DNA from: Anaerohalosphaera lusitana
Lineage (GTDB): Bacteria > Planctomycetota > Phycisphaerae > Sedimentisphaerales > Anaerohalosphaeraceae
Length of the DNA stretch: 64,000 bases
NCBI RefSeq assembly: GCF_002007645.1
Contig: NZ_CP019791.1
Location: 1,488,001 to 1,552,000 of the forward strand
Reading direction: 5' to 3'
Shown: positions 1 to 64,000 of the stretch, in pieces
How the letters are laid out: every line of letters starts with the position of its first letter
Position numbering within the stretch: the first letter of the stretch is position 1
Notes under the pieces: generated by a model
Database searches by the model: none
What the model was told of the DNA's origin: nothing
The model's input: the letters and a program-made list of their open reading frames with translations, nothing else
Position numbers and translations under genes: made by a program

Positions 1-586
1 GGAAGCGGTTTAGCTTGTGGAAGGCCATGCGGTCGAGGAGTTTTTTGACTTGTTCCTTGCCGAAGAAGTGGCGGGATTCGTCGAGCATGAAGCCTCGCCA
101 GCCGAAGCGGGGCTGGTCGTGGATGAGGACGGCGGGGATGGTCCAGTCGGTGCCGGTGATCTTTGTGTCGGATTCGATCTGCGGGGGCAGGAGCTGGCGG
201 AGGGTCTGGACGGCGTAGAAGAAGCCTGCCGGGGCGTCGGCGGTGATGGTGATCTTGTCTTCGGTTACGAGGAGGTGGTAGCCTTCGGGGCCGTGGGTGG
301 TTACTTCGGCGCAGGTCGTGAAGATGATCGCGGGTTTGCCGGGGGTTTGCTTGTCGGTGATGGTGAGGTCGCAGCCGGCGGCGGGTTCGATGGCGGCGGC
401 GAGGTACTGGGCTGCGGGTTTGCCTGGTCCGGGGACGACGAGTTGGGTGTCGGGGGTGAGGGTGAAGCTGCCGGGGCGTTCCTTGAGCATTTGAGGTTTG
501 GGGATGATGTTGATGTCGGCTGCGATGAGCGGGGCTGCGGTGCAGAGGATGAGCAGGGTTAGGATGAGGTTGCGGATTCGGTACAT
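1..586 (-). CDS. GH20 beta-N-acetylhexosaminidase, N-terminal part (cut by left edge)
   Basis: The minus strand reads open from an ATG at 586 to the window edge with no stop, about 195 residues. RBS AAAGGAAG lies just upstream. Residues 1-21 form a signal peptide (RNLILTLLILCTAAPLIAAD). Residues 22-140 look like the GH20b alpha/beta domain that precedes the barrel in bacterial hexosaminidases (IIPKPQ, then an EGYHLLV strand and AGFFYAVQTLRQLLP). The start of the GH20 TIM barrel follows (PRFGWRGFMLDESRHFF...KLLDRMAFHKLNRF), which is highly typical of the family. Expected activity is removal of terminal beta-GlcNAc or GalNAc from glycans outside the cytoplasm. The catalytic Asp-Glu pair is beyond the edge. 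It may work with the GH101/GH112 genes at 23-31 kb, although it is 22 kb away. Family assignment is sure; substrate is not. Confidence 0.9.
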   Translation of the reverse strand, partial: MYRIRNLILTLLILCTAAPLIAADINIIPKPQMLKERPGSFTLTPDTQLVVPGPGKPAAQYLAAAIEPAAGCDLTITDKQTPGKPAIIFTTCAEVTTHGPEGYHLLVTEDKITITADAPAGFFYAVQTLRQLLPPQIESDTKITGTDWTIPAVLIHDQPRFGWRGFMLDESRHFFGKEQVKKLLDRMAFHKLNRF

Positions 587-735
587 AGGGCTTCCTTTCG
601 AGACTCTTGTTTATTGGTTATTCATACTGTTGTTAAAATACCACGAGGGCTGAGGGATTTCAAGTGTGGAATTCTTTTGGTTGATAAACAGAATGGCGCG
701 GCTGGTGGGAGCGGTAAAATAGCAAAGAATTTTAC

Positions 736-764
736 TTGATTCTTTGTGGTAAATGATGTAGTGT
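736..764 (+). promoter_or_regulatory. Putative sigma-70-type promoter of the PEP-CTERM gene
   Basis: TTGATT at 736-741, a 17-bp spacer and TAGTGT at 759-764, 88 bp before the start at 852. The -10 is imperfect. The spacing matches other promoters read in this window. Confidence 0.35.
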
Positions 765-851
765 TGTAGAGGCTTGAATGTGAGAAGTTTGTTTTGTGCA
801 GTGCTGCAATAGGGGGGATTGCGGCGGCGGTTCTAATTTAGGAGAGGTGTC

Positions 852-2261
852 ATGAAAGCTTGCTGTGAGGTAAGGTGCTGGGGGAATTTTTCATTTTCAG
901 TTTCATTTTCAATTTCAATTCTGCTGGGGATTTGCTGTATTATGGCTGGGACGGCGGAGGCGCTGGATCTTGCGGCTGCTAACGGCAAGAGTCTGAACAG
1001 GTATGACCTTGAGACGGGCGTGGGGGAGAATGTCTTTTCGAGTGCGTATGCTTCCGTGCACGGAGTTGCTTTTGACAGCCGGAACGATGACATATATTAC
1101 GTGACCACGCAGAGCTGGTATAATGATATCAACAGGAACGGTGTTTCAATATATGGGTATCATGACAACAGCATCAGGATGAGCAATCTTGCGTTTGATC
1201 CGGCGAGTCGGAACCTTGTGATACAGTATGACGATGTGCGGTCGCCTTCGACTTATTTTACGCGGTATACGTCGGTGCAGACGCGGAACGTGGATACGAG
1301 TGCGACCAATATCGTGGCTCGCAGGGGGATGTGGACGATAACCGGGTGGAGCGGTTATTATGACCCGTCGCCGATATGGGCGAAGGTCCATGATTATGCA
1401 GACGTGGCGGTGGATTCGTTCAATGGGAAGGTTTACTGGACGGACAGGCTGGAAGGGACGGTACTGCGGCGGAACCTGGACGGATCGGGTGATGTGGAGA
1501 CGATTTACAGCGGGCTGGATAACCCGTATTCGCTGTCGCTGGACGTAGGAAGTTCGAAGCTGTTTTTATCGGATGATACCGGGATACTGAGCGGGAGTAT
1601 GGACGGTGCGGGGGCGCTGAGTGATATTGTCTTGTTCACGGGGGACAGGCCTTCGAGTGTCGATGTCGATCCGTTCTCGCGTGAGCTTTACTGGACGCAG
1701 GATGGATTCGTGAAGAAGGCGAATTATGACGGTTCGGGTGCTGCTGATGTGACGAATGCGGCGGGGAACGCGATAGGGGCGATGACGATAGCACTGGGGC
1801 ACGATGCGGGCAGGACGGCGGGGTACGCTTTTTCTGCTGATGTGGTTATCGATGCGTCGGCAAGTTTCAGCGGGGTGGAAGTGAACGATACGGTGAGCTT
1901 TTTTGAATCGGGCTTTGGTGAAGGTTACGAATTTTGCGTGGAGGGGACGAGCTTTTCGTCGGTGATGCTTTCGGATCTTGCGGGGGGCGATTTCGAGGTT
2001 CTGCTTTGGGACGGCAGCGAGTTTGTGCTGGACGGGCAGGTGTCGGCGGGTGAGGGTTATTCGTTTGCGGCAGGGGTAGAGCGTTTCAGGCTGTTGGGGG
2101 TCGGGCTGGATATGAGCGGTGAGCTGCCGGGCAGTATTGTGACGGGGCTCAGTTTTGCGGATGCTACGGCGGCGGATGTTTCGATCAGCGTTGTGCCCGA
2201 GCCTGCGACGGTTATGCTGCTGGGGCTGGGGGGTGTTGTGCTGCTGCGCAGGAGGCGGTGA
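852..2261 (+). CDS. Secreted YWTD-type beta-propeller protein with PEP-CTERM sorting signal
   Basis: 469 residues, start ATG 852 with RBS AGGAGAGG at 839-846. Residues 1-37 are a long signal peptide. Residues about 45-320 carry LDL-receptor-like propeller blades, seen as repeated VYWTD / NLDGSGDVETI / ELYWTQDG / ANYDGSGA motifs. Residues 320-445 look like a beta-sandwich without a recognised family. The end (VPEPATVMLLGLGGVVLLR plus three Arg) is a PEP-CTERM signal: PEP motif, hydrophobic helix, basic tail. Such proteins are normally recognised by an exosortase at the cytoplasmic membrane and sorted to the outer surface or matrix. No exosortase gene is in the window. No enzymatic residues are evident, so a binding or structural role is the cautious guess. 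Confidence 0.88.
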   Translation: MKACCEVRCWGNFSFSVSFSISILLGICCIMAGTAEALDLAAANGKSLNRYDLETGVGENVFSSAYASVHGVAFDSRNDDIYYVTTQSWYNDINRNGVSIYGYHDNSIRMSNLAFDPASRNLVIQYDDVRSPSTYFTRYTSVQTRNVDTSATNIVARRGMWTITGWSGYYDPSPIWAKVHDYADVAVDSFNGKVYWTDRLEGTVLRRNLDGSGDVETIYSGLDNPYSLSLDVGSSKLFLSDDTGILSGSMDGAGALSDIVLFTGDRPSSVDVDPFSRELYWTQDGFVKKANYDGSGAADVTNAAGNAIGAMTIALGHDAGRTAGYAFSADVVIDASASFSGVEVNDTVSFFESGFGEGYEFCVEGTSFSSVMLSDLAGGDFEVLLWDGSEFVLDGQVSAGEGYSFAAGVERFRLLGVGLDMSGELPGSIVTGLSFADATAADVSISVVPEPATVMLLGLGGVVLLRRRR

Positions 2262-2294
2262 GGTTGTGCGGTGGATGGTCGGGGGATGTTGGTT

Positions 2295-2714
2295 TTACTG
2301 GCTGATGCTTTGTGATGAATTTATCGGGTGGGTTCTGGTGTTATATCTGGCCTTTTGGGGGATCAGATCGGTGTCGAAGGTGAATTTTATGTCCAGCCAT
2401 ATGTCTTCGCTCAGGGGTTTGCTGCCTTGGACGAGGTAGTAGTCTGAGGTTGAGTCTGGCTGCTGTACGGTTTGTTTGCCGATCCAGCCCTTTTGGGCGT
2501 TGGGGTTCCAGATCATCAGCTCGAAGCCGTTGTCGGTGAGCCAGTCACGGGCGTCTTCGGGTGTGGTTTCATCGTTGAATGCGGTGATCGCTTTTGCATA
2601 CCAGCGTGTTGTTTCCTGCTGGATCTGAAAATTTTTGAGTGCCCGGTGTGCGGAGATCGCCAGTAGAATGGCTGCGAGCAGTATTAGCGATGTTCGTTTT
2701 CTACCCTTTTTCAT
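2295..2714 (-). CDS. Hypothetical single-pass membrane protein
   Basis: 139 residues from ATG 2714, whose ATGA overlaps the stop of the upstream small gene, with AGGAAACG as RBS. A start nine codons earlier is possible but lacks the coupling. A basic N-terminus (MKKGRKRT) is followed by one membrane helix (SLILLAAILLAISAHRALK, about residues 9-27) and a roughly 110-residue non-cytoplasmic domain rich in Trp, Asn and Thr (DWLTDNGFELMIWNPNAQKGW). I do not recognise the family. The coupled arrangement suggests it acts with the small membrane protein encoded just before it. It converges on the PEP-CTERM gene. Confidence 0.7.
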   Translation of the reverse strand: MKKGRKRTSLILLAAILLAISAHRALKNFQIQQETTRWYAKAITAFNDETTPEDARDWLTDNGFELMIWNPNAQKGWIGKQTVQQPDSTSDYYLVQGSKPLSEDIWLDIKFTFDTDLIPQKARYNTRTHPINSSQSISQ

Positions 2715-2929
2715 TTGCGTTTCCTGTAAGCTATTGTCCATGTGATCAATTGGCCGATGATCAGCCAGTAGGTTGTGATCAGCAGGAACGAATTAATGGG
2801 GTCCTGATCGAAATATCCCCAGCCGTGTTGTCTGTCGAGTTCCAGTATCAGCCAGGCGGGCGCAATTGGGATCATCCAGAGGTTGCCTGGGGAGATGCCG
2901 GTCAGACCAGAGAAGAGGTTTAGCAACAT
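2711..2929 (-). CDS. Small hydrophobic membrane protein, possibly 5'-truncated
   Basis: The first ATG at 2929 gives 72 residues with two probable membrane segments (GNLWMIPIAPAWLILEL and SFLLITTYWLIIGQLITW) and a basic end YRKRK. No RBS is visible before this ATG. The frame stays open 16 codons further upstream with strongly hydrophobic, plausible protein (TLLAIAYVLIGM), then hits TAA at about 2978, with no ATG, GTG or TTG in between. Either translation starts at 2929 or the gene has lost its 5' end through a frameshift or deletion. It overlaps the next gene by ATGA. Family not recognised. Confidence 0.5.
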   Translation of the reverse strand: MLLNLFSGLTGISPGNLWMIPIAPAWLILELDRQHGWGYFDQDPINSFLLITTYWLIIGQLITWTIAYRKRK

Positions 2930-3052
2930 GCCGATGAGTACGTAAGCGATCGCTAAAAGTGTGCCGGTTCCGAGGCCTTACAAGAATGTTATAACATAGT
3001 TTTTTCTTAAGCTAAGCATTTTCGTTTCAGCTTTGGAAACCGCCAAGTACTA

Positions 3053-3082
3053 TTGACAATTCTGTTTGTGATATTCTATATT
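3053..3082 (+). promoter_or_regulatory. Consensus sigma-70-like promoter pointing into the 3' end of the oxidoreductase gene (antisense)
   Basis: TTGACA at 3053-3058, an 18-bp spacer and TATATT at 3077-3082. It faces right, but the gene there (3083-4429) is on the minus strand, so any transcript would be antisense. It may be chance in an AT-rich gap. Confidence 0.35.
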
Positions 3083-4429
3083 TTATTTATAGCGTCCAGG
3101 GCTCCGTTTGGGTCTGTCAAGCATTTTTGTCGCTTCCTGATCATTTATGATCCTCTCATTTTTCGGATCCCATTTGATTGGTCGCTTGAGTCGAACAACG
3201 GCATTTGACAAATGTGAAATCAGATCGGATTGGACGGCCGCTTCAATGGTCGATATGGGCTTCTTTCGAGTTTTAATACATTCAATAAAGTTGCCCATGT
3301 GCGTTTTACTATTATACAAGTGGGTCTCATCTTCTTTGAGTTTGACTCTTCTTAAGGTTTCATCACTGAAATCAATTGCTCCACGCCTGACAGATATCCA
3401 GCCATCGGTCCCGTGAAACGTCGTGCCGTGACGTCTTAGTTCAGGGTGATATTTACTGACCACCGGGATAGCTGTAGCGTGATCCATAAAGTGCATTTTG
3501 ACACCGTTGGCATACGTACAGTGGAGGTCCCAGAACGAAACCGTGTCAAATAAACCGCCGGATGGAACAGTTCCGGTTCCCTCGTAATGGATCGGAGCGG
3601 TATCGTCAGAATTATTGCCCCACTGGGCGATATCCAGCGGGTGGGCTCCCCACCCAGCAATAAAGCCGAGTGCATAGTCATAGATATGCCAGGCACCCAG
3701 GTTGCTGACACGCACATCGCAGTAAGGTTTCATCGGAGCGGGGCCGATCCACTGGTCATAATCCAGGTCCTCGGGGACCGGTTGCGTTTTAGGCATTGTT
3801 TTGGTGTATTGATGGTCGCCGATATTTTCACACCAGACATCCATCTTTTGAAGCTGGCCGATGTACCCGTTTCGTACCAGTTCACAGGCAAACCTGAAAT
3901 AATGATCTGACCGCTGCATGGTTCCATATTGAAAGATTGCTTTTTTATCGCGAACCAAATTACGCAGTTTGAAGCCATCTTTCATAGAGACCCCTAACGG
4001 TTTTTCAACATACATATCTTTACCGGCTCGGACCGCATGGCAGGCGATCGGGACGTGCCAGTGATCCGGCGTTGCGACCGTAATCCCATCAATGTCTTCT
4101 CGGGCGAGCAGTTCGCGAAAATCCGCATACGCTTTGGCGTTGATACGTGACTCTTTACCGGTCTGTGTGTAGATATCTTTAATCGTATCCAGTGCTGCTT
4201 GCCGTCGCGATGCAAAGCAGTCGCATACTGCGACAACCTGGGCCTGATCATTATAGAGAACATTTTTCATCAGGCCTGAACCCTGATTTCCAACCCCAAT
4301 ACAGCCAATATTGACGCGGTTACTGGGTGCATTTTTGCCAAAGACACTTGAGGGTACGATTGTCGGAATAGAAAGAGCACCAGTTGCTGCGGCAGTTTTT
4401 TTTAAGAAACTTCTTCGATTAATTTTCAT
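3083..4429 (-). CDS. Gfo/Idh/MocA-family oxidoreductase with Tat signal
   Basis: 448 residues, ATG 4429 with GAGAGG upstream. The N-terminus is a twin-arginine signal (NRRSFLKK, then AAATGALSIPTIVPSSVFG), so the protein is probably exported folded with bound NAD(P). A Rossmann fold begins at about residue 38 (VNIGCIGVGNQGSGL). The family motif EKPLG follows at about residue 143, with conserved GTMQRSD, WIGPAP and GWGAHPLDIAQWG stretches. The C-terminal GFO_IDH_MocA region carries a typical end (RPIKWDPKNERIIND). The substrate is probably a sugar or polyol derivative. The coding strand lacks the strong skew of neighbouring genes and is AT-richer, hinting at recent acquisition. It sits alone, with its own likely promoter. 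Confidence 0.93.
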   Translation of the reverse strand: MKINRRSFLKKTAAATGALSIPTIVPSSVFGKNAPSNRVNIGCIGVGNQGSGLMKNVLYNDQAQVVAVCDCFASRRQAALDTIKDIYTQTGKESRINAKAYADFRELLAREDIDGITVATPDHWHVPIACHAVRAGKDMYVEKPLGVSMKDGFKLRNLVRDKKAIFQYGTMQRSDHYFRFACELVRNGYIGQLQKMDVWCENIGDHQYTKTMPKTQPVPEDLDYDQWIGPAPMKPYCDVRVSNLGAWHIYDYALGFIAGWGAHPLDIAQWGNNSDDTAPIHYEGTGTVPSGGLFDTVSFWDLHCTYANGVKMHFMDHATAIPVVSKYHPELRRHGTTFHGTDGWISVRRGAIDFSDETLRRVKLKEDETHLYNSKTHMGNFIECIKTRKKPISTIEAAVQSDLISHLSNAVVRLKRPIKWDPKNERIINDQEATKMLDRPKRSPGRYK

Positions 4430-4509
4430 AATTGACCTCTCGTTTTTTGCTAAGTTTCAAGAGCTTTTCGTGTTGTTGCGACAACTGTTCCGAATTCCGA
4501 AGGTTGAGA

Positions 4510-4537
4510 TGTATAATAATCTTCTATTTAGGTTCAA
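4510..4537 (-). promoter_or_regulatory. Putative promoter of the Gfo/Idh gene
   Basis: Read on the minus strand: TTGAAC (4537-4532), a 16-bp spacer, TATACA (4515-4510), about 80 bp before the ATG at 4429. Confidence 0.35.
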
Positions 4538-4633
4538 GGGAAGATAACCTGGATTAAATTGGGTTCTTTCTGAGTATTTTCAACAGTAACTTATACAGGT
4601 CATCGTGTCGATTGTTAAATCTGAATTTAAGTA

Positions 4634-6130
4634 TTAGTCTGCTGGGACGGTTCGGTCTTCGGCCCAGGCGTATAGGTCGTTTATTTTTTCGGCCATTGTT
4701 ACTGATAGGGGTGGTGAGTTTTTGAGGGCGGTTGCGATCATTTCGGTGGTCAGTTTGCCGTTGTTTTCGTATGCGTCGTGGAGGGAGGAGACTACGGCTT
4801 GTTCGATCTCAGCGCCGCTGTAACCGTCGGAGAGTTCGATGAGTTTGTCCATGTCGAAATCTTCGGGGTTGCGGTTTCGCTTTTTGAGGTGAATCTTTAT
4901 GATGGCCTTGCGGGCGGCTTGTTTGGGCAGGCCCACGAAGAATATTTCGTCGAATCGGCCCTTTCGGAGCAGTTCGGGGGGCAGGGATTCGATGTCGTTT
5001 GCGGTGGCGACGAGGAAGACGGGGTGTTCGTGTTCCTGCATCCAGGTGAGGAGTGAGCCGAACATTCTGCGTGAGAGGCCGCCGTCGTTTGACTGGCCGG
5101 AGGCGGAGGCGAATGCCTTTTCTATTTCGTCGATCCAGAGGATGACGGGGGACATCATTTCGGTCTGGTTGAGGGCCTTGCGGAGGTTCTGTTCGGATTC
5201 GCCGATGTATTTGTTGAACAGCGAGCCGGGGTCCATGCGGAGTAGAGGCTGCTGCCAGGCGGTTGCGATGGCTTTTGCGCAGAGGCTTTTACCGGCGCCC
5301 TGGACGCCTAGCATGAGAACGCCGCGAGGGGGTTTTAGGCCGAAGTTGGAGGCTTCGTCCTTGAATGCGTTCTTTCGGTGTTTGAGCCAGCGTTTTAGGT
5401 TTTTCATGCCGCCGATCTCGTCGAGGTCGAGCGGGGTTTCGACGTATTCGAGCAGGCCGTCGGACTGGAGGACCTTTCGTTTGCCGGCTAGGACGCGGTT
5501 TACGTCTTCGTCGTCGAAGCGTCGGTCGTCGGCTACGCAGTCGCAGACGAGGCGGCGGGCCTGTCGGCGGGTGAGGCCGCGGAGGTTTTTGATGATGGCG
5601 TTCATGCCGCGACGGGTGATGCCGATCTCGATGGGGGTTTTGCGGTGGCATTCGCGGAGTGTGTCCTTGATGAGCTGTTCGAGCTGGTCCTCGGTGGGCA
5701 GGGCGAGTTCGAAGGGGGTGCAGTGGGACTTGATGACGGGCGGTAGGTCGTCGTTGGGGTTGATGAGAATGAGTGTGCCGTCGTTTTTCTCGATGCGGTG
5801 GATGGTGTCGCGGAGTACGCGGAGGGTGAGTTCGCTGCCGGCGCCGGTGAGGTGCTGGTTGAGGTCGAGGGCGACGCGGACGGGGTTGTTTTTGGCCATG
5901 GCGAAGTGGCAGAGGCCGGTCTCGGGTTTGTCGGTTTCGGGTTCGGCGGGCGAGTCTGCGAGGAGGCCTTCGCGGACGCCGTAGCCGATGGACCAGATGA
6001 GCAGGCCTCGCTGGAGTTCCATGACGGCGGCGCGGACGGTTTCGAGGGCCTGGTCCTCTTCGTGGGTGACGATGGAGATGCAGGGGTAGCCTGCGGCGAT
6101 GAGCTGTTTGAGACGTTCGACGTCTGACAT
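4634..6130 (-). CDS. AAA+ ATPase of the Ycf46 type
   Basis: 498 residues, ATG 6130, RBS GGAGG. The N-terminal half (1-240) is the family's poorly characterised region (RLKQLIAAGYPCISIVTHEE at the start, a SNAPPY-like YVETPLDLDEIGGMKNLK near 230). The C-terminal AAA+ module has Walker A GVQGAGKS, Walker B ILWIDEIEKAF and a sensor/arginine-finger region (LLRKGRFDEIFFVGLP), then the lid helices (YSGAEIEQAV). Length and order match bacterial and plastid Ycf46-like ATPases, usually called AAA family ATPases of unknown process, with no membrane segment. It lies upstream of and in the same direction as the Gfo/Idh gene but with a 200-bp gap, so it is probably separately transcribed. Confidence 0.88.
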   Translation of the reverse strand: MSDVERLKQLIAAGYPCISIVTHEEDQALETVRAAVMELQRGLLIWSIGYGVREGLLADSPAEPETDKPETGLCHFAMAKNNPVRVALDLNQHLTGAGSELTLRVLRDTIHRIEKNDGTLILINPNDDLPPVIKSHCTPFELALPTEDQLEQLIKDTLRECHRKTPIEIGITRRGMNAIIKNLRGLTRRQARRLVCDCVADDRRFDDEDVNRVLAGKRKVLQSDGLLEYVETPLDLDEIGGMKNLKRWLKHRKNAFKDEASNFGLKPPRGVLMLGVQGAGKSLCAKAIATAWQQPLLRMDPGSLFNKYIGESEQNLRKALNQTEMMSPVILWIDEIEKAFASASGQSNDGGLSRRMFGSLLTWMQEHEHPVFLVATANDIESLPPELLRKGRFDEIFFVGLPKQAARKAIIKIHLKKRNRNPEDFDMDKLIELSDGYSGAEIEQAVVSSLHDAYENNGKLTTEMIATALKNSPPLSVTMAEKINDLYAWAEDRTVPAD

Positions 6131-6283
6131 ATTTGCCTCCGGATTAAGCGATAATTATGATGCTGTTATTATAGGCGCGTATGTGTGCCGGTAAAGGAAT
6201 TTTTGTGGTGTTTCGGTTGTCTGTATGTGTAGACGTGCTGGCTGGGGATTTGTAACATGATTTTTTGGGCGTGGGACTTGCGA

Positions 6284-6376
6284 GGAGTCGCTTCGCGACG
6301 GCTGTTTTATGCTGGGTCCCGGCTCGGAGGCCGGGATGACAACCTGGGTCGCCGCTCGCGTTTTTTTGTTGGCTGC
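6284..6376 (+). repeat. Dispersed intergenic repeat, copy A
   Basis: The segment beginning GAGGAGTCGCTTCGCGACGG and ending GCTCGCGTTTTTTTGTTGGC is about 85% identical by eye to 13626-13713. It shares its first half with 15209-15257. It does not encode a plausible protein. The flanks, 6131-6283 and 6377-6481, show no gene. Confidence 0.75.
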
Positions 6377-6481
6377 ATGTGGTTGTGGGTGTTTTGCTGA
6401 GATTCGGTGATCGGTGCGGCTGGCTTGATGTTCTCTGGATCCAAAGTCAAGTTTAGGATGATAGACATCGGCTTAATGGAT

Positions 6482-6595
6482 GAGCCAGCTTTGTTGAGCG
6501 GTTGAGACTGCCACGTCGCTTTGCTCCTCGCAGTGACAGTGTATGGAGTTGCTTTGCGACGGTCGATTTATGCTTGGTACGTCTGCGGCGGATGG
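6482..6595 (-). repeat. Dispersed intergenic repeat, copy D (RGAKRRG type plus fragment of A)
   Basis: 6482-6539 matches 15285-15347 and 15369-15432 (GCCAGCTTT...GCGGTTGAGAC...CACGTCGCTT...CTCCTCGCAGTGACAG). On the minus strand it would spell the spurious SLRGAKRRGSLNRSTKLA peptide known from many automatically predicted bacterial proteins. 6545-6595 is a degraded copy of the A repeat (GGAGTTGCTTTGCGACGG...TTATGCTTGG). Confidence 0.7.
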
Positions 6596-6631
6596 CAATG
6601 GTCGGGTTGATGTGATAGACGTCTTGAGGGG

Positions 6632-7918
6632 TTATTTTATGTGGGATTTGCACCAGGGGCAGTGGGTCCAGAAGTTTTTGTCTACTGAGGACTTGCAGGA
6701 GGGGCAGGTGTGTGGGAAGGGCCAGGCGTGCCAGGGTTTTCGGATCTTTCGTCGGCAGGCGGGGCAGTATTTCATGAAGCGGGCGGTTTTGCGGCCGCAG
6801 TGGGTGCACTTGTCGTGGTAGTGGACGGGCGGGGATTTTTCGGTTGGGTCAAGGTCGAAGGATGGACCGTAGCAGTAGGGGCAGTATTTCCAGGATGGGG
6901 CGAGGCCCTTGTGACAGCGGGGGCAGTAGTAGGGCAGTGGGGTGAGGTTTTCGAAGCGGTTTTTGTCGGTGCCGCACCATGGGCAGACGAGCATCGGTTC
7001 GGCGACGGGTTCGGTGCAGTTTACGCAGCGGTGCAGGGCGGGGAAGATGTTTTTGTATCGTTTTTTGAAAGCGGCTCGGCGGTGCTGTTTCCAGTCGTGC
7101 TTTTGGGGCAGGGACGGAGCGGTGTCGGCGGCGAGGGATTTGGGCAGTGCCTGGTTCATGGCGTTAAGCATTTCGGTGGCGTTTGCGAAACGGTTGGCCG
7201 GCTCGATGGCGAGGGATTTTTTTACAAACTGGGTGAAGCGGACGGATGTTCGTTTCTTGAGGCGGTCGAAATGTTTTGGGGGCCAGTGGAAGGGCCAGGC
7301 GGGCAGGTGGCCGGTGAGGTATTCGTAGATGACGAGTGCGAGGGAGAAGCAGTCGCTGGAGTAGGAGGGTTTGCCGTAGGCCTGTTCGGGGGCGAAGTAG
7401 CCGGGGGTGCCGATGTCGTCGGTGGTGACCATTTTGCGTTTTACGAGGACGGAGATGCCGAAGTCGCCGAGGGCGGCGGTGCCGTTGTCGAGCAGGAAGA
7501 TGTTTCCTGGTGTGACGTCGCAGTGGATGATCTTTTTGCGGTGTGCGCATGCGAGGCCGTTGAGGACCTGGGTGGCGATTGTGATGAGTCGGCGGGGGGC
7601 CATGGGTTTTGGGCAGTCGAAGAGGGTTTTTGCGGATATTTCGGTGGCGAGGATGGCGTGGTCGCGGATGATGTCGGCGTTTTTGAGGGGCATGATGTTG
7701 GGGTGGCGCAGTTGGGCGACGAGGCGGACCTCGCGGAGGATGGTTTCGTTGTCGCGTTTGCCCGCTTCGTCTGGCTGGGGGATCTTGAGTGCGACGTCGA
7801 TGCCTTCGATTGTGTCGCGAGCCTTCCAGACTTCGCAGTAGCCGCCCTGGCCGAGCTTTCTTACGAGGCGGTATTTTCCGAGTTGTCTACCTTTTAACAG
7901 AGAAAGCTGCTGATGCAT
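6632..7918 (-). CDS. Ser/Thr protein kinase with four C-terminal zinc ribbons
   Basis: 428 residues. The kinase domain spans about 14-270: glycine loop KLGQGGYCEVWKA, VALK lysine, catalytic loop IIHCDVTPGN, DFG in GDFGIS, and GTPGYFAPEQ as the APE region. The HRD arginine is Cys (HCD), so it is a non-RD kinase, but Lys, Asp, Asn and DFG are intact, so activity is plausible. Residues about 300-428 hold four paired CxxC zinc ribbons (CVNC/CPWC, CPRC/CPYC, CTHC/CPAC, CPSC/CPWC), probably for binding partners or nucleic acid. There is no membrane helix, unlike many PASTA-type kinases, so it is cytoplasmic. The gene stands alone, with repeats downstream and a 580-bp gap upstream. Its substrate is unknown. 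Confidence 0.93.
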   Translation of the reverse strand: MHQQLSLLKGRQLGKYRLVRKLGQGGYCEVWKARDTIEGIDVALKIPQPDEAGKRDNETILREVRLVAQLRHPNIMPLKNADIIRDHAILATEISAKTLFDCPKPMAPRRLITIATQVLNGLACAHRKKIIHCDVTPGNIFLLDNGTAALGDFGISVLVKRKMVTTDDIGTPGYFAPEQAYGKPSYSSDCFSLALVIYEYLTGHLPAWPFHWPPKHFDRLKKRTSVRFTQFVKKSLAIEPANRFANATEMLNAMNQALPKSLAADTAPSLPQKHDWKQHRRAAFKKRYKNIFPALHRCVNCTEPVAEPMLVCPWCGTDKNRFENLTPLPYYCPRCHKGLAPSWKYCPYCYGPSFDLDPTEKSPPVHYHDKCTHCGRKTARFMKYCPACRRKIRKPWHAWPFPHTCPSCKSSVDKNFWTHCPWCKSHIK

Positions 7919-8199
7919 TTACGGGTCCCCATGGGTATGCCTGTCGGCGGTTTACAGTTGCTATTTGCGGGCCAATTTGCGAGACGTGCCCTTGTTTCAT
8001 TATGGCGCGGGGGCGGTGATCTTTGCCAGCAGAAAATTTTGAAAATCAGCAAAATTGATCGAAAGTTTCGAGCACCAAAAGCGGATATTGACGTATGGCA
8101 GTTAATCGCTATGAAGGTCCACTTCTCGGGGGTTCTGAGAGCGGCCGGGCAGCGGTGAAAATAGGTGAAAATAATTTTGGATTTCGGGATAGATTCTGA

Positions 8200-8227
8200 T
8201 TGTTCGCTAACTGGCGAGATATATAAT
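8200..8227 (+). promoter_or_regulatory. Promoter upstream of the DksA-like gene
   Basis: TTGTTC at 8200-8205, a 16-bp spacer and a perfect TATAAT at 8222-8227. A transcript from about 8234 would carry palindromic element copy 1 (8323-8481) in its leader before the gene at 8496. The preceding stretch 7919-8199 shows no gene. Confidence 0.5.
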
Positions 8228-8322
8228 TGCTTCGCTTTTGTTGGCTGTGGTTTACGGCGGGCAGCGTGCCTGGCGTATTATTTTAGGAACGGCTTCGGTT
8301 CGACTGAGGCCTGGATAAGTAA

Positions 8323-8481
8323 GAAGCTATTACAAAACTCAGATTTGTCTTTCGGCGGCCCTTTTTCCGTTCGGCTGCGTTGTGTAAAATTGGCAAGAGA
8401 AAGCTGGGGCCAATTTCACACGCCTTGCCGAGCCGAAAAAACTGCTCGCCGAGAAGCCAAAAGCAGTTTCGGAACAGCTTC
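8323..8481. repeat. MITE-like palindromic element, copy 1
   Basis: 159 bp, nearly the same as 9053-9212. The element is an imperfect inverted repeat end to end. The left end GAAGCTATTACAAAACTC pairs with the right end ...CAGTTTCGGAACAGCTTC. The inner arms CGGCGGCCCTTTTTCCG and CGAAAAAACTGCTCGCCG also pair, around a centre near 8400. It encodes no transposase, as expected for a non-autonomous element. It ends 14 bp before the DksA-like start codon. Confidence 0.75.
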
Positions 8482-8495
8482 TTGTGAGGGGTCCT

Positions 8496-9053
8496 ATGGA
8501 AGAGCAAGTAATGGACGGCTGGCTTACTCCGCAGAGGAAGAGCAAGTACAAGAGGCTTCTGCTTATGAAGCTCAAAGAGATCATGGGGGATGTGAGCGAC
8601 ATGGAGCGTGGGGCCTTTGAGGGTTCCAGTGAGCTGTCGCACATGCCGGTGCATCTTGCGGATTTGGGGACGGACAATTATGAGCTGGAATTCAGCCTTG
8701 GTCTGATGGAGAGCGAGAAGAAGACGATCCGCGAGATCATCGATGCTTTGAAAAGGCTGGAGGACGGCAGTTTCGGTATATGCGAGGGGCTGGGTACGCC
8801 GATCGAGAAACCCAGGCTCAAGGCGATACCGTGGACGCGGTACAGCATGGAGTATGCGAGGATGATCGAGAAGGGGCTTGCGAATCCGTCTGAGTCTTTC
8901 CGCAGGCGCAAGTACGACCGCAGCGTGATTGAAGAGGAAGATGATGAGGGCGGCGATGAGGATTTGGAGCTTGAGGATCTGGACCTTTCGAGCGTGGGTG
9001 TCGATGTCGATGATGAGGAAAGTGAAGACGCGATCGAAGAGGATCTGGATTAG
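8496..9053 (+). CDS. DksA/TraR-family protein with degenerate zinc finger
   Basis: 185 residues from ATG 8496, with GAGGGG at 8486-8491 as RBS. A GTG at 8484 is in frame, but then the RBS would be inside the gene. Residues 1-95 form a long helical coiled-coil arm with DNYELEFSLGLMESEKK, typical of TraR/DksA proteins. The finger region (about 95-125: DGSFGICEGLGTPIEKPRL, IPWTRYSMEYA) keeps the fold signature but only one of the four usual cysteines. The end (135-185) is highly acidic (EEEDDEGGDEDLELED). Family members bind the secondary channel of RNA polymerase and modulate transcription. Zinc-less versions exist, but this one is untested. The gene is bracketed by two copies of a palindromic element, the second beginning at its stop codon. 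Confidence 0.85.
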   Translation: MEEQVMDGWLTPQRKSKYKRLLLMKLKEIMGDVSDMERGAFEGSSELSHMPVHLADLGTDNYELEFSLGLMESEKKTIREIIDALKRLEDGSFGICEGLGTPIEKPRLKAIPWTRYSMEYARMIEKGLANPSESFRRRKYDRSVIEEEDDEGGDEDLELEDLDLSSVGVDVDDEESEDAIEEDLD

Positions 9054-9212
9054 AAGCAGTTTTAAAACTCAGATTTGTCTTTCGGCGGCCCTTTTTCCGT
9101 TCGGCTACGTTGTGCAAAGCCGTCAATAGAATAGCTATGGCCGGCTTCACACGCCTTGCCGAGCCGAAAAAATTGCTCGCCGGCAAGCCAAAAGCAGTTT
9201 TGAAACAACTTC
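9053..9212. repeat. MITE-like palindromic element, copy 2
   Basis: 160 bp. Its first base is the last base of the DksA-like stop codon. It shares a long uninterrupted block with copy 1 from ACTCAGATTTGTCTTTCGGC to the CCGTTCGGCT near 9105, then CACACGCCTTGCCGAGCCG, and ends GCCAAAAGCAGTTTTGAAAC. The centre differs, which suggests divergence after duplication or independent insertion. The rest of the gap to 9410 shows only a promoter. Confidence 0.75.
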
Positions 9213-9317
9213 CAGCTACCCTTATGCCTGCGGGTAAGTGTACCGCGGATAGGGTAGCTGTGGAGACTCATAGTCTTCGGTGCGGATGCTTTATATGAAA
9301 TGTGCGTGCGGGCCCGA

Positions 9318-9345
9318 TTTATTTTCTGCTGATAAGGTTTATGAT
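9318..9345 (+). promoter_or_regulatory. Putative promoter of the small membrane protein gene
   Basis: TTTATT at 9318-9323, a 16-bp spacer and TATGAT at 9340-9345, 66 bp before the ATG at 9411. Confidence 0.35.
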
Positions 9346-9410
9346 AGATGCTTTAGAGCCGGCGGGCTCGTAAGTTTGGCAGCTTTTGGACGATTCAGCG
9401 GGGAACGATC

Positions 9411-9605
9411 ATGCCTTTGAGGTACGGCGATACAAAATTTGGTCACGAAAGCTGGGTTGATAAGGTCGAGGGCGCTGCGGACCGTTGCGTACAGATGTTC
9501 TGCAATGAACGTTTGTGGGAGGCGGTGGCGCTGGTCGAGATCGGCCTGGTTACGATGACAGTTCTTGCGCTCGGGGTCGGATGGGCCGTGAGTGCATTAT
9601 TTTGA
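9411..9605 (+). CDS. Hypothetical small membrane protein (64 aa)
   Basis: ATG 9411 preceded by a modest GGGGAA. The first 35 residues are soluble (GDTKFGHESWVDKVEGAADR), then comes one membrane helix to the end (ALVEIGLVTMTVLALGVGW). The organisation, a soluble N-terminus with a C-terminal anchor, and the coding-like composition argue for a real gene, but no family is recognised. It converges with the small lipoprotein gene, whose stop lies 21 bp away. Confidence 0.55.
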   Translation: MPLRYGDTKFGHESWVDKVEGAADRCVQMFCNERLWEAVALVEIGLVTMTVLALGVGWAVSALF

Positions 9606-9626
9606 TCACCAACTCGTTATAAAGCA

Positions 9627-9794
9627 TTATTCGGGCTGGTCAGGAAGGTCTCCGGTGTACTGGAGCACATTTTCTTCGGGCTGCGAGAAGCCTTCTTCTC
9701 CTTCGCAGGGGCACTGACAACCCTGGAGCAACAGAGCGAAAGTTGAGAGAAGCAGTATTCCAACCGTTGTTGTGATAGATTTGGTGAGTTTCAT
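9627..9794 (-). CDS. Small lipoprotein (55 aa)
   Basis: Minus-strand ATG at 9794 with RBS GAGGGG nine bases upstream; TAA at 9629-9627. Residues 1-25 are a lipoprotein signal (MKLTKSITTTVGILLLSTFA, then LLLQGC), with the lipobox Cys at residue 26. The mature peptide is only about 30 residues, Cys/Glu-rich at first (CQCPCEGEEGF) and acidic. It is likely attached to the outer or inner membrane leaflet. The function is unknown; small lipoproteins of this sort include entericidin-like and stress lipoproteins, but no specific match is claimed. It is too short to be kept by ordinary ORF filters. Confidence 0.7.
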   Translation of the reverse strand: MKLTKSITTTVGILLLSTFALLLQGCQCPCEGEEGFSQPEENVLQYTGDLPDQPE

Positions 9795-9907
9795 TGCTAT
9801 TACCCCTCTTTTAATGTTTCAGTTCACTTCTCATAGTATTGATACGAAGGTCGGGGAAAAGCGTTTGGTTTATTGTTGAGGTGTTGGGCGGGCTAAGCGC
9901 ATGAAAA

Positions 9908-9940
9908 GAAGCCTGAGGCGGGCGCCCCAGACTTCCTTTT
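9908..9940. terminator. Strong hairpin with T-runs on both sides
   Basis: GAAG/CTTC, CTG/CAG and GGCG/CGCC stems (two mismatches, GG loop) at 9908-9935, followed by TTTT on each strand. It could end a minus-strand transcript coming from 9941-10130 or act bidirectionally. Confidence 0.5.
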
Positions 9941-10167
9941 CGGAGGAGGAGGGTGATGAAGTTGCTTGTTTAACTCGGAGGAAAACTCTTTCCTTCCCGA
10001 ATCACAAACTCATACGGTCCGCGTGGTCGGGGGTTCAAAGTTTTCCAAAAATTTTTCGGTTCTGGCTTTTTGAGTCTGCGGAAGGTTTGTACGCCCCCCA
10101 CGGACTTTGTGTACGACGGTGAATATATCAGAACGGGAGGGGCGAGTCAAGGGGTGTCTAAATTTTT
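9941..10167. other. Gene-less region before mfd with hairpins; possible structured RNA
   Basis: No credible reading frame. A 9-bp hairpin (AGTCTGCGG 10073-10081 with CCACGGACT 10098-10106, one mismatch and one G-T pair) and the terminator-like hairpin at 9908 flank it, which would suit a short non-coding RNA on the minus strand. It does not match the conserved cores of SRP RNA, RNase P, tmRNA or 6S as I know them. Confidence 0.25.
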
Positions 10168-10197
10168 TTGTGAAAAAAATCGCAATAGAAGTATATA
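10168..10197 (+). promoter_or_regulatory. Putative mfd promoter
   Basis: TTGTGA at 10168-10173, an 18-bp spacer and TATATA at 10192-10197, about 40 bp before the mfd start. Confidence 0.4.
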
Positions 10198-10237
10198 GTT
10201 GAACAGAAGAGGGTTGTTGTGTAGTATTGATTGAGAA

Positions 10238-13200
10238 TTGCTTAATCTGACGAAAGACAAATCGGTTCGTGAGGTTGTGTCCCGGCTCGGCAGTGCGGGC
10301 AAAGGAGGGGTGGTCCGGGCCGACGGGACGTGGGGTTCCTTTGCGCCCATGCTGGCGGCGCATATTTCGGGGCAGCTCGGGCAGTGCGTGGTTTATGTGA
10401 GTGCGCACCTAGACGACGCGGATAATGTGGGTGATGATCTCGCGGTATTTGCGCCGCAGGGCAAGGGGGTAGAGGTGTTTCCCGTGTGGGAGGGGGCGAG
10501 CGACCTGGCGGACGCTACGGATGAGGTGGCGTCGCATCGTTTGAAGATGGTGCTGGGGCTGAGCAAGGCCAAGCGGGGTGAGGGGCATGTAAACGATCTT
10601 ATCATAAGTACGTGTGCGCAGGCGCTGAATCAGCCTGTGCCGAAGCCTGAGTTTCTAGAGCAGGACAGTCTGCGGCTGGAGACGGGGCAGACGATCGAGC
10701 CTGAGTTGGTGGTCGGGTGGCTGGCGGATAACGGATTTGAGCGGGTGGACGCTGTGGATATGCCGGGGCAGTTCGCTCAGCGGGGCGGTATCGTGGATGT
10801 GTTCGCATCGGTTACGGGGGAGTCGGCGAGTGTGCTGGGGGATGCGAAGCTGCGGGAGGGGCAGCCGATACGGTTCGAGTTTTTCGGGGACGAGGTCGAG
10901 AGTATTCGTGTGATCGATCTGGATACGCAGCGGTCGACGGAGGGTATCGCGGGGGTGCAGATCGTTGCGCCGACGGGGCATGAGCGGCTGGAGGAGACGG
11001 ACAATCTTATCAATATGCTGCCTGAAGACGCGATCATTATCCTGGATGAGCCTGCGGAGGTGGCGGAGGTTTCGCGGACGTTCCTGGAGCGGGTTGAGCG
11101 GCCGGAGGGGCTTTATTCGTGGGAAGCGATATATGAGGCGATGGGGCGGTTTACGAGGCTCGAGGTGAACCGGTTCGGCGGCGGTGAGGGGTGTGTGCAC
11201 ATGGGGGTGAGCAGTGCGCAGCGTTTCGAGAGCAAGGGCGGTCAGATATGGAAGGGCAAGGAGGGGGTGCTGGATGAGCTGGTGAAGGAGGCGGAGGAGA
11301 ACCGGGTTCTGATGTTCTGCGAGAACACGGCGGAGGTCAAGCGGGTGCGGGAGATACTTGGGGAAAAGTGCGGGGACGTGCCCGAGTCGATGGAGTTTCC
11401 GATAGGGTTCGTGAGACAGGGGTTTGTGCTGGCGGCGCTGAATACGATCGTGGTGACGCATCATGAGCTGTTCGGGCAGTACGCGGTGCGGAGGCGGGTG
11501 CGGACGGTGCGGAGCAGTACGCCGGTGGAGAGTCTGATCGATCTGAACAAGGGCGATTTCGTGGTGCATATCAACTACGGAATCGGGAAGTTCAAGGGGA
11601 TCAAGACGATCGAGAAGCGGGGCAGCGAGACGGAGTACCTGGTTCTCGAGTATGCGGACGAGATGATCATCAATGTGCCGGTGAGCAATATCTCGCTGGT
11701 GCAGAAGTATATCGGTGCGATGCCGAGAAGGCCTAAGCTGAGCAAGGTCGGTACGAAGAAGTGGGAGAATCAGAAGAAGAAGGTCGCGGAGGGGGTGCAG
11801 GAGCTGGCGGCGGAGCTGCTGGAGACGCAGGCGAAACGTGAGGAGTCGAAGGGGTATTCGTTCGGGGCGGATACGATATGGCAGAAGGAGTTTGAGGAGG
11901 CGTTTCCGTACCAGGAGACGACGGATCAGTTGACGAGCGTGGAGCAGATCAAGGGGGATATGAAGGAGGCGCGGCCGATGGATCGGCTGTTGTGCGGGGA
12001 TGTGGGGTACGGCAAGACCGAGCTTGCGATGCGGGCGGCGTTCAAGGCGGTCGAGGGGGGCAAGCAGGTGGCGGTGCTGGTGCCGACGACGGTGCTGTGT
12101 GTGCAGCATGGGGAGACGTTTGCGGAGCGGTTCGCGGAGTTTCCGGTGACGATAGAGGTGCTGAACCGGTTCGTGAGCGGGGCGCAGGCGCGGGAGGTGG
12201 TGAGCAGGGCCAAGCAGGGGAAGGTGGATGTGCTGATCGGAACGCATCGGCTGTTGAGCAAGGATGTGGGGTTTAAGGATCTGGGGCTGCTGATCGTGGA
12301 TGAGGAGCAGCGGTTCGGGGTGGAGCACAAGGAGAGGCTCAAGCAGTTCCGGGTGGATATGGACGTGCTGACGATGACGGCGACGCCGATACCGCGGACG
12401 CTGCATATGTCGCTGCTGGGGCTGAAGGATATCAGTTCGCTGAGTACGCCGCCGCTGGACAGGCGGAGCGTGGTGACGAAGGTTTGCAGGTATGATCGGG
12501 AGACGATACGGCGGGCGATCATGCACGAGATCAACCGTGAGGGGCAGGTGTACTTTGTGCATAACCGGGTGCAGACGATCAAGCGGGTGGCGGAGGAGGT
12601 GCGGAAGATACTCAACAGCGATAGGATCACGATCGAGGTTGCGCACGGGCAGATGCCGAAGAGCAAGCTGGAGCGGGCGATGCTGAATTTCGTGCACGGT
12701 AAGACGGATATACTGGTGTGCTCGACGATCATCGAGAGCGGGCTGGATATTCCGAATGCGAATACGATGATCATTAACGATGCGGACCGGTTCGGGCTGG
12801 CGCAATTACATCAGTTGCGGGGGCGCGTGGGGCGGTACAAGCATCGGGCGTATGCGTATATGCTGCTGCCGGCGAGTCGGCCCGTGACGCCTATTGCGGC
12901 GAAGAGGCTCAAGGCGATCGAGGAGTACAGTTCGCTGGGTGCGGGGTTCAGGATCGCGCTGCGGGATCTGGAGATACGCGGGGCGGGCAATATCCTGGGG
13001 CCCGAGCAGAGCGGGCACATCAATACGGTGGGCTATGAGATGTACTGCAGGATGCTGGGGGATGCGGTGAAGAAGCTGAAGGACGAGCCGGTGGAGAAGG
13101 GGCCTAGTGCGCTGGTGGACCTGGGATTTTCGACGTATATACCGAAGAGCTATGTGCCGTCGGATCGGCAGCGGATGGATGTGTATCGGCGGCTGTCGGC

Positions 13201-13528
13201 GACGAAGACGAGCGAGGATGTGGAGCGGCTGCGGGAGGAGCTGGCGGATATTTACGGGCCTGTACCGGGGCAGGTGGAGCTGCTGCTGGATATGTCGGAT
13301 ATTCGGATTCGGGCATCGCAGTGGGGGGTGCAGAGCCTGGTGGCGCGGGGTGAGGACCTGGTGTTTATGTTTGACGATCCGGCGGTTGCGGGGGATCTGT
13401 TCGCGAGGTCGCCGGGGAAGGTGCGGATAATCGATCCGAAGCAGGTGAACGTACGGCTGGAGAAGCGGTATTTCGAGCCGAGGACGCTGATGGCGGTGCT
13501 GCGGAAACTGCTGCGGAAGCGGGGGTGA
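10238..13528 (+). CDS. mfd: Transcription-repair coupling factor Mfd
   Basis: 1,096 residues, close to the family's usual 1,100-1,150. Mfd displaces stalled RNA polymerase and recruits UvrA for nucleotide excision repair. The order is typical. An N-terminal UvrB-like module (about 20-340, with RGGIVDVF and FFGDEVESIRVID) comes first. The RNA-polymerase interaction domain (about 455-560) includes GDFVVHINYGIGKFKGI and EYLVLEYADE. The helicase motor follows, with Walker A GDVGYGKTE, DEEQRFGV as the DExx box, TATPIPRT, ESGLDIPNANT and QLRGRVGR. Last is the C-terminal TRCF domain. The start is a TTG at 10238 without a clear RBS, so the exact N-terminus is uncertain. It is monocistronic. The coding strand is very G-rich. 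Confidence 0.97.
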   Translation: MLNLTKDKSVREVVSRLGSAGKGGVVRADGTWGSFAPMLAAHISGQLGQCVVYVSAHLDDADNVGDDLAVFAPQGKGVEVFPVWEGASDLADATDEVASHRLKMVLGLSKAKRGEGHVNDLIISTCAQALNQPVPKPEFLEQDSLRLETGQTIEPELVVGWLADNGFERVDAVDMPGQFAQRGGIVDVFASVTGESASVLGDAKLREGQPIRFEFFGDEVESIRVIDLDTQRSTEGIAGVQIVAPTGHERLEETDNLINMLPEDAIIILDEPAEVAEVSRTFLERVERPEGLYSWEAIYEAMGRFTRLEVNRFGGGEGCVHMGVSSAQRFESKGGQIWKGKEGVLDELVKEAEENRVLMFCENTAEVKRVREILGEKCGDVPESMEFPIGFVRQGFVLAALNTIVVTHHELFGQYAVRRRVRTVRSSTPVESLIDLNKGDFVVHINYGIGKFKGIKTIEKRGSETEYLVLEYADEMIINVPVSNISLVQKYIGAMPRRPKLSKVGTKKWENQKKKVAEGVQELAAELLETQAKREESKGYSFGADTIWQKEFEEAFPYQETTDQLTSVEQIKGDMKEARPMDRLLCGDVGYGKTELAMRAAFKAVEGGKQVAVLVPTTVLCVQHGETFAERFAEFPVTIEVLNRFVSGAQAREVVSRAKQGKVDVLIGTHRLLSKDVGFKDLGLLIVDEEQRFGVEHKERLKQFRVDMDVLTMTATPIPRTLHMSLLGLKDISSLSTPPLDRRSVVTKVCRYDRETIRRAIMHEINREGQVYFVHNRVQTIKRVAEEVRKILNSDRITIEVAHGQMPKSKLERAMLNFVHGKTDILVCSTIIESGLDIPNANTMIINDADRFGLAQLHQLRGRVGRYKHRAYAYMLLPASRPVTPIAAKRLKAIEEYSSLGAGFRIALRDLEIRGAGNILGPEQSGHINTVGYEMYCRMLGDAVKKLKDEPVEKGPSALVDLGFSTYIPKSYVPSDRQRMDVYRRLSATKTSEDVERLREELADIYGPVPGQVELLLDMSDIRIRASQWGVQSLVARGEDLVFMFDDPAVAGDLFARSPGKVRIIDPKQVNVRLEKRYFEPRTLMAVLRKLLRKRG

Positions 13529-13562
13529 GATGGTGGTGTTGCGGCTGGCGTTGGGTGGGGAC

Positions 13563-13713
13563 TCGCGTTTGGTTCACCACGAAGGCACGAAGGACACGAA
13601 GAAGGTTTAGGGATAAAAAGAAAAAGAGGAATCGCTTCGCGATGCTGATTTATGCTGGGGCCGCCAAAGGCGGATGACAACCTTAGTCGCCGCTCGCGTT
13701 TTTTGTTGGCTGC
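13563..13713 (+). repeat. Dispersed intergenic repeat, copy B
   Basis: Two blocks: GCGTTTGGTTCACCACGAAGG with following CACGAAGGACACGAAG (13565-13601), and GAGGAATCGCTTCGCGATGC through GCTCGCGTTTTTTGTTGG (13626-13713). The first block recurs at 15152-15187, the second at 6284-6376 and in part at 15209. It fills the gap between mfd and the next gene. Confidence 0.75.
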
Positions 13714-13739
13714 GAAGATTTAAGTCGGAGAGGAATGGT

Positions 13740-14159
13740 ATGTTTGATTGGAAGAATGGTTTTAGTCTGACCTTTATAGCATTGCTGTCCACTTTTGCCG
13801 TGGGTGGTTTGTTTTTTTGCTGGGTCATGCATAACCTTGTAGCTGAGGGCCCTGTCGCCAGGGTTTTTATAGGTTTGATGTTTTTCTTTCTGGCGGTTCT
13901 TTTCGGCATGAATTTTATACTCGTGCCAATCCAAATCCTGTACTTCAACCGCAAGAACCGGGATGATTCAAAGCTTAAGAAGGCTACGCTTGCGGACTGG
14001 CTGATGCTGCCGTTCGGAGCTTGTGATGCTGATGCGAAGGTGTCCAGGTGGGTTTCAGTGCCGCTGCTGGTGGTGCTGTGGGTTCTGGTGGCGATTTTTG
14101 TTGTTGCGGTGATTGGGTCCGTGACTGCGTGGGTTGTTGGGCCGACTGCTGGTGGTTGA
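13740..14159 (+). CDS. Hypothetical membrane protein with three helices
   Basis: 139 residues from ATG 13740, with GGAGAGG at 13727-13733. The frame is open further upstream, but that part is repeat copy B and is not likely coding. Three membrane segments are visible: FSLTFIALLSTFAVGGLFFCW, VFIGLMFFFLAVLFGMNFIL and VSVPLLVVLWVLVAIFVVAV. A basic cytoplasmic loop lies between the second and third (NRKNRDDSKLKKATLADW). No family recognised. About 150 bp separate it from the CPBP protease downstream; co-transcription is possible but not shown. Confidence 0.65.
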   Translation: MFDWKNGFSLTFIALLSTFAVGGLFFCWVMHNLVAEGPVARVFIGLMFFFLAVLFGMNFILVPIQILYFNRKNRDDSKLKKATLADWLMLPFGACDADAKVSRWVSVPLLVVLWVLVAIFVVAVIGSVTAWVVGPTAGG

Positions 14160-14308
14160 GGTATGTGCTCTCATCGGGCAAAAAAAATTCTGCTTGACAG
14201 TGGAGGTGGTTTGAGGGATTAGATCATTTATGTGAATCCTGTTTGTGAGTTTCTTTCTGCAAACCTGGTTGTTGAATTTGGCTTGAATAACGGTCTTTGA
14301 AAGGTTGG

Positions 14309-15250
14309 ATGATGGGTGATGGGATTAGGACTTCTGCGTTGGTTCGGGAGAGGGCGGGGGCTGGCGTGCCTTTTAGGGCGTTTTGGCCGTTTCTGGTGAT
14401 TGCTTTTGCTATTGCGTGGGGTGTGCTGGCGCTGTATATATTTCTGCCTGAGTGGATGGGTGCGGTGTTCGGGGAGTTGAGCGGGCGGCATCCGCTGTTC
14501 TTTCTGGCTGTGTATGCGCCTGCTATCGCGGCGGTGGTGGTCGTGTTATGGCATAGCGGGCCGGCGGGGCTGCGGGGTTTTATGTCGCGGGTGCTGCTGT
14601 GGCGGTGCTCGTGGGTGTGGTATGCTTTTCTGGTGGTGGGAATTCCGCTGGTGTTTGTTGGCGGGGCTGCAATGCGGGGGACCTTGTTTACCGATCCGTT
14701 TGCGTTTGACTCGGTGGGGGGTATGTTTGCGGGGCTGGGTCTTGCCGTGATCAAAGGGCCCATGGAGGAGTTTGGGTGGCGGGGTGTTGCACTGCCCTTG
14801 CTGCAGAGGAAGTTTGCGCCGATATGGGCTGGGGTTGTTCTCGGCATGATATGGGGGGTGTGGCACTTGCCGGCGTTTTTGCTGAGCGGTACGCAGCAGA
14901 GTGAGTGGGCGTTCGCGCCGTTCTTTCTGGGGTGCATCGCGTTGAGCGTGATCGTTACGCCGTTGTTCAACGCGTCGGGTGGGAGTATTCTGCTTACGGC
15001 GTTGTTTCATTTTACGGTCATGAATCCGGTTTTGCCTGCGGCGGAGCCTTACGATACGTATATTCTGGTTGTTGCGGCGGGGGTGATCGTTTGGCTTAAT
15101 CGGGAGGCGATGTTTAGGCGTGGCGTGGCTGTGACTGAGGTTGTTGGGTCGGCGTTTGGTTCACCACGAAGGACGAAGGGCACGAAGGGGAAATTTGAGA
15201 AAGAATATGGAGTCGCTTCGCGACGGCTGATTTATGCTGGGTCCGGCTGA
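14309..15250 (+). CDS. CPBP-family intramembrane metalloprotease, C-terminus overwritten by a repeat
   Basis: About 313 residues from ATG 14309 (14312 is equally possible; AAAGG precedes both). It is a multi-pass membrane protein with the CAAX-protease/bacteriocin-processing motifs: motif 1 EEFGWRG (Glu153-Glu154), an Arg after it, and motif 2 with a catalytic His in GVWHLPAF, plus a further motif with His in LLTALFHFTV. Homologues process prenylated or membrane substrates, or confer bacteriocin immunity. The substrate here is unknown. The last about 33 residues (GSAFGSPRRTKGTKG... to YAGSG) are basic, unlike the family, and come from the dispersed repeat at 15152-15257. The native stop was therefore probably lost when the repeat inserted. 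Confidence 0.88.
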   Translation: MMGDGIRTSALVRERAGAGVPFRAFWPFLVIAFAIAWGVLALYIFLPEWMGAVFGELSGRHPLFFLAVYAPAIAAVVVVLWHSGPAGLRGFMSRVLLWRCSWVWYAFLVVGIPLVFVGGAAMRGTLFTDPFAFDSVGGMFAGLGLAVIKGPMEEFGWRGVALPLLQRKFAPIWAGVVLGMIWGVWHLPAFLLSGTQQSEWAFAPFFLGCIALSVIVTPLFNASGGSILLTALFHFTVMNPVLPAAEPYDTYILVVAAGVIVWLNREAMFRRGVAVTEVVGSAFGSPRRTKGTKGKFEKEYGVASRRLIYAGSG

Positions 15251-15257
15251 GGCGGAT
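15152..15257 (+). repeat. Dispersed intergenic repeat, copy C, reading into the CPBP gene
   Basis: GCGTTTGGTTCACCACGAAGG (15152-15172) with ACGAAGGGCACGAAG, then GGAGTCGCTTCGCGACGGCT... GCTGGGTCCGGCTGAGGCGG (15209-15256). It has the same two-block order as copy B at 13563. Confidence 0.7.
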
Positions 15258-15284
15258 TGCAGGGGTTGGGTTTGTGTGGGGTGG

Positions 15285-15432
15285 GATAGGGCCAGCTTTT
15301 TTGAACGGTTGAGGTCGCCACGTCGCTTCGCTCCTCGCGATGACAGGGGTCGGGTTGGTGCGGTTGAGGATAGGGCCAGCTTTTTTGTGCGGTTGAGACT
15401 GGCGCGTTGTCTTCGGCTCCTCGCAGTGACAG
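15285..15432. repeat. Two tandem RGAKRRG-type repeat units
   Basis: Unit 1 at 15285-15347 and unit 2 at 15369-15432 both read GATAGGGCCAGCTTTTTTG, then CGGTTGAG, then CTCCTCGC with GTGACAG or GATGACAG. A third unit lies at 6482. The remainder up to 15667 is T-rich with no credible gene, and holds the upstream region of thyX. Confidence 0.75.
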
Positions 15433-15667
15433 ATTGGGGTGGGGATTTGGAAATTTCAGGAAATTCGTGCAATTGGTGGGGGTTTTTCTTATAATTCGGC
15501 GGTGTGTGCGGTTTTTGCGGTCGGCTGGTGTTTTATTATCGGTTTTTCGGCTGCAACTGAGGCTTTTTGGACTGAAATCGCGTTTTTTCTGCTTTGGCGT
15601 TTGGTTTTGCGTTTTTTGGTCCTGCCGCGGGCTTTTTAAGATGGATCTTATCTTGGTTTGAGGAAAA

Positions 15668-16402
15668 ATGGGACAGGTACATGCTAGAGTTCGGCTGGTT
15701 CGGATGACCGAGGACGCTGAGGGGGTTGTTGCGTCGGCGGGTCGGTTGTGTTATGCCAGCGAGACGGAAGACATACTGAAGCAGGACAAGGGGTCGGCTG
15801 GTGAGTTTATCCAGCGGATCATCAAGATGGGGCATGTGAGTATTTTGGAGCATGCCGTGTTTACGTTCTTTGTGGAGGGGGTATCGCGGGCGCTGACGCA
15901 TCAGTTGGTGAGGCATCGGATCGCGAGCTATTCGCAGCGGAGTCAGCGGTATGTGGCTCATAACGAGTTCGATTATATCGTGCCGCCTGAGCTGGAGGGC
16001 AAGACGGTGGAGGTGGATGGTGAGCAGGTGGACGCGGTCGCGTATTTTGAGGAGACGATGGGCGAGATCGCGGGGCGGTATGCGAAGCTGCAGGGGGCGC
16101 TGGGGGGCAATAGTGAAAAGAGTAATCAAGATGCGCGGTATGTTCTGCCGAATGCATGTGAGACGAAGATATTTGTGACGATGAACGCGAGGGAGCTGCT
16201 TCACTTTTTCGAGGAGCGGCTTTGCATGCGGGCCCAGTGGGAGATACGCGGGGCGGCTGAGCAGATGCTGGAGCTGGCGAAGGGGGCGTGTCCGTCGATA
16301 TTCGCGGGGGTTGGGCCGAAATGTGTGCGGATGGGGAGGTGTCCGGAGGGGAAGATGACTTGCGGGAAGTATCAGGAGATGAAAGAGAAGTACGGCGGCT
16401 AA
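15668..16402 (+). CDS. thyX: Flavin-dependent thymidylate synthase ThyX
   Basis: 244 residues, ATG 15668 with GAGG seven bases upstream. Converts dUMP to dTMP using methylene-tetrahydrofolate and NADPH through FAD; cytoplasmic. The ThyX signature RHRIASYSQRSQRY is at about residues 78-91, preceded by SILEHAVFTFF. The second conserved region is DARYVLPNACETKIFVTMNA, followed by ELLHFFEERLCMRAQWEIR. Length fits the family. Thirty bases separate it from the parvulin lipoprotein gene, so co-transcription is possible. The C-terminal Cys-rich end (CVRMGRCPEGKMTCGKYQ) is also seen in other long ThyX proteins. Confidence 0.97.
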   Translation: MGQVHARVRLVRMTEDAEGVVASAGRLCYASETEDILKQDKGSAGEFIQRIIKMGHVSILEHAVFTFFVEGVSRALTHQLVRHRIASYSQRSQRYVAHNEFDYIVPPELEGKTVEVDGEQVDAVAYFEETMGEIAGRYAKLQGALGGNSEKSNQDARYVLPNACETKIFVTMNARELLHFFEERLCMRAQWEIRGAAEQMLELAKGACPSIFAGVGPKCVRMGRCPEGKMTCGKYQEMKEKYGG

Positions 16403-16431
16403 TCAGCGGTCAAATTTTTATGGAGATATGT

Positions 16432-17586
16432 ATGTCTGTCAGAAAGAGTCTGATGATAATCGGTATTGCGGGTTTTTGTGCGGTTCTGCTGTTTTCGGCT
16501 GGGTGTTTCAAGGCCAAGGGCGGGTTCGGCAGGTACAGCGAGGAAGAGATGCAGGAAATCGATCTTGCGCAGCGGGACAATCTGCCTGTGCCAACGGGCG
16601 GGCTGGTGCTGTCGGTGCGGGGTGAGGCGATCTCGGTAGACGAGGTGATCGAGCCGTTACAGAGCGGGTTCGAGAAGATCGCGGGGACGAATTTTCAGAC
16701 GTTCGTGGAGCAGTCTCGGCCGGCGGTTAGTCGGGTGGTGATGAACAAGGTGACGGATATTCTGCTGTATAACCAGGCGCAGCGGAAGGCCGGCGACAAT
16801 GCTCAGATGGAGGATAAGCTGGAGCAGGCGGTGGAGAGTGAGGTTGACAGGTTCATCGTCGAATGGGGCGGGGATTATGCGAAGGCGCAGGCGGCGATAG
16901 AAGAGATGGGGATGGACTGGAAGAGTTTTAGGGAGTATCAGAAGCGGATGCTACTGACGCAGTCGTATCTTGGTGAGAAGCTCAAGAGTGAGACGGAGGT
17001 GGTTTCGCGGCGGAGGATGAAGAAGTTTTATGATGAGAACCAGGAACTGTTCGAGCAGAAGGGCGTGCTGGATTTCAAGCTGATCGATATTCGGCCGGAG
17101 AAGCTTGCGGATGAGCAGGTCGAGGAGGGGCAGGACAGGAAGGATGCGGCGATCCAGTTGGCGGGCAGCCTGTATGCGAGGGCGAAGGCTGGGGACGATT
17201 TTGGTGAGCTCGCGGAGGAGTATTCGCACGGGCACATGGCGATCAGCGGGGGTGACTGGGACGCGGTTACGCCGGGTTCGCTGGCGGCGCCTTATGATGC
17301 GATCGAGGAGGCTGCGAAGGATATGGAGGCGGGCGAGCTGAGCGGGCCTATCGTTGCGGACGGGCACGTGTTCGTGATGCAGTTGGAAGAGTATCGGGCT
17401 GGCGGGGTTGTGAGCTTTGCGGAAGCGCAGGACAAGATCGAGTATCAGTTGAAGACGCAGCGGAGACGCGAGCAGTTTAACGAGATAATCGCGGAGCTTA
17501 TGGAGCAGGCGAACGTGCAGGGCATGGACCGGTTCGTGGAGTACTGCCTGGTCGAGGCGTATAATCGTTATGCGGTTCGGGGCTGA
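16432..17586 (+). CDS. Parvulin-type peptidyl-prolyl isomerase lipoprotein
   Basis: 384 residues from ATG 16432, GGAG six bases upstream. Residues 1-25 are a lipoprotein signal with lipobox FSAGC. The middle is a SurA/PrsA-like helical chaperone region. Residues about 220-340 form a PpiC rotamase domain (DFGELAEEYSHG, SGGDWDAVTPGSL, GPIVADGHVFVMQLEEY). It probably folds exported proteins at the membrane. It heads a tight operon with acpS (12-bp gap) and mnmG (ATGA overlap), an arrangement with no obvious functional logic beyond shared expression. PrsA-like foldase is the best label; SurA-like is the alternative. Confidence 0.88.
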   Translation: MSVRKSLMIIGIAGFCAVLLFSAGCFKAKGGFGRYSEEEMQEIDLAQRDNLPVPTGGLVLSVRGEAISVDEVIEPLQSGFEKIAGTNFQTFVEQSRPAVSRVVMNKVTDILLYNQAQRKAGDNAQMEDKLEQAVESEVDRFIVEWGGDYAKAQAAIEEMGMDWKSFREYQKRMLLTQSYLGEKLKSETEVVSRRRMKKFYDENQELFEQKGVLDFKLIDIRPEKLADEQVEEGQDRKDAAIQLAGSLYARAKAGDDFGELAEEYSHGHMAISGGDWDAVTPGSLAAPYDAIEEAAKDMEAGELSGPIVADGHVFVMQLEEYRAGGVVSFAEAQDKIEYQLKTQRRREQFNEIIAELMEQANVQGMDRFVEYCLVEAYNRYAVRG

Positions 17587-17598
17587 TCGCGGGTTGGC

Positions 17599-17988
17599 AT
17601 GAAGATAGTTGCGCACGGGATAGATCTGGTTGAGCTTGGCAGGATCGCGGAGGTGCTGGAACGGCACGGAGAGCGGTTTCTGGACAGGGTGTTTACGCAG
17701 CGCGAGCAGGCAGATGCGGCGGGGGTTAAGCGGCGCGTCGAAAAGCTGGCGGGGCGGTTCGCTGCTAAGGAGGCTGTGCTGAAGCTGATCGGGACCGGCT
17801 GGCGGGGTAAGATCGCGTGGACGGATATCGAGGTGGTCAACGGCGAGATGGGTGAGCCGGTAGTTAACGTGAGCGGTGAGGTCAAGCGGATCGCGGATGA
17901 GATGGGGGTGGAGCAGATGACGCTGAGCATTACGCATACGGCGGAGCTGGCGATGGCGTCGGTGGTTGCGCTGCGGGGTGTTGAATGA
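17599..17988 (+). CDS. acpS: Holo-[acyl-carrier-protein] synthase
   Basis: 129 residues. Transfers 4'-phosphopantetheine from CoA to acyl carrier protein. Family signatures: GIDLVELGRI with the metal-binding Asp near residue 9, FAAKEAVLKLIGTG with the second acidic ligand near residue 57, and TLSITHTAELAMASVVA at the end. The start ATG 17599 lies 12 bp after the parvulin gene stop; a GGTTGGC precedes it. The stop overlaps the mnmG ATG by four bases. Confidence 0.96.
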   Translation: MKIVAHGIDLVELGRIAEVLERHGERFLDRVFTQREQADAAGVKRRVEKLAGRFAAKEAVLKLIGTGWRGKIAWTDIEVVNGEMGEPVVNVSGEVKRIADEMGVEQMTLSITHTAELAMASVVALRGVE

Positions 17989-19808
17989 GCGGGGGAAGGT
18001 TCGAGTGTATTATAGTCGGCGGCGGTCATGCGGGGGCCGAGGCTGCGCATGCGGCGGGGCGGATGGGGGCGGATACGCTTTTGATCACGCACAGCCGGGA
18101 GACTATCGCGAAGATGAGCTGCAACCCGGCGATAGGTGGGATCGCGAAGGGGCAGATCGCGCGGGAGGTGGATGCGCTTGGCGGGCTGATGGGGCAGGCG
18201 ATAGACGCGACGGGGATACAGTTTCGGATGCTGAACAGGTCGAAGGGGCCGGCGGTGCGGAGTCCGAGGGCGCAGGCGGATAAGGACAAGTATAAGGATT
18301 ATGTGCGGGGGAGGCTCGAGGCGACGGAGGGGTTGACGATCGTCGAGGGTGAGGTGGATGAGGTGCTGGTGGAGGATGGTTGGACTCGGGGGGTGCGGTG
18401 TGCGGACGGTGTGGAATATTACGCGGATGCGGTGGTTATCACGGCGGGGACGTTTCTGCGGGGTGTGATGCATATGGGTGAGGAGCAGTGGGCGGGGGGC
18501 AGGATCGGTGAGAAGGCGAGTAATGCGCTGAGTGATTGTCTGCGGGGGCTGGGATTTGAGCTGGGGCGGTTGAAGACGGGGACGCCTGTGCGGATCGCGG
18601 GGGATACGATAGATTATGACAAGTGCGAGCGGCAGCCGGGGGATGATGAGATCGTGCCGTTCTCGTTCATGACGGAGGGGATCGAGCGGGAGCAGGTGCC
18701 TTGCTGGATAACGTGGACGAATGAGCGGATACACGATCTGCTGCGGGCGAATCTGCATCGGGCGCCGATGTATACTGGGCAGATATCGTCGGAGGGGCCG
18801 AGGTATTGTCCGAGCATCGAGACGAAGATCGAGCGGTTTGCGGATAAGAAGCGGCACCAGGTTTTTCTGGAGCCCGAGGACGAGGCGGGGAAGACGGTTT
18901 ACTGCAACGGGATAAGTACGTCGGTGCCGAAGGATGTGCAGGAAGAGATGATGCGGATGCTGCCGGGGACGGAGCGGGCGAGGATCACGACGTATGCGTA
19001 TGCGATAGAGTATGATTATTCGCCGGCGAGGCAGTTGCGGGAGAGCCTGGAGACGCGTGCGGTGGAGGGGCTGTTCTTTGCGGGGCAGATAAACGGCACG
19101 AGCGGGTATGAGGAGGCAGCGGGGCAGGGGCTTGTGGCGGGTGTGAACGCGGTGCGGAAGGTGCGGGGTGAGGAGCCGATGGTGCTTGGGCGGGATCAGG
19201 CGTATGTCGGGGTGCTGATAGACGATCTGTTGACGAAGGAGATCACGGAGCCTTACCGGATGTTTACGTCGCGGGCGGAGTATCGGTTGACGCTGCGGGC
19301 GGACAATGCAGACAGGAGGCTGACGCCGATCGGACGTGAGATGGGAGTTGTTTGTGACGAGCGGTGGGCGCGGTATGGGCGGAAGGTGGAGGAGCTGGCG
19401 AGGTTGAGGGAGTATCTGAAGAAGACGAAGCGGGAGGGGAAGGCGCTGTGGCATCTGCTGAAGGGTGCGGATGCGGGTCTGGGTGATGAGCTTGGTGAGC
19501 ATGAGGATGTGATCGCGATGGGGGTGGGGGCGGATACGGTAGCGGCGGCTGTTGTGGATGCGAAGTATGAGGGGTATCTGGTCAAGCAGGCGAAGCAGAT
19601 CGAGAGCTTTCGGAAGCTGGAGAACGTGCGGCTGCCGGCGGATCTGGATTTTGCGGGGGTGACGCATCTGCGGAACGAGGCGAAGGGGAAGCTGGCGGCG
19701 TTTCGGCCTGCGACGCTTGGGCAGGCGAGCAGGATAGGGGGGATAACGCCTGCGGATATAACTGTGCTGCAGATCGAGCTGAAGAGGCGGCTGGGGGGTT
19801 CTGGTTAG
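17985..19808 (+). CDS. mnmG: tRNA uridine-5-carboxymethylaminomethyl modification enzyme MnmG
   Basis: 607 residues, close to the usual 620-630. With MnmE it makes cmnm5U34 on tRNAs reading NNA/NNG codons. FAD-binding GGGHAGAEAA at residues 12-21; SCNPAIGGIAKGQ; GLFFAGQINGTSGYEEAAGQG; PYRMFTSRAEYRL, all family hallmarks. The C-terminal MnmE/tRNA-binding helical domain is present (PADLDFAGVTHLRNEAK). The start ATG overlaps the acpS stop (ATGA), so translational coupling is likely. mnmE is not in the window. Confidence 0.97.
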   Translation: MSGGRFECIIVGGGHAGAEAAHAAGRMGADTLLITHSRETIAKMSCNPAIGGIAKGQIAREVDALGGLMGQAIDATGIQFRMLNRSKGPAVRSPRAQADKDKYKDYVRGRLEATEGLTIVEGEVDEVLVEDGWTRGVRCADGVEYYADAVVITAGTFLRGVMHMGEEQWAGGRIGEKASNALSDCLRGLGFELGRLKTGTPVRIAGDTIDYDKCERQPGDDEIVPFSFMTEGIEREQVPCWITWTNERIHDLLRANLHRAPMYTGQISSEGPRYCPSIETKIERFADKKRHQVFLEPEDEAGKTVYCNGISTSVPKDVQEEMMRMLPGTERARITTYAYAIEYDYSPARQLRESLETRAVEGLFFAGQINGTSGYEEAAGQGLVAGVNAVRKVRGEEPMVLGRDQAYVGVLIDDLLTKEITEPYRMFTSRAEYRLTLRADNADRRLTPIGREMGVVCDERWARYGRKVEELARLREYLKKTKREGKALWHLLKGADAGLGDELGEHEDVIAMGVGADTVAAAVVDAKYEGYLVKQAKQIESFRKLENVRLPADLDFAGVTHLRNEAKGKLAAFRPATLGQASRIGGITPADITVLQIELKRRLGGSG

Positions 19809-20048
19809 GCTGCGGCGAGCAAATTTTATGTTCGCTGTTTCGCGTCCGGTTTCAGGGCGGATTTTTTTGAGTGGAGAGGTTGGCTGTGTAGGGTTAATTG
19901 CCCATTTGAGGCTGTAGTACTGCGGATCGGGTTGCAAAGTACGAAAGCGAGACGTTGATAAGTAGGTATGGTTACGGAAATCGACTTTTTGCGAACAAAT
20001 AGAAATGTTTTGCGTAAAACGAAATGAAACGGACATTGGATTTTGGAC

Positions 20049-20077
20049 TTGAAAAAGTTGTGAAGAACAGGTAGAAT
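20049..20077 (+). promoter_or_regulatory. Promoter of the first pseudopilin gene
   Basis: TTGAAA 20049-20054, 17-bp spacer, TAGAAT 20072-20077, about 110 bp before the ATG. The same architecture recurs before the paralogue at 21073. The rest of the gap 19809-20048 shows no gene. Confidence 0.6.
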
Positions 20078-20189
20078 TGTCCATAGGAAGTGTGAATGTT
20101 ATCACGTAAGAGCACGATAATCTTCCTTTTTGGCATTATGGGGCTATGCTGAAAAGGGTGTAATGAAAGCCCCGAGTGGAGAGTGTCAA

Positions 20190-20990
20190 ATGCGTAAAGT
20201 AGAGCGGAAGGGGTTTACCCTCATAGAACTGCTGGTAGTGATCTCGATCATCGCGTTGCTTCTGGCGATCATGATGCCGGCGTTGGGGATGGTTAAGGAG
20301 AAGGCTAAGTTCGTCGTTTGCAGGACTAATTTGAAGTCCATTATTTTGGGCTCAAAGTTGTATGCAAATGATAATGCCAGCAAGATGCCATCCTATAACT
20401 ACAACGGGCTTTGGATTAACGATATTAGTGAATACATGGAAGATGTTGATGAAGCACGCTACTGTGCCTCAACAAAAGTAAAGGAAGAAAGAGCCGAGGA
20501 TGTGGCGGATCAGTCGTATGATTTCGGTGACGCACGAACTGCCTGGATGTGGAACTGGGGTACAAATGAGCCCGAATATGGCAGTTACAGCATCAACGCG
20601 TGGTTTTACGATTATAACGAAGCCCAAGTAGAAGGTTTTACCCCCGAGCAGAGAGCCGCGTTGTGGAAAAACCTTGGCAATGTAAGACAAGCCTCTAATG
20701 TGCCTCTGTTTGCTGATTCCAAATGGCTTGACGGAAGGCCGATGGATACAGACTATATTCCGGAGGACTACGACCTTGGCGGAAGGTCCACTACAGCAGG
20801 CGGTAGTATGTGCCGCTACATAATGGACCGGCACGGAAAGCAGACGGGTGTTGCTTTTGTTGATGGCCACGTAGATGCTGTTGCGCTTAGTGATATGTGG
20901 ACGTTAAAGTGGAATCGCACCTGGCGAGCAAAGCAGGATGTGAAACGTGGCGAAAACTGGGATGGTACTCCGATATATCGCAAACGATAA
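20190..20990 (+). CDS. DUF1559-type pseudopilin-like protein, paralogue 1
   Basis: 266 residues from ATG 20190 with GGAGAG nine bases upstream, the same context as the paralogue. In-frame starts at 20130 and 20163 are less likely. A class III prepilin signal ([16 protein letters not shown]) with Gly at -1 and Glu at +5, then a hydrophobic helix ending [13 protein letters not shown] globular domain follows (NLKSIILGSKLYAND...). The planctomycete H-x9-DG end is seen as RHGKQTGVAFVDGHVDAV. These proteins resemble major pseudopilins and are massively expanded in planctomycetes; their role is largely unknown. Cleavage needs a prepilin peptidase not encoded here. About 50% identical by eye to the next gene. 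Confidence 0.9.
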   Translation: MRKVERKGFTLIELLVVISIIALLLAIMMPALGMVKEKAKFVVCRTNLKSIILGSKLYANDNASKMPSYNYNGLWINDISEYMEDVDEARYCASTKVKEERAEDVADQSYDFGDARTAWMWNWGTNEPEYGSYSINAWFYDYNEAQVEGFTPEQRAALWKNLGNVRQASNVPLFADSKWLDGRPMDTDYIPEDYDLGGRSTTAGGSMCRYIMDRHGKQTGVAFVDGHVDAVALSDMWTLKWNRTWRAKQDVKRGENWDGTPIYRKR

Positions 20991-21017
20991 ATAGTTGTAT
21001 CTTAAGTAAAGAATTGT

Positions 21018-21052
21018 AAGGCTGTCGGCTTTTGTGTCGGCAGCCTTTTTTT
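21018..21052 (+). terminator. Rho-independent terminator
   Basis: AAGGCTG (21018-21024) pairs with CAGCCTT (21041-21047), followed by a seven-T run. It ends the first pseudopilin transcript. Confidence 0.85.
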
Positions 21053-21072
21053 ATGCAATCATGTGAAAATAG

Positions 21073-21101
21073 TTGAAATGTCGCGGTTAAGGCGGTAAAA
21101 T
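21073..21101 (+). promoter_or_regulatory. Promoter of the second pseudopilin gene
   Basis: TTGAAA 21073-21078, 17-bp spacer, TAAAAT 21096-21101, about 110 bp before the ATG at 21213. It follows directly after the previous terminator, so the two paralogues are separate transcription units. Confidence 0.6.
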
Positions 21102-21212
21102 TTAGATGAAGAGTCTAATTGAGTGGAAGAGAAATGGGGGATATTGCCCTTTTCGCACGAGCGGGGCTGGGCGCGATCAGGGCTGAGGGACCAGTCCCAA
21201 GGAGAGTGTGCA

Positions 21213-22019
21213 ATGGAGAAGCGACGGGTAAGAGGTTTTACGCTGATCGAACTGCTTGTTGTTATTGCGATCATTGCTCTTTTGCTGGCGATAATGATGC
21301 CGGCGCTGGGGATGGTCAAGGAGAAGGCTCGCGGCGTTGTTTGTCGAACGAATTTGAAAACCATGGGTTTGGCCGGCAAATTGTATGCCGAGGAAGAGGG
21401 GGGGCGGTTGCCCGAGCTTAATTTCGTGGAAGGCCTGTGGATCGACAAACTGACAGTTTATATGGCCGAGGTGGATGAGGCACGTTACTGCCCTATGGCG
21501 AAGAAGAATATCGGCGAGGAAAGAGGACTTTATCAATTTGGAAGCGCTTTTGAGAGCTGGATGTGGAACTACGATGACGATGAGATTCAAGAGTATGGCA
21601 GTTATTGCCCCAATGGCTGGTTTACAGATTGGGCAGCGAACAGCAGTCCTCCTTATAATACGCCTGCTGAAAACTATTTCAAGCATATAAACACTGTACG
21701 GCAGGCATCCAATGTGCCAATTTTTGCAGATGCCAGGTGGTGTGATGGATGGGTGTACGAGGATGCTTACGTTCCCGAGGATTACGACTTGGAGACGGGA
21801 GAATCCGACGCTGGGTATGCTACAACTGCCGGGGGTGCGATGGTAAGGTATATTTCTAACCGGCACGGCAAGAGAACCAATGTGGTATTTGCAGACGGTC
21901 ATGCTGAGGCAGTGGATCTGAGTGAGATGTGGTCGTTGAAGTGGCACATGAACTGGAAGCCTAAGCATGATGTGAAACGCGGCCCTGACCATGATGGTAC
22001 ACCGATCTATCGAGATTAG
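21213..22019 (+). CDS. DUF1559-type pseudopilin-like protein, paralogue 2
   Basis: 268 residues from ATG 21213, RBS GGAGAG at 21201-21206. Prepilin signal [17 protein letters not shown], then the helix with the same [12 protein letters not shown] as paralogue 1. Shared blocks include VDEARYC, QASNVP(I/L)FAD, VPEDYDL, TTAGG(A/S)M and the H-x9-DG end ([18 protein letters not shown]), followed by DVKRG...DGTPIYR. The duplication includes promoter and RBS. Likely a surface or periplasmic fibre component, or a T2SS accessory. The T2SS operon 24 kb downstream carries its own true GspG-K set. Confidence 0.9.
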
Positions 22020-22054
22020 TAGTTGAGAGCAAAACAGATTTGAACAGTATACAT

Positions 22055-22085
22055 AGGTCGCTGGTGGGGACTGGCGGCCTTTTTT
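22055..22085 (+). terminator. Rho-independent terminator after pseudopilin 2
   Basis: AGGTCGC (22055-22061) pairs with GCGGCCT (22074-22080, one G-T pair), followed by a T-run. It lies just before the convergent AraC gene end. Confidence 0.7.
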
Positions 22086-22098
22086 GTGCGCGGGGGTT

Positions 22099-22953
22099 TT
22101 ATAGGAGGGCGGTCATGCCCATTTCTTTGAATTGTGAGGGGGTTACGTGGAGGAGGGACTTGAATGCTCTGGTGAAGTGGGTTGGGCGGTCGTAGCCGAG
22201 TCGGGCGGCGATCTGTTTGTTGGAGAGGGTGGTTTCGCGGAGGAGTTTGCAGGCGAGGATCATTTTCTGGCGGAGGATGTATTCCTGGAGCGTCATGCCG
22301 ATGTGTTCCTTGAAGACGCGGGAGAGGTGTTCGCGGGAGACGGTGAGCTGGTGTGCAATTTCGGAGATGCGGACGGGGCCGGTGATGTTGTCGGTGATCA
22401 TCTGCTGTGTTCTGCGGACGAGTATGCTTCGGGCGTCGTCGGGGTGCTGTGACCAGCAGCTTGCTGTGAGGGCGGAGATAACCTCGGTGACGAGTTTTAG
22501 GGCGTCGAAGGGGGTGAGGTCGCAGGTGAGGCCGTTGTAGTTTTTGTACTTGAGAAGTTTCCGGATTATTGTGGTGTCGGGGGGTAGGTTGTATATGTTG
22601 CCGTTGCGGGCGATGAGTTCGCGGACCATTTTTGTTGCGGTGTCGCCTATGAAGCCCATCCAGAAGAATTCCCAGGGTTCGGCTGCATTTTCGGGGTAGT
22701 AGTATTCGAATTCGGGTGCGCGGACGTCGCAGAGGAAGCAGGTGCCGGGTGTGAGGCTGTAGGTGCCTGAGCTGTCGCGGAGTTCGCCGCGTCCTGAGAG
22801 GGTGTATTTGATGAAGCAGTGTTTTTCGCCCTGTCTGAAGGGGCCCTCGTTGTAGTAGGATGGGGAGCTGTGTACCTCTCTTTCGATGCAGAGCGGGCGG
22901 GGGAAGGAGGCGAGGGGTTGTATGACCTGAAATTTTACGTTCCAGATATTCAT
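22099..22953 (-). CDS. AraC-family transcriptional regulator
   Basis: 284 residues, ATG 22953; no clear RBS. The N-terminal half (about 1-165) is a cupin-like sensing domain of the AraC_binding type (KYTLSGRGELRDSSGTYSLT, PGTCFLCDVRAPEFEYYYP, WEFFWMGFIG). The C-terminal half holds two helix-turn-helix units (RISEIAHQLTVSREHLSRVFK and LSNKQIAARLGYDRPTHFTRAF). It is transcribed divergently from the GH101 gene across a 320-bp gap, and is therefore the best candidate for a glycan-responsive activator of the locus to its right. The ligand is not inferable from sequence; a galacto-N-biose-like sugar would fit the context. Confidence 0.92.
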   Translation of the reverse strand: MNIWNVKFQVIQPLASFPRPLCIEREVHSSPSYYNEGPFRQGEKHCFIKYTLSGRGELRDSSGTYSLTPGTCFLCDVRAPEFEYYYPENAAEPWEFFWMGFIGDTATKMVRELIARNGNIYNLPPDTTIIRKLLKYKNYNGLTCDLTPFDALKLVTEVISALTASCWSQHPDDARSILVRRTQQMITDNITGPVRISEIAHQLTVSREHLSRVFKEHIGMTLQEYILRQKMILACKLLRETTLSNKQIAARLGYDRPTHFTRAFKSLLHVTPSQFKEMGMTALL

Positions 22954-23001
22954 GGGGTCACATTATGGTCATCAATATCACTAATCGGCCGATTTTTGGG
23001 C

Positions 23002-23030
23002 TTTATTCTTGCTCTGCGATTCGCTATTAT
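23002..23030 (+). promoter_or_regulatory. Putative promoter in the araC-GH101 divergent region
   Basis: TTTATT 23002-23007, 17-bp spacer, TATTAT 23025-23030. The weak -35 would suit an activator-dependent promoter. No clear AraC half-site repeat could be picked by eye in 22954-23200. Confidence 0.35.
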
Positions 23031-23200
23031 ACTTGGGACGGGTTGTGTGAGTCAATCACATTTTGATGATATAGATGGTTTACAGCCGGTCAAAAGGCCG
23101 GAAACAGGGTTTTTCGGGCTTCAGCTTGTGTGGTGGTCAATGCATCCGGGTGTTTTGGCGGGTGCTAAGATTTCTGCCGCTATGATAAGTTAGGGAGAGA

Positions 23201-23278
23201 ATGCACATCTTTGAGGTTGGCGACGGGCTGATCAGGGTTTTACTGTCATTAGATTTTTTATATGGAGATACGGTATGA
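23201..23278 (+). CDS. Possible 25-codon leader ORF coupled to the GH101 gene
   Basis: ATG 23201 follows GGGAGAG (23193-23199), a strong though close RBS. The frame reads MHIFEVGDGLIRVLLSLDFL plus five residues and stops with TGA at 23276-23278, overlapping the GH101 ATG as ATGA. The GH101 RBS (GGAG at 23264-23267) lies inside this frame. A leader peptide controlling translation of GH101 is possible. Chance is the alternative, given the short length. Confidence 0.35.
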   Translation: MHIFEVGDGLIRVLLSLDFLYGDTV

Positions 23279-26226
23279 GCAGGAAGTCACTCGCGTTTTT
23301 AAGTTTAGTGTTGATGATCTGTCTTGGTGCGGCAGGGGCTGCTGAGACGGCTACTATCGAGTCCGATGTTCTGGCGGTAGAGGTGGATACGGCTTTTCCG
23401 CGGGTGGTCAAGTATACGTGGAAGGAAAGCGGGGCCGTGATGTACGGTCAGGAGAACGAGCTGGAGCAGTTCAAGATCAACGGCGAGGCGATGAAGCCTG
23501 CGAAGATCGAATTTTCCAGGAGCGACGACAGCGCGAAGTACGCTGTGCGGGCGAGGAACACGCGGTTCAATGTCGTGATGAATGTGGCTGAGAATGTGCT
23601 GGAGTTTCGGATCACGGACATTCGTGACGGGGGGTGGCATTATGTGAAGACCATCGAGATACCGAATCACAGTCTGTTTTCGGTAAGGAGTGATCAGCCT
23701 GGTGCGCAGGTTACGGCGGCGAAGGTGTGGCCGAGCAATGGTTGTATGGAAGAATTCGTGCAGGTAGCGAGTGCGGCGACGGACGTTAATCCTGTGAGCA
23801 GGACCTATGTGCTTTTGAATACGGACGAGCTTGCGGCATCGATCGAGAATAATGTTCTGATGGACAGCAGCCGGGTGTACTATCAGACGGTGGATAACGG
23901 CGGGTACAAGTCGTGCGGGGTGAGTAATCCCGCGTGGACGTATCGCGAGATCGAATCGGAGATTTATGAAGAGCCTTACTGCAAGGTCGTGATAACGGAC
24001 GACGTGAACGGCGACGATGAGGTTAGCTGGCAGGACGCGGCGATAGAGCATCGCAAGATCATGTACAATCCGCAGGGAGCGGAAGAGATCAAGACGGACG
24101 TGGTTTCGCAGATCGCGATGAATTTTGCGAGCCTGGCCCAGCATCCGTTTTTGAAGGTGCTGGACGATATCAAGATGGTTTATCTGTACACGGATGGGCT
24201 GGGTCAGACGGTGCAGTTCAAGGGTTATCAGTCGGAGGGGCATGACAGTGCTCATCCGGATTACGGCAACAACTTCAATATGCGGGCAGGCGGGCTGGAC
24301 GATTTCAATTTCGTGACGAAGAAGCTGCACGACTGGAACTGCAAGCCTGGCGTTCATATAAACTGCACGGAGTATTATCCGGAGGCGAAGTATTACAGTG
24401 ACGATCTGCTGACGGGCAGAAGGGGCTGGGCGTGGCTGGATCAGTCGATCTATGCGGATAAGCGGTATGATATCGTGAGCGGCAAGCTGTATCACAGGCT
24501 GGATGAGCTGGCGGAGAACGCGCCTTACCTGGACTGGATCTATGTGGATGTTTATTTTGGTGTCGGCTGGGACAGTTGGAAGCTGACGAGCAGGCTGAAT
24601 GATAACGGCTGGGACGCATATACGGAATTTGAAGGTATGATGGAGCGGGACGCTGTCTGGATCCACAGGTCGCAGAAGCATGCGGGGCTGGGCGTGAGCA
24701 GCAAGGTCATTCGGTTCATCAAGAACCACCAGAAGGACGTTTGGACGCATGGGCCGTTGCTGAGGGGCAGCTACAACCTTGGGTTTATGGGTTGGCACGC
24801 TGAGAATAATATCAATCCGTTCATCTATAACGTGTTTACGAATAATCTGCCGAGCAAGTACATGCAGCATTTCGAGATCATGAAGTGGGAAGACGGCAGG
24901 GTCGATTTTACTGACGGCGTGCATGTTGCGAAAGAGGCGGACGGCAAGGTCAATCTTTATAAGGACGGCAAGCTGCTGGCGAGTGGTGTTTACGATGCGA
25001 AGAAACGCCGAATGGTCGAGAATCAGCTTTTCATTCCGTGGAGTCCGTATGATGAGACGAAGATATATCACTGGAACGATGCGGGCGGTGAGACTGAGTG
25101 GACGCTGCCTGCCAGTTGGAGCGGTGCCGGGTCGGTCAAGCTTTATCAGTTGAGTGATGCGGGCAGGACGTTTGTAGGTGATGTCGATGTTAGCGGCGGC
25201 AAGGTGACGCTGGATGTTGAAGCGGGTACGCCTTACGTTGTGTATAAGAGTGAACCGAAGCCTTATCCTGATATGAAGTGGGGTGAGGGGCAGTTGGTAA
25301 AGGATGCTCAGTTCAACAGTCATGGATTTGAGTACTGGAGCAAGAGCAGTTCGGCTGGCAGTACCGATCATATTACGATGGAGAATGATGAACGCGGGCA
25401 GACGCATTTGAATGTTGCCGGCAACGGCGGTGCGGATGCTATGGTTTCGCAGAAGATGACGGGGCTGGAAGGCGGCCAGAGGTATTCGGCGTCGGTATGG
25501 GCGCAGATCACTGGTGAGCGTAAGGCGACGTTCGGTGTGAAGGTCGGCGGTGAGGAGATCAGCAAGACGATCCGCAAGACGGATGTGCCGAACTATTCGT
25601 ACTGTTCGGACAAGGCGTGGACGCGTTATCAGCGGATCAGGGTGTTCTTTACTGTGCCTGAGGGTCAGAGTGAAGCGACGGTGTTTATGGCGGCCAGTGA
25701 AGGCGGTGAGGACGCAGTAGTTGAGTTTGATGATGTGCGTGTTATCGAAGCGCCGGCCAAGGATAATAACGGCCACTGGTACTACCAGGACTTTGAGTGG
25801 ACGGATGAGGGCTGGGGGCCGTTCGTGTTCGCGATCCGCAGTGATACGCATACGCATCTTTCGGAGACCCACGAGCCTTACACGGATGATACTATCAACG
25901 GGCAGTTCTCGCTGAAGACTCGCAATGAGCGGCAGGGGCTGGTTTACAGAACGACTGAAGGGCTGCTGCGGTTTGAGCCCAATACGACGTACACGGTGAG
26001 CTTTGAGTATCTGCAGGACAATGGCGGTCAGTACAGTGTAGTCGTGGGAAGCAATGACGGCGGTGAGGATGCGATGAAGGTTGACGAGAAGCTGCAGGGC
26101 AGTCGCGGCAGATATGTCGCTACGTTTACGACGGGTGACTATGACGATTGTTATATCGGTATCAGAAAGAACGATCGCAAGGGCGGCAGGATGGTTATGG
26201 ACGATCTTGCGATCGATGTGAAATAG
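23275..26226 (+). CDS. GH101-like endo-alpha-N-acetylgalactosaminidase
   Basis: 983 residues with a signal peptide (RKSLAFLSLVLMICLGAAGA). Family GH101 releases Gal-beta-1,3-GalNAc (core 1) from Ser/Thr of mucin-type glycoproteins. The catalytic core, about 60-660, contains GYQSEGHDSAHPDYG and the strand DWIYVDVYFG, whose Asp425 aligns with the GH101 nucleophile. The acid/base Glu451 is five residues after the GW of NGWDAYTEFEG, the same spacing as in the pneumococcal enzyme recalled from memory. Residues about 665-830 and 835-983 are two carbohydrate-binding-like beta-sandwich modules (GGQRYSASVWAQITG, NTTYTVSFEYLQDNGGQYSV). No anchor is seen, so it is periplasmic or secreted. It precedes the symporter and GH112 genes. 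Confidence 0.85.
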   Translation: MSRKSLAFLSLVLMICLGAAGAAETATIESDVLAVEVDTAFPRVVKYTWKESGAVMYGQENELEQFKINGEAMKPAKIEFSRSDDSAKYAVRARNTRFNVVMNVAENVLEFRITDIRDGGWHYVKTIEIPNHSLFSVRSDQPGAQVTAAKVWPSNGCMEEFVQVASAATDVNPVSRTYVLLNTDELAASIENNVLMDSSRVYYQTVDNGGYKSCGVSNPAWTYREIESEIYEEPYCKVVITDDVNGDDEVSWQDAAIEHRKIMYNPQGAEEIKTDVVSQIAMNFASLAQHPFLKVLDDIKMVYLYTDGLGQTVQFKGYQSEGHDSAHPDYGNNFNMRAGGLDDFNFVTKKLHDWNCKPGVHINCTEYYPEAKYYSDDLLTGRRGWAWLDQSIYADKRYDIVSGKLYHRLDELAENAPYLDWIYVDVYFGVGWDSWKLTSRLNDNGWDAYTEFEGMMERDAVWIHRSQKHAGLGVSSKVIRFIKNHQKDVWTHGPLLRGSYNLGFMGWHAENNINPFIYNVFTNNLPSKYMQHFEIMKWEDGRVDFTDGVHVAKEADGKVNLYKDGKLLASGVYDAKKRRMVENQLFIPWSPYDETKIYHWNDAGGETEWTLPASWSGAGSVKLYQLSDAGRTFVGDVDVSGGKVTLDVEAGTPYVVYKSEPKPYPDMKWGEGQLVKDAQFNSHGFEYWSKSSSAGSTDHITMENDERGQTHLNVAGNGGADAMVSQKMTGLEGGQRYSASVWAQITGERKATFGVKVGGEEISKTIRKTDVPNYSYCSDKAWTRYQRIRVFFTVPEGQSEATVFMAASEGGEDAVVEFDDVRVIEAPAKDNNGHWYYQDFEWTDEGWGPFVFAIRSDTHTHLSETHEPYTDDTINGQFSLKTRNERQGLVYRTTEGLLRFEPNTTYTVSFEYLQDNGGQYSVVVGSNDGGEDAMKVDEKLQGSRGRYVATFTTGDYDDCYIGIRKNDRKGGRMVMDDLAIDVK

Positions 26227-26255
26227 CATCGGCTAAGTGAATTGAGAGTGTGTGT

Positions 26256-26303
26256 TGCCGGGTGGCGGCTGGAGAGTCGCCTCTCGGCATGTTTTGGTTT
26301 TTA
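26256..26303 (+). terminator. Hairpin with T-rich tail between GH101 and symporter genes
   Basis: TGCCG (26256-26260) pairs with CGGCA (26285-26289), with GGCG/CGCC inside, followed by GTTTTGGTTTTT. It is an imperfect terminator or attenuator that would lower read-through into the symporter gene. Confidence 0.45.
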
Positions 26304-26392
26304 GGTAGAAGCCTGGACGAATAATTGAGAGTCAGGATTTTTGCGTTGAGCTGCGGTTTGACGTGTGTTCAGTTTTTATGAAAGGTAAGTAA

Positions 26393-29095
26393 ATGACTTT
26401 TATTGACTGGGGAATTGTCGTTTTACTGATAGGTCTGATGACCTGGGCGGCGTGGCATACGACGAGATACAATCGTAGTGTTGCGGATTTTCTGGCTGCG
26501 AACAGATGTGCCGGCCGTTATATCATGGGTGTGTCGGACGGCATTGCGAATGTCGGTGCGATCAGCATTATCATGGTGTGGGAGATGTACTATCGGGCTG
26601 GCTTTTCGGTTGCCTGGTGGGCTCTGGTCATGCTTGTGGTGCAGGTTATCGTTGCGCTGACGGGGTGGATCGCGTACAGGTACAGGCAGTCTCGGGCGCT
26701 GACGCTGGCGCAGTTGCTGGAGATGCGGTACAATAAGAGCTTTCGTATATTCTGCGGGTTCGTGCTGTTTATCTCGGGTACGCTGAACTTTGGTATTTTC
26801 CCGGCAGTGGGAGCGAAATTCTTCCAGCATTTCTGCGGTCTTCCAAAAGACATTATATGGCAGGTCGGGCCGATGGAAGTAGATGCGGTCTATCTTTCGA
26901 TAATGCTGGCTCTGCTTGCGATCTCTCTTTACTTTACATTTGCCGGCGGACAGATCACGGTGATGATCACGGACTTTATTCAGGGGACGACGTTTAACAT
27001 CGCGCTGTGCCTTGTGATTGTGTTCGTTATGTGGAAGATGCCGTGGGCGGATATTATGGACTCGCTTTCGAACAAGGCGGCGGGTGAGTCGATGATCCAT
27101 CCGTTCAGATCGGCGAAGACGGAGGACTACAATTATTCGTTTTATCTGATCCAGGCGCTGATCATTTTCTGGACGTTCATGGCGTGGCAGGGGGCGCAGG
27201 GATATTTCGCGGCGGCCAAGAATGCTCACGAGGCGCGTATGGGCCGTGTGATGGGTAACTGGCGTATTCTGACGCAGCAGATGCTTGTGCTTATACTGCC
27301 TATCGCTGCGTATACGATGCTGCACAATCCGAACTGGGCCGATATGGCTGCGGGTGCACATCAGGAGCTGAACCAGATCGGTAACGAGACTATCCGGACG
27401 CAGGTGACGACTTCGGTGGGATTGCGGTATCTGCTTCCCGTGGGATTGACGGGTGCGTTGTCGGCTGTGCTGCTGGCGGCGTTTATCAGTACGCACGATA
27501 CTTATCTGCATTCGTGGGGAAGCATCTTCATTCAGGATGTCGTTCTTCCGCTGCGGGGCGGTAAGCCTTTGGATAAGAAGACGCATATGCGGTGGCTTCG
27601 TTATGCTATATTTGGTGTGGCGATATTTATTTTCCTGTTCAGTCTGTTCTTTTCGCAGAATGATACGATCGCGATGTATTTCGCGCTGACCGGTACGATC
27701 TGGCTTGGCGGTGCTGGTGCTGTTATCGTGGGCGGACTCTATACGCGATGGGGCACTACGGCAGGTGCTTATGCCGCAGTGTTCGGTGCGATCATTATCG
27801 CGGTTACGATCTTTACGTGTCAGAGGATCTGGCCTGACCTTTACCATACGGTTGAAAAGGGCAGGGTCAGTTATCTGCAGCTTGACGGTGCGAACGAAAG
27901 CGAGCTTAACAGCAAGTATAACCTTGAGGGCAGTGCGGAGTTTGTGCAGGGCGGCAGGTTTGACGGCGCCCTGGAGCTTGACGGCAAGGGATATTTGACA
28001 GTTGACGATTTTGAAGGTATCGGCGGGACAGATGCGCGGACCGTGAGCTACTGGATAAACGTTGAAAAGCCCGGGACGGTTCTGAGCTGGGGGAGAGAAG
28101 GTGACGGCAAGCAGTGGACGATGAGTGTCGTTCGGCGAGTCGCTACCGAAGCCGGCAAGGAGATAGAGACTGGCGTTGTTCGGCTGGATGTCGGCGGTGC
28201 GACGGTTACGGGTAATCTCAACGTGATGGACGGTGCGTGGCACCATGTGGCGGCGGTTGTAGATGAGAATCGCGGCACTACTGTGGATGATCTGGAGCTG
28301 TGGATCGACGGCAAGTTCCAGGAACGCAGTAAGATTGAGAATGCTGAGCTGGCGATAGATACGGCAGGCGATACGCCGGTAAGACTCGGTACGGGTATTG
28401 ACGGTCAGGCGGCGTTTGAGGGCATGATCGACGAGGTCAGTGTCTATAACCGACCCGTGACTAGGAAGCTGCCGGACAGTGATAAGGCAGAGCCCGAAGA
28501 GTCGCTGCACTTTGAGATGGATATTCTCAAGGGGCTGGAATTCCAGAAGGTCAGTTTTGCGGGCATGAAGCTGACTGTTAATTCGCAGTGGGGAATGCTG
28601 TATGCGATGGTGAGTACGGCGATCCTTTATACGGTTGTTTCGCTGCTGACGATGAAGAAGAAGTTCAACCTGGACAAGCTGCTGCACAGGGGCAAGTATG
28701 CTCTTGCGGAAGATGAGACGCAGGTTACTGATGAGCCGGTCAAGGGGCTCGGGACGCTGATCGGTATGGGCAAGGATTTCGATCTGAAGGATAAGATCGT
28801 TTACTCTTCGATCACCGGCTGGTCGGTCGTATGGGGTATCGTGTTTATCGCGGGCTGGATCCATAACGCCAATACTGAGGGCTTTTCCGAGTCGACATGG
28901 GGCAAGTTCTGGCAGTTCTATGTATGGCTGTCGGTTGTGCTCGGCGTGATAACTACGGTATGGTTCACGATCGGCGGTATCAAGGATGCGAAGGATCTGT
29001 TCCGTACGCTCGAGACGAAGGTTCGTAACGATGCAGATGACGGTTCGGTTTCGCATGCTGATGAAGATGACGAAGATGAGGGCGAAGCCGCGTAG
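26393..29095 (+). CDS. Sodium:solute symporter with an inserted LamG-like domain
   Basis: 900 residues, ATG 26393 with GAAAGG upstream. Residues 1-480 are an SSF/SLC5-type transporter: WGIVVLLIGLMTWAAWHTTR as the first helix, GVSDGIANVGAIS, then about 12 membrane segments ending VTIFTCQRIWPDLYHTVEK. Residues about 490-690 are not membrane but a concanavalin A-like LamG/LamG-like jelly-roll fold (GGRFDGALELDGKGYLTVDD, RTVSYWIN, DGAWHHVAAVVDENRG, GMIDEVSVYNRPV). Three further helices follow (WGMLYAMVSTAILYTVVSLL, SITGWSVVWGIVFIAGWIH, FYVWLSVVLGVITTVWFTI), then an acidic tail. The LamG part is probably periplasmic and may capture glycan at the transporter mouth. Context suggests galacto-N-biose import. 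The fold call for 490-690 is by motif only. Confidence 0.88.
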   Translation: MTFIDWGIVVLLIGLMTWAAWHTTRYNRSVADFLAANRCAGRYIMGVSDGIANVGAISIIMVWEMYYRAGFSVAWWALVMLVVQVIVALTGWIAYRYRQSRALTLAQLLEMRYNKSFRIFCGFVLFISGTLNFGIFPAVGAKFFQHFCGLPKDIIWQVGPMEVDAVYLSIMLALLAISLYFTFAGGQITVMITDFIQGTTFNIALCLVIVFVMWKMPWADIMDSLSNKAAGESMIHPFRSAKTEDYNYSFYLIQALIIFWTFMAWQGAQGYFAAAKNAHEARMGRVMGNWRILTQQMLVLILPIAAYTMLHNPNWADMAAGAHQELNQIGNETIRTQVTTSVGLRYLLPVGLTGALSAVLLAAFISTHDTYLHSWGSIFIQDVVLPLRGGKPLDKKTHMRWLRYAIFGVAIFIFLFSLFFSQNDTIAMYFALTGTIWLGGAGAVIVGGLYTRWGTTAGAYAAVFGAIIIAVTIFTCQRIWPDLYHTVEKGRVSYLQLDGANESELNSKYNLEGSAEFVQGGRFDGALELDGKGYLTVDDFEGIGGTDARTVSYWINVEKPGTVLSWGREGDGKQWTMSVVRRVATEAGKEIETGVVRLDVGGATVTGNLNVMDGAWHHVAAVVDENRGTTVDDLELWIDGKFQERSKIENAELAIDTAGDTPVRLGTGIDGQAAFEGMIDEVSVYNRPVTRKLPDSDKAEPEESLHFEMDILKGLEFQKVSFAGMKLTVNSQWGMLYAMVSTAILYTVVSLLTMKKKFNLDKLLHRGKYALAEDETQVTDEPVKGLGTLIGMGKDFDLKDKIVYSSITGWSVVWGIVFIAGWIHNANTEGFSESTWGKFWQFYVWLSVVLGVITTVWFTIGGIKDAKDLFRTLETKVRNDADDGSVSHADEDDEDEGEAA

Positions 29096-29142
29096 TCAGG
29101 TTAGAGTGTTTCACGATGTGTTCGTTTGAATGATGTATTTCC

Positions 29143-29190
29143 AGGGGCCTGGAGATGTGAAAATGTTTCCGGGCTCCCTTTTTTGTTTTT
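29143..29190 (+). terminator. Rho-independent terminator between symporter and GH112 genes
   Basis: AGGGGCCTGGA (29143-29153) pairs with TCCGGGCTCCCT (29168-29179, one bulge), followed by TTTTTTGTTTTT. An alternative small hairpin CCAGG-GG-CCTGG overlaps its 5' arm, which would allow conditional read-through into the next gene. Confidence 0.7.
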
Positions 29191-29221
29191 GATTTTGCGT
29201 GATGTTTGAGAGGTGATATTC

Positions 29222-31426
29222 GTGAGTAAGTATAAGGAACTCGAGAAGAAGGGTACCGATGGTTTCGTGACGCTGCCTGCGGAGAGCGGGCAGGAAGAGA
29301 AGGTCGTGGAGCTGATCAACAAGTGGGGTTCGGATGCGATACGTGACAGTGACGGTACTGAGCTGAGCCCGGAGCTGGTGGAGCTCGGCAAGCAGGTTTA
29401 TTCGACTATCTGCCTGGTAAGGGCGGATCAGGAATGGCCGAGGAAGAACTGGGATAAGCTGCCGCAGAAATTCTTGATGAGTGAGCATGTGACGGCGACT
29501 TCGGACAAGGTCGAGATCGACCCGATGGAGAACTATTTTCGGGAGAAGTACGAGATCGACCGCAATCATGATGAGAAGGAATGGTGGCAGGTGTTCGATC
29601 GGACGACTGGCGAGGAGGTTAGTACGGATGACTGGGAGTTTGACGGTGACCGCGGGCTGGTGGTTATCAAAAATGCGAAGAAGTTCCATGTCTATACGGT
29701 GAATTTTCTCGTTTACCAGATATGGGATTCGACGTCGATGTACAACCATATCTCGAACGGGTGGACGTGTCCGCATGTGGTCAGTACCGAGCCTTATCAC
29801 GCGGATGCTCGCAAGCATTTGATGGATTATTTCGATAACTGGCTTGAGACGCATCCGAATACTGATGTCGTGCGGCTTACGACGCTGGCGTATCATTTTG
29901 TGCTGGACAGCGATAAGCATGGCGTGGACAAGTACCGTGACTGGGTCGGTTATATGGACACGGTGACGGTCGAAGCGCTGCAGGATTTTGAGAAGGAGTA
30001 CGGCTATCGGCTAACTTCGGAAGACTTTGTCGATGAGGGTTATTACAACGCTACGTATCGTGTGCCGAAGAAGCGGTATCTGGATTGGATGCAGTTCATT
30101 CACAAGTTCGTGATCGAGTTCGGCAAGGAGCTGGTGGACAAGGTTCATGCGGCAGGCAAGAAGGCTGCGATTTTTCAGGGTGACCACTGGGTGGGTGTTG
30201 AGCCTTACAGTGACGATTATCCGAAGATGGGCATCGATATCAATGTCGGTGCGTGTGAGGATGGTGTTGCGTTGAGGCGGCTGGCGGATTCACCGTGGGA
30301 TGAGGTTAAGGAAATTCGGCTGTATCCTTATTTCTTCCCGGATGTGTTCTGCGAGGGCGGCAAGCCTACGGAAGAGTCCGTGAGCAACTGGGTGAAGATC
30401 AGGCGGGCGATGCTTCGCAAGCCAATCGACAGGATCGGTTACGGGGGGTATTTGAGCCTGGCGAAGAAGTTCCCGGAATTTGTCGAGCAGGTGAGCGGTC
30501 TTTGTGACGAGTTCAGGCAGATCAAGGAGAACAGCGGCAAGACTGAGCCTTACAGTGCGCCGGTGAAGGTTGCAATACTTAATGCGTGGGGCAAGTGGCG
30601 AAGTTGGCTGAATAATTTCGGGCGTGATCAGAAGTTCTTTATAAAGCGGCCCGACGTGATCGCTGTTGCCGGATCTAATCTGCTGGAGTGCATCAGCGGA
30701 TTGCCGGTCGAGATACAGTTTATGAGCTTCGATGATATTCTCACAGGCGGTGTGCCGGACGATGTCGATGTAATCATTAATGACGGCGAGGACGGAACTG
30801 CTTGGAGCGGCGGTGAGTGGTGGGTCAATGAGCAGATCGTATCGACGATCCGCGAGTGGATCTACAACGGCGGGGGCTTCGTGGGCAATCTCGGGCCGAG
30901 TGCGTACCAGCATCAGGGCAGGTATTTCCAGTTGAGCGATGTTATGGGCGTCGAGCGTGAGATCGGCAACCAGGTTATGGCGGCTGGTCGCAAGTTTGAG
31001 GAAAGCGGTGAGCACTTTATTACGGCTGATGCCGGCGGCAAACTGGACTTCGGCACGGACAAGAGCTATGTCTTTGCGAGTAGTGAGGATGTGCGTGTGC
31101 TGGAGGCGAACGGTTTGCATATTCGGCTGGCGGCGAAAGATTTCGGCAAGGGCAGGGCGGTGTATATGGCTGGTCTGCCTTACAGTATCGACAACAGCAG
31201 GATGCTGCACAGGGCGCTGCTTTGGTCGGCTGGTCAGGAGAGCGAGCTGAAGAAGTGGTTCAGCTCGAATGTCAATACCGAATGTGCGGCGTATCCTGAG
31301 AAGAAATGCTTTGTGGTTGTGAACAACGCGAGCAGCGAGCAGACGACGACGGTTTATGACGGTGATGGCGAGTCGTTCGAGTTGACGCTGGATGCTTACG
31401 GCAGTAAGTGGTTCAGTATGGAGTAG
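29222..31426 (+). CDS. GH112 1,3-beta-galactosyl-N-acetylhexosamine phosphorylase
   Basis: 734 residues from GTG 29222, with GAGAGG at 29208-29213; a GTG at 29213 is less likely. The reaction splits Gal-beta-1,3-GalNAc or -GlcNAc with phosphate to Gal-1-phosphate and the free hexosamine; cytoplasmic, no signal. It matches the family over its length: SMYNHISNGW, LTTLAYHFVLD, QGDHWVGVEPY with Asp321 in the place of the family's catalytic Asp (recalled, not aligned), INVGACEDGV, and the Rossmann-like middle (VKVAILNAWGKWRSW). A C-terminal beta domain follows (AYPEKKCFVVVNNASSEQ). Preceding genes fit galacto-N-biose rather than lacto-N-biose as substrate. The Leloir-type enzymes needed next (kinase, Gal-1-P uridylyltransferase) are not in the window. 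Confidence 0.92.
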   Translation: MSKYKELEKKGTDGFVTLPAESGQEEKVVELINKWGSDAIRDSDGTELSPELVELGKQVYSTICLVRADQEWPRKNWDKLPQKFLMSEHVTATSDKVEIDPMENYFREKYEIDRNHDEKEWWQVFDRTTGEEVSTDDWEFDGDRGLVVIKNAKKFHVYTVNFLVYQIWDSTSMYNHISNGWTCPHVVSTEPYHADARKHLMDYFDNWLETHPNTDVVRLTTLAYHFVLDSDKHGVDKYRDWVGYMDTVTVEALQDFEKEYGYRLTSEDFVDEGYYNATYRVPKKRYLDWMQFIHKFVIEFGKELVDKVHAAGKKAAIFQGDHWVGVEPYSDDYPKMGIDINVGACEDGVALRRLADSPWDEVKEIRLYPYFFPDVFCEGGKPTEESVSNWVKIRRAMLRKPIDRIGYGGYLSLAKKFPEFVEQVSGLCDEFRQIKENSGKTEPYSAPVKVAILNAWGKWRSWLNNFGRDQKFFIKRPDVIAVAGSNLLECISGLPVEIQFMSFDDILTGGVPDDVDVIINDGEDGTAWSGGEWWVNEQIVSTIREWIYNGGGFVGNLGPSAYQHQGRYFQLSDVMGVEREIGNQVMAAGRKFEESGEHFITADAGGKLDFGTDKSYVFASSEDVRVLEANGLHIRLAAKDFGKGRAVYMAGLPYSIDNSRMLHRALLWSAGQESELKKWFSSNVNTECAAYPEKKCFVVVNNASSEQTTTVYDGDGESFELTLDAYGSKWFSME

Positions 31427-31458
31427 GAAAGTCGCTCTAGACATGAGTTTTATATAAG

Positions 31459-31493
31459 CCGGCAGGGTTTTTTATGATCTTGCCGGTTTTTTT
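31459..31493 (+). terminator. Rho-independent terminator after GH112
   Basis: CCGGCA (31459-31464) pairs with TGCCGG (31481-31486), followed by seven T. Confidence 0.8.
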
Positions 31494-31530
31494 GCGTTTA
31501 TGGGGTGTTTGGAACGTCCTTTTTGCGGAG

Positions 31531-31559
31531 TTGATTAATAAGGGCGAATCTGCTACATT
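31531..31559 (+). promoter_or_regulatory. Putative promoter of the S9 peptidase gene
   Basis: TTGATT 31531-31536, 17-bp spacer, TACATT 31554-31559, about 100 bp before the GTG start. With the terminator before it, the peptidase is a separate unit. Confidence 0.45.
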
Positions 31560-31660
31560 TAATTGTTGTGGGTTTCTTAACTTTTTACGGCTTTAATCCG
31601 GTTGGAGTGCGGCATTGTCGGCAGATCGGATACGTATTCGGTAATCGAAAGGACTTGATT

Positions 31661-34294
31661 GTGTTTAAGTGCAGATTTTTGTGGGTTTGTGTTGTTGGGC
31701 TTTCTTTTTTTGCGGTTTCTTCGGGACAGGCGGTTACGATTGATGATGCCGATGAGCCGGTAGCGATAGATATGTGGCTGATGAGCGGTCCTTTCGATGT
31801 GCCGATGCCGGTGGATGCGGAAGAGGAGAATATTTTTGATAAGACGTATGGGATTGACGATCAGCTCAAGTTTGATTTTGTGAATGTGGATGAACTGCGG
31901 CCCGGGGCGGGGGATGGGTTTGCGTGGAGTACTGCTGAGCGATCGAGCTGGAAGGTGAGCGGGGCGGATGGATCGGGTAAGCTGGAGCTGGGGGGCGGCG
32001 AGGGTGACGTGCCGCAGGTGTATTATCTGGCGGCGTATGTTAGTGTGGATCGGTGGACGCAGGCGGATCTGACGCTGAAGAGCTGTCATCTGCTGGAGGT
32101 GTTCGTTGACGGTGAGTCGGTCAAAACGAAGACGTCGTCGCAGAAGCCGGGTGATGACGGGGAGGCGAGTGCGGGGGAGCTCAAGGCGGAACTGAAGCTG
32201 GATACGGGAAAGCATCTGGTGGTCGTGAAGTGTCTGCGTGATCCGGAGAATGCGGCTGGGTGGTTTGTAGAGTCAGTGTTGAAGGTTGATGAAAAGACGG
32301 TACCTGCTGAGATGAGTTTCGATCTTGCTCCGGCGGGGCCGATAAGTCTTTCGGAGGCGATGGACGCGGCGAATGTTTCGCATGTGTCGGTGTCGCCGGA
32401 CGGTTCGGTCGCGGCAGTGGTTCAGTGGCAGTATCTGGACGGCGGGGACAGTCATGAGTACTGGCTGGAGCTACGGCGGGTCAGTGACGGAGAGCTGCTG
32501 CGGACTTATCGCGGGCCGATCAGTATCAAGTCGCCGGAGTGGACGCCGGACGGCAGGGCGATAAGTTTTGTCGATCGGGACGGGGGCAAGAGTACGATAT
32601 GGGTGATGGATATTGAGAGCGGGATGATGGAGCCGGTGCTGCGGGGAGTGAAGGATTTTGGCGGGTATTCATGGTCGCCGGACGGGTCGTTCATTATTTA
32701 CAGCGTTACGGAGAAGGAGTCGGCGGATTCTCTGGGTGTGCATCATGTGAGGGATCTGGACAGGCGTGACGGGAGGACTCGGAGCGAGAGTTATCTGTAC
32801 CTGCTGAACGTGGAGGCGGGGACGAAGAGGCGGCTGACGTTTGGTGACCCGGGGACACGGCTGCAGGATATCAGCCCGGACTGTGAGCGGATCATTTACA
32901 GCAGGAGCTGGCGGGATTATAGCGAGAGGCCCTTCTCGAAGAGCGAGTTTGTTGAGCTGGATCTTGAGACGATGGAGGCGAGGGAGCTTTGGGAGAACAA
33001 TTGGTACGCTGGTGCCGAGTATTCGCCGGACGGTAAGAGGCTGCTGGTGGTAGGCGGGCCCGACATGTTTGGCGGAGCGGGTAGGAATACGCCGAGCGAA
33101 ACTATTTCGAATGCGTATGACAGCCAGGCGTTTATCTATGACCTGGAGACGACGAGCATCGATCCGATCACGAAGGATTTCAGGCCGGAGATCAAGAACG
33201 GGGCGTGGAACGATTTTGACGGCAAGATATACTTCGAGACAGCGGATAAGGCGTTTGTTCGGATCTACAGGTATGATCCGGACAGCCGGGAGTTTGAGAT
33301 GGTCGAGACGGACAGGGAGGTTGCGAGTGATTGGGATATGGCGGATAAGGCGGGGGTGGCTGTTTACGAGGCTGCGAGTACGAATGTGCCGGGGGAAGTG
33401 TTTGCGATGGAGCTTGCGAGCGGACAGAAGTGGACCCTTGTTGAGCCTGATGCGGAGTTTTGGGAGCGGATCGAGCTTGCTGAGGTGAAGGACTGGTCGT
33501 TTGAGAACGAAGACGGCGATGAGATCATGGGGCGGGTTTATTATCCGCTGGATTTTGATCCCGCGAGGAAGTATCCGTGTATCGTTTATTATTATAGTGG
33601 GACGAGTCCAACGTCGCGTAACTTCAGTACGAGCTTTCACAGGTATGCGGCGAATGGTTATGTTACGTATGTTTTGCAGCCCAGCGGTGCGGTCGGGTTC
33701 GGGCAGGAGTTTTCGGCCAAGCATGTCAATGACTGGGGTAAGAAGGTTGCTGGCGAGATCATTACGGGCGTGAAGAAGCTCGTTGAGGAGCATGATTTTA
33801 TCGATGCCGAGCGGATCGGCTGTACGGGCGGTTCGTATGGCGGGTTCATGACGATGTATCTGCAGACGCAGACGGACATTTTCAGTGCGGCTGTTTCGCA
33901 TGCGGGTATCAGCTCGATCGCAGGTTACTGGGGAGAGGGCTACAGCGGTTTCGGTTATTGTGCGATCTCGGCGGCGGAGAGTTATCCGTGGAACCGGTGG
34001 GATATTTATGTGAATCAGAGCCCGCTGTTCAACGCGGACAAGATACACACGCCTTTGCTGCTTACGCATGGGACAGCAGATACGAACGTGCCCACTGGAC
34101 AGAGTACTCAGATGTATACTGCGCTGAAGCTGCTGGGTCGGCCCGTTGAGATGCTGGAGTTCAAGGGTGAGGGGCACGGCATTGGTAATTACAAGAGGCG
34201 GGTTGCTGCTGCGAAGGCGAAGCTGGCGTGGTTCGATAAGTATCTCAAGGACCAGCCGCAATGGTGGGACGATATGTATGGGGAGGATGAGTAG
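31661..34294 (+). CDS. Secreted S9-family (prolyl oligopeptidase-type) serine peptidase
   Basis: 877 residues from GTG 31661 with AAAGGA eight bases upstream; the frame is open 31 codons further, but without a signal peptide at its N-terminus. Signal: FKCRFLWVCVVGLSFFAVSS. Residues about 40-210 are an unassigned beta domain. About 230-600 are WD40-like PD40 propeller blades (VSVSPDGSVAAV, PEWTPDGRAISFV, YSWSPDGSFIIY, AEYSPDGKRLLVV). The C-terminal alpha/beta hydrolase has nucleophile Ser725 in GGSYGGF, Asp in HGTADTNVP and His in GEGHGIG. It likely trims exported oligopeptides, for example peptide left after glycan release, but that link is contextual only. Confidence 0.92.
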   Translation: MFKCRFLWVCVVGLSFFAVSSGQAVTIDDADEPVAIDMWLMSGPFDVPMPVDAEEENIFDKTYGIDDQLKFDFVNVDELRPGAGDGFAWSTAERSSWKVSGADGSGKLELGGGEGDVPQVYYLAAYVSVDRWTQADLTLKSCHLLEVFVDGESVKTKTSSQKPGDDGEASAGELKAELKLDTGKHLVVVKCLRDPENAAGWFVESVLKVDEKTVPAEMSFDLAPAGPISLSEAMDAANVSHVSVSPDGSVAAVVQWQYLDGGDSHEYWLELRRVSDGELLRTYRGPISIKSPEWTPDGRAISFVDRDGGKSTIWVMDIESGMMEPVLRGVKDFGGYSWSPDGSFIIYSVTEKESADSLGVHHVRDLDRRDGRTRSESYLYLLNVEAGTKRRLTFGDPGTRLQDISPDCERIIYSRSWRDYSERPFSKSEFVELDLETMEARELWENNWYAGAEYSPDGKRLLVVGGPDMFGGAGRNTPSETISNAYDSQAFIYDLETTSIDPITKDFRPEIKNGAWNDFDGKIYFETADKAFVRIYRYDPDSREFEMVETDREVASDWDMADKAGVAVYEAASTNVPGEVFAMELASGQKWTLVEPDAEFWERIELAEVKDWSFENEDGDEIMGRVYYPLDFDPARKYPCIVYYYSGTSPTSRNFSTSFHRYAANGYVTYVLQPSGAVGFGQEFSAKHVNDWGKKVAGEIITGVKKLVEEHDFIDAERIGCTGGSYGGFMTMYLQTQTDIFSAAVSHAGISSIAGYWGEGYSGFGYCAISAAESYPWNRWDIYVNQSPLFNADKIHTPLLLTHGTADTNVPTGQSTQMYTALKLLGRPVEMLEFKGEGHGIGNYKRRVAAAKAKLAWFDKYLKDQPQWWDDMYGEDE

Positions 34295-34330
34295 CGAGGT
34301 TAAGCTTTTTGTGTACAAGGGATTTCATGA

Positions 34331-34361
34331 CGCCGGCTGATTTGCTTCAGTCGGCGTTTTT
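34331..34361 (+). terminator. Terminator shared by convergent genes
   Basis: CGCCGGCTGA (34331-34340) pairs with TCAGTCGGCG (34347-34356), then TTTTT. The right arm includes the stop codon and last codons of the minus-strand sigma-54 activator gene. Confidence 0.8.
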
Positions 34362-35819
34362 GCAATGGCGCTCGATGTGCTTTTTGACGGTTCGGCGGTC
34401 GAGGGCGGTTCGGCGGGCGACTTCGCCGAGGGTGCCGTATTTATCGTAGAGTGTTGCGCAGTAGCGGGCGAGGAGCTGCTGGGCGTCGGGTTCGTCCGAG
34501 ATGTCGATGGTGGATCTGTTGGGGTTGGCGGTTTGGCAGTGTCGACCGTCGTAATCGCGTTTGATGATAACGCTGCGGACGCACTGTTCGAGTTCGCGGA
34601 CGTTGCCGGGCCAGGCGTAATGCTTGCCCAGGCGCGACTTTATTACATCCATTACCATGGGGGCGAATTCGGTGTTGTCTCCAGCGATGCTTGCGATGGT
34701 TCTGTTGACGAGTTGTTCGAGTTCTGCTGGATCTTCCTTGATTCGCTGGTGGAGGCTCGGGACGGCGATGCAGTCGGAGCAGAGGCGGTAGTAGAAGTCG
34801 TCGCGGAATTTGCCCTCGGAGCGGAGGGAGTCGATGTTCTGGTTGGTGGCGGCAATTACGCGGCCAGAGAAGCGGAGTTTTTCGTGGTTGCCTACGGGGG
34901 AGAATGTGCGTTCCTGCAGGACGCGGAGGAGCTTGATCTGTATCTGGGTGGAGATGTCGCCGATCTCATCGAGGAAGATCGAGCCGTGAGGGCTGCAGAG
35001 GGAAAAGATGCCTTCGTGTGCGGATACCGCGCCGGTGAATGAGCCCTTTGTGTGGCCGAACAGTTCGGATTCGATCAGGCTCTCGGGATATTCGGACAGA
35101 TTGATCGGTATGAAAGTGCGGGTGAAGCTTTCGGCGAAGCAGTTTTTGTTTTCGTCGAAGGGTATGTAGCCGCTTTGTCCGATGGCGGCAGCGGCGGTTC
35201 CTTTTCCGCAGCCGGTGGGTCCGAGCAGGAGGGTGGAGAAATCTTCCATTTTGTCCCAAAGATAGCGTTCGTAGTGCAGGATGTCGTGGGTGAAGATGTT
35301 GTTCCACAGGTTCATGCGGAGTTTTTGCATGGATGGGGATCGGCCGAGGAGGTTCTTGTCGATGAAGAAGAACGCACGGCGGATCTGGTAGAACAGTTCG
35401 AGGTAGCGGCGGGCCCGGTCACGCGCGAGGCCGGCGGTGCGGAGACCGGCGAGGAGTTCGGGTGCGAATGGGACATCGATGCTTTTGTCGGGGCTGGCGA
35501 GCTGCTGATCGATTATGGCGTCTAGTTCATATGCATACTTGTGGAACGCGTCGAAGAGCAGGGCGTGTTCGATGATGGTGCGGTCGGGGTGGGCGAAGTC
35601 CTTTATCTTTATGGGGGCTGTCTCTTCAAGAGTCCTGAGACGGGTGCTGACTTCTTTTACGGCCTGGGGCATGATGCTGGGCCATGATGCGCCGTCGTTT
35701 CGGCCGGATATGCGTCGGTCTATCTCGACCCGCTCGGGGCTGAAGGGGTTGGTGAAGGTCGCCCGGGAGACGAGCTCGAAGAAGTTGCGGTCGCTTTGTG
35801 TTAATTTTAGCTGATCCAT
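34347..35819 (-). CDS. Sigma-54-dependent transcriptional activator (bEBP)
   Basis: 490 residues from ATG 35819 (MDQLKLTQSD); an upstream in-frame ATG at 35915 would add 32 atypical residues. Neither start has a clear RBS. Residues 1-180 are a helical regulatory region without a recognised receiver, GAF or PAS domain. About 185-430 is the AAA+ sigma-54 interaction domain: Walker A GPTGCGKG, the polymerase-contacting loop as GSFTGA (Ala to Ser against GAFTGA), Walker B GSIFLDEIGD, FRDDFYYRLC and WPGNVRELEQ. The C-terminal helix-turn-helix (LGEVARRTALDRRTVKKHIE) is Fis-like. It is transcribed away from a perfect sigma-54 promoter at 35940, so it almost certainly controls the lipid-related operon to the right. 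Confidence 0.93.
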   Translation of the reverse strand: MDQLKLTQSDRNFFELVSRATFTNPFSPERVEIDRRISGRNDGASWPSIMPQAVKEVSTRLRTLEETAPIKIKDFAHPDRTIIEHALLFDAFHKYAYELDAIIDQQLASPDKSIDVPFAPELLAGLRTAGLARDRARRYLELFYQIRRAFFFIDKNLLGRSPSMQKLRMNLWNNIFTHDILHYERYLWDKMEDFSTLLLGPTGCGKGTAAAAIGQSGYIPFDENKNCFAESFTRTFIPINLSEYPESLIESELFGHTKGSFTGAVSAHEGIFSLCSPHGSIFLDEIGDISTQIQIKLLRVLQERTFSPVGNHEKLRFSGRVIAATNQNIDSLRSEGKFRDDFYYRLCSDCIAVPSLHQRIKEDPAELEQLVNRTIASIAGDNTEFAPMVMDVIKSRLGKHYAWPGNVRELEQCVRSVIIKRDYDGRHCQTANPNRSTIDISDEPDAQQLLARYCATLYDKYGTLGEVARRTALDRRTVKKHIERHCKNAD

Positions 35820-35898
35820 GCATGCAATGTATAGGGTGTGCACATTATTTGCCAGTGAATAATTGGCGGCTGGTGTGGTTTTATGCTCATGTCGCCAT

Positions 35899-35922
35899 AA
35901 GTGTTTAGCTGTCAAGTGTTTA
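35899..35922 (+). promoter_or_regulatory. Direct repeat, candidate activator binding site
   Basis: AAGTGTTTA at 35899-35907 and again at 35914-35922, a 15-bp period, directly upstream of the sigma-54 promoter. TGTGCACA at 35837-35844 is another small palindrome. Activator sites usually lie 80-150 bp upstream, so the repeat is closer than typical. Confidence 0.3.
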
Positions 35923-35939
35923 TGTTAAATGTAAAATGC

Positions 35940-35955
35940 TGGCACGGGGATTGCT
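35940..35955 (+). promoter_or_regulatory. Sigma-54 (RpoN) promoter
   Basis: TGGCACGGGGATTGCT matches the -24/-12 consensus TGGCACG-N4-TTGCW in every position. The predicted start of transcription is near 35966. It reads toward the small membrane protein at 36110, and the adjacent divergent gene is a sigma-54 activator. Confidence 0.9.
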
Positions 35956-36020
35956 TTTTAGTTAAACGGATTATTTGATGATTCTTGAAAAGTGAAAACA
36001 GTACACATCTCCGTTTGGCG

Positions 36021-36045
36021 GCGGCTCCGGGCGGTTCGGAGTCGC
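36021..36045 (+). other. Leader hairpin in the sigma-54 operon
   Basis: GCGGCTCCG (36021-36029) pairs with CGGAGTCGC (36037-36045, one G-T), with a seven-base loop. No T-run follows, so it is more likely an RNA-stability or ribosome-shielding element than a terminator. Confidence 0.45.
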
Positions 36046-36109
36046 TGTCATCTTGTCTTTGGTTCAATGGTGTGCACGAATTTGCGAAATTATAGAAGGA
36101 GAAAGCAAA

Positions 36110-36217
36110 ATGTTGAATGCAGAGGTCTTGATAGCGGCTGTTGCGATCTGGGTTGTTGGGATCGTTTGGGGTTGTTCGTGCGGCGATAATGCCGCCAGCG
36201 GGAATAGTGAGAGCTAA
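36110..36217 (+). CDS. Small membrane protein (35 aa), first gene of the sigma-54 operon
   Basis: ATG 36110, RBS AGAAGGAGA eight bases upstream, the best in the region. The peptide is one membrane helix (EVLIAAVAIWVVGIVWGCSC) followed by a short polar tail with two Cys (GDNAASGNSES). The stop TAA at 36215-36217 lies 23 bp before the hydrolase gene. The strong RBS, position right after a sigma-54 promoter and helix make it a credible small membrane protein, perhaps a partner or regulator of the enzymes encoded next. It could have escaped annotation because of its size. Confidence 0.65.
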   Translation: MLNAEVLIAAVAIWVVGIVWGCSCGDNAASGNSES

Positions 36218-36240
36218 TTTGGAGACAGGGTCAAACAATA

Positions 36241-37293
36241 ATGGCTGGTAAAGCTATAAAAATAAGGTTGAAATACGCGATATGGCTGATAGGGGCAGTT
36301 GTTTTTTGCTGTTTTGTGTTTGGTATGGTTAAATATGCCAAGGGACATGCAATGGATGAGAAAAGACATACAATTCAGTCGCAGCTTCAGCCCCTGTCGC
36401 AGGCGAACGGTGAGTATCCGCAGGCCGTGAAGGAATATTTCGATCATTACGGCCTCGGTGCGGGGGAAGGGCGAGGCCAGGTCGAGCATCTGTTCGGGAC
36501 GTTCGAGTCGCAGGGCTATACGTTGGCTGGGCACATATACCGGCCCGAATCTTACAAGGCGACGGTGGTGCTGATGCATGGTTATCTGAATCATTGCGGG
36601 CAGTTGCGTTATATAATTGAATATCTGCTGGATCACGGGTTTGCGGTTGCTGCGTATGATAAGCCGGGGCACGGGCTGTCGAGCGGTGAGCGGGCGGCGG
36701 TTGAGAGTTTTGACGTTTACCGAAAGGCACTGAGGGATTTCAGGGATGAAGCAGCGAAATATCTTGACGGTCCCTATCATGTGGTGGCGTTCAGTAACGG
36801 CGCGTGTCCGGTCATTCAGGATGTGCTGGGGGATGAAGGCGGCAGCTTTGAAAGGGTCGTGCTTGCGGCTCCGCTGGTCCGGCCTGTCGCGTGGAAACAG
36901 ACGAAATTCACATATCCGCTTTACAGCAGGTTCGTGACCAGCGTCAAACGGCTGCCGCGGTGCAATACGAACAATAAAGAGTTTATCAGGTTCAACCGCA
37001 ACGAGGACTTTCTGCATGCCAGGGCTGTTCCGCTGGTCTGGGTTAAGGCTCTGTTCGACTGGAACGACTGGGTCGAGCGTGCAAAGCCAAGCGACAAGGA
37101 GGTGCTGATCGTGCAGGGTGACAGAGACGGAACGGTGGACTGGGTGCACAATATTGCATTTCTGGAATCGAAGCTGCCGAATGCGCGTGTGGAGTTGGTC
37201 GAAGGGGCAAAGCATGAACTTTTTAATGAGTCGCTTGGGCTTCGTGAGCAGGTTTTTGGTACGGTGGTCGATTACCTGGATGGAAAAGGTTGA
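36241..37293 (+). CDS. Membrane-anchored alpha/beta hydrolase (monoacylglycerol-lipase-like)
   Basis: 350 residues. The N-terminal anchor is IWLIGAVVFCCFVFGMV at residues about 14-30. A serine-aminopeptidase S33/Hydrolase_4 fold starts at about 80: VVLMHGYLNHCGQ (oxyanion HG), AYDKPGHGLSSGERA, nucleophile Ser185 in AFSNGA (Gly before Phe replaced by Ala), VLIVQGDRDGTVDW with the acid, and KHELFNE with the His. This resembles monoacylglycerol lipase and lysophospholipase types acting on lipid esters. It sits second in the sigma-54 operon, 64 bp before the acyltransferase fusion, which suits release of fatty acid or lysolipid for re-acylation. The exact substrate is unknown. Confidence 0.85.
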   Translation: MAGKAIKIRLKYAIWLIGAVVFCCFVFGMVKYAKGHAMDEKRHTIQSQLQPLSQANGEYPQAVKEYFDHYGLGAGEGRGQVEHLFGTFESQGYTLAGHIYRPESYKATVVLMHGYLNHCGQLRYIIEYLLDHGFAVAAYDKPGHGLSSGERAAVESFDVYRKALRDFRDEAAKYLDGPYHVVAFSNGACPVIQDVLGDEGGSFERVVLAAPLVRPVAWKQTKFTYPLYSRFVTSVKRLPRCNTNNKEFIRFNRNEDFLHARAVPLVWVKALFDWNDWVERAKPSDKEVLIVQGDRDGTVDWVHNIAFLESKLPNARVELVEGAKHELFNESLGLREQVFGTVVDYLDGKG

Positions 37294-37357
37294 ATTCTGT
37301 AGCTTTGCGGGTATTCTTAATTTAGTTAAATATGTCGGAATTGGTGAGAGGTGAGGG

Positions 37358-40300
37358 ATGTCCTCTGAAGAGCAAAAACTGGGAAGATCTTTTGTATGGC
37401 ACAATGTGACGCAGTTTCTCGGTGCCATGAATGATAATATTTATAAGTTTCTGATCATTCCGTTTCTGGTTCCTGAAAGTCAGGCTGATCATGCGACGCG
37501 AATAGGGGCGATCGCAGGTGCTGTGTTTGTTGTGCCGTTTTTGCTGTTCACGGCTTTTGCGGGCAGGCTGGCGGATCGTCTGAGCAAGACAAGCATTATT
37601 CGGTGCGTGAAGGTGGCGGAGCTTGTGATCATGTGTGCCGCAATGGCTGCGTTCTGGTTCGGCAGTGTGTGGGGTTTGTACCTGCTTTTGTTTGCGATGT
37701 CGACGCAGAGTGCGTTTTTCGGTCCGGCCAAGTACGGCATCATCCCTGAGCTGGTGGGCAGGGAGAAGCTTTCGCGTGCTAACAGCTTTATCGAGGCAAT
37801 GACGTATCTTGCGATAATTGCGGGGGCGTTTATGGCGCCGACGGTTCTGCGGCTGACGGGTCGCAACTATGTTTTGGCAGCGGCAGCGTGCGTGATGGTA
37901 GCTGCGGTTGGGATAGGGACGAGCTTGGGGATCAAACGTATGCCGTCTGCCGGCGGGGGAAGCAAGGCTTCGGTTTTCTTTTGGAACGATATAATAAAAA
38001 CTCTCAAAAGCATCAAGGGCGATACCTCGCTTCTGTTTGCGGTTTTCGGGGCGGCATATTTTCTTTTTTTCGGCGCTTACATATATGTGAATCTGATCCC
38101 TTATGGTATGGAAGTTCTTGGGCTGGATAAGATCGCAAGCGGGTATTTGTTCTTCATTGCGGCATTGGGTATCGGTGTGGGGTCCCTGCTTTCTTCGAAG
38201 CTTAGCGGCAGGCACGTGGAGTTGGGTGTTGTGCCGATAGGAGCTTTGGGGCTGGGTGTTTCAGCGATAGTTCTGGGTCTGATCACCGACAGCAGGATTG
38301 CGGCATATGTCTGGATATTCGTCATGGGTGCGAGCGGCGGGCTGTTCATTATACCGCTGCACGCTTTCATACAGCTCAGGAGTCCCGAGAAGAACAGGGG
38401 CGAGGTGCTGGCGGCTTCAGGGTTCATCGGCTGGCTGGGTGTGCTGCTCGCATCGGGAGCCATCGGGCTTGTGCAGTTGGTAAATTTTGGTCCGGCAGGA
38501 TCGTTCGTTGTGCTGGCTGTGATGACGCTGCTGCTGACGGGATTGTTTATTTACAAGATGCCTGATCTGCTGGTGCGGTTTGTTGCAGTTATGCTGACGA
38601 AATGCTGTTACCGGGTGAACACGCCGGGGATCGAAAAGGTTCCGTTTGACGGCGGGGCGTTGCTGGTGTGCAATCACGTTTCTTATGTGGATGCGTTGCT
38701 GATCGGCGTTACACAGCAGCGGCGAATTCGTTTTGTGATGGATCGTGATATCTATAACTTGTGGTGGGTCAACTGGTTTTTCCGGCTGATGAAGGTGATA
38801 CCTATCTCGCCTAAGGATTCGCCTAAGAGGATCGTGAGGTCGTTGCATGAGGCTCGTGCGGCGATGGATCAGGGGGATCTGGTCTGCATATTTGCCGAGG
38901 GAGCCATCACGCGTAACGGTTTTGTGCAGAAGTTCAGGCCGGGTATCGAGAAGATCGTCAAGGGGACGGACTGTCCGATCATTCCGATGTATATCGGCGG
39001 TGCTTGGGGAAGCATATTCAGTTACTATCACGGGAGGGTGATGTCGACGCTGCCGAGGAAGTTCCCGTATACGGTTACTATTGTGTTCGGCGACCCGATG
39101 CCTTCGGATTCGAAAGCGTTTGATGTGCGTCAGCGTGTGGTCGATCTTTCATGCGAGTATTTTGCGGATGTCAAGAGAAAACGTCAGTCGATGGGATATA
39201 AGTTCGTGCAGACAGCGAGGCGCAAGTGGTTCAGGCATTGCATGACGGATACGACGACGGGTCAGAGGCTGACGTTTGGTAAGGCTCTAGTGTCGGCTGT
39301 TGTGCTGGGTCGGAAGATCGAGAAGGTGACGCAGGGGCAGAAGCATGTCGGAATAATGCTGCCTCCTTCGGCGGGCGGTGCGCTTGCGAATATAGCCTGT
39401 ACGATGCGGGGTAAGATACCGGTCAATCTGAATTATGTGACTTCCGGCAAGAATCGAGATCACTGTGTCGAAGTTTGTGATGTCAAAAAAATTATCACGT
39501 CGCACAAATTCATTCGCAAGCTCGATACAGTCGAAGAGTCGGACAATATGGTTTTCATCGAGGATATGGTCAAAGATGTCGGGTGGTTCGATAAGTTTGC
39601 GGGATTTGTCAAAGCGGTGCTGATGCCGAAAAAGGTTCTGGGCTGTTCGGAGGGGTTTGATCCGGACAGCACGGCCACGGTGATATTTTCTTCGGGCAGT
39701 TCTGGTATGCCCAAGGGTGTGCTGTTAAGTCATCATAATATTCTTTCCAATATCGAACAGACCAAGATGCTGGTCAAGGTTCGGCCGGGTGATAACGCCT
39801 GCTGTGTTCTGCCGATTTTCCATGCATTCGGTTACACTTGCGGGCTGTGGCTGCCGTTGATCAGCGGTGTGCCGGTGGTGTTCATTGCGAATCCACTGGA
39901 TGCTTCGACGGTCGGTAAGGCTGTAGAGGAAGATAAGAGCACGCTGCTGTTCGCGCCGCCGACGTTCCTGATGCGTTATATGCGTCGGGTGGAGCCTGAG
40001 CAGTTCGCTACTTTGCGTTTTGTTGCTCCTGGTGCTGAGAAGCTGAAGATGAAGATGGCGAGGTCATTCGAGAAGAAGTTCGGAATCAAGCTGCATGAGG
40101 GGTATGGTGCGACTGAGGCCTCGCCGGTGATATCGCTGAACGTCGATGATGTTGATCGGGGCGGCGTTGAGCAGGTTGGACATAAGGATGGCACGGTCGG
40201 TCAGCCTCTGCCTGGGGTGTCGGTGAGGATAAAGCATATCGAGACAGGTGAGCAGTTGAGTGCGGGTGAGCAGGGCCTTATAACGGTCAAGGGGCCGAAT

Positions 40301-40768
40301 GTGATGCAGGGCTATAAGGATGAGCCGGAGAAAACGCGGGATGTTCTGCAGGACGGCTGGTATAATACGGGTGATATTGGTGTGCTGGACGAAGACGGAT
40401 TCTTGACGATAAAGGATAGGCTGGCGAGGTTCAGCAAGATAGGCGGCGAGATGGTTCCGCATATGGGTGTCGAGGAAGTGCTGATGCATGGGCTGGACGC
40501 TCATGAGCAGGTAGTTGCAGTGACAGGGATACCGAATGAGAAGAAGGGCGAGGAACTGGTCGTTCTTTACCTGTCGGACAAGACGGATGCAGATCAGCTT
40601 AACGAGATTATATCGAAGAGTGATGTGCCGAATATGTGGAAACCACGGGCGGACAATTATGTGCCGATCGACGAGATGCCGATACTTGGTTCGGGCAAGC
40701 TGGATATCGTGAGGGTGAAGGAGCTTGCCAGGGAAGCCAAGAAGGATTCGTCATCAGTGGGTGTTTGA
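37358..40768 (+). CDS. aas: Aas-type fusion: MFS lysophospholipid transporter, acyltransferase and acyl-ACP synthetase
   Basis: 1,136 residues, start ATG 37358 (GAGAGGTGAGGG upstream). Three parts in one chain. About 1-420: a major-facilitator transporter of the LplT type (TQFLGAMNDNIYKFLIIPFL, FGPAKYGIIPEL). About 425-620: a PlsC acyltransferase with NHVSYVDALL (H-x4-D) and IFAEGAITRNG. About 650-1130: an AMP-forming acyl synthetase with SSGSSGMPKGVLLSH, GYGATEASPVIS and GWYNTGDIGVLDEDGF. In E. coli, LplT and Aas are two proteins that re-import and re-acylate lysophospholipids; the full fusion is known from many bacteria. With a lipase on each side, the operon suggests membrane lipid turnover or scavenging. 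Confidence 0.93.
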   Translation: MSSEEQKLGRSFVWHNVTQFLGAMNDNIYKFLIIPFLVPESQADHATRIGAIAGAVFVVPFLLFTAFAGRLADRLSKTSIIRCVKVAELVIMCAAMAAFWFGSVWGLYLLLFAMSTQSAFFGPAKYGIIPELVGREKLSRANSFIEAMTYLAIIAGAFMAPTVLRLTGRNYVLAAAACVMVAAVGIGTSLGIKRMPSAGGGSKASVFFWNDIIKTLKSIKGDTSLLFAVFGAAYFLFFGAYIYVNLIPYGMEVLGLDKIASGYLFFIAALGIGVGSLLSSKLSGRHVELGVVPIGALGLGVSAIVLGLITDSRIAAYVWIFVMGASGGLFIIPLHAFIQLRSPEKNRGEVLAASGFIGWLGVLLASGAIGLVQLVNFGPAGSFVVLAVMTLLLTGLFIYKMPDLLVRFVAVMLTKCCYRVNTPGIEKVPFDGGALLVCNHVSYVDALLIGVTQQRRIRFVMDRDIYNLWWVNWFFRLMKVIPISPKDSPKRIVRSLHEARAAMDQGDLVCIFAEGAITRNGFVQKFRPGIEKIVKGTDCPIIPMYIGGAWGSIFSYYHGRVMSTLPRKFPYTVTIVFGDPMPSDSKAFDVRQRVVDLSCEYFADVKRKRQSMGYKFVQTARRKWFRHCMTDTTTGQRLTFGKALVSAVVLGRKIEKVTQGQKHVGIMLPPSAGGALANIACTMRGKIPVNLNYVTSGKNRDHCVEVCDVKKIITSHKFIRKLDTVEESDNMVFIEDMVKDVGWFDKFAGFVKAVLMPKKVLGCSEGFDPDSTATVIFSSGSSGMPKGVLLSHHNILSNIEQTKMLVKVRPGDNACCVLPIFHAFGYTCGLWLPLISGVPVVFIANPLDASTVGKAVEEDKSTLLFAPPTFLMRYMRRVEPEQFATLRFVAPGAEKLKMKMARSFEKKFGIKLHEGYGATEASPVISLNVDDVDRGGVEQVGHKDGTVGQPLPGVSVRIKHIETGEQLSAGEQGLITVKGPNVMQGYKDEPEKTRDVLQDGWYNTGDIGVLDEDGFLTIKDRLARFSKIGGEMVPHMGVEEVLMHGLDAHEQVVAVTGIPNEKKGEELVVLYLSDKTDADQLNEIISKSDVPNMWKPRADNYVPIDEMPILGSGKLDIVRVKELAREAKKDSSSVGV

Positions 40769-40788
40769 TTTACGAGGGTTTTGAGCTT

Positions 40789-41814
40789 ATGAGATATGCG
40801 GCTGTTTTGTTTTTGGTATGTCTTGCTGCGCCGGCAGTGTTGGCGGACTTTGATGAGGAGAAGGCCCGTCAGAATGTGATAAAGTGGCTGGGCGATATTG
40901 GTCTGGAGGATGAGTTGGGGGCTGGTGTCAATGTGGAAACTGATGAGTCGGGGCTGCTGTCCATTGTCGACGAAGGACATTATCTGCTGCAGTACGGTCT
41001 GCTGACGCCGGCCAGAAGTGCTGATGCTGAGGTCACGATCAGTGATGAGTTGAAGATCAAACCTACGGCGAAAAACTTTGTGATCGTTGTGCATGGGTGG
41101 TTTGATAAGGGAGAGGGGGACTGGCCGGAGGATATGGCGGGGGCTTTTTATGAAAGGACGGACCCTAACAGTTGGGTGTGCGGATATTTTGACTGGCAGG
41201 GCGGGGCGGCGGTCGCGACGCCTATGGATGCTGCGCGATATTCGTGTGATGTGGCGGGGCCGAGGCTGGCGAAGGCTCTGCTGTCGCTGCCGAATGAGAT
41301 AGAGCATGTGCATCTTATCGGACATTCGGCTGGGTCCTGGGCGATCGACACGGCGGCGGAGAGGATCGCACGCAAGACGGGGGCGACGATACATTTGACA
41401 TTTCTGGATGCTTATGTGCCGCCGAAGTGGGACAAGAGCCTGTTGGGGCATGTGAGTTCGGCCAGGGATGGGCGTGTGTATGTCGAGCACTATTATACGC
41501 GGGACATAACTTATGAATGTACGCATGAGGATCTGGCTCGGGCGTGCAATGTTGATATCACCGATATCGACTTCGGCATCAAGGAGCACGAGTTTCCTTA
41601 CAGATGGTACCGGGCGACGGCGGCGGGAGAGTATTTGAAATCGGAGATGGAATACGGCCAGGCGGTTGTATTTAATCAGGATGGGGTGGCTTACGGGTTT
41701 GCGAGGGGGCTTGAAGCTGGTAAAAAGAGCTGGAAGCAAAGTCTCAAGCTCGTGGACAGGGAGACGGTGATGATCAGAAAGCCCAAGCGCAAATCAAAAT
41801 GGAAGCTTTTCTAG
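40789..41814 (+). CDS. Exported lipase-like alpha/beta hydrolase
   Basis: 341 residues from ATG 40789, 20 bp after the Aas stop, with GAGGG at 40774-40778. An open frame before it overlaps Aas and is not used. Signal peptide RYAAVLFLVCLAAPAVLA. The fold resembles pancreatic-lipase-like enzymes: NFVIVVHGWFDKGEGDW (oxyanion region), Ser180 in the classical nucleophile elbow IGHSAGSW, Asp in TFLDAYVP and a probable His in KEHEFPYRWY. It is likely a periplasmic or secreted esterase whose products feed the acyltransferase fusion. It is the last gene of the operon. The C-terminal tail is strongly basic (KPKRKSKWK). Confidence 0.82.
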   Translation: MRYAAVLFLVCLAAPAVLADFDEEKARQNVIKWLGDIGLEDELGAGVNVETDESGLLSIVDEGHYLLQYGLLTPARSADAEVTISDELKIKPTAKNFVIVVHGWFDKGEGDWPEDMAGAFYERTDPNSWVCGYFDWQGGAAVATPMDAARYSCDVAGPRLAKALLSLPNEIEHVHLIGHSAGSWAIDTAAERIARKTGATIHLTFLDAYVPPKWDKSLLGHVSSARDGRVYVEHYYTRDITYECTHEDLARACNVDITDIDFGIKEHEFPYRWYRATAAGEYLKSEMEYGQAVVFNQDGVAYGFARGLEAGKKSWKQSLKLVDRETVMIRKPKRKSKWKLF

Positions 41815-41941
41815 AGGGCTCATTTACGGTCGTCTAAAAAGCGGGGCTTTTGCTGTTTTCCAGGGTCACAGAGAGCGTTTTGCCCTATAATTTCATGCCT
41901 GCCAATGCTCGGAGCAAGGTTTTTTGGTCAAAATTTAATCC

Positions 41942-41970
41942 TTGACAGTATAGATTTCCGATAGTTAAGC
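41942..41970 (+). promoter_or_regulatory. Putative promoter of the response-regulator operon
   Basis: Perfect TTGACA at 41942-41947, a 17-bp spacer, then a weak TTAAGC at 41965-41970, about 62 bp before the ATG at 42032. The -10 is poor. Confidence 0.3.
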
Positions 41971-42031
41971 TAGATGAAAATGGTAGTTTAGGGCGGCCAG
42001 AATCGTCCTTCAATTCTACGAGAGGGTTAAG

Positions 42032-42607
42032 ATGGGCAAAATGAAAAACCTGTTTACTACCGGCGAGGCCGCTGAGATATGCAGCCTGAGTCAGCAGACC
42101 ATTATAAGATGCTTTGATTCGGGGCGGCTGGGCGGTTTTCGCATACCCGGTTCGAAGTTCAGGCGGATCCCGCGTGAGAGCCTTGTTAAATTCATGAAAG
42201 AAAATGATATCCCTCTCGACAGCATCGATACGGGCAAAAAGAAAGTGCTGATCGTCGATGATGATACTGAGATCGTGGAACTGATGGTTGATGTGCTTAC
42301 GCGGGACGGCCGGTTTGACATAAAGACCGCTTCCAGCGGTTACGATGCGGGTTTGCTTACGCAGCAGTTCCAGCCTGATGTTATTATTCTGGACTATATG
42401 CTGCCAGACGTGAACGGCAATATTGTTTGTCAGACCATTAAGCGGAATCCTGATTTCGACGATACAAGGATAATTATCGTCAGCGGTGTGGTTGACGAGG
42501 ATGAGATACAGGATCTGCTGGACGCAGGTGCCGAGTCTTTTATGAAAAAGCCATTCAGCATCGGCGAGCTGGTCGAGAGAATCAGTTCTGTGCTCGAGAT
42601 GGTCTGA
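42032..42607 (+). CDS. Response regulator with N-terminal excisionase-type HTH and C-terminal receiver
   Basis: 191 residues, ATG 42032 with GAGAGGG nine bases upstream. Residues 5-55 are a MerR/excisionase-type HTH_17 domain (LFTTGEAAEICSLSQQTIIR, GGFRIPGSKFRRIPRESL). Residues 68-185 are a CheY-like receiver: acidic VDDD, phosphoacceptor Asp121 in LDYMLPDVNG, IVSG and KKPFSIGEL with the conserved Lys. The order HTH then receiver is the reverse of ordinary response regulators. It is followed by an HDOD/histidine kinase gene 18 bp downstream, which is the likely cognate kinase. The target genes are not visible. Confidence 0.9.
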   Translation: MGKMKNLFTTGEAAEICSLSQQTIIRCFDSGRLGGFRIPGSKFRRIPRESLVKFMKENDIPLDSIDTGKKKVLIVDDDTEIVELMVDVLTRDGRFDIKTASSGYDAGLLTQQFQPDVIILDYMLPDVNGNIVCQTIKRNPDFDDTRIIIVSGVVDEDEIQDLLDAGAESFMKKPFSIGELVERISSVLEMV

Positions 42608-42625
42608 TAAGCTGGGACGAAGCAA

Positions 42626-44854
42626 TTGAGCAAAGAATCGAAAAATACCGCGGTTGTACGACAGGTGGAGATGATCATCAGGCAGTTGCCGAGTCTGGCG
42701 ACGCTGCCGGAAGTGGCGGCTGGTTTTCTGCCTAATCTGCTCGATCAGCAGGCAGACATTTCTAAGCTGGCCGATATTATTCAGGCCGATCCTGCGTTGA
42801 CCGCGAGGATCTTTTCGCTTGCGCACGATCATGGAGTGCGGTTTGCGCATGATGTGCCCTCTGTCAGTGAGGCTGTTTCCAAACTACCGGATCCGGTGGT
42901 TCGGGACGCGGTGCTTTCCGTGAAGGTTTTCCAGGCTTTCGATGCCGATTACGATCCGGACAGCGGGCGCGTCTTTCCGCGAAAGCGGTTTGCGATGCAT
43001 TCTCTGGCGACAGCGTGTGCGGCACGCAAGATAGCCGAGATCGTGATGCCGGAAGAGAAGGCTGAACAAGCTTTCTCGGCTGGGCTGCTTCATGACATTG
43101 GCAAGCTGGCGTTGTGCCAGGCCATGCCAAAGAGTTTTGACAAGATGGTCGAACAGGCGCGCGAGGAGCACAAATCGCTTGGCGCTGTGGAGATGCAGAA
43201 CCTGGGTCTGGATCATATGATCATAGGCAAGAGGCTGGCTGAGAAATGGCATCTGCCAGCGGAGATAGCTTTCGCGATATGGATGCATCACAGTGATGCA
43301 GAGGCCCTTTCGGATGAGTTGGCTGGTGCGAAAATGGCTCAGGTCGTCAATCTTGCTGATTCCATTGCGAGGCATTGTGAGATCGGGCTGAGCGGCAGTT
43401 TTGATCCTGTGGATATCGACGATGCTGCGAGGACAATTGGATTGTCTGCCGAGCAGGTTGAGATGATAGCGGCTTCGTTGAAAGAGGAAGTTGCGCAAAA
43501 AGCCTCCTTGCTCGGACTTGAGATGACGGGCGGGCCGGCAGCTTACTGTGAAATGATGCAGGAGACGGCTGCTGATCTGGCTAAGAATAATACGACGCTA
43601 AGCAGTCATAATCGCAAGCTCGAAGCAGATGCTGTGGGCATGTCATTTATTCGAGAGATGCTTGCAGGAGCAGAGCCGGGCAAACCGGCGATTGAGATCG
43701 GGGCGGAGTTCGTGAAGAAATTTCAGCGGGCCTATCATACGGGTCCGGCCTGTTTCTATATGCCTTGCGGGGAAGACGGTGATTGTGTCGAGGCGGCTGT
43801 GGTGGACGATCACGGCAATGTCCACATAACGGTAGTTCCGGTGACGGAGCAGCGAGTCATACCCGAGCAGATCGAAAGTGAGTTCGCACTTGTGCCTGCA
43901 AACAGGATGAGTGATCTGTTGGAACTTTTTGACATGCAGATCGATTTTACGGGTTCGTTCGCGGTTCCGTTTATGGCAGGCGGCAGGGCAGCAGCGGTTA
44001 TGGTGTTCGAACAGCGGATGCCGGTCGAATCACGTATGCTGGCCGAGCGGCTAGAGGTGCTGACGTCTGTTGTGGGCAGTATGCTTGCAGGGGCGAGGGC
44101 GCTGGAGGAGCAGTCGACGCTTGCGGAACGTTTTGCTTCCGTTTTGAATTCACTCAAGGAATCGCGTGAGGAACTGACGCAGGCAAGGTCTCTTGCGGGC
44201 ATAGCGGAGATGGCAGCGGGGGCGGCGCATGAGCTGAATAATCCGCTTGCGGTTATAAGCGGCCGTGCTCAGTTGCTCGTGGAAGCGGAGACCGATGAGA
44301 ATAAAAAGCAGATGCTTTCGCAGATACGGCAACGTACGGATGAAATGGCGCATATTGTTAACGACCTTATGTCGTTCGCAAAGCCGCGCGAGCCTGAAAA
44401 AGTTCGCATACCTGTTATGGACCTGATCGATTCGGCGGTAAAAAAAACACAGGTAAAGCACGGCCTTGAAGAGCTGCAGATCGACTACAGCAACATTCAA
44501 CCCGAATGGCAGGTGAATGTGGACAGTGAGCAGGTTGTGACAGCGATCGCGAATGTCATGTCGAATGCTCTCGAAGCTTATGATGGGGGTGAGGGTCCGA
44601 TATGGCTGTTCGGAAGCAGTAAGAAAGGCGAGCAGTTCGTCGTGCTGCAAATACGGGATCAGGGGCGGGGAATGTCTCAGCGGACACTTTCAAAAGCGGT
44701 GCAGCCGTTCTTTTCTGATAAGCCGGCCGGCAGGCAGAGGGGGATGGGGCTGGCGCAGTCACAGCGTCTTCTTCGGTTGAATAATGCTACGCTTACTATC
44801 AGCAGTAAGCAGGGTGAAGGAACAAGTGTAACTGTTCGCTTGCCGCGAGCATAA
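42626..44854 (+). CDS. HDOD-domain histidine kinase
   Basis: 742 residues from TTG 42626 (GGGACGA upstream). Residues about 15-215 are an HDOD domain (LPEVAAGFLPNLLDQQADI, IIQADPALTARIFSLA), which here keeps an HD pair in GLLHDIGKLALCQ. About 300-500 look like a GAF-type sensor. HisKA at about 520-590 has phosphoacceptor His535 in GAAHELNNPLAVISGRAQLL, typical of NtrB-like kinases. The ATPase domain has NVMSNALEA (N box), DQGRGMS (G1) and GMGLAQSQRLL (G2). No membrane segment, so it senses a cytoplasmic signal. Likely phosphorylates the adjacent HTH-receiver protein. The output is unknown; its position before the T2SS operon is suggestive only. Confidence 0.9.
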   Translation: MSKESKNTAVVRQVEMIIRQLPSLATLPEVAAGFLPNLLDQQADISKLADIIQADPALTARIFSLAHDHGVRFAHDVPSVSEAVSKLPDPVVRDAVLSVKVFQAFDADYDPDSGRVFPRKRFAMHSLATACAARKIAEIVMPEEKAEQAFSAGLLHDIGKLALCQAMPKSFDKMVEQAREEHKSLGAVEMQNLGLDHMIIGKRLAEKWHLPAEIAFAIWMHHSDAEALSDELAGAKMAQVVNLADSIARHCEIGLSGSFDPVDIDDAARTIGLSAEQVEMIAASLKEEVAQKASLLGLEMTGGPAAYCEMMQETAADLAKNNTTLSSHNRKLEADAVGMSFIREMLAGAEPGKPAIEIGAEFVKKFQRAYHTGPACFYMPCGEDGDCVEAAVVDDHGNVHITVVPVTEQRVIPEQIESEFALVPANRMSDLLELFDMQIDFTGSFAVPFMAGGRAAAVMVFEQRMPVESRMLAERLEVLTSVVGSMLAGARALEEQSTLAERFASVLNSLKESREELTQARSLAGIAEMAAGAAHELNNPLAVISGRAQLLVEAETDENKKQMLSQIRQRTDEMAHIVNDLMSFAKPREPEKVRIPVMDLIDSAVKKTQVKHGLEELQIDYSNIQPEWQVNVDSEQVVTAIANVMSNALEAYDGGEGPIWLFGSSKKGEQFVVLQIRDQGRGMSQRTLSKAVQPFFSDKPAGRQRGMGLAQSQRLLRLNNATLTISSKQGEGTSVTVRLPRA

Positions 44855-44895
44855 AACCCTTGTGGGCTCGAGTGTCCGTTACAGGTTTTTGAAAT

Positions 44896-44922
44896 GCCAA
44901 AAGCAGTTTTGCAACAGCTTCT
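44896..44922 (+). repeat. End fragment of the MITE-like element
   Basis: GCCAAAAGCAGTTTTGCAAC followed by AGCTTCT equals the right terminus of the elements at 8323-8481 and 9053-9212. Only this end is present, so it is a remnant or solo terminus. It lies just after the HDOD kinase stop. Confidence 0.6.
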
Positions 44923-45064
44923 AACCTGATCCAAATCACTTTCTGCATCTGCCTCTGTTGGGAAAGTGACTAAATGTTAAGAACCTGCAAGGAAACAGCT
45001 AAAGCGGGGCATTGTCCAGGCCGAAACATCATCAGAGAGAAAACTTGTTTTTTTGAGGACGGCC

Positions 45065-45700
45065 TTGGACGACACGAGATATAGAAGAATACGATCGCTG
45101 GTTCGCAAACTGAACAGACAAAGACACGAGCAAGCCAAAAAGATCGATCTGCTTTGCAATGACATGGTGGGGGCTCATCGCGAATTCGTTTTACAGTTGG
45201 AAAATCTCAGTGCAGGCTTTACTTTTTATGAGTCGCTTTTGGGCCATAATGATCTCGGTCAGATCCTGGCGACGACTTTCAATTATGTTTACAGGCATGT
45301 TAACGAGTGCGAAGTGGCTATATTTCTCACCGACGGGCACAACTTTCAGGTGCACCAGGCGGAGTCACGGACCGCAATCAGCAAAAAGGTCGAAAAGCTC
45401 TGGGGCAGCTTCACAAACGAGACCGTAAACGAGATTTCGCGTGCAAATGCTATTACCGAACTCGGTACGATGTTCGAACTGGGATTGCAGGGCAATCTTC
45501 GGCTGCTCAACGAGATATCGGCTGCCGCGGTACCTATAGGGCGGGTAAACGGCCCGTTAGGATTTATTCTTATCTGCAGGGATATTGCGAATCCGCTCAC
45601 CAGCGGGGAGCTTGCCAAGGTTAATGCTGTGAGCCTGGGCCTATGCAGGTCCATAAGGTCCGGTAATTGTCTGGCAGATCCATCGTCGGTGGATGAATAG
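45065..45700 (+). CDS. GAF-like sensor protein
   Basis: 211 residues from TTG 45065 (GAGGAC six bases upstream); TTG 45053 is the alternative. A basic N-terminal helix (RRIRSLVRKLNRQRHEQAKK) leads into a coiled stretch and a GAF-like domain (about 45-205: SLLGHNDLGQILATTFNYVY, ECEVAIFLTDGHNFQV, AAAVPIGRVNGPLGFILICR). No output domain follows. It lies downstream of the kinase in the same direction and may be an accessory sensor in that system. The family call rests on the pattern of strands and helices and is moderate. Confidence 0.65.
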   Translation: MDDTRYRRIRSLVRKLNRQRHEQAKKIDLLCNDMVGAHREFVLQLENLSAGFTFYESLLGHNDLGQILATTFNYVYRHVNECEVAIFLTDGHNFQVHQAESRTAISKKVEKLWGSFTNETVNEISRANAITELGTMFELGLQGNLRLLNEISAAAVPIGRVNGPLGFILICRDIANPLTSGELAKVNAVSLGLCRSIRSGNCLADPSSVDE

Positions 45701-46070
45701 ATTTTTCAGTGTTTTGGGGGTGAGTTTCTGGTGTCATATGTGACCCAGGCGATAAAGTTGTGAACTACACCAACGACGTAGGGGTGTATGGCCTTATATG
45801 TCAACGATTTATGCCCGATAATCACAATTTCGAAAAAAGTGTTATTTTTCTGTAACATTTTCTTTTGTCCACGCGTCTAAGTTATGTAATCGGTGGCGGC
45901 GGCTCTGTTGTGCGGTTTTGGTTTGCACGCTGCCCGAATCGCGTTTATTATCTGAAGTTCTGAAAGGTGTTTCCAAGCTGGTTTCCTTTTTCGGGGGTAA
46001 GGGCCGGGCGGCAAAGCATCCGCTGTTCAGATAATCCTATTTTAATTAACAATGACGCTTGGGGTCAAAA
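45701..46070 (+). other. 370-bp non-coding leader of the T2SS operon
   Basis: No credible gene. Contains AT-rich stretches (45825-45870) that may hold the operon promoter and a G-rich segment (GGGGGTAAGGGCCGGGCGGC, 45993-46012) followed by CAAAGCATCCGC. A small hairpin GCGG/CCGC forms there. No recognised riboswitch core. Confidence 0.35.
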
Positions 46071-47780
46071 GTGGATCAGGTTTGTGAACGGAAAAAGTTG
46101 GGCGAATGGCTCTGCGAGAGATCTTATATCAGCGAATCCGCGCTGGAGCACGCGCTTTCTCAGCAGAAGCATCTGGGTGTGAAGATCGGCCAGGTCCTGC
46201 TGGATCTTGGTTATATTAATCAGCACCAGCTCAATGAAGCGCTGGCGCATCAGGTCGGTATTCCGCGGGCAAGCCTTGAAGATGCTTCTATAACTCCCGA
46301 ACTCATAAGTATGATCCCTGCTGACCTTGTGAGTAAACACAATCTCATACCATTCGCTCGCCAGAACGGGCATATCGATGTGGCGATGACAGATCCATTC
46401 TCTTCGCAGGCGATAGAAGAGCTAAAGCTGGTTACGGGGTGCCGGGTGCGTCGGTTTTACGGAAGTCCCTCCGAGCTGGAGAAGGCGATACTTAAGCATT
46501 ACGGCAGCAATGTTGCGAGGATGGTGGACAACCTCGCGCCGGACGAGAAAGAAGATGATGAGGACGAGGCGGGCGAAATATCGGCGGCACGACTTCATGA
46601 GCTGGCGCGACAGCCGAGCCTGGTGAACCTGGTCAATCTGATCCTGCTGGAGGCGATCGAGGCCAGGGCTAGTGACGTTCATATCGAGCCTTTCGAGAAG
46701 GAAGTGCGGATAAAGTATCGGGTTGACGGTCTGCTGATCGAGAAATCAAGCTCGCCTAAGCGGTTGCATGCCGCGATCGTTTCACGCATAAAGATCATGG
46801 GCGATATGAACATTGCTGAGCGTTTTGTGCCCCAAGACGGGCATATAGAATTTTCAGGCAATAAGGGCAAGATAGATATTCGTGTTTCAACGGTTCCGAC
46901 GGTTTTCGGCGAGTCGATAACAATGCGTATTCTTGACCGCAGTGCCGCGCTGATCAGCCTTGAGGAGCTGGGCATGAATCCTCAGACGCTCAAGGGTTAT
47001 AATCAGTGTTTGAACAAATCGCACGGTATTGTACTGGTCACGGGGCCGACCGGCTCGGGTAAGACGACGACTCTTTATGCGGCTCTTCGCAAGATATACA
47101 AGCCGAGCGTGAAGATCATCACGATCGAGGATCCGGTTGAGTATCAGCTTGACGGCATTATCCAGATGCCGGTGAACCCGCGAAGGGGGCTTACGTTCAG
47201 CAGGGGACTGAGGCATATTCTCAGGCAGGACCCGAATATCGTGATGGTTGGTGAGATCCGTGACAGCGAGACTGCTGAGATAGCGATACGGGCAGCGTTG
47301 ACGGGGCACCTTGTGTTCTCGACGCTGCATACGAACGACGCTGCCGGGGCGATTACGCGTCTTATTGATATGGGCGTAGAGCCGTTCCTGCTTGCGAGTT
47401 CACTTGAGGGCGTGCTGGCTCAACGTCTGGTCAGGCGTATTTGTCCGAGATGTAAGACTCAGTATGATCCAGGTGAAAGTATTCTGCGGGGGCTTGACAA
47501 TTCCGTTATGGTTGACCGGGATGCGAGCTTTTACCGGGGGACGGGTTGTGATGACTGCAACCATACAGGTATGCGGGGGCGGGTTGGCATATTCGAACTG
47601 CTAAGGGTTACGGAAACTATGCGAAAGCTTATCGCTAATAGACCTTCATCCGAAGAGTTGTTGAGGGCGGCTCCGGCGGATCATGTGAGTATGAGACATG
47701 ACGGCATCGCTAAGATGTTGGCGGGATCGACGACGCCGGAGGAAGTACTTCGGGCGACACAGGGCGTAGAGGAAGAATAA
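46071..47780 (+). CDS. gspE: T2SS assembly ATPase GspE
   Basis: 569 residues from GTG 46071 (GGGGTC upstream); TTG 46059 would add four residues. Hexameric cytoplasmic ATPase driving pseudopilus growth. The N-terminal MshEN/N1E domain is at 1-150 (KLGEWLCERSYISESALEHA, LGYINQHQLNEALAHQ). The core has VHIEPFEKEVRIKYRVDG, Walker A GPTGSGKTTT, the Asp box ITIEDPVEYQ, Walker B VGEIRDSETAEIA and the His box STLHTNDA. A C-terminal tetracysteine zinc module follows (CPRCKTQ, CDDCNHTGMRGR). First gene of the T2SS operon, 44 bp before gspF. PilB of type IV pili is close in sequence; the following pseudopilin set supports GspE. Confidence 0.95.
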   Translation: MDQVCERKKLGEWLCERSYISESALEHALSQQKHLGVKIGQVLLDLGYINQHQLNEALAHQVGIPRASLEDASITPELISMIPADLVSKHNLIPFARQNGHIDVAMTDPFSSQAIEELKLVTGCRVRRFYGSPSELEKAILKHYGSNVARMVDNLAPDEKEDDEDEAGEISAARLHELARQPSLVNLVNLILLEAIEARASDVHIEPFEKEVRIKYRVDGLLIEKSSSPKRLHAAIVSRIKIMGDMNIAERFVPQDGHIEFSGNKGKIDIRVSTVPTVFGESITMRILDRSAALISLEELGMNPQTLKGYNQCLNKSHGIVLVTGPTGSGKTTTLYAALRKIYKPSVKIITIEDPVEYQLDGIIQMPVNPRRGLTFSRGLRHILRQDPNIVMVGEIRDSETAEIAIRAALTGHLVFSTLHTNDAAGAITRLIDMGVEPFLLASSLEGVLAQRLVRRICPRCKTQYDPGESILRGLDNSVMVDRDASFYRGTGCDDCNHTGMRGRVGIFELLRVTETMRKLIANRPSSEELLRAAPADHVSMRHDGIAKMLAGSTTPEEVLRATQGVEEE

Positions 47781-47824
47781 AAGAATCAGTGAGGCAGTTG
47801 CGGAAATAATTCGGGGACAGCGTT

Positions 47825-49075
47825 TTGGCCAGTTTTACTTATAAAGGAGTAGATAGAGCGGGCAATTCTGTGAGCGGCACGGTAGAGGCTGCGGACAGAA
47901 GTCTGGCCATTTCCGTGCTTACCGCGGAAGGGACTTATCCGACTGAGTTGATGGAGGGAGCAGTGAAGGTGTCCGCGCCCAAGGCTGAGAAGGCTTCCGC
48001 AAGTAAAAACAGGAAAGCACCTGTTCTGGGTTCAGGCAGAGTCAAGAGCAAGGATATACTGGCGGTGACAGAGCAACTTTCTACCGCACTTTCCGCTGGG
48101 CTTCCGCTTTTGGATGCTTTGGACATTATCAGGTCGCAGCAGGTAAAACCAGCTATGCGTGAGCTGCTTGGCGATCTGGAAAAGGCGGTCAGTTCGGGCA
48201 ATTCGCTTTCGGGTGCGATGGCTGAGCACAGCGAGCATTTTTCCAAACTTTACGTGTCGATGGTTCGTGTAGGTGAAACGGGCGGGATACTCGATGAGAC
48301 GATTTCGCAACTGGCGACGATTCTTGAACGTGAAGAGAAGATCAAAACCAGCATGACGAACGCGCTGGTGTATCCTGCGATCGTTTTGACACTCGGTATC
48401 GGTTCGGTGATAATAATGCTGACCGCGATCCTGCCGAAGATCATCAATGCTTTGGGCGAGGAGGTGCTTCTGCCTTTGCCGACACGTATGCTGTTGTGGC
48501 TGAGCGATTTTCTGATAGTTTACGGGTGGGCGGTTGGTCTTGCTGTCGCCGGGGCAGCCTGGTTTTTCTATTCATGGAAAAATACCGAGCAGGGCAAACA
48601 TAAGTGGGATGCGTTCAAACTGCGCGTACCTGTGCTTGGCTCGGTGCTGACGAAGATTGCCGTGGGGCGGTTTGCACGTACGCTTGGTTCGCTGACGGGT
48701 TGCGGGATAACGATACTTAATGCTCTTTCTGTTGTACGCGATATCATGGGCAACGAGCAGCTCGGTGGGGAGATCGATGAGGTCGCATCGAAGGTCAGCA
48801 TGGGTGAATCGCTGGGCGAACCTCTTGCGGCGTCCGGACATTTTCCGCCGCTGCTGGTACAGCTTGTCTCGCTTGGTGAACAGACCGGCAAGCTGGATGA
48901 AGTTCTGCTCAACGCTGCGAGGACATTCGATAGTGAAGCGGATGCTGCCATAACACGATTCATGGCGGTGTTTCCGGCTTTGATAATACTTTTACTGGCA
49001 TTGATCATATTCTTTATAATTGCGGGCACTTTGCTGCCGATAGTAACGATCGACTTCGGCGGACTTGGTGTTTGA
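47825..49075 (+). CDS. gspF: T2SS inner-membrane platform protein GspF
   Basis: 416 residues, TTG start 47825 with GGGGAC nine bases upstream. Two T2SSF repeats with three to four membrane helices: VTEQLSTALSAGLPLLDALD and GRFARTLGSLTGCGITILNA open the two repeats. The helices are ALVYPAIVLTLGIGSVIIML, VYGWAVGLAVAGAAWFFYSW and VFPALIILLLALIIFFIIAG. A linker with Ala/Lys runs from about 45 to 70 (SAPKAEKASASKNRKA). It forms the platform that couples GspE to pseudopilus assembly. The TYKGVDRAGNSVSGTVEA start is typical of GspF. Confidence 0.95.
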   Translation: MASFTYKGVDRAGNSVSGTVEAADRSLAISVLTAEGTYPTELMEGAVKVSAPKAEKASASKNRKAPVLGSGRVKSKDILAVTEQLSTALSAGLPLLDALDIIRSQQVKPAMRELLGDLEKAVSSGNSLSGAMAEHSEHFSKLYVSMVRVGETGGILDETISQLATILEREEKIKTSMTNALVYPAIVLTLGIGSVIIMLTAILPKIINALGEEVLLPLPTRMLLWLSDFLIVYGWAVGLAVAGAAWFFYSWKNTEQGKHKWDAFKLRVPVLGSVLTKIAVGRFARTLGSLTGCGITILNALSVVRDIMGNEQLGGEIDEVASKVSMGESLGEPLAASGHFPPLLVQLVSLGEQTGKLDEVLLNAARTFDSEADAAITRFMAVFPALIILLLALIIFFIIAGTLLPIVTIDFGGLGV

Positions 49076-49094
49076 GCGAAAGGGACGAATCTAT

Positions 49095-49502
49095 ATGAGA
49101 AGAAGAAAAGGCTTTACTCTGATCGAAGTTTTGACAGTCGTGCTTATCATTGGTCTGCTGGCCGGATTTGTGGTACCTAAAGTCATTAACAATCTCGGTG
49201 ATACGAAGCGTTCGATCGCAAAGAGCAAAATGGCCCAGGTTGAACAGGCTGTTACAACTTTCTATGTCAACTGCGGACGCATGCCCAGGGATCTTGACGA
49301 GCTTTTGGAGGCTCCCTCCGACGTGGAAGAGAAGTGGGCCGGCCCGTATGCGAAACGCAGTCAGTTGATGGATCCGTGGGACAACCCCTACGTTTATGTT
49401 GAGGAAGGCACGGTCAACCAGGGCAGCTTCGATATCATAAGCTACGGTGCGGACGGTGAGCCGGGCGGCGAAGACGAAAACGAAGATATCGTCAATGACT
49501 AG
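49095..49502 (+). CDS. gspG: T2SS major pseudopilin GspG
   Basis: 135 residues from ATG 49095. A short prepilin leader (RRRKG) is followed by FTLIEVLTVVLIIGLLAGFV with Glu at +5. GspG hallmarks are NLGDTKRSIAKSKMAQVEQA, a PRDLDELLEAP loop, WAGPYAKRSQLMDPWDNPYV and the calcium-binding end SYGADGEPGGEDENEDI. It forms the pseudopilus shaft. Its ATG lies 19 bp after the gspF stop, and its stop is overlapped by gspH. Confidence 0.95.
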   Translation: MRRRKGFTLIEVLTVVLIIGLLAGFVVPKVINNLGDTKRSIAKSKMAQVEQAVTTFYVNCGRMPRDLDELLEAPSDVEEKWAGPYAKRSQLMDPWDNPYVYVEEGTVNQGSFDIISYGADGEPGGEDENEDIVND

Positions 49503-50094
49503 CTGGTCCTATAGAAATACGAGGGCTTTTACGCTTGTCGAGATACTTGCCGTGGTTCTGGTCATAGGTTTGATCGCTGCGGCAGCGGGTACAACCGGTT
49601 TTAAAAGCTTTCGCAAGATGCAGGTCAAAAAGGCGGCCGGCGAACTTTACCTTGCTATGAAATACGCACGCCTGACAGCAGTTGAAAAGCAGACCGAATG
49701 CAGGCTGCTCATTGATAAGGAAGAAAACAGTTACGCGGTTGTGGTAGGGTCATCGGAAGATATCGAGCAGTTGACCTCCGTTTCTGATCTGGACAATGAT
49801 GCCGAATCTGTGCAGGTGGTGTCGAATCAGTATACCAAGCCTGCTGAACTTGGTGATGGAATAGCTTTCGAAAAGGCGGAGATCGCCAGCATGTACGGTG
49901 ATTATCAGTTACAAAATGGGATCGTATTTCGCCCGGACGGAAGTGCGGATGCTGCTGTCATCCAGTTGGGTAACGGTGAGTACATTTACAGCATCAATGT
50001 GATGGTTGCGACAGGTAAGGCGAAGGTTATCGAAGGGCCTGCTGAGGAAATGACGATCGGTGTGGTCGATCTCGATGAGCAGGGGTCATATTGA
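49495..50094 (+). CDS. gspH: T2SS minor pseudopilin GspH
   Basis: 199 residues from ATG 49495, overlapping the end of gspG by eight bases. Prepilin signal SWSYRNTRAFTLVEILAVVL: the residue before the Phe is Ala rather than the usual Gly, so processing may be less efficient. Glu +5 is kept. The body has GspH-like strands (KKAAGELYLAMKYARLTAVE, GIVFRPDGSADAAVIQLGNG). It is a tip-proximal minor pseudopilin. Ends with a four-base overlap with the TTG of gspI. Confidence 0.85.
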   Translation: MTSWSYRNTRAFTLVEILAVVLVIGLIAAAAGTTGFKSFRKMQVKKAAGELYLAMKYARLTAVEKQTECRLLIDKEENSYAVVVGSSEDIEQLTSVSDLDNDAESVQVVSNQYTKPAELGDGIAFEKAEIASMYGDYQLQNGIVFRPDGSADAAVIQLGNGEYIYSINVMVATGKAKVIEGPAEEMTIGVVDLDEQGSY

Positions 50095-50525
50095 GAACGT
50101 ATGGTAAAAACAAAGGTTTCAGTCTTGTAGAAACCGTAGCGGCGTCGGTATTGCTGAGTCTTGCTGTTGTTACGCTGAGTACGATCAGTACCCGCAGTGT
50201 GCTGAATGTGAAGAACAACAGAGAGTATGAACAGGCCTGGGAAATTCTGAACCGTCAGTTGACTTATATAGACTATATGGGCGTAGAGGCTTTCATGGAG
50301 CAGGGCGAGTTCAGCGGGAAGCTTGGAGACGAGGAAAGCGGTGAGACAGTACACGAATGGGCCGTGGATATAAACGAAAGCAGCGACTATACGGGCCTTT
50401 ACAGTGTGGATATAAAGATAACCTGGGGTCCTGAGAGAGGTCGTCGAAGTGTGTCGGCTTCTACGCTGCTGAACGAGGATACGAGTGAGTCGGAGCTTGA
50501 ATTGTTGGAGACTCAACCCGAGTGA
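50091..50525 (+). CDS. gspI: T2SS minor pseudopilin GspI
   Basis: 144 residues, TTG 50091 overlapping gspH by four bases. Prepilin motif KNKGFSLVETVAASVLLSLA with Gly -1 and Glu +5. The C-terminal beta domain includes YSVDIKITWGPERGRRSV, as in GspI/PilV-like tip pseudopilins. It is likely part of the I-J-K tip complex. It overlaps gspJ by four bases. Confidence 0.85.
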   Translation: MRTYGKNKGFSLVETVAASVLLSLAVVTLSTISTRSVLNVKNNREYEQAWEILNRQLTYIDYMGVEAFMEQGEFSGKLGDEESGETVHEWAVDINESSDYTGLYSVDIKITWGPERGRRSVSASTLLNEDTSESELELLETQPE

Positions 50526-51244
50526 GAGACAAACGGGCACAATCTGGTTTTACTCTGGTGGAAGTTACCATCGCGGCGGTGATAGGTTCGTTCATTGCCG
50601 TGATCGCGATAGGTGCTCTGCGGGCTGCTGCGAGCTCTCGGGAGAACGTCGAGAAATTTTTGAGCGTAAACGATGAGCTGCGTTTTGCATCGAATCTGAT
50701 CAGGCGAGATATTCAAAACGTCTATCGTAGTGCGAATTATGGGAATATGCAGTTTCTAGGGAGTGTTTCCGAAGATAGCGAGACTCCATCTTCGGTGCTG
50801 AACATGAAGATCGTTTCCACGCAAAAGGCCCGTCCGCAGAGGCCGGAAAGCGATGTATATGTAGTCGAGTATTTCATCATGACCGAAGAGGAGAAGAACT
50901 ACTTGATGCGTCGGTACTGTCCGGTGGTCGGTCACGAGGAGCCTGAAGAGACCCAGGGCGGGATTTTGATTCCTGTCGGTGAGAACATCGTCGGCTTTGA
51001 AGTGCGGTATTTTGACGGCACCGAGTGGCTTATGGATTGGCCCGACACGCAGGAATCCCTGCCGGGCCTGGTCGAGGTCACTCTTGCCGCTTCTTTGTCG
51101 CAGGACAGTTCACCGGAAGATATTGCATCGACAAGTTTCATGCTCAGTTTTCCCAGGTCCGGTGAGTCTTCGCAGCAGGACAGCGTCGATATGAATGCTG
51201 ATCAGCAGGAAAACGTCGCGGAACAGCGAGGGGGGCAGCGATGA
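50522..51244 (+). CDS. gspJ: T2SS minor pseudopilin GspJ
   Basis: 240 residues, GTG 50522 with a four-base overlap with gspI. Prepilin motif RAQSGFTLVEVTIAAVIGSF. The typical GspJ middle follows (SVNDELRFASNLIRRDIQNV, VEYFIMTEEEKNYLMRRY, VGFEVRYFDGTEWLMDWPD, LPGLVEVTLAA). The C-terminus is Gln/Ser/Asp-rich and low complexity. Its last bases overlap the gspK ATG. Confidence 0.88.
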   Translation: MRDKRAQSGFTLVEVTIAAVIGSFIAVIAIGALRAAASSRENVEKFLSVNDELRFASNLIRRDIQNVYRSANYGNMQFLGSVSEDSETPSSVLNMKIVSTQKARPQRPESDVYVVEYFIMTEEEKNYLMRRYCPVVGHEEPEETQGGILIPVGENIVGFEVRYFDGTEWLMDWPDTQESLPGLVEVTLAASLSQDSSPEDIASTSFMLSFPRSGESSQQDSVDMNADQQENVAEQRGGQR

Positions 51245-52443
51245 GGTTTTCTGACATGAAAAATAGAAGAGCTGTCATTCTGATCGGTGTTCTCTGGGCA
51301 ATCGCACTGGTGACAACGATAGTCGTTGTGGTGGCCCGGTCGAGCATGCTGGACAGCCGGATAAGTTTGACCTCGGCTGAGAATATCAGAGGACACTGGG
51401 CATGCAGGGCAGGTCTGGAAAAGGCGATAGCTGTGCTGGCTTATGATGAAACGTCGGTCGATTCGTTTGCGGATCTGTGGTATGACAATGTGGAAGATTT
51501 TAATGATGTGCCTTTGGACCTGTGCTCATTTAATGTGGCGGTCGTGGATGAAAGCTCTAAACTCAGTCTCAATTCCGCGACAAAAGAACAGTTGATAGAG
51601 TTGCCTTACATGACAGACGAAATTGCTGATTCGATCATCGACTGGCGTGACAGAGATGAAAATGTTACGGGCGAAGGCGCGGAAACAGGTTATTATCTGA
51701 ACCTGGAAAACGGCTATGAGCCTCCGAATGGGCCTTTCACTACGTTTGACGAATTGCTGCGGGTTTGCGGTGTTACGGAGTCCCTTGTTTATGAGACCGC
51801 CAGGTGGGATGATATGTTGACGTGCTGGTCCCAGTCCGGATCGAGTTCGGATGATACGACCGAAAAGATCGATGTAAATCGTGTAGGTGAACGGCAGTTG
51901 AGGAACCGGCTTTCGCTTGCCCAGGCTCATGCGAGGTGGATCGTTGAAAATCGCGATTTCGACAGTATCGGAAATTTGCTCGCGAATAACAGTCCCGATG
52001 AGCCTCAGCGCAATGCAGACAGAAGTGAACAGCCGATGCCTCTCGACAGGCAGACCTTTTTCAGCATAATTGACCAGGTTACGGTATCGAGCAATAACAA
52101 TCAGCAGCAGGGCCAAGCAAAGGTGAACATTAACACTGCGCCGAGGGATGTGCTTGTAGCTGTTTTTGAAGGTGATGAGACGCTGGCAGAGGAGGTGCTG
52201 TCCTATCGGGAAGGTGCGGTGGAGGGGTTTGCTTCGCTTGGGGACCTGGCGGAGATCAAGTCTTTGACGAACAGGAAGATTCGAGAATTTATTGATTATC
52301 TGACGGTGAACTCAAGCGTTTTTAGGGTGACAAGCGAGGCGGTGCTGGATGCGACCGGTACAACAAGGAGTCTTACAGCTATTGTGGATCGCAGCCAGAC
52401 GCCTGTGCGGATTCTATACTATTACGAAGGGCCGAATCGTTGA
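51241..52443 (+). CDS. gspK: T2SS minor pseudopilin GspK
   Basis: 400 residues, ATG 51241, a four-base overlap with gspJ. The N-terminal helix is RRAVILIGVLWAIALVTTIV; like other GspK proteins it lacks Glu at +5. The large helical domain carries ComEA-like helix-hairpin-helix elements typical of GspK (KLSLNSATKEQLIELPYMTD, AKVNINTAPRDVLVAVFEGD, YREGAVEGFASLGDLAEI). It caps the pseudopilus. It is larger than enterobacterial GspK (about 330). A 60-bp gap precedes the next gene. Confidence 0.9.
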   Translation: MRFSDMKNRRAVILIGVLWAIALVTTIVVVVARSSMLDSRISLTSAENIRGHWACRAGLEKAIAVLAYDETSVDSFADLWYDNVEDFNDVPLDLCSFNVAVVDESSKLSLNSATKEQLIELPYMTDEIADSIIDWRDRDENVTGEGAETGYYLNLENGYEPPNGPFTTFDELLRVCGVTESLVYETARWDDMLTCWSQSGSSSDDTTEKIDVNRVGERQLRNRLSLAQAHARWIVENRDFDSIGNLLANNSPDEPQRNADRSEQPMPLDRQTFFSIIDQVTVSSNNNQQQGQAKVNINTAPRDVLVAVFEGDETLAEEVLSYREGAVEGFASLGDLAEIKSLTNRKIREFIDYLTVNSSVFRVTSEAVLDATGTTRSLTAIVDRSQTPVRILYYYEGPNR

Positions 52444-52503
52444 CGGCCAGATCTAATTGAAAGTTTTCATGTTATTGTGTCTTAAGATACTAAGAGGGAT
52501 CTA

Positions 52504-53910
52504 TTGACTGACACGACAAAACATTTTTCGGCTGATGTGACGGCAGCCGTGTCCCTGGATACGGACTCTATGCTCAGGGCCGTTGCGTTGAGAAGGACCG
52601 GCAGCGGTTTTGAGGTCGTCGGCCACCATTGTACCGAAAAAAGCAAAGATCCGAGCATACTTCCTGAACAGATAAAGGGCTTTGTAGAGTCCTGCGAAAA
52701 GAAAGGCTGCAAAAGTGCTGTCGGCATAGATTCGTCATCGGTAGCCTTTTACGGCCTCGATCTGCCTCCTGTTCCTGATGATAAAGCAGAACCGATCATA
52801 AAAATTCAGCTTGAATCTTTGCTGCCCGTGCCCATCTCATCGGTGGAAATGTCGCCGGTTCTATTACCGATGGGTATGCACGGCCGAACTGCCGCGGCAG
52901 CAGTGGCGGGTAAATCGTTTCTTAATCAGGGCTCATCACTAAGCGATGCTGTCAAGGCTGAGAAGGTTTACCTGGACTGTCAGGCGATCGTCAAAGCATG
53001 GCGGCAGTTGTGCAATCCTGCGGATGAAAAGGCTTTGGTACTTCATCTTACCACAGCATGTGCCCAGGTGATTTTGACGGAAAAGGGACGTGTTCTCAGT
53101 GCAAAAACTTTTGACACTGTATTCACGAGTGATAATCCTGACGGTCGGCCCAATCCGGAGCTTTTGCTGCACGATATCAGAAGTGCCTTGGATGGTTCAA
53201 AGTTCTGTGATGATGCGATGCCGCGGATGTCTCTGTTGTGCGGTGATGCCAATTCGGACGAATCACTGATAGGATACCTGCGGGCGGCGGGGCTTGATAT
53301 TGAGCGAGCCATACCCGATCCGAGTAAAATTGAGAGCGAGGAACTTTCAGCGACTCAGATTTGCGATTACATAGTTCCTATCGGTGTAGCGATGCTGTCG
53401 GCGGATGGCGAGACGCCGGAGCCTGATCTGTTTGGTTCACTCGCACGAAGTCAGGAAGAGGTTCGAAGCCAGAAAAAAAGCAAATCCTGGGTTGTTGCGG
53501 CTGTGGTGCTTGTGCTGGTTACAGCGGCAGGTCTTATCACTGCCAGGCAGTTGGACGAAAAGGCTCTGGCAATGTTGGGTACAAATGATTCGAATGAGCT
53601 CGGTGAGCAGCGGGAGCTTCGCGAGAAGATAGCAGAACATCGTCCCGAGGTGCTGGAGTTGCTGAGTTTGATAAATGAAAGGCTTCCGAACGGTATGATG
53701 CTGGACAGCTTCACTTTCAGCAGAGGCAAGCCTGTGACTCTCAGCAGTAACGCCGCGAACTGGTCACAGATGCGGCAGTTCGAAGACAAGCTGGCTGAAC
53801 AGCCAGGGGTAAAGAATATGACCGAGCAGAATCCGACGCAGGATGAAAAGACCAAGAAGATATCCTTCCGGTTGAGTTTTGACTACAAGAATTATACGGG
53901 TGAGGAATAG
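52504..53910 (+). CDS. GspL-like protein with PilM- and PilN-type parts
   Basis: 468 residues from TTG 52504, AGAGGGA just upstream. Residues 10-310 form an actin-like ASKHA fold as in GspL/PilM (VTAAVSLDTDSMLRAVALRR, KSAVGIDSSSVAFYGLDLPP, IIKIQLESLLPVPISSVEMS). A single helix follows at about 325-343 (WVVAAVVLVLVTAAGLIT). A periplasmic PilN/GspL-type domain then contains LLSLINERLPNGMMLDSFTF. It links GspE in the cytoplasm to the periplasmic assembly platform. Next gene starts immediately after its stop. GspL is the functional label, but the sequence is closer to a PilM-PilN fusion. Confidence 0.85.
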   Translation: MTDTTKHFSADVTAAVSLDTDSMLRAVALRRTGSGFEVVGHHCTEKSKDPSILPEQIKGFVESCEKKGCKSAVGIDSSSVAFYGLDLPPVPDDKAEPIIKIQLESLLPVPISSVEMSPVLLPMGMHGRTAAAAVAGKSFLNQGSSLSDAVKAEKVYLDCQAIVKAWRQLCNPADEKALVLHLTTACAQVILTEKGRVLSAKTFDTVFTSDNPDGRPNPELLLHDIRSALDGSKFCDDAMPRMSLLCGDANSDESLIGYLRAAGLDIERAIPDPSKIESEELSATQICDYIVPIGVAMLSADGETPEPDLFGSLARSQEEVRSQKKSKSWVVAAVVLVLVTAAGLITARQLDEKALAMLGTNDSNELGEQRELREKIAEHRPEVLELLSLINERLPNGMMLDSFTFSRGKPVTLSSNAANWSQMRQFEDKLAEQPGVKNMTEQNPTQDEKTKKISFRLSFDYKNYTGEE

Positions 53911-54468
53911 ATGGCGGTGACAATTACGGAACGAGATAAACGAACGCTCAAGATAGGCGGAATAGCAGTCGCAGCGATACTGCTGTACTTCCTGGTGCTG
54001 GAGCCCTGGTTCGTGGGTTGGGGATCGGTAAGGACCCAGTTGGCAGAAAGGCAGGAGGAGATCGAGCTGACGGGGCAGGGCGGCGGTCAGGCAAAACTGC
54101 TTGGTGTGATGAAAGTGGTGCCTGCCTTTGAAATGCCGGCAAAGGCACCGGAGCAGAAGGTTCTGTTTCGTGATAAATTTGCTGAGCAACTTCAGCGTGC
54201 GAGGATCAATTACAAATCCTTTAAGATATTCGAGCCAGCCAAAACTGACTCATTCGCTTCGCATAAAACGATCAAGATGCAGGTGCAGGCAACGTGTAAA
54301 TACCCTCAAGTGATCGACGTGCTGGCCGCTCTGCGGGAGAACCCGTATTTTGCGGCTGTGGACGAACTCAAGATAAAACAGCAGGACAGAAAAAAAAGAC
54401 TGATCGATATTGACCTTACAGTGACTACGCTGTGTGAGACTAACAATGAAAACGAAAATACTGAATAA
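53911..54468 (+). CDS. GspM/PilO-like platform protein
   Basis: 185 residues, ATG one base after the preceding stop. Topology: short cytoplasmic N-terminus (TITERDKRTLKIGG), one helix (IAVAAILLYFLVLEPWFVGW), a coiled segment, and a periplasmic ferredoxin-like domain (DKFAEQLQRARINYKSFKIF, QVQATCKYPQVIDVLAALRE, IDIDLTVTTL). This matches GspM/PilO, the partner of GspL/PilN. Assignment comes from topology and gene order; sequence identity is weak in this family. Confidence 0.78.
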   Translation: MAVTITERDKRTLKIGGIAVAAILLYFLVLEPWFVGWGSVRTQLAERQEEIELTGQGGGQAKLLGVMKVVPAFEMPAKAPEQKVLFRDKFAEQLQRARINYKSFKIFEPAKTDSFASHKTIKMQVQATCKYPQVIDVLAALRENPYFAAVDELKIKQQDRKKRLIDIDLTVTTLCETNNENENTE

Positions 54469-55171
54469 ACTGAAACTTAACAATGGAAGCTTGTCGCGGG
54501 TGATGGTGTTATTGACCATCGCGGTAGTTGCGGTTACAGCGGGCAAGGTCATCGCTTATATGCAGATGGTCGAGCAGGTGCCGTCTGAAAAAGAAAAGTC
54601 GGTAGATTTGACGAGCAAGATGGATACTGAGACGCTTGTGAAGCCCTATAAAGAGTTGGCAGGCGAGCTCAAGAAGCGTGACATATTCATGCCGCCCGCA
54701 CCCAAGCCAAAGCCGCAACCGCCTGTATGCCAGGGTATCATCGGGGACGGCGTTCTGGTCAACGGCAAGCTTTACAAGAAGGGTGACAACGTACAGGGAG
54801 CCGAAATACTTGCAGTGGGCCCGTCCAGTGTTCGCATAAAATGGCAGGACAAAGAGATGGATCTTGCACCGTTTCTGGCAAAGATCGAAGAGCAGCAGGG
54901 ACAGCAGAATAATCAAAAATCTGCCGGTCGTCCATCCGGCAGGCAGCAACCTGTGGCGCAGGAAAATCAACCCCAACCGCAATCCCAGCCTCAGCCTCAA
55001 AATGAGCCTCAGCAACGGCCTCAGATGGGGCGAGGCGGTTTTGGTCCGGGCATGAGAATGAGCCAGGAGCAACGGGAGCGGATGAGGGAGCGATGGCGGC
55101 AGATGAGCGAGGAAGAGAGAGAAGAGATGCGTAATCGCATGCGTGGAAGACGCCGTCCCGGCGGACGTTGA
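54446..55171 (+). CDS. GspC-like inner-membrane protein with basic C-terminal tail
   Basis: 241 residues from ATG 54446, overlapping the preceding gene by 23 bases; GTG 54434 is an alternative. One N-terminal helix (VMVLLTIAVVAVTAGKVIAY), then a short homology-region-like beta domain (CQGIIGDGVLVNGKLYKKGD, VGPSSVRIKWQDKEMDLAPF), as in GspC, which contacts the secretin. The last 100 residues are unusual: a Gln/Pro-rich linker, then an Arg/Glu-rich repeat (SQEQRERMRERWRQM, SEEEREEMRNRMRG) ending RRRPGGR. There is no PDZ domain, normally present in enterobacterial GspC. It is placed directly before the secretin gene, as expected for GspC-D. Confidence 0.75.
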   Translation: MKTKILNKLKLNNGSLSRVMVLLTIAVVAVTAGKVIAYMQMVEQVPSEKEKSVDLTSKMDTETLVKPYKELAGELKKRDIFMPPAPKPKPQPPVCQGIIGDGVLVNGKLYKKGDNVQGAEILAVGPSSVRIKWQDKEMDLAPFLAKIEEQQGQQNNQKSAGRPSGRQQPVAQENQPQPQSQPQPQNEPQQRPQMGRGGFGPGMRMSQEQRERMRERWRQMSEEEREEMRNRMRGRRRPGGR

Positions 55172-55236
55172 TCAGTCATAAAGCAGCATATATACTTTTT
55201 GAAATTTCATTGCTGAAGTATAACAAGGAGAAAAAC

Positions 55237-58200
55237 TTGAAACGCTACGGAATTATAATTAGTGCCATAATTGCAATCACATTTGTTTTCGCCATCTCCG
55301 CGTGTCGTAAGGATACGCCGCAGGTTTCGGGTGCTGAGGATAAGGAGACGCCTGCGCAAACAACCGCGGCGCAGCAGGACTCAACTGCAGAACCCGAGCA
55401 AAGCGGGACAGATGCGGGATCTGAAATGGCAGCAAAGTCTACCGAAAACCCGGACGATGAAATTTCAACAACTGAAGAAGGCGGGGATGAAGCCGATCAG
55501 CAGGTCCAGGAAGATGCTCAAGAGGATGCGGGTGGATCTTTCGAGAATGGTACTGAAGAGCGAACGGGTGAAGAAACAGAGGGAAAGGATTTCAGACGTG
55601 AAGGACGAATGCAGGGGAGAAGGGGTTTTCGCAGAGGGCCTGGTGCACGTCCGGGTGGTGAAGATCAGGCAGATGCTGAAGATGCACAGGAAGCTGGTCC
55701 GCCGGCGCCGGGAGATCCTAACAGTCCCGAAGAGGATGACAACATGGTTGCCATCAACCTGAACAATGTCGAAATGAAGCATATAATAAAGACTATCGGT
55801 GACTGGACAGGCAAATCGGTAATACCGACAACTGACGAACTTATCCGGCAAAGGTTGACCATTTATACGTCAGAGAAGATGGAAAAGGAAGAGGCTTTGT
55901 CGCTGATATATGCGGCGCTGCGGACCAAAGGATTCGTTCCTGAAGAGACGGACAGCAAGATATTTCTAAAGCCGATCGCCAAGGCAAAGGTTGGATCGGT
56001 TCCGACGATCGGCGTGGATGAGCCCCTGGCGAGAGTGGCCAATAAGTCACAGATAGTGGAGAAATTCTTCAAGATCGAAAACTACAGTCCTTCAAAGGTG
56101 GCCGAGATAGTGACCCCTCTGCTGGCTGACTACGGTCACGTAACAGCGGTTGAAAGCAGTAACTACGTTTCTGTAATCGACACAGTTGAAAACCTGATGC
56201 GGATAGAACGCATAATTGAACAGCTCGATGTGCCCGAGTCCGAACAAACGGTCGAAAAACTCTTTGAGATAAAGAACGGCGATCCGCTCGAAATTGTGCA
56301 GGTCGTAGAATTGATACTTAGTGAAGGACGAAATAACCGTGGCCGGAATTTCCGCAGACCTTCAAATAACAACAGGCCAGGCGGTAATAATGGTGCAAGC
56401 CCAGCTACGAGTGTGGTAATAGAATCCGAAGACGTTGAGGCCCGATTGATCCCGCTTCCCAAGCAGAACTGGATCATTGCAAGGGCATCGGCGGCGGATA
56501 TGAAACTGATTACCAACTGGATAGAAAAGCTGGATATACCTGAATCCGTAAAACAGGAGCAGACGGTGATACCCGTCCGCCACGTCGACGCCAGGCAGGT
56601 TGTAGATATTGTTAAGCGAACTCTTCAATCGATGCCTGGTTCCGAGCTTCGCGCGAGCGTGGTTGTCGAGGCTCTTGCTGATTCGAGGCAGGTTGTCGTT
56701 TTCGGCAGCGAGGAAAATCGCAAAATGGTCGAGCGCATGATAGCGGAAGTCGATCTGCCCAGCGAAGATACCTTCAAAGAGAAGACGTTCAAGCTCAAGC
56801 ACGCCGACCCGGATCAGATCAAAGAAAATATTGACAACCTCTATGGGGAAGAAACAACGTCTTCCTACAATTACTATCGCTATCGTTACGGTTCTCAGCA
56901 GGATGACGATGACACTGTCAAGGTTATTTCGTATCCGACACTACGTCAGGTGACGGTGATCGCTTCCGAGGCCAATCTTAAAAAGATCGAAGGTCAGGTA
57001 AAAGAATGGGACGTACCTCTCGATGTCAGCGAAGAACAGTATCAGATCGTTACGTTGAAGAATTCTGACCCTGTAAAGATGTGCGATCTGCTCAAGACGC
57101 TGTTCAGCGAGGACAGCGACAGTTCATCGAATTTCTTCCGCTCCATATTCGGACGCGGCAGGGATTCAGAGACCAAGAAAAAGATTGTCGGTTCACTGTA
57201 CGGATTGCTGACCTTTGAACCAGTGCCCGATACGAAAAAGATAATCGTCATAAGCAAAATACCCGAGGCGTACGATGTCATCAGGGAGCTTGTGGAGGAG
57301 CTAGACAGTCAGGAAATGGCCGAAGTTCCAAGAGTGATCACTCTCAACTATGCCGATGCGGAGGATCTTTGCGATCAGCTTAACGCGATACTGAATGAGC
57401 CGGGCACCACTGCCACTATTCGGCGACGGGTGGAGGGTCTTTCGGTCAATAGTGACTCATCTGAAGAAGTCAAGAGCGGCGAGGCTTCTGCTAACGATCA
57501 AAACAATAATCCGGGTGAACTCAGGCCATGGTGGGACGGCCAGAGACGTACGGATGACGAAATGCCTACCAGTAACCTGATCGGACAGGTTAGATTCATA
57601 CCGGTTCAGAGGAGCAAGGCGCTTCTGGTACTGGCTCCGCCGGAATACATGGATGCTATTGAACAGCTTGTGGAAGAACTGGACAAACCCGGAAAACAGG
57701 TCATGGTCAAAGCTGCTATTTTGCAGGTCGATCATTCGTCGATGACTTCTCTGGGCGTTCAGCTTTCGTCTAATGCACAGGCGTTTGGCAATCTTGGTGA
57801 AAATGCGGTCCAGGCATTGAGCAATCTGGCCAACGCCGGCAGCATCGGTTCCTGGACGATCGATACCACCGTGCCGGTCAATACGCTGATCGATTTCCTG
57901 GTCAAGGAGGTGAATGCGAAAGTACTCAATCAGCCTACCCTATGGACGAAGGACAACGAAGAGGCCGTTTTCGTTAAGGCTCGTAATATTGCTTTTGTTG
58001 TGGCGGATCAGTCTGATTCGAGTAACCTCAATAATATCCGGCGGACATTCGACTATAAAGATGTCGGTGTGACACTTCGAGTCCGGCCCAATATTACGCC
58101 CGAGAATTTCGTTGATACGACCGTCTATCTTGAAGTTTCAACGCTGGAGTCGGAGTTAGTGAACGGTCAACCTGCAACTAACAGACTCGATACGACGACG

Positions 58201-58521
58201 CATTTGATCGTTGACGACGGTGAGACTATCATGTTGGGCGGTATTTTATTCCAGCAGGACTCTTTGACTCATCGCAAAGTTCCTTTACTTGGGGACATTC
58301 CACTGGTTGGGCAGATATTCAATCATTATGACAATGAGCTGGTCAACTCAGAGCTTCTCATCTTCCTCACGCCTTATGTGGTTGAGAACGGTGTTGTTTC
58401 GCCGGCATCGCTGGATGAGGTCCAGGGGCCAAAGCTTAATTTTGAAGAAATAATTGAGGAACTGAACGAAACCCTATCTGCTGAGGATCTGCTGACATCG
58501 CAGGACCCAAACACTAATTAA
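55237..58521 (+). CDS. gspD: T2SS secretin GspD, enlarged, lipoprotein signal
   Basis: 1,094 residues from TTG 55237 with AAGGAGA six bases upstream; an earlier ATG frame lacks the signal. Lipobox AISAC at about residue 23 suggests self-lipidation. Residues 24-180 are acidic low complexity with an Arg/Gly patch (RRGFRRGPGARPGG). About 185-270 is an N0-like domain. Six N1-type secretin_N modules follow between about 285 and 850, each ending near a hydrophobic-x-Asp helix (IERIIEQLDV, ITNWIEKLDI, VERMIAEVDL, IEGQVKEWDV, IRELVEELD, IEQLVEELDKP). The beta-barrel secretin domain ends with VPLLGDIPLVGQIFNH and ELLIFLTPYVV. Usual GspD has N0-N3 and about 650-700 residues. The last gene of the operon. 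Confidence 0.93.
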   Translation: MKRYGIIISAIIAITFVFAISACRKDTPQVSGAEDKETPAQTTAAQQDSTAEPEQSGTDAGSEMAAKSTENPDDEISTTEEGGDEADQQVQEDAQEDAGGSFENGTEERTGEETEGKDFRREGRMQGRRGFRRGPGARPGGEDQADAEDAQEAGPPAPGDPNSPEEDDNMVAINLNNVEMKHIIKTIGDWTGKSVIPTTDELIRQRLTIYTSEKMEKEEALSLIYAALRTKGFVPEETDSKIFLKPIAKAKVGSVPTIGVDEPLARVANKSQIVEKFFKIENYSPSKVAEIVTPLLADYGHVTAVESSNYVSVIDTVENLMRIERIIEQLDVPESEQTVEKLFEIKNGDPLEIVQVVELILSEGRNNRGRNFRRPSNNNRPGGNNGASPATSVVIESEDVEARLIPLPKQNWIIARASAADMKLITNWIEKLDIPESVKQEQTVIPVRHVDARQVVDIVKRTLQSMPGSELRASVVVEALADSRQVVVFGSEENRKMVERMIAEVDLPSEDTFKEKTFKLKHADPDQIKENIDNLYGEETTSSYNYYRYRYGSQQDDDDTVKVISYPTLRQVTVIASEANLKKIEGQVKEWDVPLDVSEEQYQIVTLKNSDPVKMCDLLKTLFSEDSDSSSNFFRSIFGRGRDSETKKKIVGSLYGLLTFEPVPDTKKIIVISKIPEAYDVIRELVEELDSQEMAEVPRVITLNYADAEDLCDQLNAILNEPGTTATIRRRVEGLSVNSDSSEEVKSGEASANDQNNNPGELRPWWDGQRRTDDEMPTSNLIGQVRFIPVQRSKALLVLAPPEYMDAIEQLVEELDKPGKQVMVKAAILQVDHSSMTSLGVQLSSNAQAFGNLGENAVQALSNLANAGSIGSWTIDTTVPVNTLIDFLVKEVNAKVLNQPTLWTKDNEEAVFVKARNIAFVVADQSDSSNLNNIRRTFDYKDVGVTLRVRPNITPENFVDTTVYLEVSTLESELVNGQPATNRLDTTTHLIVDDGETIMLGGILFQQDSLTHRKVPLLGDIPLVGQIFNHYDNELVNSELLIFLTPYVVENGVVSPASLDEVQGPKLNFEEIIEELNETLSAEDLLTSQDPNTN

Positions 58522-58542
58522 CATATATTTTTCTTCGCATTC

Positions 58543-58577
58543 AAGCCCGGTTTTCGCAATGAGCCGGGCTTTTTTTG
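58543..58577 (+). terminator. Terminator of the T2SS operon
   Basis: AAGCCCGG (58543-58550) pairs with CCGGGCTT (58564-58571), then a seven-T run. Confidence 0.9.
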
Positions 58578-58710
58578 TTTCATATATGGAAAAGCCTGGT
58601 TGGTTCCGTGTCTCTTATCGTCATTTAGACTTCTGAAATGAGGTTGTAAGGTCAGTATTGGCAGTGGTTTATGGGTTTGGATTCCTGATGAGATCTTGAC
58701 CTATTTTGTG

Positions 58711-58763
58711 TTCCTGCAAATATCAGGAAAGTTCTTGCATGTTCCAGGAACATTGCGTAAAAT
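58711..58763 (+). promoter_or_regulatory. Promoter with operator palindromes for the GntR-LacI regulator
   Basis: TTGCAT (58735-58740), 17-bp spacer, TAAAAT (58758-58763). The perfect palindrome ATGTTCCAGGAACAT (58739-58753) lies inside the spacer. A second inverted repeat TTCCTG-N7-CAGGAA (58711-58729) sits just upstream with the same TTCC/GGAA core. Both would suit a repressor blocking polymerase. Confidence 0.65.
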
Positions 58764-58792
58764 AGGTTCACATAAGAACACAGGAGTAGCCT

Positions 58793-59854
58793 ATGCTCAA
58801 TGCGATTAAAACAGGTACAAAGGTTCCGCGTGTAGAAGTGATTGCCCGCAGGATCGAGCAGGATATCAAGGCGAGCGGTCTTGAGCCTGGCGACAAGTAC
58901 AAAACGTCGCTTCAGGTGGCCCGCTCGCTCAAGATCGGCAATGAGATCGCCAATCGAGCGATGCAACTGCTCGCTCAGCGAAACGTGATAGAGCGTAGGC
59001 ATCGTGCCGGGACCTTCGTTGCAACCGGCATGGCCGACATAGATGCCCCGGCACTCAATACGATCCATCTGGTCGTCGAAAAGCAGAATGTTGATACCTA
59101 CGGTGTGCTCCGTGACGGTGCGATCGCGGGTCTGCACAGCGTTCTTCCGGGCACGGATATCCGATTCTCCTTCATTCCAGCAACTGGTCACGAAGAATTC
59201 ATCGATAATCTGCTTGCCAATGCTTTTTCGAGCGGCGTCACTAACGGGTTCATTCTTTATAGAAGCGATGAGCAGATCCAGCAGGCCGTTGCACAGAGCG
59301 GCTTGCCTGCCGCAATTTCGGGTTCACGCTGGCCCGGCATAATGAACATCCCATGCTGCGTCGCTGATCACCATTCAGCGGGTAAACAGCTTGCAGAGAA
59401 TCTTATAAGGAAGGGCCATCGCAAGATAGCATTCTTCACCAGAGACAATATGTTCATGAGTGACCATGAACTGCTCGACGGCATAAGGGAGGCTATGGCT
59501 CAGGCAGGTTGTTCACTTTCAGATCTGACATTCCGCTCGCTGCCGTTGAAGAATTTTGTCATCCAGGGTGCTGCAAGAGGCATTCTCCAGCAACCTGAAC
59601 CACCGACTGGCTTTATCTGCCGTGAAGAGATTCTTGCTCACAATGTCTCACAGGTGCTTGGGACTAAGGAGGGTGTGGTGATGTCCGATTTCTTTGAGGC
59701 ACCTCGTAAAGCAGCAAAATTTCCATATATTAGATCACTGATGAAACCGGAAGAACAGGGTGCCATACTAGGTGAAATGCTTACTGAAATGGCCAAAAAG
59801 CCCGCAGAAATACCAAATGACTGCGTTAAGGAGGTAGAGCTTGTAGAGGTTTAA
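58793..59854 (+). CDS. GntR-type winged-helix regulator with LacI-type ligand domain
   Basis: 353 residues, ATG 58793 with AGGAG eight bases upstream. Residues 10-75 are a GntR winged helix (VIARRIEQDIKASGLEPGDK, VARSLKIGNEIANRAMQLLA, RRHRAGTFVA). About 85-340 is a periplasmic-binding-protein-like sugar-sensing domain as in LacI/PurR (TIHLVVEKQNVDTYGVLRDG, AGKQLAENLIRKGHRKIAFF, PPTGFICREEILAHNVSQVL). This chimeric class (AraR-like) usually represses sugar-use genes. Palindromes in its own promoter suggest autorepression. It is followed by extracellular LamG/PEP-CTERM genes, possible targets. The ligand is unknown. Confidence 0.92.
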   Translation: MLNAIKTGTKVPRVEVIARRIEQDIKASGLEPGDKYKTSLQVARSLKIGNEIANRAMQLLAQRNVIERRHRAGTFVATGMADIDAPALNTIHLVVEKQNVDTYGVLRDGAIAGLHSVLPGTDIRFSFIPATGHEEFIDNLLANAFSSGVTNGFILYRSDEQIQQAVAQSGLPAAISGSRWPGIMNIPCCVADHHSAGKQLAENLIRKGHRKIAFFTRDNMFMSDHELLDGIREAMAQAGCSLSDLTFRSLPLKNFVIQGAARGILQQPEPPTGFICREEILAHNVSQVLGTKEGVVMSDFFEAPRKAAKFPYIRSLMKPEEQGAILGEMLTEMAKKPAEIPNDCVKEVELVEV

Positions 59855-60203
59855 AACTGAAAAGGTGAACCAGCAGAGTCTTTGGCGAGAGGTTGCTGGT
59901 CCACCGGATAACGCTCAGATGCGGAAAGGCAGCCGAGCAGAACTGCGCATTATAGACATAGTCATCTTAGATGCAATTCATTTCTGCTTTCCATCTTCCG
60001 TCTGCTACGCTGTCCGTATCAATTGCGCGAGCGTCAAAGATACACTCTTCATTTTGCCGGGTCCTGACCGCGGCAGGATCTGGCTTATTGAAAACCAAGG
60101 TTTGTATATGCCTTAGAAATATAGCTATTGTCGAATAATTGAAGCCTTGTGCCGGTAACGTAGCCGGCTGAGGGTGAGTTAAGTTCTTGAATTGGAGGTT
60201 AAG
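59855..60203 (+). other. Non-coding gap before the PEP-CTERM gene
   Basis: A hairpin (ACCAGCA 59869-59875 with TGCTGGT 59894-59900) without a T-run lies 15 bp after the regulator stop. Beyond it no gene is convincing. No TTCC/GGAA palindrome like the regulator's operator was seen by eye. Confidence 0.4.
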
Positions 60204-60950
60204 ATGATGAACAGGAAATTGTTACTAATTGGTCTGGCTATGATGGCATGCCTGATCGGGACGTCAAACGCGATGCCTATCCTTGACTCCCAGAATTTTG
60301 ACTGGAAGTACGAGATGGATGTCCAGCCGAACAACCAGGACCTCAACAACAGTGGTTCTGACGATTTCTGGGATGGCGGAGCACTTACCGTTTCAAACGG
60401 TGTTGCGATCGGTACAGGTGATGACACCTATTTCCGCACCGATTACGGCGGAAGTATCTGGCGCGATGAGATTACAGGCGCTGCATTCACAATCGAGTTC
60501 AGCGTTCAGATCCTCGAGACTGGTGAAGAGGGAACAGCCGGTACTATGGGAATGTATGCCCGGAATCTGGAGACGGGTGGCGGACCTTACTTGAACGTTG
60601 CACGTTCCGGTCAGACCCTAATCAACACCCAGGCAACACTTGATCTTGGTTCACAGGATAACACAGATGGTCAGCACGTTTTTCGTGTCGCACGTGAGGG
60701 AGACGGAAGCGTCTGGGTTTATCGTGACGGAGTTATGCTGAATCCTAATGGTCAGCCCATCGTTGGCGACCTGTCGGTATTCAATAATGACATCTTCCAG
60801 ATCGGAGATATTTGGAGCACGGGCCATTCGGGCGATTATGAAATTGATTACGTTCGCCTTACAGACGGTGCCTACGCACCTGTTCCTGAGCCCGCGACAA
60901 TGCTTCTTCTCGGTCTTGGCGGAATGCTGACACTTCGAAAGAAGAAGTAG
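60204..60950 (+). CDS. PEP-CTERM protein with a beta-sandwich domain
   Basis: 248 residues from ATG 60204 with GGAGG five bases upstream. Signal NRKLLLIGLAMMACLIGTSN. Residues 25-220 form one beta-rich domain (DWKYEMDVQPNNQDLNNSGS, GAAFTIEFSVQILETGEEGT, DNTDGQHVFRVAREGDGSVW, DIFQIGDIWSTGHSGDYEID) resembling LamG/sialidase-like sandwiches. The PEP-CTERM end is VPEPATMLLLGLGGMLTLRK. It is a surface-sorted protein of unknown binding. The same domain opens the gene at 63061, about 70% identical by eye, so the two arose by duplication. Confidence 0.88.
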   Translation: MMNRKLLLIGLAMMACLIGTSNAMPILDSQNFDWKYEMDVQPNNQDLNNSGSDDFWDGGALTVSNGVAIGTGDDTYFRTDYGGSIWRDEITGAAFTIEFSVQILETGEEGTAGTMGMYARNLETGGGPYLNVARSGQTLINTQATLDLGSQDNTDGQHVFRVAREGDGSVWVYRDGVMLNPNGQPIVGDLSVFNNDIFQIGDIWSTGHSGDYEIDYVRLTDGAYAPVPEPATMLLLGLGGMLTLRKKK

Positions 60951-61024
60951 TTTGAAAGATTCCCTCTGGGCCGGAGCGGCCGGCTCGGAGGTTTTCTCTA
61001 ACGAGCTGTGAACAGGAGAAAAAA

Positions 61025-63001
61025 ATGATGAAGCTTAAGATTTTATGGGGAATTGCCCTGATAGCGATCGCCTTTGCTGCTGTCCCGCTGCAGGCAGAGG
61101 TGGTTTTTCAGGACGATTTTGAAACTTATCCGGTTTCCAACCCGGCGGATTTTTCTGCGACGGGTAACTGGACGGCAGATCCTGATGCGTCAAATGCAAG
61201 CCGGATTTTTGACACCGGCAATTTTGGCGGTTCAAGGCTGTGGATCAGTAATACAGATGGTTCGACGATTACGACTACAGGCACAGAGGCAGCATCTGAG
61301 ACAAGGTACGAGATGACTTTCATGACCGCTTGTGAGACAAATGTCGGTACCAGAATGATTGACATGGAATATGATATTCTTATCGGTCAGGATGCTGCTA
61401 CCGCCACGAGTGTTATAGGCGGACCTGTAACAGTGATTGCCAGGGGTGATGAATACCAGGTAGACGACTCCAAGGAAGATCACATTTTTACAGAAGTGTT
61501 TACAACCAGTATGGTAAACGCCGGCGATAAGATATTCTTTACGATCACTCGCGTGGGGGTTAATCCCGACTCAACCAGCAGTGCCTGGATATGTGTTGAT
61601 GATGTTTTGCTCGAGTCTCTCGGCTCGACTCGTGCACCCACGCTTGTTCAGCCTGAAGACGGAGCGGATCTTGTCTCGCCTGACGTAACCCTTGAATGGA
61701 ACGCACCGGACCTGGGCACGGCCGACAGTTATAATCTGATCTATAACACCGACCCTAATTTTGACAGTAATCCTACAGTTGTTTCCGGACTGACAACTAC
61801 CAGTCACTCGCCCGGTCTCGATTATGACAGTACTTATTATTGGGCGGTTGAGGCTGTACAGAGCGGTACTCCTTACAGGAGCGCGATCCAGTCATTTACG
61901 ACTACGCCTGCATCGCCTGTTATCGTTGCCGATCCGCAGAATGTGACTGTTGCAGCGGGTGAACCTGCAGAACTCACAGTAGAACATCTTAATGGGACCG
62001 AATTCAAATGGTTCCGCAACGGAACGGAAGTTCCTAGTGCTACATCTGCAACGCTGCAGATCCCGGCTGCTGGTGAGAGTGATGAAGGTGTTTACTATTG
62101 TGAAGTTTCAAATGCGGTAGGTTCCGTGCAGTCAGGCAATGCGGTTGTTATGACCCAACGTCTTGTCGCGCACTGGGACTTTGAAAATGACTTGATCGAC
62201 GAAGTTGGCGGTCGAGAGGGCGTATTTACCGACCCCAATGCTCCAACTGCAAGATATGTTGCTGGTTTCGACGGTACGAGCACCGGTTTCGAATTTATTG
62301 GTGACAACAAGTTCATCGAGGTTCCAGGAACCGAAGAGCTGTTCAATTTCTACACCAACGGATTCAGTGTCGGGTACTGGGTCAAGACGACAGGCGGCAC
62401 TCATCTGTTCTCTGCGATGGTTGCCAAGCACACCTATTCAGATCCTAGAGCCGGCTTTATATGCACACAGTATAACGGTAATGGTCAGACACGCATTCAG
62501 GTTGACGGTTTCGGCGGTCTCTATGGCCCATCGGCTGATATAGCGGGTCTGCAGGACGGTGGATGGCATTATGTGATCATGACTTATGAGCCTGACGCTG
62601 ACCCTGAGAACCCTGGTCAGGTACGTGCACGCGTATATGTTGACGGCGGCGGGGTAACGATCGACCCGGACGGCAACGCTATCTGGATGCGTACTGCAGA
62701 TACCAGAGAACCTGAAGCTGCAACTCTGCCGGTTCGCTGGGACACACCTCTGCGTATCGGTGCTGATGACGAAGCTGGTGCCGGCAGTCTTGTCGGTACG
62801 CTGGACGAAGTGAAGGTCTGGAGTTATGCACTTGATCCTACCGAGGCGGCACAGCAGTATACAGGCTACGTCACAGGTACTGAGATATGCACGGACATAC
62901 TTGCCAATGACATCAACGGAGACTGTAAGGTTAATATTGCCGACCTTGCTGATCTGGCGGGCAACTGGCTGAGCTGCAACAGGGTACCTGACTGTAAATA
63001 A
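61025..63001 (+). CDS. Secreted multidomain protein: FN3-like, Ig-like, LamG, dockerin-like
   Basis: 658 residues, ATG 61025 with AGGAG seven bases upstream. Signal LKILWGIALIAIAFAAVPLQ. About 25-200: an unassigned beta-sandwich (FQDDFETYPVSNPADFSATG). About 205-295: an FN3-like module (PTLVQPEDGADLVSPDVTLE, YDSTYYWAVEAVQSG). About 298-375: Ig-like (PQNVTVAAGEPAELTVEHLN, DEGVYYCEVSNAVGSVQSGN). About 378-620: LamG (LVAHWDFENDLIDEVGGREG, DGGWHYVIMTYEPDADPENP, GTLDEVKVWSYAL). About 628-658: a single dockerin-like EF-hand repeat (NDINGDCKVNIADLADLAGN). The end serves cell-surface attachment in this bacterial group by an unknown cohesin-like partner. No catalytic domain, so probably glycan binding or adhesion. 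Confidence 0.88.
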   Translation: MMKLKILWGIALIAIAFAAVPLQAEVVFQDDFETYPVSNPADFSATGNWTADPDASNASRIFDTGNFGGSRLWISNTDGSTITTTGTEAASETRYEMTFMTACETNVGTRMIDMEYDILIGQDAATATSVIGGPVTVIARGDEYQVDDSKEDHIFTEVFTTSMVNAGDKIFFTITRVGVNPDSTSSAWICVDDVLLESLGSTRAPTLVQPEDGADLVSPDVTLEWNAPDLGTADSYNLIYNTDPNFDSNPTVVSGLTTTSHSPGLDYDSTYYWAVEAVQSGTPYRSAIQSFTTTPASPVIVADPQNVTVAAGEPAELTVEHLNGTEFKWFRNGTEVPSATSATLQIPAAGESDEGVYYCEVSNAVGSVQSGNAVVMTQRLVAHWDFENDLIDEVGGREGVFTDPNAPTARYVAGFDGTSTGFEFIGDNKFIEVPGTEELFNFYTNGFSVGYWVKTTGGTHLFSAMVAKHTYSDPRAGFICTQYNGNGQTRIQVDGFGGLYGPSADIAGLQDGGWHYVIMTYEPDADPENPGQVRARVYVDGGGVTIDPDGNAIWMRTADTREPEAATLPVRWDTPLRIGADDEAGAGSLVGTLDEVKVWSYALDPTEAAQQYTGYVTGTEICTDILANDINGDCKVNIADLADLAGNWLSCNRVPDCK

Positions 63002-63019
63002 CCGCTAATGCATAATTCC

Positions 63020-63041
63020 TTTCGTCACGCTGGTGACGAAA
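63020..63041 (+). other. Perfect hairpin before the last gene
   Basis: TTTCGTCAC (63020-63028) and GTGACGAAA (63033-63041) with a GCTG tetraloop, ending four bases before the RBS GAAAGGAG of the next gene. No T-run follows on +. It may stabilise the upstream mRNA end or influence translation. Confidence 0.5.
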
Positions 63042-63060
63042 TATTGAAAGGAGAATCTTT

Positions 63061-64000
63061 ATGAAATGCAGAAATAAGATATGGCTGGCAGTTGCCTGTC
63101 TGATCGCTTTCGTCGGTTATGCCCAGGCGGTTCCGCCGAGCATGGACTCGCTGACGTTCGACTGGAAGTATGAGATGGACACTCCGCCGAATGATCTCGA
63201 TCTCGATTCTAATGGCACGGACGACTGGTGGGACGGCGGAGCTCCCGCGGTCTCGAATGGTCTGGCTATAGGCGGCGTGGAAGGTGAATTCTTCCGGACT
63301 GACTACGGCGGAAGCATCTGGCGTGAGAACGTGACGGGAGCTGCGTTTACGATTGAATTCAGTGTTCAGGTCTTGACGACAGGAACTGAAGGAACCGTAG
63401 GTACGCTTGGCTGTTATGCCAGAAACCCTGCTACCGGCGGCGGGCCTTACTTTAACGTTGCACGTTCCGGTCAGAGCCTGATCAACACCCAGGCCACGCT
63501 TGATCTGGGTACTCAGGACAACACCGACGGTCAGCACGTCTTCCGTATTGCACGCGAAGAAGACGGCAGTGTATGGGCATGGAGAGACGGCGAATTACTC
63601 AATCCCAACGGCGAAGCAATGCTGGGTGATCTTGCGGTGTTCAATAATGACATACTGCAGATTGGTGACATTTGGAGTACGGGGCATAGCGGCGACTATG
63701 AACTGGATTACCTTCGTTTCACTTCCGGTGCGTACGCTCCTTACACCAATCAGGCTAAGCTGGTTTCGCCGGCTTATGGCGCTGACATGGTTGAGACGAC
63801 GGCTATACTTGAATGGGCCGCTCCGAACGAAGGCACACCGACTGGCTATGACGTTTACTTTGGTACCGATCCCAATGTTACCAACATGACAAAGGTCGTT
63901 TCGGACCAGCTCGTTTACCAGTATGATCCTGAGCCTGATATGGCAAATGATACCACGTACTACTGGCGTGTCGATGCTCTCGACAGCACTGCAGGAACGA
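63061..64000 (+). CDS. Secreted beta-sandwich protein, partial (cut by right edge)
   Basis: ATG 63061 with GAAAGGAG eight bases upstream; open to the window end, 313 codons so far. Signal KCRNKIWLAVACLIAFVGYA. Residues 25-225 duplicate the domain of the PEP-CTERM gene at 60204 (FDWKYEMDTPPNDLDLDSNG, FFRTDYGGSIWRENVTGAAF, DILQIGDIWSTGHSGDYELD). Instead of a PEP-CTERM tail it continues into an FN3-like module (KLVSPAYGADMVETTAILEW, YDVYFGTDP, NDTTYYWRVDALDS), similar to the module in the gene before it. It is therefore a larger extracellular protein made by shuffling of the same parts. The C-terminus is unknown. Confidence 0.88.
   Translation, partial: MKCRNKIWLAVACLIAFVGYAQAVPPSMDSLTFDWKYEMDTPPNDLDLDSNGTDDWWDGGAPAVSNGLAIGGVEGEFFRTDYGGSIWRENVTGAAFTIEFSVQVLTTGTEGTVGTLGCYARNPATGGGPYFNVARSGQSLINTQATLDLGTQDNTDGQHVFRIAREEDGSVWAWRDGELLNPNGEAMLGDLAVFNNDILQIGDIWSTGHSGDYELDYLRFTSGAYAPYTNQAKLVSPAYGADMVETTAILEWAAPNEGTPTGYDVYFGTDPNVTNMTKVVSDQLVYQYDPEPDMANDTTYYWRVDALDSTAGT

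Follow-up and report, generated by a model that had tools for sequence, protein, structure and literature searches.

The window, a 64,000-nucleotide stretch of the Anaerohalosphaera lusitana genome, encodes a 900-residue sodium:solute symporter (SSF) that carries a LamG domain in the loop joining membrane segments 12 and 13, which is predicted to be periplasmic, and its gene lies between genes for a GH101 endo-alpha-N-acetylgalactosaminidase and a GH112 galacto-N-biose phosphorylase. The architecture and its predicted topology are solid. Our main reading, to which we give a probability of about one half, is that the protein is a Na+-coupled importer of galacto-N-biose with a tethered periplasmic module for capture or docking.

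The transporter and its inserted domain

The transporter gene is divided as follows (positions in the window):

26393-29095, plus strand: whole SSF transporter of 900 aa, LamG insert included, one open frame
26393-27820, plus strand: first SSF part, membrane segments 1-12, residues 1-476 (hydropathy; Pfam SSF at residues 33-463; family-profile match to SGLT1/vSGLT)
27860-28468, plus strand: LamG domain (Laminin_G_3, ConA-like jelly roll), residues ~490-692, within the TM12-13 loop, predicted to be periplasmic (Pfam, profile, VIA)
28469-28591, plus strand: linker returning to the membrane, residues 693-733 (alignment, hydropathy)
28592-28972, plus strand: second SSF part, membrane segments 13-15, residues 734-860 (hydropathy; residues 726-890 align with relatives)

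The Pfam SSF family (PF00474) matches residues 33-463 (E 1.3e-17; 64.2 bits against a cut-off of 22.8) over profile positions 1-403 of 406, and the NCBIfam model TIGR00813 scores 96.3 bits (E 2e-27) against a model cut-off of 184. By these profile scores the protein is a divergent SSF member. A single-sequence search of the PDB returned no match; structural matches came with family profiles, the SSF family profile matching human SGLT1 (E 2.5e-15) and also vSGLT and SiaT. In the profile alignment, S366 and T367 of the window transporter align with the MSS of SGLT1, that is, with the serine pair of the Na2 site. We take the residues so aligned to be the Ser/Thr pair of the Na2 site, which lies on TM8 in SSF numbering, and the match points to Na+ coupling.

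Laminin_G_3 (PF13385) matches residues 530-691 (E 4e-17; 63.2 bits against a cut-off of 27.6) and is covered nearly in full (profile positions 2-147 of 151). With the first strand (VSYLQLDG...) included, the unit spans residues ~490-692, or 27860-28468, in good agreement with an earlier note on this DNA, which had placed a LamG-like domain at about residues 490-690 of a 900-residue symporter; the three LamG-like motifs that it quoted, DEVSVYNR among them, are all present, and the conserved WHHV and IDEV/YNR motifs are retained. A profile of LamG domains, taken from the window transporter, from paralogues elsewhere in its genome and from one relative, matches the solved LamG-fold chains 4qvs and 5hon. 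The full-length AF2 model had a mean pLDDT of 54 with a 22-sequence alignment, and AF2 with a 6-sequence alignment gave 55; at this confidence the models were read for fold only, not for domain orientation or residue contacts. A beta-sandwich is seen at residues 548-648, with most strands at pLDDT 63-80. When residues 547-694 were compared with known structures by VIA-align, the matches included agrin G2 (Z 11.1; 91 residues, 2.1 A), a laminin LG domain (Z 10.5), the pentraxin serum amyloid P (Z 9.5) and the carbohydrate-binding domain of NanA sialidase (Z 8.6). Foldseek with the whole window model ranked SGLT2 first, as a weak match (E 6e-3). As modelled, the domain is a complete jelly-roll LamG fold, as the earlier note had supposed.

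Hydropathy places 12 membrane segments ahead of the LamG domain and 3 behind it, so that membrane helices do flank the domain on both sides as had been claimed. The predicted inner loops are the richer in Lys and Arg (hydropathy/topology count), and the N-terminus is predicted to lie outside. With 12 membrane segments preceding it, the LamG domain would then be on the outer side of the inner membrane, in the TM12-13 loop, and is predicted to face the periplasm rather than the cell surface. In the profile alignment the insertion point falls at SGLT1 residues ~505-520, a stretch which we take to be an extracellular loop. Loop lengths in 67 homologues lend independent support to this side of the membrane: the predicted outer loops vary widely (TM6-7, 22-188 residues; TM8-9, 19-319; TM12-13, 12-257), the predicted inner loops are nearly constant (TM7-8, 18-23; TM9-10, 35-41), and every large loop insert seen is on the predicted periplasmic face. 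The periplasmic placement expected by the earlier note is thus also the predicted one.

The TM12-13 loop has 257 residues in the window transporter and 17 in its closest insert-free homologues, L011 and L012, which are 57% identical to it over the shared part; together with a paralogue from the same genome (L002, 46% identical) these have 14-17 residues at the insert site. No second SSF-LamG protein of the subfamily was found in 161 genomes of the order, and none beyond the window in 198 relatives or 392 genomes of the phylum. The literature searched on SSF proteins with LamG, or on carbohydrate-binding modules in symporter loops, held nothing relevant, and no earlier report of an SSF protein with LamG in one of its loops was found there; InterPro architectures lay outside the scope of these searches, and SSF-LamG proteins may exist elsewhere. 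Such singularity, one genome among the 161 of the order surveyed, is what a misassembled or misread fusion of two separate genes would produce, and the earlier note had named such a fusion as one of the outcomes that would overturn its proposal. The genome, however, is a single contig of 4.25 Mb, the frame is open throughout, and GC3 is level over both LamG junctions (0.65, 0.64 and 0.68); moreover, the last three membrane segments resume in frame after LamG, with ~36-46% identity to relatives. Given the single-contig genome and the level GC3 over the gene, we regard an artefactual fusion as extremely improbable.

The GH101-GH112 cluster and the likely cargo

The genes surrounding the transporter are these:

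22099-22953, minus strand: AraC-family regulator, divergent from the cluster (Pfam HTH_18, E 2.3e-23; synteny)
23275-26226, plus strand: GH101 endo-alpha-N-acetylgalactosaminidase (Pfam Glyco_hydro_101, E 5.6e-95; GH101 accessory domains)
29144-29177, plus strand: terminator-like stem and T run in the gap between transporter and GH112 (consensus scan)
29213-31426, plus strand: GH112 galacto-N-biose phosphorylase (976 bits with TIGR02336, whose cut-off is 560)

The GH101 protein matches 2zxq/EngBF (E 1.5e-122), has an N-terminus that by eye resembles a signal peptide, and by homology would free Gal-beta-1,3-GalNAc from O-glycoproteins. The GH112 protein matches the B. longum enzyme (3wfz/2zus, E 1e-190). 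In the bifidobacterial pathway galacto-N-biose is released outside the cell by GH101 and cleaved inside by GH112 (PMC8106489). The presence of both enzymes as neighbours makes galacto-N-biose the likely cargo of the transporter, an assignment drawn from gene order. GH112 is found in 17 of 397 genomes of the class, and all four GH112-bearing genomes of the family to which the window belongs (the window, L108, L109 and L121) keep the order GH101-SSF-GH112. The AraC regulator adjoins these genes in at least three of the four, its orthologues holding the same position in L109/L136 and L121/L199. A Verrucomicrobiales contig (L140) also has an SSF gene followed by GH112. The stem between transporter and GH112 means that the three cluster genes may be unequally transcribed; such sites are overall no more numerous than in shuffled sequence, and the stem may just lower read-through.

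The cargo could instead be another solute (GalNAc, lacto-N-biose or a larger glycopeptide), with the placement between GH101 and GH112 incidental. The substrate specificity of an SSF protein is not readable from sequence here, and lacto-N-biose, too, can be a substrate of GH112 enzymes (PMC8106489). Against this stands the conservation of the gene order in four genomes with two SSF lineages, and we consider a different cargo unlikely.

Several further loci were noted in passing. On a Holophagales contig (L197:1440-7591) GH101 is followed by a 667-residue MFS sugar transporter and then GH112, a different transporter type in the same slot; this MFS protein has an extra segment of ~150 residues late in its sequence. 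A genome's second GH112 gene (L117:6570-8567, minus strand; G035:C154) is a family match with one in-frame TGA. Within the window, 37358-40768 (plus strand) encodes a 1136-residue protein uniting MFS, acyltransferase and AMP-binding domains.

Inserts in related transporters

The search of other genomes for the same architecture, which the earlier note had suggested, yielded unrelated inserts in orthologous transporters in place of a second SSF-LamG. The two closest GH112-linked transporters, from Planctomycetota (L041:1928-4378, the same as L199:6477-8927; 52% identical to the window transporter) and Verrucomicrobiales (L140:3-1775, a partial gene; 51% identical), lack LamG and share a homologous insert in the TM6-7 loop, ~150 residues long in L199. 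L199 was modelled with an SGLT fold (Foldseek E 7.6e-10; VIA Z 18.8 for SGLT1 and 18.6 for SiaT), and Foldseek matches its insert to the EclA sugar-binding domain (6yf6), EngBF (2zxq) and CBM4-2 (1k42) with probability 1.00 and E-values of 9e-3 to 3e-2. In sequence, the L041/L199 insert weakly resembles the GalBD-like C-terminal region of the GH101 proteins of these clusters (15.0 bits, the best of 300 shuffles reaching 6.2); hhalign gives this match a probability of 68% over 37 columns, and other parts of GH101 less than 1%. No Pfam family matches the L041 insert at E 0.1. From the Foldseek matches and the weak sequence match, the insert is read as a beta-sandwich of a CBM-like or galactose-binding-like type. 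A third kind of insert is found in the GH101-SSF-GH112 transporter at L109:6741-9320 (minus strand; the same as L136:6370-8949), where the TM6-7 loop contains ~150 residues of pentapeptide repeats (Pfam E 3.1e-15).

In the tree, the window transporter, L041 and L140 form one group (support 0.86), and the SSFs of L108 and L109 are on a separate branch. Two SSF branches bearing unrelated inserts suggest that SSF proteins were recruited twice to the GH101-GH112 cluster and that unrelated modules were gained in periplasmic loops at least three times; this is how the cluster seems to have evolved. The SSF of L108 has no large TM6-7 insert, and a sixth GH112-linked SSF, from Spartobacteria (L191), has no such insert either. 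Relatives at L040:436-3321, L042, L043 and L044 have coiled-coil-like or charged TM8-9 inserts (loops of 142-319 residues) without GH112 linkage. Since L191 has no insert and these non-linked relatives have theirs in TM8-9, inserts and GH112 linkage are associated and not equivalent. Two other SSF relatives have N-terminal extensions with no Pfam match, one of ~1,050 residues (L078:5340-10475, minus strand) and one of at least 530 residues (L077:3611-7402, minus strand).

Two further readings of the LamG domain have to be weighed here. It may be a docking or scaffold module that binds GH101 or another periplasmic protein, not sugar, and channels product to the transporter. Laminin-G domains of animals bind proteins, and the top structural matches of the window domain, in agrin, laminin and neurexin, are LamG/LNS domains that bind proteins. 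The unrelated folds of the inserts in the syntenic transporters (LamG, CBM-like, pentapeptide repeats) also fit species-specific partners better than a single common sugar ligand. The abundance of LamG_3 in this genome, where it occurs in surface, peptidase and CotH-type proteins, likewise makes a protein or glycoprotein an alternative ligand. However, the ConA-like fold includes sugar binders, as the NanA match illustrates, and the insert of the orthologues resembles carbohydrate-binding modules; docking without sugar binding is, on balance, somewhat unlikely. Alternatively, the insertion may be nearly neutral, a common LamG module of the genome having landed in one of the long periplasmic loops that tolerate inserts. 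The TM8-9 inserts without GH112 linkage and the abundance of LamG would allow this, but the window domain is complete, its conserved motifs are kept and its frame is unbroken, and loop inserts recognised by Pfam or by fold were seen only in GH112-linked transporters (other long relatives being scanned in part). A neutral insertion is, in our view, improbable. As a further illustration of LamG abundance, 61025-63001 in the window (plus strand) encodes a 658-residue protein with immunoglobulin-like and Laminin_G_3 domains.

Proposed function and known systems

A galacto-N-biose importer with a tethered module would work as follows. Planctomycetes bring polymers into the periplasm, as shown with dextran in other planctomycetes (PMC5394234), and a polymer or glycoprotein would likewise enter the large periplasm here. 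On the outer side of the inner membrane, secreted GH101 would act on O-glycoproteins and liberate galacto-N-biose, which the symporter would import together with Na+ and cytoplasmic GH112 would cleave with phosphate. Most likely the LamG domain would act as a module tethered at the transporter's outer opening, keeping glycan, glycopeptide or GH101 close, such that product may be caught before it diffuses off. Several observations weigh against this reading. Many LamG_3 proteins of this genome have no obvious sugar role, and SSF relatives that lack LamG are presumably competent transporters. The search turned up a single SSF-LamG protein, the terminator-like stem splits the transporter from GH112, and L108 and L109, half of the four cluster genomes, use a distantly related SSF. 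The earlier note, which saw in the domain a glycan-binding device for sugar capture, was right about a jelly-roll LamG in a predicted periplasmic loop but overlooked the GH101 and GH112 neighbours and the inserts of the orthologues.

More broadly, and only tentatively, we suggest that galacto-N-biose symporters of planctomycetes and verrucomicrobia may have repeatedly and independently gained binding modules (LamG, CBM-like sandwich, pentapeptide helix) tethered in one or another of their periplasmic loops, becoming secondary transporters with built-in receptors that serve substrate concentration or enzyme docking. If the module captures substrate, it would illustrate, in a phylum whose members bring polymers into a large periplasm, how a secondary transporter can acquire the affinity and selectivity for which ABC and TRAP importers rely on separate binding proteins. 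The mucin core-1 disaccharide is also suggested as cargo for an SSF group without a prior assignment here, and the recurrence of unrelated inserts in syntenic transporters makes the role of the module accessible to loop deletion and swapping.

The membrane part of the window transporter shares family and fold with the SGLT/SSF proteins (human SGLT1 and SGLT2, vSGLT, SiaT), from which it differs in its 257-residue TM12-13 segment with the LamG domain; in the profile alignment, the sugar-site residues of SGLT1 are not all conserved together. The enzyme pair is that of the bifidobacterial galacto-N-biose pathway, GH101 outside and GH112 inside (PMC8106489), but clusters of that type have an ABC importer with a galacto-N-biose binding protein. 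No such ABC importer lies between the enzymes of the window cluster, where the gap between GH101 and GH112 is filled by an SSF symporter that carries a module of its own. Fusion of an SSF transporter to a soluble module has a precedent in the Kelch/NanM-like sialate mutarotase fusions, of which one of 895 residues is encoded in the genome of the window (L280:856-3540). These likewise join a sugar-type SSF to a soluble beta-rich module, but their module is N-terminal and enzyme-like, whereas that of the window transporter is within a loop and lectin-like. In ABC importers of the GlnPQ kind, substrate-binding domains are fused to the permease, a comparable idea of a receptor domain tethered to its transporter; the window protein differs in being a secondary active transporter whose domain, with putative ligand binding, is held in an internal loop.
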